This document shows, one piece after another, positions 1 to 20,762 of a DNA stretch of 20,762 nucleotides; position 1 is the stretch's first letter, and every line of letters starts with the position of its first letter. Position numbers and translations under genes: made by a program. Source of the stretch: a virus; the IMG/VR virus record IMGVR_UViG_3300017739_000153, positions 1 to 20,762 of that record. One strand, given 5' to 3'. The notes under the pieces were generated by a model. The model was given only the letters and a program-made list of their open reading frames with translations, did not search any database and was not told the origin of the DNA.

Positions 1-2287
1 CAGTATTATACTGTGTATTAGTTGATAATGTAGTATAAATTTGATTAGTAGTTCCACTAACAACAGACAAATACCACCCACCGACTGTGTTAGCAACACC
101 ACCTATTGTATAGGTTGTGCTATCGTATTGGATCGGTGATCCAGTTGTGCCAGCAGCAACACCAGAGACACTAGGTCCATAAGGTGTGATGGTTGCACTT
201 TGAACTGTTGCTGAAGTTGCACCATTAGCAACCAATAAACAATTTAATTTGTCTGCTATTGCACTTGAACCAGTTCCATCCTGTCTTGCTCCGACTGTGA
301 AACCCTGTACTCGTGTTGTTGGTGGTGATGCTTCAACAGTATAACCATATAAGTATAGTCTTGTGCCTGGTATTCCACCTTGACCTGCTAGTGCAGCGTT
401 GATTGTCTTAGTTCTTTGAATATCAATGTTAACCCAGTTAACAGAAGTTTCTTCACCAAAGATTACGTTCCCGTTAACTGTTCCCGTATTGTTTACAGTT
501 AGCGTAAGAACTCTTGTATTTGTATTTACAGATCCGACTGTTGCTCCTACACCAATATTAGTTCCAGAAATTGTCATTCCTTGAATGACCCCGTTGACTG
601 ACCCGTCATTTGCTAGTGTAATAGTATTAGCACCACTTGTTCCAGTTGCAGTCGTAGAAATAACATTAAGTGACTTAGGTGGTATGATATGTGTTAATGC
701 ACCCGCCTTATCTTTTGAGAATGATTTTGCTTTAAAACCTGCTGCTCTTAATGCTGTGTTACCAAAGTTAGAGTTAGAGTTGGTAATTGACATGTCAGCA
801 CCACTCTCAGCAGTGAAGTGACCAAAGTATCCAACAGCGAACACAGAAACTGCCTGTATGAATGAGTCATTAGAACACTTGATATGCTCATGTCCCCATC
901 CCTTTCTATACTCAGCAAATCCATCTAAGTGTGCACCATCACCTGCTGTTGCTACATCATAACTACCAGTTGATGCGTTATATCTTACAAATGCTCTATC
1001 GTCTTTTTGTAGTGACAGTCCAGTAAACTGTGCTACAACCATTGATTTGAAACCAGTTGCCTTTGAACCGTTTGCGTGCATACCATTCATACCCCACACA
1101 CTTCTTAGTGATAGGTTGAATGCATAAGGTGATGCTGAGTCAACAGTATCAATCTCAGTTTTAACAGAAATGTTTGATCCGTTAGCATTACCCGAAGGTT
1201 CTGAGGGCATTTGGTAAGTGAATACGTTACCAGATGCAGATGTAACAGTGAATGAACCATTATACAATCCTACATCAGCTTCAGACTGAGGTCCTGTTGA
1301 ACCTGTGACACCAGATACATTGATGTTTACACCAACAGAGAATCCATGATCTCTTGGGTTATCAAATTCATCAACCGTGAATGCAGTTGCAGTCTGTCCA
1401 TTTCTAGTAATTTGTAGAACTCTGTATTCATCAGAGATCGGACCAACGATTCTATTTTCTTCTACCCTTGTCTGTATTTGGTCAGTTGCAGGATCACCAG
1501 ATGTATCAGGAATTGTAGCGAATGCTTTAGATACTTTTTGATAGTAAATCTCTAGGTCAGTTCTTTCAAGAATGTTAGGAACTGCAGAGTAATCTGCATT
1601 AGGAACTGTTCCATTTGTGATTAGAGTTGATAAAGTATTTAAACCATCAGCAAACTCAAAACATGTTAGTCTATGATGAGAGAACTTAGGTGGGACAGTT
1701 TCTGTACTATCAGGTTTGAAATATACACCTTCTTCTGCACCATCAAAGAATGAGAACTGCCAGAAATATGTTCCACCAGTTACTTTAAATATCGCTGTTC
1801 TTGGTGGGACTTGAGCTTCATTATTAATTCCTTTGGCAGCATATGTAGTAGGATAAGGAACATACTTAGGTATAATCTTAGTTCTTCTAAGGTCAGTTCC
1901 AACAAGTGAACAACCTCTTGGAACAATAATACCGCCCTCAACCGAGTTATATTTGTAGAGAACATTGTTAGGAGAAGTTAAGTCTAGGTTTGAGTTTGCA
2001 TCAATAGGTGCAACGTTTGTATATAAAACATCACCAGGTCTATTATCTACTTGATATTCAGCAGGGTAAAGCATGATACTGAAAGCATCAAACTCGTCAT
2101 TACTCAAACCAACTCTATATGAAAATCTTGCTACTTCTAAGAATGCTCTTTGTAAACTTTTAAATGGTCGCAAAGCAGAGTTTCCCCTATTATCAATTGC
2201 ATCAGATGCATCGAAATCATCAGGGTTAACGTATATAATACGTCCAGTTCTGGACGTAATAATATTCTTTAGTCTAGTTAGTGACAT
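1..2287 (-). CDS. Virion structural protein, beta-helix/fibre-like (3' end off window)
   Basis: An open frame runs without a stop from an ATG at 2285-2287 to the left edge, giving 762 codons and one spare base, so the C-terminus is missing. The start (MSLTRLKNIITSRTGRI) follows a weak AGATAGG ribosome site and lies 18 bases from a late promoter. The first 200 residues carry a pattern seen in right-handed beta-helix proteins: a GNSALRPFKSLQRAF stretch, then VPRGCSLVGTDLRRTKI. The rest is rich in Thr, Gly, Ala and Val with few Cys, as in long fibrous virion proteins. From memory it resembles large proteins annotated as virion structural protein in T4-like cyanophages; I know no T4 counterpart. 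It is the last of three consecutive beta-rich proteins, so a tail fibre, whisker or capsid decoration role is likely, but this is inference from composition and place. Confidence 0.8.
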   Translation of the reverse strand, partial: MSLTRLKNIITSRTGRIIYVNPDDFDASDAIDNRGNSALRPFKSLQRAFLEVARFSYRVGLSNDEFDAFSIMLYPAEYQVDNRPGDVLYTNVAPIDANSNLDLTSPNNVLYKYNSVEGGIIVPRGCSLVGTDLRRTKIIPKYVPYPTTYAAKGINNEAQVPPRTAIFKVTGGTYFWQFSFFDGAEEGVYFKPDSTETVPPKFSHHRLTCFEFADGLNTLSTLITNGTVPNADYSAVPNILERTDLEIYYQKVSKAFATIPDTSGDPATDQIQTRVEENRIVGPISDEYRVLQITRNGQTATAFTVDEFDNPRDHGFSVGVNINVSGVTGSTGPQSEADVGLYNGSFTVTSASGNVFTYQMPSEPSGNANGSNISVKTEIDTVDSASPYAFNLSLRSVWGMNGMHANGSKATGFKSMVVAQFTGLSLQKDDRAFVRYNASTGSYDVATAGDGAHLDGFAEYRKGWGHEHIKCSNDSFIQAVSVFAVGYFGHFTAESGADMSITNSNSNFGNTALRAAGFKAKSFSKDKAGALTHIIPPKSLNVISTTATGTSGANTITLANDGSVNGVIQGMTISGTNIGVGATVGSVNTNTRVLTLTVNNTGTVNGNVIFGEETSVNWVNIDIQRTKTINAALAGQGGIPGTRLYLYGYTVEASPPTTRVQGFTVGARQDGTGSSAIADKLNCLLVANGATSATVQSATITPYGPSVSGVAAGTTGSPIQYDSTTYTIGGVANTVGGWYLSVVSGTTNQIYTTLSTNTQYNT

Positions 2288-2305
2288 TACCTATCTGCTT
2301 TTTAG

Positions 2306-2313
2306 TATTTATT
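2306..2313 (-). promoter_or_regulatory. T4-type late promoter (AATAAATA)
   Basis: On the minus strand this reads AATAAATA, one base from the T4 late consensus TATAAATA that the phage gp55 sigma factor recognises. It ends 18 bases before the ATG at 2287, the same spacing class as the other late promoters in the window, and it lies in the short gap between two virion genes. Confidence 0.6.
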
Positions 2314-2317
2314 GGGA

Positions 2318-3799
2318 TTACGAACCGAATACACGAGTCGTAAGAGCTGTTGAATTATCCTCGAATCCAATCAGACTGAAGACATTGTTTTGAGTTGCAC
2401 TCTCAACAATAAGTCTCTCACCAGGACCAATAACAAGGGAAGTAATTTTCGCTACTGCGTTATTACCATTGGATACATCTTTTGAAAGATAGTTACCAAC
2501 CTCAACTGCAGTTGCTGCAACATCAATACTATTGACAGTTACAGTAGTTCTAGTTGCTGTGTTACTTACTGGTACATCTTGGAAGGTATCCGAACCAGCA
2601 AAATCTGCTGAATTAAGTCCTTTAATAAGGTATAGAGTGTTTCCACTGTAACTCCTAACAATACCATAAGGTTCAGAAGTTTGTCCTGTTACTGTATAAG
2701 TTGCTCCACCAAATGTGAATCCATCAGTAGAGTTTGTCCATGTTCCTTCTTTATCATAGATATAGATCTCATCATATGCATATGCAGTAGATGTAAGAAT
2801 TAATCTATTTGATCCACCATAACCAGAGTTAGCAGCAGTTCCAACTGTTGTTTCATAAACATAGAACTGTGCAGGTAAACTTGAGTTTGCACTAAAGTCA
2901 TACTGAATATATGCACCACCAGAACCAGCAGTTCCACTACTTGTTTTACCTGTAGTGTACTCAGTTCCATCATCAGAGTTACCAGCAGTTCCATCAGGAC
3001 CCCACTGTCCGTTGACAGTTGTAGATAGTGCAAATACCAGACCACTCATAGAGGAGTCTGATACATCAAATCTATATGCTCTGTCACCAAATACTGAAAG
3101 ATCTTGTCCACCACTACCTGCAACGTTGTCATCAATATACATGCTTTCAGTTCCACCAGAGGGAGTGAAAGTGAAATCATTTGATGCAGCTCCAACACCA
3201 CCAGATGATACAGTTGCAGTTGCACCACCAGATGCAGTAAGTGAATCACCTGCAACAATCTCTGATCCAGAACCCGCAAGGACTGTAGGACCAACATATA
3301 GTGCTACACTTCCCTGTCCAGCTATTACTCCAAATACTGTTGCTGTTGCTGTATTACCACCACTTCCTTTAACTACAGTTTGACCTACAGCAAAAGTTCC
3401 TGTAGTAGATTCAACTGTAATCTGTCTTATTGCTACACTCTTAACTGCGATAGATGTAAATGCAGGGATATAAAATGATTCAAATTTTGCTTTCTTTTCA
3501 CCGTCTGTAGATGTAAGTGCAGCTCCTGCAGTAAGACCTGCTGATAATGGAAATGGAGTTCCAAGGGCAAATCTATATCCAGTTACAATATCACCTTTAT
3601 GTAATTTGTATGCGTTTGCCGAACCATCAACAGTTACTTTCTGATCATAGTCTTTGATAGCAACATCATATGCTGCTCCTGTGCCATCATTGGCAACAGT
3701 TAGCACCGCACTTGCCGATTGTGTAATGGGTGCACCATACAGTAACGTGTTAGTAGTTCCTGCAGGTTTTGATTGTCCTAAGAGTCCTTGGTCTGCCAT
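2318..3799 (-). CDS. Virion structural protein, beta-rich (493 aa)
   Basis: The protein starts at the ATG MADQGLLGQSKPAGTTNTLL and is complete. It is built from Thr, Ser, Gly, Ala and Val with only scattered charges. It has blocks such as SGGNTATATVFGVIAGQG (about residues 145-165) and a second similar Ala/Thr/Gly block near 185-205, the low-complexity beta-sheet style of phage surface proteins. I see no enzyme motif, signal peptide or membrane segment. It begins six bases after the stop of the upstream 443-aa fibre-like gene, so the two are almost certainly co-transcribed from the late promoter at 5165-5172. Proteins of this kind are labelled virion structural protein in T4-like cyanophages. 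Its exact place in the particle cannot be read from sequence. Confidence 0.78.
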   Translation of the reverse strand: MADQGLLGQSKPAGTTNTLLYGAPITQSASAVLTVANDGTGAAYDVAIKDYDQKVTVDGSANAYKLHKGDIVTGYRFALGTPFPLSAGLTAGAALTSTDGEKKAKFESFYIPAFTSIAVKSVAIRQITVESTTGTFAVGQTVVKGSGGNTATATVFGVIAGQGSVALYVGPTVLAGSGSEIVAGDSLTASGGATATVSSGGVGAASNDFTFTPSGGTESMYIDDNVAGSGGQDLSVFGDRAYRFDVSDSSMSGLVFALSTTVNGQWGPDGTAGNSDDGTEYTTGKTSSGTAGSGGAYIQYDFSANSSLPAQFYVYETTVGTAANSGYGGSNRLILTSTAYAYDEIYIYDKEGTWTNSTDGFTFGGATYTVTGQTSEPYGIVRSYSGNTLYLIKGLNSADFAGSDTFQDVPVSNTATRTTVTVNSIDVAATAVEVGNYLSKDVSNGNNAVAKITSLVIGPGERLIVESATQNNVFSLIGFEDNSTALTTRVFGS

Positions 3800-3805
3800 T
3801 TTAAT

Positions 3806-5137
3806 TTAGAATCCTGCGTAAAAGAATTGTTGTTGTCTAGTCTGTCCTGTTAAGTTCTGTGCTCCAATACCTGCACCAAAGCTAACATCTTCTAGCGTAA
3901 CGTTTTGAGTAGAAAGCAAAGTTGCATCTGCGTCTGGAAACTTAACAGTTCTGTTACCAGTAATATTAGAAGTGTCTACTTGAACTGTGAAGGTTGCTCC
4001 ACCGCCTGAGTCAACTCGGTCAAACTTGGGATCAATAAGAGTTTTACCTCGCATTGATTGTATTGCTCTCTCAAGAACAATAACATTGTCAACACCTGAG
4101 CTATTTAGGTTATTAGTAGGTGGGAATTCTACAACATTGTTGGTTCCTGTGTTAGCATTTGACATGTCAAATGTAAACTTTTTAGTAGCATCAGTTGTAT
4201 CTGCAAGAATCAAACCTTGAATAGATTTGTTAGATAAAACCTGAGTTGAATCAGTACCTACGAGTGTGACGCTTAGATCAGGAACTGTAATAGTTCTATT
4301 AGCAGTTAATGCCGAAGTATTGACCTGTGCATAGAAAGCATTTGCTTCTGCTGTAGGTGCAAATTTTACATCAACAAACTGTTTTGATAGGGCAATTTGT
4401 TCTGACTTAGTATCTAATAGAGTAGATACTGTAGCTGTAGGTTCAGCTGTTGTAGTTACTGTGCCTGCATCTGGTAGAAAATAAGATCGTCTAGTGCTTA
4501 AAGAAGTTGCCCAGTTAAGTTGGAAAATTGCTTCTTCATTACCATCAGTTACAACAAAATTATCCTCATCAATAAGAATAGTTTTATTTCTTAGTGTTTG
4601 TTGTGTATCATCACCAACTAAGACTGTGCCATTACCAGAGGTAATAGCAGGTAATGTCATAATTCTGGTATTAGTTCCCGTTCCAATGTTACTGATTTCA
4701 AATCTTGCTTTAGGTCCTTGAGAATCCTCAAGAATAAAAGAACTGTCATCTACAACAAATTGTCCCGTTACTTTTACAGATCCCGTTCCTTTGGGTGAGA
4801 AAACAATATCAGAGTTATCTCTAGTGTCATCTACCGCAGTAACATATAAAGACGCACTTGTCGAACTATTGACAATGCGAGTCATGTACAAACCACCATC
4901 TCCAAATGACATACCGAGTTGGTCATACGCTGATTGGTAGAGACCACTGTCTCTGTCCAAATCGAAGCACAAACCAGGTGCGTCCTTTGTACCTTGTGAT
5001 ACTCCCTTAAAGAGTTGATTTACTTTTGCTTTTCTGTTGGGAATCAAAGGGTCGGATACAACCACTGGCAGAATTGCTTCTCCAGACAGGTTAGAGTCCG
5101 AAATTGTTTCCAACTGAGAAATCTTCTTAGTTCCCAC
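3806..5137 (-). CDS. Tail-fibre-like virion protein with repeated modules (443 aa)
   Basis: The start is a GTG (5135-5137); an in-frame stop lies just upstream and no ATG is available. Residues 1-45 form a KISQLETISDSNLSGEAILP head domain common at the start of phage fibre proteins. Residues about 53-88 carry the fibre signature DAPGLCFDLDRDSGLYQ followed by a GMSFGDGGLYMTRI stretch. Residues about 127-417 hold five diverged modules of 50-65 residues, each centred on a line like NRTITVPDLSVTLVGTDSTQ and ending in L-x-N-K-x-I or similar. The C-terminus FFYAGF is short and hydrophobic. This architecture is typical of trimeric tail-fibre shafts. It is transcribed with the following 493-aa gene. 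A tail fibre or short fibre subunit is the best inference; the receptor is unknown. Confidence 0.8.
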   Translation of the reverse strand: MGTKKISQLETISDSNLSGEAILPVVVSDPLIPNRKAKVNQLFKGVSQGTKDAPGLCFDLDRDSGLYQSAYDQLGMSFGDGGLYMTRIVNSSTSASLYVTAVDDTRDNSDIVFSPKGTGSVKVTGQFVVDDSSFILEDSQGPKARFEISNIGTGTNTRIMTLPAITSGNGTVLVGDDTQQTLRNKTILIDEDNFVVTDGNEEAIFQLNWATSLSTRRSYFLPDAGTVTTTAEPTATVSTLLDTKSEQIALSKQFVDVKFAPTAEANAFYAQVNTSALTANRTITVPDLSVTLVGTDSTQVLSNKSIQGLILADTTDATKKFTFDMSNANTGTNNVVEFPPTNNLNSSGVDNVIVLERAIQSMRGKTLIDPKFDRVDSGGGATFTVQVDTSNITGNRTVKFPDADATLLSTQNVTLEDVSFGAGIGAQNLTGQTRQQQFFYAGF

Positions 5138-5164
5138 GAATAATTACACTATTTCCTACAGGGT

Positions 5165-5172
5165 TATTTATA
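5165..5172 (-). promoter_or_regulatory. T4-type late promoter (TATAAATA)
   Basis: This is a perfect TATAAATA on the minus strand, 27 bases upstream of the GTG start at 5137. It overlaps the last codon and the TAA stop of the upstream 220-aa gene, so the stop codon itself is part of the promoter. Confidence 0.75.
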
Positions 5173-5830
5173 CAGATTCATCTGCTTCTTCTTCTTTAGT
5201 TTTATAAGCCCACTCATCTGTGTGACCCACTGACCACCATTTAGGTAATGTTTCAACAGCATAGTTTTGTGTGCATACTTTAAAGTCAGGTTTTTTCATA
5301 TTATCATTGTCAATCAAACTATTATCGAAGAACTGACATCTGTTATTTGGTTGTGCTGCAAACTGTCCGTTATCCAATGCAATAATGTTAAATGTCTTAT
5401 GCTCTGGATCATGTTCTGAGAAGTTTGTATCTAGAACAGAAAAGTCTGGATGTGCAGTATCAATAGTAAATTCATACTCTCCAGAGTGCATTTGTTTGTC
5501 CTTACCGAAGAACTGACATCTTCCTAGAATAGGTTTCTCAACTACAGTAATATTGTAGTCAAAGCAATCCCATAGTTCTAATACATCTAATGGTAGTTGA
5601 TTATCTACATCATAATCCTCTTTCCATACAAATGCACTGAGTGGTAACTTATCGAAAAGTGCACCATAGTCAGTTAATAATGTCTCAAAGTATAATGCTT
5701 TCGCTTGTATACTTCTCACCGAGATCCAAAGACCTGGTGTAATTTCTCCGTGACCTTTTTCAAGATCGTATAAGTACTCTTTCTTTACCCAGACTTTTCT
5801 TGGGGGCAAAGGATGCACTAAGTATGCCAT
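5168..5830 (-). CDS. Conserved-looking cyanophage protein of unknown function (220 aa)
   Basis: The protein starts MAYLVHPLPPRKVWVKKEYL and is acidic, soluble and rich in aromatic residues (many W, F and Y), with no membrane segment or signal peptide. Two similar segments, each with an R-C-Q-F-F motif (about residues 104-108 and 164-168), suggest an internal duplication; their DNA shares an exact 16-base repeat (5326-5341 and 5506-5521). The C-terminus is a charged tail (KTKEEEADESV). It has its own late promoter at 5852-5858 and lies immediately after an intrinsic terminator, so it belongs to the late, virion-associated set. I do not recognise a family or T4 equivalent and assign no function. 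Confidence 0.75.
   Translation of the reverse strand: MAYLVHPLPPRKVWVKKEYLYDLEKGHGEITPGLWISVRSIQAKALYFETLLTDYGALFDKLPLSAFVWKEDYDVDNQLPLDVLELWDCFDYNITVVEKPILGRCQFFGKDKQMHSGEYEFTIDTAHPDFSVLDTNFSEHDPEHKTFNIIALDNGQFAAQPNNRCQFFDNSLIDNDNMKKPDFKVCTQNYAVETLPKWWSVGHTDEWAYKTKEEEADESV
5326..5521. repeat. Exact 16-base direct repeat in the 220-aa gene
   Basis: The plus-strand sequence CGAAGAACTGACATCT occurs at 5326-5341 and again at 5506-5521, 180 bases apart and in the same frame, encoding the two R-C-Q-F-F motifs. It marks an internal duplication of the protein. Confidence 0.7.
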
Positions 5831-5851
5831 AACAAATTGATTACTTAATTT

Positions 5852-5858
5852 TATTTAG
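5852..5858 (-). promoter_or_regulatory. Late promoter, cyanophage variant (CTAAATA)
   Basis: The minus strand reads GTCTAAATAAAA, ending 21 bases before the ATG at 5830. CTAAATA recurs at the same distance before gp4 and gp5 and a little further before gp26, which supports it as a variant of the T4 late consensus. It follows the terminator at 5861-5892 by only two bases, so it restarts transcription for the 220-aa gene after the cassette transcript ends. Confidence 0.65.
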
Positions 5859-5860
5859 AC

Positions 5861-5892
5861 AAAAAAAGAGAAGTGCTTCCCACACACTTCTC
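5861..5892 (-). terminator. Strong intrinsic terminator
   Basis: On the minus strand an 8-bp perfect stem (GAGAAGTG with CACTTCTC, 5885-5892 and 5868-5875) encloses a 9-base loop and is followed by seven Ts (5867-5861). This is a textbook Rho-independent terminator. It closes transcripts from both sigma70-type promoters upstream (6585-6613 and 5971-5999) and insulates the late gene that follows. Confidence 0.88.
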
Positions 5893-5964
5893 GTAAAACA
5901 AACACTTACTTTTAACAAAAGGGGGCACTCTTTCTACTGAGAGATCTTTTGTACTCCCCCCACG
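5861..5964 (-). ncRNA. Candidate phage small RNA (about 100 nt)
   Basis: A sigma70-type promoter (5971-5999) is followed by about 100 bases with no credible coding frame and then a strong terminator. That is the layout of a free-standing small RNA starting near 5964 and ending in the T-run at 5861. The RNA has a 5' G-run (5956-5961) that can pair with a C-run (5921-5925), a neighbouring 7-bp ACAAAAG/CTTTTGT pairing (5946-5952 with 5915-5921) interleaved with it, and a small AGAG/CTCT hairpin (5940-5943 with 5928-5931). The two long pairings compete or form a pseudoknot. I recognise no known RNA family. The same segment is also the 3' end of the cassette mRNA. No ATG is present; a short GTG frame overlapping the terminator lacks a ribosome site. 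Confidence 0.6.
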
Positions 5965-5970
5965 TTTTAT

Positions 5971-5999
5971 AATATAACACCATTTGATCAGGATGTCAA
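5971..5999 (-). promoter_or_regulatory. Sigma70-type promoter with no gene behind it
   Basis: The minus strand reads TTGACA (5999-5994), a 17-base spacer, then TATATT (5976-5971): a perfect -35 box, a five-of-six -10 box and ideal spacing for the host housekeeping sigma factor. It lies three bases after the stop of the 27-aa ORF and points only at the candidate small RNA and its terminator. Confidence 0.75.
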
Positions 6000-6002
6000 G
6001 CT

Positions 6003-6086
6003 TTACTTTTTAAATACTCCAACTTTTGCAAGGAGGTAAATTGATAGTACAGTCCAGAAGACTACTTCTAATCCAATGTTATTCAT
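6003..6086 (-). CDS. Putative 27-aa single-pass membrane peptide
   Basis: An ATG at 6084-6086 opens a 27-codon frame ending in TAA at 6003-6005. It starts MNNIGLEVVFWTVL and ends VGVFKK. Residues about 4-23 form one uninterrupted hydrophobic segment long enough to span a membrane, with two closing lysines that would favour a cytoplasmic C-terminus. The start overlaps the stop of the preceding 73-aa gene (ATGAATAA, 8 bases shared), the usual sign of translational coupling; there is no independent strong ribosome site. It fills the space up to the next promoter exactly. No family is recognised. Its size and shape resemble small thylakoid-complex subunits or phage membrane-acting peptides, but this is only analogy. 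Confidence 0.5.
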   Translation of the reverse strand: MNNIGLEVVFWTVLSIYLLAKVGVFKK

Positions 6087-6300
6087 TGTTGTTTTTCATA
6101 AATTGTTGTTTGAATTCTTCAACCTGATCAATCACATCCTCTGATATAGGAGGACCTGATTGAGCTATTGGTGCCAATAACACTGCTCTACCATCTTCAC
6201 GTTCAATTCTCCAGACAGTTCTATTACGTTCACACATAGTAATTAAAAACTCTAAGTGCTGAGACGCTTCTTCTTCTGTGACATTGATAGGTGGATTCAT
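6079..6300 (-). CDS. Small acidic protein, weakly Phd/YefM-like (73 aa)
   Basis: The protein starts MNPPINVTEEEASQHLEFLI and ends MKNNNE. Its ATG overlaps the stop of the preceding gene by four bases (ATGA), so the two are translationally coupled. The order of elements, a short strand, then a helix carrying EEASQHLEFLITMCERNR, then a strand-turn-strand with W-R-I-E-R-E-D-G-R-A-V-L-L-A, resembles the N-terminal fold of Phd/YefM antitoxins, which bind DNA and a partner toxin. The similarity is a pattern judgement only, and the neighbouring genes do not look like known toxins. It is expressed from the cassette's sigma70 promoter, so probably early. It is best called a hypothetical protein with a possible antitoxin-like fold. 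Confidence 0.72.
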   Translation of the reverse strand: MNPPINVTEEEASQHLEFLITMCERNRTVWRIEREDGRAVLLAPIAQSGPPISEDVIDQVEEFKQQFMKNNNE

Positions 6301-6506
6301 TGCTCGGCAAAACAGTAAGTGACTAAATCGGAATCAAAATCATTGACAATCTGAGATACAGTTTCTGCAAATCCTTCAGCACCTGCTTTAGTCCATTGCC
6401 AATCAATAATGTTGTCATATCCTTCATTATCTAGGATCTTTACAGACCTACGAGAGAAATCAATGAATACATGTTCAACTTGTGTGTCCATAAGTTTCAT
6501 AATCAT
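6297..6506 (-). CDS. Small protein of unknown function, first gene of cassette (69 aa)
   Basis: The protein (MIMKLMDTQVEHVFIDFSRR at its start) is acidic and compact, with one predicted helix around KAGAEGFAETVSQIVNDF and no membrane segment or known motif. The start at 6506 is chosen because an AGGA element (6518-6521) lies 11 bases upstream; ATGs at 6500 and 6491 would be further from it. It is the first gene after a consensus sigma70 promoter, and the leader between them can fold so that part of the ribosome site is paired, suggesting control of translation. Its stop overlaps the start of the 73-aa gene. I do not recognise the family. Confidence 0.72.
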   Translation of the reverse strand: MIMKLMDTQVEHVFIDFSRRSVKILDNEGYDNIIDWQWTKAGAEGFAETVSQIVNDFDSDLVTYCFAEQ

Positions 6507-6510
6507 TTAA

Positions 6511-6565
6511 GGTAGATTCCTATAGCCGCTTATGCTGAACCTACCAAAGGGCATAACCGCAGCCA
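6511..6565 (-). promoter_or_regulatory. Structured 5' leader with interleaved helices
   Basis: Two long pairings can form in the minus-strand RNA: 6551-6565 with 6523-6535 (6 bp, a two-base bulge, then 7 bp) and 6537-6545 with 6511-6519 (9 bp). They interleave, as in an H-type pseudoknot. Three positions pair only as G-U in the minus-strand RNA and would be A-C mismatches on the plus strand, which points to a minus-strand structure. The 3-base connector (6520-6522) is too short to span the full 13-bp stem, so the helices must form partially or as alternatives. The second helix covers part of the AGGA ribosome site and ends four bases before the ATG. Not matched to any riboswitch class I know. 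Confidence 0.6.
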
Positions 6566-6584
6566 GTATTTCTCTGACAAATTT

Positions 6585-6613
6585 ATTATAGTGTATCCGA
6601 GGTCAACTGTCAA
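6585..6613 (-). promoter_or_regulatory. Consensus sigma70 promoter of the small-gene cassette
   Basis: The minus strand carries TTGACA (6613-6608), a 17-base spacer and TATAAT (6590-6585), a perfect match to the bacterial housekeeping consensus. The predicted start near 6578 gives a leader of about 72 bases before the ATG at 6506. The -35 box begins only three bases after the gp5 stop. T4-like cyanophages use such promoters for early genes, so the cassette should be expressed early although it is surrounded by late genes. Confidence 0.88.
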
Positions 6614-6616
6614 GGA

Positions 6617-9166
6617 TCAATTCAAGAATATGCTTGCTGCTGTCAGTTTCATAACTGCACCTGCTGTAAGATTCATTGCAGCACCTGCTGTGATAGAAGT
6701 AGCAGTGGAAGAATTCATTGAAATAGCACCTGCAGCAACGTTTACGTTAAACAGACCTGTAAGAACATTATTATTATATCCAGTAGCACCAGAGGTAACA
6801 GATATCGGACCTGCAGGGTTAGCAACGATATATCTGGGTATAGCATCACTGGCAGATCCCGCAGGTGTCATAACAGTTTCACAAGAACCACCGATCTTTC
6901 TGATAATACCTGCTTTAATCTTTGGAATAGGTGAAGGAGGGAAGTTAATAGTTTCAAATAATGTAGTTGTAGCAATGGTAATAGCATTATCTGCTGAAAG
7001 AATCATTTCTGCAGCACTACATGTTTGTTGTGATGAAGAGTTCTCAAAAATACTACCAGTAATTTTAGTTGATGTAGATGCTAGATTACACTCAGCACCT
7101 TGTAATTCAAACTTAGCACCAACAACACTCATATCAATATCAGATCCAAACTTAATAGTATGTTTTTGAACTCTACTATTCTTACTATTACCATTTTTAT
7201 CAACGACCTTAGGAGATCCTTCTGCATCCATTAAGAAAGCACCACCAACTTCAATATGACAATCACCAGTAACTTTTAAGAAATAGTCGCCATCAATAGT
7301 ACGAACATAATCACCATCAATCTGTGAGCAATCGTCACCATGAACTTCCTTTGTATAGTTACCTGCAAAAGAAGAGTGATCTGCAACTAAAACTGCATCA
7401 TCATTATTACCACCAGTTTGTTTTTTAAGATACTCTGTGTATTGAGTTTCTAACTGTTCATCAGATAAATCTGGATTTTGTTTCCTTTTTTCCTGTAACC
7501 ATTTCCACTTAGCATGTTCTTTATTGTTAAGTTTTATTGATGTATGTGTAGTTCCGTTTTCATTCTTTCTTTGAGTTCCTTCTCTACCAGGTGTTCCAAC
7601 ATATAAATCATATGCACCATTGATATATGTGGTAGCAGTCTGAATGTATGGATCTGCTTTATTGAATATATTATCAATCAGACCACCTTGATCGTTATCA
7701 CCACATTTACCTACACTACGTCCTCTAATTTTATTAATACTTGCTAATTCACTTTCAGTACAATGTGTGACACCAAATAAAGGATACCAACCAACAGTAT
7801 CTTTACCACCATCAACAGGTCTATTACAATTACCCGCAGTAAATTTGATGAATAATGCCATCAATCCAGTTATTGATGTGATTCCTTTTGTAAACAAGTC
7901 AGTGCCTGCTTCAAAAATTGCTGTTCCTTTTTCCCAAGCATCGATAATTTCTTTTGCTTTACCAATACCATCTACAATAGTTTTTACACTACTAACAATT
8001 CCTGATGCCTTGTTAAGAATAGATTGAACATTACAAATAATATCATCAATTACCTTTTGAACACTCTGTAAGACCATTGATGCTTTATCAATGAGACCAT
8101 TTAAAAAATCATTTAAAATATTTGTTACTGATGCAACAGGATTAGCAATATAACCCAGTAATTGACTATCAATAACACATAACTGACTTAGAATCTGTGT
8201 GACTGCTGTTTGAATTGTAGAGAAAACAACAAATGGAATACCAGTAGCACCTGCTAATAAACTTACAACATCTAATTGTTCTGCTAGATTTGCTAGTGAT
8301 TGTCTGATAGCACCAATTACCTGTGTGAATATAGCACCTAAGAAGTTTTGTAATTTTGCTGTAAGTTGCTTGGCAGTTACAAGTTTACCTGTAACCATGT
8401 CAATAAACTCACCATCCTTTTCAGTTTTTATTAGAGAAGCTGCTGTTTCTGAAATATCTTCTATAAGGTAAGATAACTTATATTCTAATGAACCAAACGG
8501 TCCTTTAACACCATTTGCTGTAGGAATTGGTGAAGTAGGATCTTTTGGTTTGACTGGATTAAAAGTACCACCTGACATACCAACAGCGTTACCGATATTA
8601 TCAGGAGAACCATTACCGCCAGGACTTGTAGTCTTCATACCTGGCAACGCAACTGTGTTAGCATCACCTTGACGTAAATATCCTTCACCTTGTGATGTTG
8701 CTAGTGAATCATTTACGTTTGTAGGATGTTTAGCAGCATGGTTAACACCAACACCATCTTCAAACTTCTCACCTGTAAAAGCAAACTGTTGTTTAGTTCT
8801 GGTATCAGAAGATTTAGTTACACGCAAGACACCAATAACTATAGGCATCTGTGCATTTTCTCCATCCATGAAGAAACCCATAACAATAGCACCAGGTTGA
8901 AGTTGTCCAGAACTCTCACCTTGTCCATCATTACCTGGTTGTGATGTATGTTGTAATACTGTTGCCCAAGGTAGTTTGTCAGTAGGAAGATCAGCCGTCG
9001 TTCCTCCCTGTACATTAGTATAGTATCCCAGAATCCTAGTCTTTACTCGACCAAGTTCCATAGGATCTTCGTTGTCTTCTACTTCACCAACCCACCAGAA
9101 AAACCCGTCTTTACCTACGAAATTGACCGTGGGTTCATTAATAATACCATCAATAGTCGCTGCCAT
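6617..9166 (-). CDS. gp5: Baseplate hub/needle protein gp5, without lysozyme domain (849 aa)
   Basis: gp5 sits at the centre of the baseplate and forms the membrane-piercing needle. Residues about 10-130 look like the OB-fold domain (FFWWVGEVEDNEDPMELGRVKTRILGYY is its hallmark region, with a LPWATVLQHTSQPG segment after it). Residues about 225-440 are a long helical, hydrophobic stretch. Residues about 598 to the end give repeated short strands (DGDYVRTIDGDYFLKVTGD, then many Ala/Thr/Ser turns), as in the gp5 C-terminal beta-helix. The T4 gp5 lysozyme domain with its Glu, Asp, Thr triad is not visible; that domain lies instead in the 941-aa protein. The start MAATIDGIIN follows a late promoter by 21 bases. 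The family call is firm; the exact domain borders are estimates. Confidence 0.88.
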   Translation of the reverse strand: MAATIDGIINEPTVNFVGKDGFFWWVGEVEDNEDPMELGRVKTRILGYYTNVQGGTTADLPTDKLPWATVLQHTSQPGNDGQGESSGQLQPGAIVMGFFMDGENAQMPIVIGVLRVTKSSDTRTKQQFAFTGEKFEDGVGVNHAAKHPTNVNDSLATSQGEGYLRQGDANTVALPGMKTTSPGGNGSPDNIGNAVGMSGGTFNPVKPKDPTSPIPTANGVKGPFGSLEYKLSYLIEDISETAASLIKTEKDGEFIDMVTGKLVTAKQLTAKLQNFLGAIFTQVIGAIRQSLANLAEQLDVVSLLAGATGIPFVVFSTIQTAVTQILSQLCVIDSQLLGYIANPVASVTNILNDFLNGLIDKASMVLQSVQKVIDDIICNVQSILNKASGIVSSVKTIVDGIGKAKEIIDAWEKGTAIFEAGTDLFTKGITSITGLMALFIKFTAGNCNRPVDGGKDTVGWYPLFGVTHCTESELASINKIRGRSVGKCGDNDQGGLIDNIFNKADPYIQTATTYINGAYDLYVGTPGREGTQRKNENGTTHTSIKLNNKEHAKWKWLQEKRKQNPDLSDEQLETQYTEYLKKQTGGNNDDAVLVADHSSFAGNYTKEVHGDDCSQIDGDYVRTIDGDYFLKVTGDCHIEVGGAFLMDAEGSPKVVDKNGNSKNSRVQKHTIKFGSDIDMSVVGAKFELQGAECNLASTSTKITGSIFENSSSQQTCSAAEMILSADNAITIATTTLFETINFPPSPIPKIKAGIIRKIGGSCETVMTPAGSASDAIPRYIVANPAGPISVTSGATGYNNNVLTGLFNVNVAAGAISMNSSTATSITAGAAMNLTAGAVMKLTAASIFLN

Positions 9167-9183
9167 TCTTCACACGATGTTTC

Positions 9184-9660
9184 TTAGTATTTAGCAAGTC
9201 TAGTGAACTTGTAAAAATGGTCACTACCCCAAACTAGGTTACCTTCCTTGTCTCGTCCTTGATCTGCACTATGTAACTCATCTCCAAATAGTATTATTTG
9301 AGAACTAACTACAGCACCACCCATGACACATTGCCCTTCTGCAAATAATCTACCTTCCCATCTATTGTCATATTCGACAAATAGCATGTCGCATCCTTGT
9401 CTTTTAGTTCCATCTTCACTATAATTTTCCATTAAAAAAGAGTCCTCCCTTATAAGAGACATTTTATGTCTCCCACTACGATAAGGTTTGTTGGGACCCT
9501 CTTTTCTGTAATAATTTTTTGAAGTATACCAAGTTTGATCTACATCACTATAGTCTATACCCCATTCTAATTCTACAGAGGCAAATCCTAAAGGATTAGA
9601 TTGTGCTTGGTATCTATTTGTCCAATGACCTAAAAGTGCATCACTAAAGTCAATCGTCAT
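9184..9660 (-). CDS. cpeT: CpeT/CpcT-family phycobilin lyase-like protein (158 aa)
   Basis: CpeT/CpcT proteins attach or handle bilin chromophores on phycobiliproteins; phage copies occur in many T4-like cyanophages. The family signature is clear: an early L-L-G-H-W-x-N segment (residues 9-15), E-N-Y near residue 79, then W-E-G-R-L-F (101-106), E-G-Q-C-V (108-112), A-D-Q-G-R-D (132-137) and V-W-G-S followed by F-Y-K-F-T-R (143-154). These match the conserved barrel strands of the family; phage members are shorter than host enzymes of about 200 residues. The start overlaps the last 11 bases of CP12, so the two are one translational unit under the late promoter at 9902-9909. Whether it is an active lyase cannot be seen from sequence. 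Confidence 0.85.
   Translation of the reverse strand: MTIDFSDALLGHWTNRYQAQSNPLGFASVELEWGIDYSDVDQTWYTSKNYYRKEGPNKPYRSGRHKMSLIREDSFLMENYSEDGTKRQGCDMLFVEYDNRWEGRLFAEGQCVMGGAVVSSQIILFGDELHSADQGRDKEGNLVWGSDHFYKFTRLAKY
9188..9194 (-). promoter_or_regulatory. Late promoter of gp5 (CTAAATA)
   Basis: CTAAATA on the minus strand, ending 21 bases before the gp5 ATG. It lies within the last codons of the upstream CpeT-like gene (Ala-Lys-Tyr-stop is written GCTAAATACTAA), so promoter and coding sequence share bases. Confidence 0.65.
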
Positions 9661-9877
9661 ACACTAAGCATTCTGGCTCTTCTGGATTCTGGTCACACCA
9701 TAGTTCAAGTGCATTAGGATCATGATGATCTCCTGCTTCAATCTCTTTCTTATGATGTTCTGCGTAATCCACTAGATCATGTAGTTCTACTTTAGCATGT
9801 CTGCGTGCTGCAGGATTTGCTAATGGATCATCTATGATTGCCTTATCTGCTTCGATATGGTCTTCTATACTTTTCAT
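9650..9877 (-). CDS. cp12: CP12-like Calvin-cycle inhibitor (75 aa)
   Basis: CP12 is a small, partly disordered protein that locks GAPDH and phosphoribulokinase into an inactive complex. Phage copies are thought to shut down carbon fixation and push flux to the pentose phosphate pathway. The C-terminus shows the defining pattern: C61, eight residues, C70, then L-V-Y-D-D at the very end, the GAPDH-binding disulfide segment. The central A-K-V-E-L-H-D-L-V-D-Y-A-E-H-H region is in the place of the usual A-W-D-x-V-E-E-L core. The N-terminal cysteine pair found in many host CP12s is absent. A strong GAGGT ribosome site (9884-9888) lies six bases before the ATG, and a late promoter lies just upstream. 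CpeT follows with overlap. Confidence 0.85.
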   Translation of the reverse strand: MKSIEDHIEADKAIIDDPLANPAARRHAKVELHDLVDYAEHHKKEIEAGDHHDPNALELWCDQNPEEPECLVYDD

Positions 9878-9901
9878 TTTAGTACCTCGTTGATACAGAA
9901 C

Positions 9902-9909
9902 TATTTATA
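9902..9909 (-). promoter_or_regulatory. T4-type late promoter of CP12-CpeT (TATAAATA)
   Basis: A perfect TATAAATA on the minus strand, ending 24 bases before the CP12 ATG and containing the TAA stop of gp27. It implies that these two metabolic genes are transcribed in the late programme. Confidence 0.72.
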
Positions 9910-11308
9910 CTTGCATACTGTCTTTCAGGAGATTTAACTCTGTTACTAGAGATGATCCTGAAGTTTTATGCGAGACTGCTCCTATAATATAACGTCCACT
10001 ATACTTTTTGTCAACTTTTGTGCCACCAGCACCCTTTGTATTTGAGGGAATAATAATATTAACTCCGCAACCAGCATACAAATCTAAATTACCAGGAATG
10101 TTTACAACAAGTTGAACATTCTTTAAGGAATCTATACGCATCCATTGATATGCTTGGAGTTCTACTATTTGTTCATAATTTCTTTGAGGATTATTTTTAA
10201 ATTTAGGATCAAATATTTGATTTGGAATCATTTCATATCTAACACGTTTAGGAGTATTAACATATTCTCTAATTTCTTCATCAAGAAGTTGATTAGGATT
10301 TTTTGCTCCACTACCACTCATATGCTCCATCTTACCCCATAAATCTTTAATTTTATATTTGTAAGAATCTGCAGACAAGTCAGTGCTACTTCCAAATCTA
10401 GACCTAGTAATAAATGTGGGATCGAATCCTACGCTATATCCTGCAAAATTACCATGTCTTAGTCCCATTAAAAAGTTTCTCTCTTTAGGAAATGATACGC
10501 CAGTAATACTAAACTGAGCTTCAGATGGATTAGTAAATGCTTTAGGTGTATAAGTGTAAGTATACATTTTTACATCACCCATTTCAGTATTTGGATTAGT
10601 AGGTTTAGTTTTTTGCTTATTAGCAAGATTGATCATACTGTCTATAGACTTATAATGAAATCCTAATGCATTTTCAAAAAAGGCAAAACCATTTTGTAAT
10701 TGTTTACCTTTACCAGACTTACGAATACTTCGTTGTGACATCCAATAAATTAAATCAAAAGGTCTCCAATTAGGAGATATAAAAGTTTGTTTATTTAAAG
10801 TTTTTTCTAAGTATAGTTTTTTAGCAGAATTGATATATTTTTTACCCATTAAAGTTTTAATGATTTCAGTAGCTTCAGTTTTATTACTAAATATAGTCTC
10901 AGAATTACCAAATACATTCAATACTTCATTTCTAGTATATTCATCAGAAACACACTCAACAATAAAAACTTCATTACTTTGATTAGTTCTGACTCTTGCA
11001 TCAATTTGATATGATCTAAAGAAATAAGTTCTATCAACAATGCTAGTTTTAAGTTGTAATGCAAATTCTTCAGATCCTGTAAGAGATTGTAATATACCAG
11101 CAGAATCTTCAAGTACCAATCTCATTTCCATGCAAGTGGTAGAAATACTTTCATAGACTTCAAATCCTCTTACGAATGAAGATAAATCTGCATCACCCTG
11201 TTTAGTTGATTTTTTCTTACGATTCTTGTACATGAACAATTTAAAATCAACTTCACCAGTATTTGATCTTGATATAGAACCTACTCTATCTTGTATGACT
11301 TTGCTCAA
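9905..11308 (-). CDS. gp27: Baseplate hub protein, gp27-like (467 aa)
   Basis: In T4 a gp27 trimer holds gp5 and joins the tube to the baseplate. Supporting features are the hub-type segment W-R-P-F-D-L-I-Y-W-M-S near residue 181, a F-F-E-N-A-L-G-F-H-Y-K-S-I-D-S-M stretch typical of gp27/gpD-like hubs (near 209), and a C-terminal barrel ending Y-S-G-R-Y-I-I-G-A-V-S-H-K. It is somewhat longer than T4 gp27 (about 390 residues). The start is a TTG overlapping the stop of the 941-aa gene (TTGA); a GAGAGG ribosome site at 11318-11323, nine bases upstream, supports it, and the next in-frame ATG is 26 codons in. Its position between the tape-measure-like genes and gp5 fits. Confidence rests on pattern and context. 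Confidence 0.8.
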   Translation of the reverse strand: MSKVIQDRVGSISRSNTGEVDFKLFMYKNRKKKSTKQGDADLSSFVRGFEVYESISTTCMEMRLVLEDSAGILQSLTGSEEFALQLKTSIVDRTYFFRSYQIDARVRTNQSNEVFIVECVSDEYTRNEVLNVFGNSETIFSNKTEATEIIKTLMGKKYINSAKKLYLEKTLNKQTFISPNWRPFDLIYWMSQRSIRKSGKGKQLQNGFAFFENALGFHYKSIDSMINLANKQKTKPTNPNTEMGDVKMYTYTYTPKAFTNPSEAQFSITGVSFPKERNFLMGLRHGNFAGYSVGFDPTFITRSRFGSSTDLSADSYKYKIKDLWGKMEHMSGSGAKNPNQLLDEEIREYVNTPKRVRYEMIPNQIFDPKFKNNPQRNYEQIVELQAYQWMRIDSLKNVQLVVNIPGNLDLYAGCGVNIIIPSNTKGAGGTKVDKKYSGRYIIGAVSHKTSGSSLVTELNLLKDSMQV

Positions 11309-14130
11309 CTGAAGATACCTCTCAAAGGATTGTTAAATGAATTAAGAACAGCAACCGCAGTTCTTAGAACTGTTCCTGTTGTTCCACCAACGTTTGCAAA
11401 TGATCCACCACCTGCTTGTGCACCTAGTAAAGAACGTATACCTGCTTCTGCTTTTTGGATAAAGAGACGATTATTTCCATTAGATGATTCTACAGCAGAC
11501 AATGCCATCTGTACAATCTCAGTGGTTCTATTGTTAATTTCTCTCCTTGCTGCATTACGTTGCTCTGTGACTCTACGGATCCTTGCTTGCTCTTCATAAG
11601 TAGAGGCATTTCTTTTTGTTTTACCACTCTTAAACATAGAGTTATTAGCAGGTGTTGCTGATCCACCCATCATACCTAGGTTACCTAGAATATCTGCAGC
11701 TCCACCACTACCACCAACATTACCACCACCAAATGCTTCTCCTAAAGTTTCATTTAAATTCATATTTTTAAGGAAGTTGGCAAAACCAGCACCATCCATT
11801 CCAACCATAGGACGACCTCCACCACCAGTATCTGTCTTTGTAGACCTAGACATTGGGAATGATTTACCACCAAAAGGAGAAAGAATAGGTGTTTTACCAG
11901 AACCCTTTCCAACATAATCATAGTGACCACCATTAGGACCTAGTGCATATCCATATTTCCATCCATAGCGAGCACCATTTGCTCTCATCCATTGATGAGA
12001 AGATCCAGATAGATCGAGTCCTTCACCATATAAGTGTACAGAATTCTCATGTCCACCAACTTTTGAATTGTGTTTAATACTTCTACCACTACTTGCTACA
12101 TCTGTTGCACTAACTTGACCTTTAGAGTCCATCATCATCTGCATAAATGCAGACGCTGCAGGTTGTGATAAAACTACAGGACGACCATGAGCATCAGTAA
12201 CTCCTTTGATACCCCATCCTGTTCCTGTTTCTGGATGACCAGAAGGAATAACAGAAAGAGATCCAAGATTTGAAGCTATAGCTGTCTTTTTATCTCTCTT
12301 TCCCTCTTCAACGTCTAATACACTAGACATTTCAGAAGCACCTGCAGGTTGAGCACCTAACAGCATATTAAATACACCACCAAATAATCCAGCTTTTTTA
12401 GATTCTGGATCTTTAGGAATAGTAATTCCTTTATTAAGTAGATACTCTCCTACACCAACAAGACCTTTGTTTTGAATTAAAGCAACTGTAACAGGACCAC
12501 GACGACCAACTTGAGTATAGTAAAGACTATTTTTTAATTCCGCACCAGCAGTTTTATAATCACCTTTTTGAATAGCAGCCATCATCATTGGGAAGTCTTG
12601 ATACCACTGAGGACCCATATTAAATGTAAGATCAATCATTGCTGCTTTTTGCTGCAATGACATTTTGTCATAACCAGGTATATTTTGAGCAGCCCGCTTA
12701 TGATGTATATAATCCTTTTCAAATAACTGATTAGCGTATGCTTTACTGATAGTGTCAGGCATCTTAGATCCTGGTGTAACCAGATGTCCATAACCAATAG
12801 TAGGATGACCTTCTGAATCAATGTATTTGTTTAGTCTTAGTCCTTCATTTTCTTTGACCATTTTCTTGGCAAAACCATCAAGAACACCACCACCAGACAT
12901 GAAACCCATTGATGATGCTTCTGCTAGTCTTGAAGATAATAGACCAGGCATTTGTTTAGTTGCGGGTGTATCAAATGGAACTACAAATGCACTACCATCA
13001 GATTTTGTCGCAACGTACTCAGTTCCATGTCCAATAAAATCGGGTTTAGAACCATCTAGAGATACAGGATACCCTGACTGAGGACCAGAAATCCAACCAC
13101 CTTTAGCATACCCATTTAAATAGCCTCCTTTTGCAAATCCATAACTTTTTGTTTGACCTGTTTCTAAATAATGAATTAATTCATCAATTTCGCTTCCTTT
13201 TCCAAATAATTTATCAAAGAAGTTTAGATCCTCTTTTTGTTGTCGAAGATCTGCTATTCTTTGTTCTTTAGTTTGAGTTACCCCTTGGTCATCTACTTCT
13301 CCTATCCCTTCTTCTATTGCTCTTTCGTTTGCATCAACAGATCCAGGTAAAACTTTAGGTATGTATTTACCTGCAGTGAAAAGAGCTACCCCACCAGCAA
13401 TAGCAATTAACGGATGAGCTGCAAGTTTTGCTGCAGCAGTCATTAATCCTCTATTGAAGAATATTAGCACATTTTTGAATGTATTAACCATTCCTAAAGG
13501 ATTGGTGAGTAAACCAATTCCTAACCAAGCTGCACCCAACCCCTTTAATGCGGTGAAGAGACCTCCGATTCTTTCTCTAAGGGTAGATTCATCTGATAAT
13601 AAATCATACAATCCATTAATAGTATTATTAATGGCAAATTTTGACCATCCAGCTATAAATTTAAAAACCTTTCCAAGAGTTTCTATAATTGATACTACCT
13701 TATCTTGATTTTCTGGATTAGAAAGCCATTTAAGAGCTGGAAGAAGTATAGCAAATTTTAGGAATGACCCAATTAGATTCATCAAAGATTCCATGAAACT
13801 AGGAAGCTTTCCTTTGAAGAGTGAATCAAAACCTTTAAATTTCTTTATTTTTTCGGGTTTTTGGAAAACTGGTTTAAATGTTTGTTTTGCTCTTTGTCTT
13901 TCTGCTTCTAATAAAGATAACTGTGATGTTCTGATATCTTTTACAACTGCACCTAAAGAATTTACTGTTGATCCTAATCTATTAGTTGCAGTTGTCTGCA
14001 ATTTAATAGTTTTAGTTAACTGTACATTCTTCCTCGAACTACGAGTCGCAGCTCCACCTCGTGTTTGACCACCATCGGGATCTACGAACTTGTAAAAATT
14101 AATTTTGGCACCTGTTTTATTTAATGCCAT
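11305..14130 (-). CDS. Tape-measure-like tail protein with lysozyme and M15 peptidase domains (941 aa)
   Basis: The N-terminus (ALNKTGAKINFYKFVDPDGG) and the hydrophobic helical region (about 110-260) parallel the neighbouring 837-aa protein, so the two are paralogues. Residues about 421-566 are a T4-lysozyme (GH24) domain: N-E-G-L-R-L-N-K-Y-I-D-S-E-G-H-P-T-I-G-Y-G-H aligns with the T4 enzyme, with the catalytic triad as E429, D438 and T444. Residues about 636-742 look like a zinc M15-type peptidase: S-V-H-L-Y-G-E-G-L-D-L gives H699 and D706, and G-G-H-Y-D-Y gives H736. It should therefore cut both sugar and peptide bonds of host peptidoglycan during injection. The ATG has a GAGGTG ribosome site four bases upstream, written in the last codons of the previous gene. 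T4 gp29 is the nearest functional parallel. Confidence 0.85.
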   Translation of the reverse strand: MALNKTGAKINFYKFVDPDGGQTRGGAATRSSRKNVQLTKTIKLQTTATNRLGSTVNSLGAVVKDIRTSQLSLLEAERQRAKQTFKPVFQKPEKIKKFKGFDSLFKGKLPSFMESLMNLIGSFLKFAILLPALKWLSNPENQDKVVSIIETLGKVFKFIAGWSKFAINNTINGLYDLLSDESTLRERIGGLFTALKGLGAAWLGIGLLTNPLGMVNTFKNVLIFFNRGLMTAAAKLAAHPLIAIAGGVALFTAGKYIPKVLPGSVDANERAIEEGIGEVDDQGVTQTKEQRIADLRQQKEDLNFFDKLFGKGSEIDELIHYLETGQTKSYGFAKGGYLNGYAKGGWISGPQSGYPVSLDGSKPDFIGHGTEYVATKSDGSAFVVPFDTPATKQMPGLLSSRLAEASSMGFMSGGGVLDGFAKKMVKENEGLRLNKYIDSEGHPTIGYGHLVTPGSKMPDTISKAYANQLFEKDYIHHKRAAQNIPGYDKMSLQQKAAMIDLTFNMGPQWYQDFPMMMAAIQKGDYKTAGAELKNSLYYTQVGRRGPVTVALIQNKGLVGVGEYLLNKGITIPKDPESKKAGLFGGVFNMLLGAQPAGASEMSSVLDVEEGKRDKKTAIASNLGSLSVIPSGHPETGTGWGIKGVTDAHGRPVVLSQPAASAFMQMMMDSKGQVSATDVASSGRSIKHNSKVGGHENSVHLYGEGLDLSGSSHQWMRANGARYGWKYGYALGPNGGHYDYVGKGSGKTPILSPFGGKSFPMSRSTKTDTGGGGRPMVGMDGAGFANFLKNMNLNETLGEAFGGGNVGGSGGAADILGNLGMMGGSATPANNSMFKSGKTKRNASTYEEQARIRRVTEQRNAARREINNRTTEIVQMALSAVESSNGNNRLFIQKAEAGIRSLLGAQAGGGSFANVGGTTGTVLRTAVAVLNSFNNPLRGIFS

Positions 14131-14133
14131 TTA

Positions 14134-16647
14134 TCACCTCGATTGTGTAGAAGATGGTGCAACAAGATAAGTATCACCGCTATTTATAGGAACTGGAGTA
14201 GGTGCAGCAATTAACTTCTCAACAATTAAAGGAACTGGTAAGAATTCTATAGCAGTTTGCATAGCATATTCAGCGTTGAACTTATTATTACGAAGTAATG
14301 ATCTACCCTTATCCAATACACCTAAGATTCTAGGATCGACTCCTAACTCAGGTGCTAACTCTCTCAATCCTTGCGTTACATCACCAGATTGATGACCAGC
14401 AAGTATAGCATTGTATATACCTTTCATACCTGCTCTATCTGCTACAGATCCTATGGCATTCATAGCAGAGAACTGATATCCTTCTGCACCAAGAATCTTA
14501 GCCATGCCAGGTATATTCATAATATTAGGAACATTCTTTAAAAGACCTTGAACACCAGGTACTGCTCCTAAAATACCTTGTAATTGATTCTTCTCTAACC
14601 AGTTACCAAAATTCTCAATACCACCTGATAAACCTGGCATCATACCAACGACTTCACCAATAGCACCACCCATATTACCACCTAAGAGTTGCATACCAAT
14701 TCTACCCATTTTACTGCTAGTAACATTATTATACAAATTAGAAAAAGTTCCACTCAGTCTCCCAAAGAGATTGGCACCCTTAGTATAAAGATTAGAAATA
14801 CCTCGACCAAACTTACTCATACGCAAGTTCATCAACCAGTTTGGAGTGTCAACTACTGATCTTGCAGTAGAACCAATCGCAGCAAAATTACCTACAGCAC
14901 CAATACCACTGGTAATAGCACCCATAATATTTCCTTGAGATAAGGCAGTAACAGCGTTTATTGCTTGAACTATAGGACCAACGCCAGGAATAAATGATAA
15001 CGCTGTATTTACTATAGGATTACTAACAACCTTAACAGCTGTATTAACAACACCACTAACTACATTTGATACAGTGTTAACAACACCGCTAACTGCTCTT
15101 CCAATACTTTTAACCAAACCACCTATGAATAACTGAGGTAATTCACCACCGTGCTCAAGACCAAAGAACCCTAAACCAAATAAACCTTTTTTCTTGGTTT
15201 CTGGTTTCTTATAATTTATTTCGGGTAATTTTTGAGGTGTTTCAGTAAGTTTCTTTGAATAATCAAGTGCTGCTGTTAATTTTTCAACTTTAGGTTTATC
15301 AGGACCTACAAAAATATTACCAAATCCTAATGTCAGTGTATTTTGCCACCAATTTAAACCTTTTTTACTATTCTCCTTAGCTAACTCATCTTCATAGTGT
15401 TTGACTGTTGCCTCACTACCTTCTCTTAAAAATCTCTCTTGAACCCCCTCCTGCATCTTCTTTTCTTGCGATCTCTTTAGGGGATCGAAGATAAGCGTAT
15501 CAGTAATTTTATTAAGACTCCACTCTGCAGCCATAGTAACAGGTAGAGCAAGAAGACCAGGACCAGGTTTTACATTTTTGATATTTTTAGCTATTCCTGA
15601 GGTCACTGATGGTTTAATACCACCAGTTACATTAGGTTTTTTCTTAAGAAGATTAGTAAAGAAATTACCAGATGGTTTAACACCACCACTTACAGTAGGT
15701 TTCTTTTTAAATGCATTAGTAATTTGTTTAACAAGACTTGGTTTTGAACCTGATCCTGAGATAGGTGTTTTGGGTTTTAATTTATTGAAAAACTCACGAA
15801 CGCTTCTCAAAGGACCTGTTGATGCTCCACCACTGGTAGTTGGTACCTTTCTACCTCTATTAAATAGACCTTTATTCTTAGGATTGATTTTCTTAGTAAA
15901 ACCCTTGGGTAAACATCCCTTTGCTCTACTAAGAACACCAGCACCACTGATAATATTTGCTAATAATATGATATCAGTAATAATGCTGAATGGATTCATC
16001 AGGTATTTCAACCCAATGATACCTACCATCATTTTACCAAGACCCTCTACTCTTCCAAGGAAAGAAGATTCACTACCAAATAGTTGATCCATACCTCCCA
16101 GAAGATTATCTCCGATAATCCACTTACCAAAACCATATATTTTTTCAAATACAAAAGAGGTTTTTTCTAAAAATGTAGATAATGCTTCTATATTTTTCTC
16201 ATCTTCTGCCCATTTAAGCAGATCATTCATTAATGCAAGAGCACCAATCTTTATAAAAAGATCAACAAATGGTTGTAATGCTTTGCCAAGCCATCCAAAT
16301 GTGCCCTTAAGGAAACTTCCAAAGTCCTTTGGTTTATATTTTATTTTACTTTTCTTTTTAAAATATTCTGATAAATTCTTCTTTCCTGCAATTCTTTCTT
16401 GGAGGTTCTCTGCCTCCATATCCATTTGTCTTCTTTTTTCCCTTCTTTCTGCTATTTCAGCTCTATCAGCTGCCTTTACTCTTAAATTTGTAATTTTGTT
16501 TATATCTACAACCTGAGTACCTATACCAGTTATAGCTATTCCTAATCTATTTGAAGAAAGCAACGATTGTCTGGCTGCAGCAATTTCTGGAGCAGTTGAT
16601 TTACCTGCACCAGGATTAACAAACTTGTAGACTTGTAACTTAGCCAT
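14134..16647 (-). CDS. Tape-measure-like structural protein (837 aa)
   Basis: The protein starts MAKLQVYKFVNPGAGKS, matching the KINFYKFVDPDGG start of its neighbour. Residues about 45-105 are a charged helical stretch (AERREKRRQMDMEAENL). Residues about 110-240 form hydrophobic helices. A Lys/Pro/Gly linker at 288-347 holds three diverged copies of a K-K-K-P-x-V-x-G-G-x-K-P-S unit. From about 505 there is a long Gly/Val/Ala-rich hydrophobic region with V-S-G-V-V-N-T repeats, typical of tape-measure proteins whose segments insert into membranes. No enzyme motif is visible. Its position directly after the gp26 frameshift pair, the slot of a tape measure behind its chaperones, supports a tape-measure or hub role (T4 gp29 slot). 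I cannot tell which of the two paralogues sets tail length. Confidence 0.75.
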   Translation of the reverse strand: MAKLQVYKFVNPGAGKSTAPEIAAARQSLLSSNRLGIAITGIGTQVVDINKITNLRVKAADRAEIAERREKRRQMDMEAENLQERIAGKKNLSEYFKKKSKIKYKPKDFGSFLKGTFGWLGKALQPFVDLFIKIGALALMNDLLKWAEDEKNIEALSTFLEKTSFVFEKIYGFGKWIIGDNLLGGMDQLFGSESSFLGRVEGLGKMMVGIIGLKYLMNPFSIITDIILLANIISGAGVLSRAKGCLPKGFTKKINPKNKGLFNRGRKVPTTSGGASTGPLRSVREFFNKLKPKTPISGSGSKPSLVKQITNAFKKKPTVSGGVKPSGNFFTNLLKKKPNVTGGIKPSVTSGIAKNIKNVKPGPGLLALPVTMAAEWSLNKITDTLIFDPLKRSQEKKMQEGVQERFLREGSEATVKHYEDELAKENSKKGLNWWQNTLTLGFGNIFVGPDKPKVEKLTAALDYSKKLTETPQKLPEINYKKPETKKKGLFGLGFFGLEHGGELPQLFIGGLVKSIGRAVSGVVNTVSNVVSGVVNTAVKVVSNPIVNTALSFIPGVGPIVQAINAVTALSQGNIMGAITSGIGAVGNFAAIGSTARSVVDTPNWLMNLRMSKFGRGISNLYTKGANLFGRLSGTFSNLYNNVTSSKMGRIGMQLLGGNMGGAIGEVVGMMPGLSGGIENFGNWLEKNQLQGILGAVPGVQGLLKNVPNIMNIPGMAKILGAEGYQFSAMNAIGSVADRAGMKGIYNAILAGHQSGDVTQGLRELAPELGVDPRILGVLDKGRSLLRNNKFNAEYAMQTAIEFLPVPLIVEKLIAAPTPVPINSGDTYLVAPSSTQSR
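14181..14188 (-). promoter_or_regulatory. Possible late promoter inside the 837-aa gene (TATAAATA)
   Basis: A perfect TATAAATA on the minus strand, 50 bases upstream of the 941-aa ATG and within the end of the 837-aa coding region (codons for Pro-Ile-Asn-Ser). The spacing is longer than for the other late promoters, so it may be chance. Confidence 0.4.
15607..15786 (-). repeat. Lys/Pro/Gly repeat segment in the 837-aa gene
   Basis: Three diverged copies of a K-x-K-P-x-x-x-x-G-x-x-K-P-S unit lie at residues 288-304, 313-326 and 334-347. The second and third copies are closest (FKKKPTVSGGVKPS and LKKKPNVTGGIKPS). They look like a flexible linker expanded by duplication. Confidence 0.65.
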
Positions 16648-16650
16648 TTA

Positions 16651-16841
16651 CTATTGTGCTTGTTGCTCCTTCATTCGTTTTTCTTCCTCTTTTAGGAAAT
16701 TGACCAACATGTTGACATACAACTCCTTTTCCCAAGGCATGAGATTGTCAATATATTGCATATCCCATTTATGATGATGAATTAAAGCAAAATTGCTTTC
16801 ATAATAGCCTTTTAGGTCTTGATGAAGGAGTGCTATGCGAA
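16651..16841 (-). CDS. gp26 -1 frameshift extension (62 codons, no start of its own)
   Basis: In the -1 frame relative to gp26, an open frame begins at the slippery site and runs 62 codons (R-I-A-L-L-H-Q-D-L-K-G-Y-Y at its start) to a TAG at 16651-16653, three bases before the ATG of the 837-aa gene. It contains H-H-H-K-W-D, then M-P-W-E-K-E-L-Y-V-N-M-L-V-N-F-L, and ends in a charged helix (KEEEKRMKEQQAQ). This style is common at the end of frameshifted tail-assembly chaperones. The first in-frame ATG is 26 codons in and leaves only a fragment, so expression as a gp26 fusion of about 297 residues is the simplest reading. In T4, gp26 is followed by the separate hub-assembly gene 51, which may be the functional parallel. 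Confidence 0.7.
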
Positions 16842-17543
16842 AAAAGACGCTAATCCTTCCAGAACTACTTCACTTTCAACACTTGTATTAGGATTAGTAA
16901 CTGTAACGGTATGAGACAGTTTAGGCATAGTTTCAAAAAACTTTTGAATCATAGTGAACTGTTTAGTGTCCATTGAATCAAAAAATTCAAGAATCTCTTT
17001 TTTAGGTGTATCTGCACAATCATATACTTGTTCAGTATCAGAGATTGTTTCGAGACAAGTTGCTGCCATATCAAAAACCTGATCCATACCAGCTTCCTCA
17101 CCAGTAAAGTTCATTTGGATAAAAGTATCCAGTTTTGGATATCCCATAGTAATAGTCACTTCATCAGAAATCTTCATATCCTTCTTATGTCCTCTAGTTT
17201 TAGAGACTTTGATTTGATCCAAAGGAATTTCGACTTCGACAGGAGTTTCTCCATCATCAGGGCAAATTACTGATAGTTTAATAGTTTCACCAACAGATTT
17301 AGTTCTAATCTGTAGAAAAACGTATTCTATATCAAATGTTGGTAGTTTATCAACATCTTTAATATCAGTACATGCTGTAATAATGTCTGTGACTGCTGTA
17401 ATTAGTTCTGACTGTTCTCCAGATTCAGTTGCTAGTAGTAGAAGTTTCTCTTCTTTTACCAAGAAAGGTCTGTAATTTACAGTCCTTCCATCAGAAGGCA
17501 ACTTAATTTTGTACTTGGGTACATTCAGTTTTGGTAATGCCAT
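16833..17543 (-). CDS. gp26: Baseplate hub/tail-assembly protein gp26 (236 aa)
   Basis: The segment M-A-L-P-K-L-N-V-P-K-Y-K-I at the start, with R-P-F-L-V-K-E-E-K-L-L-L-L-A about 25 residues later, is the hallmark of the T4 gp26 family. In T4, gp26 is needed to build the baseplate hub. The start is set at the ATG 17541-17543 because the family begins MALPKLN; a TTG 15 bases upstream is also possible. A late promoter CTAAATA lies 26 bases before this ATG. The protein ends at TAG 16833-16835, and the slippery heptamer lies two codons before the stop. By position (just before tape-measure-like genes) and by the frameshift it behaves like the short form of a tail-assembly chaperone pair. Confidence 0.85.
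   Translation of the reverse strand: MALPKLNVPKYKIKLPSDGRTVNYRPFLVKEEKLLLLATESGEQSELITAVTDIITACTDIKDVDKLPTFDIEYVFLQIRTKSVGETIKLSVICPDDGETPVEVEIPLDQIKVSKTRGHKKDMKISDEVTITMGYPKLDTFIQMNFTGEEAGMDQVFDMAATCLETISDTEQVYDCADTPKKEILEFFDSMDTKQFTMIQKFFETMPKLSHTVTVTNPNTSVESEVVLEGLASFFA
16839..16845 (-). other. Slippery heptamer T_TTT_TTC for -1 frameshift
   Basis: On the minus strand gp26 reads TCT TTT TTC GCA TAG. The heptamer T TTT TTC fits the X XXY YYZ rule in the zero frame; both codons are Phe and one tRNA can re-pair after slipping back one base. The -1 frame then stays open for 62 codons. I see no compelling downstream hairpin by eye. Confidence 0.7.
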
Positions 17544-17569
17544 GAAATTATTATTCAATTCAGTAACTT

Positions 17570-17576
17570 TATTTAG
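17570..17576 (-). promoter_or_regulatory. Late promoter of the gp26 operon (CTAAATA)
   Basis: The minus strand reads GGCTAAATAAAG, 26 bases upstream of the gp26 ATG, in the only sizeable gap of this gene run. It probably drives gp26, its extension and the two tape-measure-like genes, possibly through gp27. Confidence 0.65.
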
Positions 17577-17578
17577 CC

Positions 17579-17593
17579 AAAAACCCTAGGGGT
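17579..17593 (-). terminator. Weak possible terminator after gp54
   Basis: The minus strand has ACCC, a three-base loop and GGGT followed by a T-run overlapping the stem end. The stem is only four pairs, but it lies between the gp54 stop and the gp26 late promoter. The rest of the 17577-17651 gap is made of A/T runs with no gene. Confidence 0.3.
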
Positions 17594-17651
17594 CATTTTT
17601 TTGTCGGACTTTTTTTTGCGGTTTTCTGGGAAATAAAAGTTGAATTTCGTT

Positions 17652-18524
17652 TTAGAAGTCTCCTACTGAATTGTTAACCAACTGAGGTAAGAACTCAGCA
17701 CTCTGTGAAGTATTTACTCTGTGTTTGTATCTTCCATCATCAGTGAAGTCATCTTCAACAGCAACACGGTATCTTTCATATAAAAATCCAACAGTCAGAG
17801 TAGTTACTCTTGAAGTGTCATTGTTTAATTGAATAGACCCTATATTATATGGAAATAAATTACGAATCTCATACATCGCTGTCACTTTATGTTTTTTAAA
17901 ATTATATATTGGATCTCCTGTGTTTTTATTGATAAAACCTAGCATCTTTGCATCTGTATTAACATATTCACCTCCACCTCTCTCCCATTTGTAAATTCTC
18001 AAGGAAGGACAAATATAATTATCATAAAATTCTGTATATTGATTTGCATCAGGAGCCATTCTAGATACCCATCTCTCAAAGAATATACGAGTCTGTTGAG
18101 ATTTAGGCATGATGAAGGTCATATTCAACTGACTATATGCTGCAGAAGTTGCATATTTAACAGCAGTACCAACGTTTTGAACTGCTCCAGTTGTTACTTG
18201 TTTACTAGGTAGGTTAACTGATTGACAATATAAATTTAATAAATTTCTCATGTTACCTACACCAGGATCCAATCTCGTAGTTTTACTTCCTCCCTGTATA
18301 GTGAGATTGTTTTGTAAAATTCTTGGTGCTGCAAAATGAACCGAAAATAAGTTACCTAAACTCGGTGATTGATCATACTGCTTACTAAACGCAAGAAATT
18401 CTTGGTAAGAAGGATATGCAGCTTCTTCCTTGTTTTGAAGTCCACTACCACCACCAGGATTACTTCCTGTTGTTATTGTATTAACTGCACCTAGAACGCC
18501 TGCAAATAATGGTCCTAAAATCAT
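17652..18524 (-). CDS. gp54: Baseplate tail-tube initiator, gp54-like (290 aa)
   Basis: In T4, gp54 joins gp48 on the baseplate and nucleates tail-tube polymerisation; it shares the tube-protein fold. Here the protein has a Gly-rich N-terminus (ILGPLFAGVLGAVNTI), a P-S-L-G-N-L-F-S-V-H-F strand, a L-N-L-Y-C-Q-S-V-N-L-P-S-K-Q segment (near residue 97) and a C-terminal T-S-R-V-T-T-L-T-V-G-F-L-Y-E-R-Y stretch. These are the alternating strand patterns of tube-type proteins in which a Y-x-x-x-x-L-P segment is common. Length is close to T4 gp54 (about 320). Its ATG overlaps the gp4 stop by one base (TAATG), with an AGGAG ribosome site 11 bases upstream. A gp48-like or tube-like identity is the alternative; the gp48 homologue on the plus strand makes gp54 the better fit. 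Confidence 0.78.
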   Translation of the reverse strand: MILGPLFAGVLGAVNTITTGSNPGGGSGLQNKEEAAYPSYQEFLAFSKQYDQSPSLGNLFSVHFAAPRILQNNLTIQGGSKTTRLDPGVGNMRNLLNLYCQSVNLPSKQVTTGAVQNVGTAVKYATSAAYSQLNMTFIMPKSQQTRIFFERWVSRMAPDANQYTEFYDNYICPSLRIYKWERGGGEYVNTDAKMLGFINKNTGDPIYNFKKHKVTAMYEIRNLFPYNIGSIQLNNDTSRVTTLTVGFLYERYRVAVEDDFTDDGRYKHRVNTSQSAEFLPQLVNNSVGDF

Positions 18525-18943
18525 TAGATTTTCAACTCCTTCTCTGTGATTAGTTTAAATTCCCAGTTGTTGTCTTTGCAGAACTCGGTTGCTGCTTTCC
18601 ACTTTGCTTGGTTGACACTCCATGTAACAACCTCATTAACATAACGTTTCGTGATCCTTTTTTGTGTTTTAGGTTCCTTTGTTTGTTTTAAAGGTTTAAC
18701 CTCAACTAAATACTTCCTGTTCTGGATTTTAACGTAAAAATCTGGAAAGTATCTATGTCTTCTACCATCAACAGGAGAAACATAAGGGATTATGATCTCT
18801 TCACTACCCCACTCTTCTATAGAAGGGGTATAATCACACCATTTCATGAATTTATATTCCCAAGATGACCTATAAACGACGTTGGATGCGTCACCTTTGT
18901 ACTTTCTTGGAAAGTTAGGTCGATATTTCCCTTGATATCGCAT
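18524..18943 (-). CDS. gp4: Head completion protein gp4 (gp50/gp4), nuclease-like fold (139 aa)
   Basis: T4 gp4 finishes the DNA-filled head before tail joining. Alignment with T4 is visible throughout: M-x-Y-x-G-K-x-x-P at the start, Y-R-S-S-W-E-Y-K-F (residues 24-32), W-G-S-E-E-I-I-I-P-Y (45-54), R-R-H-R-Y-F-P-D-F-Y-V (61-71), L-V-E-V-K-P (79-84) and N-E-V-V-T-W-S-V-N-Q-A-K-W-K-A-A (103-118). E29, D68, E81 and K83 occupy the places of a PD-(D/E)XK (TnsA-like) nuclease site, so enzymatic activity is possible. Length is close to T4 gp4 (150). A late promoter lies 21 bases upstream. It is the first gene of the leftward run and diverges from gp48. Confidence 0.93.
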   Translation of the reverse strand: MRYQGKYRPNFPRKYKGDASNVVYRSSWEYKFMKWCDYTPSIEEWGSEEIIIPYVSPVDGRRHRYFPDFYVKIQNRKYLVEVKPLKQTKEPKTQKRITKRYVNEVVTWSVNQAKWKAATEFCKDNNWEFKLITEKELKI

Positions 18944-18948
18944 AAATA
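18941..18948 (+). promoter_or_regulatory. Plus-strand late promoter of gp48-gp53 (CATAAATA)
   Basis: CATAAATA on the plus strand is one base from the T4 late consensus. It overlaps the start codon of gp4 on the opposite strand and points to gp48. It is 34 bases before a possible TTG start and 73 before the preferred ATG. Confidence 0.55.
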
Positions 18949-18964
18949 CATAAAGATCCCATAA

Positions 18965-18971
18965 TATTTAG
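18965..18971 (-). promoter_or_regulatory. Late promoter of gp4-gp54 (CTAAATA)
   Basis: CTAAATA on the minus strand, ending 21 bases before the gp4 ATG; the same motif and spacing occur before gp5 and the 220-aa gene. With the plus-strand motif at 18941-18948 it makes a compact divergent late promoter pair. Confidence 0.65.
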
Positions 18972-19021
18972 GCACTTTACCCTTGTCAACATTTTCAGAC
19001 AACAGTCTTTATAATCTCACC

Positions 19022-20083
19022 ATGAGGTATCCTTTCAAGTCTCCTGTATCTTCTAGGGAGAACTTCCTAGGAGATGATGCCACGGGTGCTACTGGAATGA
19101 CTGATTATTTAAAGATTCGTCGTCAAAGAACAACTTATAAAGATGGAAAATATTATGGAGCAAATAATGATTATATTCCCAATTCAAACGCAGTAAAGAC
19201 TCAACATAGATCCACTGTTTACATATCAATACCAGGAGGAATTAATGCTCAGTATCAACCAGTATATCGTCAGGTTAATTTAGGTGTTGGTGGAGTAGCT
19301 GCTCTTGACGCACTAAATTCTGGAGCAAATTCAGATGATTTAGCTATGGCTGTTAGAAATGCAGCAAGTGCAATTAGACCAGAGTTTATGGCAAGTGCTC
19401 TTTCTCAAGGTGCTAATGCTATATCTGGATTCTTTGGTGTTCAAGGTAACATAGATGCAAATGCTTTACAGGGTTTAAGTACAGGAAAAGTTTTCAACCC
19501 ATATACTGAACAACTCTTTAGTCAAATGAACTTTAGAAACCATAGCTTCAGTTTTAAAATGCTGGCAAGAAACTATAGAGAAGCAAGAGAGATTAGAAAT
19601 ATACTTCAATATCTAAAAGTAGGTTCTCACCCCAAACTTACGAGTGATGGAGGAGACATTGAATTATTTAAACGGTTGGGAGCAGGTGATGTATCTCAAG
19701 AGGATGGTAACAGCCTTGCAGACCCAAACAAATTTACACAAGGAGCTAATGATGATCTTGCGGATATTATTAATGGAGATTCTACAGGAAGATTCTTTGA
19801 AATACCTGATCACTATGACTTAGATTATGTTCGTATGGATCCTGATATGCTCCTAGATACAAGTAATGGTTTAGATCCAGATTCTTCTTTGACTCAAAGA
19901 TTACATTATAAAATGCAAGCTTGTGTTTGTTCTGGAATTAATATTAACTATACCCCCGATAATCAATATACATCATTCAAAACTGTAAACGGTTCAATGA
20001 TTCAAGTACCAGCAATTAGTTTGAACATACAGTTCACAGAAGTTAAACTTCTAAATCAAAAAGACATCATAGCAGGTTTCTAA
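19022..20083 (+). CDS. gp48: Baseplate tail-tube cap gp48 (353 aa)
   Basis: In T4, gp48 caps the baseplate hub and, with gp54, starts the tail tube. The protein opens M-R-Y-P-F-K, has D-Y-L-K-I-R-R-Q-R soon after, and carries the core N-P-Y-T-E-Q-L-F-S-Q-M-N-F-R-N-H-S-F-S-F-K-M-L-A-R-N-Y-R-E-A followed by E-I-R-N-I-L-Q-Y, characteristic of gp48/gp54 proteins. It closes with V-P-A-I-S-L-N-I-Q-F-T-E-V-K-L-L. Length matches T4 gp48 (about 360). The start is uncertain: a TTG at 18983 would add 13 residues and sits at a better distance from the late promoter, with a weak TAGG upstream. The ATG gives the family-like MRYP start but has no clear ribosome site. gp53 follows after one base. Confidence 0.87.
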   Translation: MRYPFKSPVSSRENFLGDDATGATGMTDYLKIRRQRTTYKDGKYYGANNDYIPNSNAVKTQHRSTVYISIPGGINAQYQPVYRQVNLGVGGVAALDALNSGANSDDLAMAVRNAASAIRPEFMASALSQGANAISGFFGVQGNIDANALQGLSTGKVFNPYTEQLFSQMNFRNHSFSFKMLARNYREAREIRNILQYLKVGSHPKLTSDGGDIELFKRLGAGDVSQEDGNSLADPNKFTQGANDDLADIINGDSTGRFFEIPDHYDLDYVRMDPDMLLDTSNGLDPDSSLTQRLHYKMQACVCSGININYTPDNQYTSFKTVNGSMIQVPAISLNIQFTEVKLLNQKDIIAGF

Positions 20084-20084
20084 C

Positions 20085-20762
20085 ATGGCATATTTCGATT
20101 TTCTACCTAATGTTTACGTTGGCAAAGGTGTCAACCAAGATGAGTCATACAAATATCAATTAGTTAAAAATATCTTTAGAAGGATTACACCTAGAGAAGA
20201 TCTAGATAGATACACAACATTATTTGAGAGAGTTCCGATTCCACCTAGTGCCAAACCATCTGACGTTGCTGATACACTTTTCAATGATCCATTTTTAGAT
20301 TGGGTTGTATTGATAACCAATAACATAACAGATGTGTATGAGCAGTGGCCAAAGACAGAAACAGAATTACAAAATTATGTGAATACTAATTATAGTGATC
20401 CAGATAGTGTTCATCACTATGAAACTAATGAAGTATTATATAATGATGTTGTTTTTATAAAGGCAGGATTACAAGTCAATTCTACTTGGAGAACTACTCT
20501 TCCAGACGGAACTACATTAAGTGAAGTAGATTCAATTTATCCTGTGTCAAACTATGAGCATGAGACTTATATCAATGAACAAAAACGTTTTATATTAGTG
20601 CCTACACAACAGATACTTAATAAATTTATTGATGAGTTTGAAGAACTTGTTGCTTATGATGCACACTCAGAACTAGATTCATCAGGTAATAAGAAAACAC
20701 CTCTCAGTATAACATCTAGGTTTACTAATCAAGCAGGTTCTGCTGTTGGTTCTACAGGTTTA
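20085..20762 (+). CDS. gp53: Baseplate wedge protein gp53 (3' end off window)
   Basis: The frame opens at an ATG one base after the gp48 stop and is open to the right edge (226 codons). It starts M-A-Y-F-D-F-L-P-N-V-Y-V and contains the gp53 family core: Y-Q-L-V-K-N-I-F-R-R (residues 24-33), E-R-V-P-I-P-P-S-A-K-P-S-D-V-A-D-T-L-F-N-D-P-F-L-D-W-V-V-L-I-T-N-N-I-T-D in continuous order (48-83), and E-Q-W-P (86-89). gp53 clamps neighbouring baseplate wedges in T4. The AGG at 20074-20076, eight bases before the ATG, can serve as ribosome site. It shares the operon with gp48, whose hub location fits baseplate assembly. The C-terminus is not in the window. Confidence 0.9.
   Translation, partial: MAYFDFLPNVYVGKGVNQDESYKYQLVKNIFRRITPREDLDRYTTLFERVPIPPSAKPSDVADTLFNDPFLDWVVLITNNITDVYEQWPKTETELQNYVNTNYSDPDSVHHYETNEVLYNDVVFIKAGLQVNSTWRTTLPDGTTLSEVDSIYPVSNYEHETYINEQKRFILVPTQQILNKFIDEFEELVAYDAHSELDSSGNKKTPLSITSRFTNQAGSAVGSTGL

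Follow-up and report, generated by a model that had tools for sequence, protein, structure and literature searches.

The gp26 locus of a T4-like cyanophage (Kyanoviridae type) is, to judge from its sequence, very probably a tail assembly chaperone (TAC) gene of the lambda G/G-T type, in which a −1 slip on the heptamer T TTT TTC would yield a second, longer product, and the gp26 protein probably helps to build the tail. The locus lies in the 20.8-kb record IMGVR_UViG_3300017739_000153, a genome fragment of an uncultivated cyanobacterial virus, which was analysed over its whole length of 20,762 nucleotides (hereafter the window) and in which a single place, within what is a fragment, matches gp26.

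Reading frames and neighbouring genes

As read directly from the sequence, gp26 runs on the minus strand from an ATG at 17543 to a TAG at 16835-16833, and its last codons are GCG TCT TTT TTC GCA TAG, so that the heptamer stands in the X XXY YYZ phase at 16845-16839 (Table 1). A preliminary description of this DNA had claimed such an in-phase heptamer at this place, followed by a −1 frame open for 62 codons to within three bases of the next gene, and both claims hold: the extension begins at CGC (16839), reaches its TAG at 16653-16651, gives 62 residues and a fusion of 297 aa, and is followed three bases on by the ATG of the next gene at 16647. The description erred in placing the heptamer two codons before the gp26 stop, as one sense codon (GCA) lies between the heptamer and the TAG. 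The predicted junction peptide of the fusion of gp26 and extension is LEGLASFFRIALLHQDLK, and a peptide spanning the junction would be expected around LEGLASFFRIAL.

Table 1. Features of the gp26 locus and its flanking genes in the window.
Feature	Position	Strand	Basis
gp26 (PF12322), short form TAC-N, 236 aa	16833..17543	-	Pfam T4_baseplate E=3e-76, phrog_150
Slippery heptamer T TTT TTC	16839..16845	-	in −1 frameshift phase, conserved
GGAAGGA, Shine-Dalgarno-like purine tract, putative dnaX-like stimulator	16854..16860	-	8 nt before heptamer
−1 frame extension, 62 aa + stop, C-terminal domain of TAC-NC	16651..16839	-	phrog_634, dN/dS, T4 gp51 alignment
837-aa gene, candidate tape-measure-like chaperone client	14134..16647	-	position, weak TMP match; PHROGs/RefSeq label 'endolysin'
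Tail tube protein gene, directly upstream of gp26	17652..18524	-	phrog_45 tail tube E=3e-55

Tail tube, gp26, extension and a large gene resembling that of a tape measure protein (TMP) follow one another in this order, and in most relatives the stop of the extension overlaps the start of the next gene. The 837-aa product of the large gene has a weak match to a TMP family. Its candidacy as a homologue of T4 gp29 was dropped, since hhalign of the two proteins gave no match. In phiM12 and HTVC008M, TMP annotations stand just downstream of the chaperone locus, one gene further on. The products of the 837-aa gene and of the gene at 11305-14130 are related over some 220 residues at the N-terminus (blastp 27%, E=3e-14). 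The second product has in addition a phage lysozyme domain and a weakly matching peptidase M15 domain, and the two, though labelled endolysin, look like tail proteins. Also placed among the tail genes is a gene for a CpeT-like antenna protein (9184-9660); as an auxiliary metabolic gene it speaks for a cyanobacterial host.

Relationship to T4 gp26, T4 gp51 and other chaperones

The window's gp26 matches PF12322 (T4_baseplate) with 256 bits, against a cut-off of 24.5, over profile positions 2-219 of 219, and the extension matches phrog_634, 'baseplate hub assembly catalyst', which is the gp51 of cyanophage records. T4 gp26 and T4 gp51 are both members of PF12322 and are paralogues; phrog_634 is matched by the C-terminal part of T4 gp51 and not by T4 gp26. 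Profile alignment takes T4 gp26 through to the end of the window's short form (E=1.4e-20), and residues 1-249 of T4 gp51 align to residues 1-290 of the virtual fusion, across the slip junction (hhalign E=1.6e-17). This end-to-end alignment through the junction marks gp26 as the short form, TAC-N, and the fusion as the long form, TAC-NC, and lends support to the initial proposal that gp26 plus extension (297 aa) is a long form and gp26 a tail-assembly chaperone. The extension alone had been proposed as the counterpart of T4 gp51; that correspondence stands in refined form, for T4 gp26 and gp51 being paralogues, it is the fusion in its entirety, with both the gp26-like domain and the extension, to which T4 gp51 corresponds.

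The same profile alignments suggest that what T4 achieves with two genes, cyanophages achieve with a single gene and a slip. In T4 the short and long forms come from two separate, divergently oriented genes without a heptamer, whereas the window has one gene with a slip site, its extension being in the −1 frame relative to gp26 with no continuous long open reading frame. The arrangement is like that of lambda G/G-T, in which a short product is accompanied by a long product of −1 frameshifting and the pair sits between the tail tube and tape measure genes, a position that would be the same here if the 837-aa gene encodes a tape measure protein. It is unlike lambda in having no sequence similarity to G/G-T among the families scanned, and in its slip site, T TTT TTC here and G GGA AAG in lambda.

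A predicted structure of gp26 (pLDDT 86) has as its top match among solved structures the HK97 tail assembly chaperone 2ob9 (83 residues, rmsd 3.9) with a Z of 7.7, which is under 8, a level at which a common arrangement could account for it, so that we take this model-based likeness as supportive; 3fgx comes second (Z 6.6), followed by unrelated chains at Z 4.7 and less. Sequence search found no relatives in the PDB, and a model of a T4-type gp51 gave no usable PDB structure match. T4 gp26 and gp51 have been listed as hub assembly chaperones, gp51 being required and absent from the particle (PMC3004832), which fits the chaperone role proposed here.

The extension and its start codons

Comparisons were made on 73 distinct sequences of gp26 plus extension, of Kyanoviridae type, drawn from 80 IMG/VR loci and phage records. 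Across this set the −1 frame of the extension has no stops, as against 404 and 340 in the other two frames, and its median dN/dS is 0.12, far below 1, whereas the shifted frames give about 1.0 and 2.4. Judged by its substitutions, a check that the preliminary description had proposed, the extension evolves as a protein under purifying selection.

No ATG, GTG or TTG lies upstream of the slip site in the −1 frame of the window, and the first start codon within the extension, ATG 16761, comes 28 codons in and would lose nearly half of it. The first start codon takes 11 combinations of place and codon across the 73 sequences and lies upstream of the slip site in none, bearing out the earlier statement that the extension has no plausible start of its own. 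It would follow that the extension is very unlikely to be a separate small gene (gp51), translated independently from a start codon of its own or by ribosomes that reinitiate past the gp26 stop, although RefSeq annotates it as a separate gp51 CDS and the gp26 stop overlaps a −1 frame ATG (TAATG/TGATG) in the distant phages KVP40, RL2RES, Yut2 and phiM12 (L112, L098, L095, L125), where reinitiation could yield free extension alongside the fusion. The annotated gp51 starts vary between phages, public CDS lengths ranging from 61 aa in P-RSM4 to 31 aa in P-SSM7, with none annotated in ACG-2014d and S-CAM4, and the conserved residues of the extension begin ahead of these starts. On the separate-gene reading, moreover, the heptamer would be free to vary and a natural fusion such as T4 gp51 would not be expected. 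With no conserved start codon in 73 sequences, a separate gene with its own start was rejected, and because first start codons are scattered across the extension, the gp51 genes in public records look like annotation artefacts.

Conservation of the slip site

Twelve genes of the window contain 25 in-phase X XXY YYZ heptamers, and that of gp26 alone is near a stop; the −1 frame after it is open for 64 codons, as against at most 21 for the remaining ones. A heptamer as close to the stop as in gp26 arises under codon shuffling with P=0.015, and its −1 open stretch under base shuffling with P=0.008.

Conservation is decisive and confirms the heptamer as real. The slip site is TTTTTTC in 72 of the 73 distinct loci and TTTTTTT, still slippery, in the remaining one (Melnitz-3). 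When synonymous changes were counted on a tree of gp26 DNA, over 69 degenerate codon columns with a conserved amino acid, the TTT codon of the slip site had none, as did no other column, and the TTC that follows it had one. The 32 two-fold degenerate columns of gp26 have a mean of 8.2 synonymous changes, and its remaining Phe columns have 2 to 16. The first base of the heptamer is constantly T although the Ser codon that supplies it alternates between TCT and AGT. The heptamer is therefore kept at the synonymous level in 73/73 loci, which was the first check suggested for it.

A conserved T run would also be expected if the fusion arose by transcriptional rather than ribosomal slippage, with the same protein as its result. 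We consider this very unlikely, and slightly more so than a separate gene. A run of 6 T is short for slippage by bacterial polymerase, the run mostly ends in C, and in 72/73 loci it has gained no further T; it also keeps a constant codon phase, and an SD-like tract such as the one upstream (Table 1) would act on ribosomes, not polymerase. In one genome a gp51-like gene broken by a sequencing error, or decayed through a real frameshift mutation, would presumably resemble this locus, but such an origin is already refuted, since the arrangement recurs in 73 distinct sequences, among them those of isolates, and both of its parts are under strong purifying selection; we give this origin next to no weight.

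Upstream and downstream elements

In 67 of the 73 sequences the heptamer is preceded, at a spacing of 8-10 nt, by a Shine-Dalgarno (SD)-like core (GGAGG, GAGGG, AAGGG or AAGGA). The Glu codon within the tract is GAG in 44/71 cases, compared with 393/1703 elsewhere, and where it is GAA it is followed by GGG in 18/27, while GAG is never followed by GGG (the sequences being related, p-values for these codon statistics are indicative only). A purine SD core thus seems to be retained via differing codon pairs, and conservation of the tract appears to exceed what the Glu-Gly dipeptide demands. At the same spacing, synonymous shuffles form predicted duplexes with the 16S tail that are 1-2 kcal/mol weaker than the duplex of the tract. 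S-RSM4 (L088:3150-3210) and S-CAM4 (L090:3150-3210) have T TTT TTC and have lost the SD-like tract (TCTGGT and ACTGGA, respectively). The combination of a homopolymer slip heptamer with an SD-like tract is also that of E. coli dnaX, in which the SD is needed for frameshifting (PMC5600365); the tract lies about 10 nt upstream in dnaX and 8 nt upstream in the window, and dnaX has a strong downstream stem-loop, which the window lacks.

Neither a stem-loop nor a pseudoknot was found downstream of the heptamer in the window (z 0.35), nor were consensus base pairs found there in the window's clade, and the lack of structure in the window is a point against the proposed slip. In a sister clade, A1 (e.g. 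L038:2180-2193), the palindromic GGTCCATATGGACC would form a hairpin, GGUCC-AUAU-GGACC, 11 nt past the heptamer, which is confined to this one Kyanoviridae-type clade. Both-sided changes occur at 4/5 of its pairs (e.g. GATCC/GGATC and GGTTC/GAACC). Much of this pairing appears to follow from the encoded V-H-M-D, and because the excess is small once the protein is held constant (4.44 vs 3.99 pairs of 5), the covariation is suggestive at most.

Distribution among T4-like phages

Further searches also found the T6 slip site in distant groups with a single gene, namely in KVP40, CC2, Ci1, phiWae14, Yut2, pf16, RL2RES, ORM_20, phiM12 and HTVC008M, as well as in MED4-213, S-CRM01 and marine contigs. 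A T-type heptamer is absent from the end of gp26 in every two-gene phage examined. The −1 open run downstream of T4 gp26 was disregarded, as it is the neighbouring gene 25.

In RB43 (L103:3001-4294) a long gp51-like gene (247 aa) comes first and a short gp26-like gene (185 aa) follows, in tandem on one strand, possibly an intermediate between the frameshift gene and the head-to-head pair of T4; an unrooted tree of gp26, gp51 and frameshift forms, with long RB43 branches, gives no order of events. The Ackermannviridae-like CBA120 (L097:4768-4830) and K474 (L094:4660-4730) have a −1 extension with the conserved MPWxL motif and no T6 heptamer, which counts against the reading proposed here, and K474 has TAATGATG at the gp26 stop.

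We tentatively suggest, at somewhat less than even confidence, that in the window's clade slippage is driven by the heptamer and the upstream SD-like element alone, without RNA structure, and that the sister clade added the GGUCC-AUAU-GGACC hairpin. On this view stimulators would be exchanged around a T6C site that is constant in most T4-like phages, and the Tevenvirinae would have given up the whole device in favour of gene duplication.

Discussion

In the mechanism that we propose, the majority of ribosomes would terminate at the TAG at 16835 and release the 236-aa short form, gp26. A minority, assisted by the SD-like GGAAGGA upstream, would slip one base back on T TTT TTC, where both tRNA-Phe could re-pair, and would read 62 further codons to give a long form of 297 aa that is equivalent to T4 gp51. 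If lambda is a guide, the tape measure protein would be coated with many copies of the short form and a few of the long form, and the tail domain of the long form may contact or recruit subunits of the tail tube or hub.

Vladimirov, Gautam & Davidson reportedly identified, in Virology in 2022 (566:9-15, doi 10.1016/j.virol.2021.11.003), the tail assembly chaperones of T4-like phages, these being genes 26/51 in T4, with frameshifting in several other T4-like groups. That identification makes the earlier reading of this locus right but largely known, and the locus is an instance of it. The PRFect paper describes some T4-like phages with one short and one long TAC gene and no frameshifting, citing Vladimirov et al. 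2022 (PMC10885494), and the Adele paper cites the same work for poly-T slip sites in the TAC-N genes of T4-like phages (PMC12846349). One Acinetobacter phage record labels gp26, gp51 and gp28 as tape measure protein assembly chaperones. Possibly new details are the SD-like element before the heptamer and the hairpin restricted to another clade, as we found no description of an SD-like stimulator or of turnover of stimulators.

For hundreds of cyanophage genomes the finding offers a correction of annotation, the 'baseplate hub gp26' and 'gp51' being one chaperone gene with a slip site, and the gp51 starts in databases being arbitrary. The locus also provides a putative frameshift cassette of marine viral origin that lends itself to testing. 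Lastly, T4 gp26 and gp51, which have long been treated as proteins of the baseplate hub or of hub assembly, are tied in this way to the general tail assembly chaperone system.
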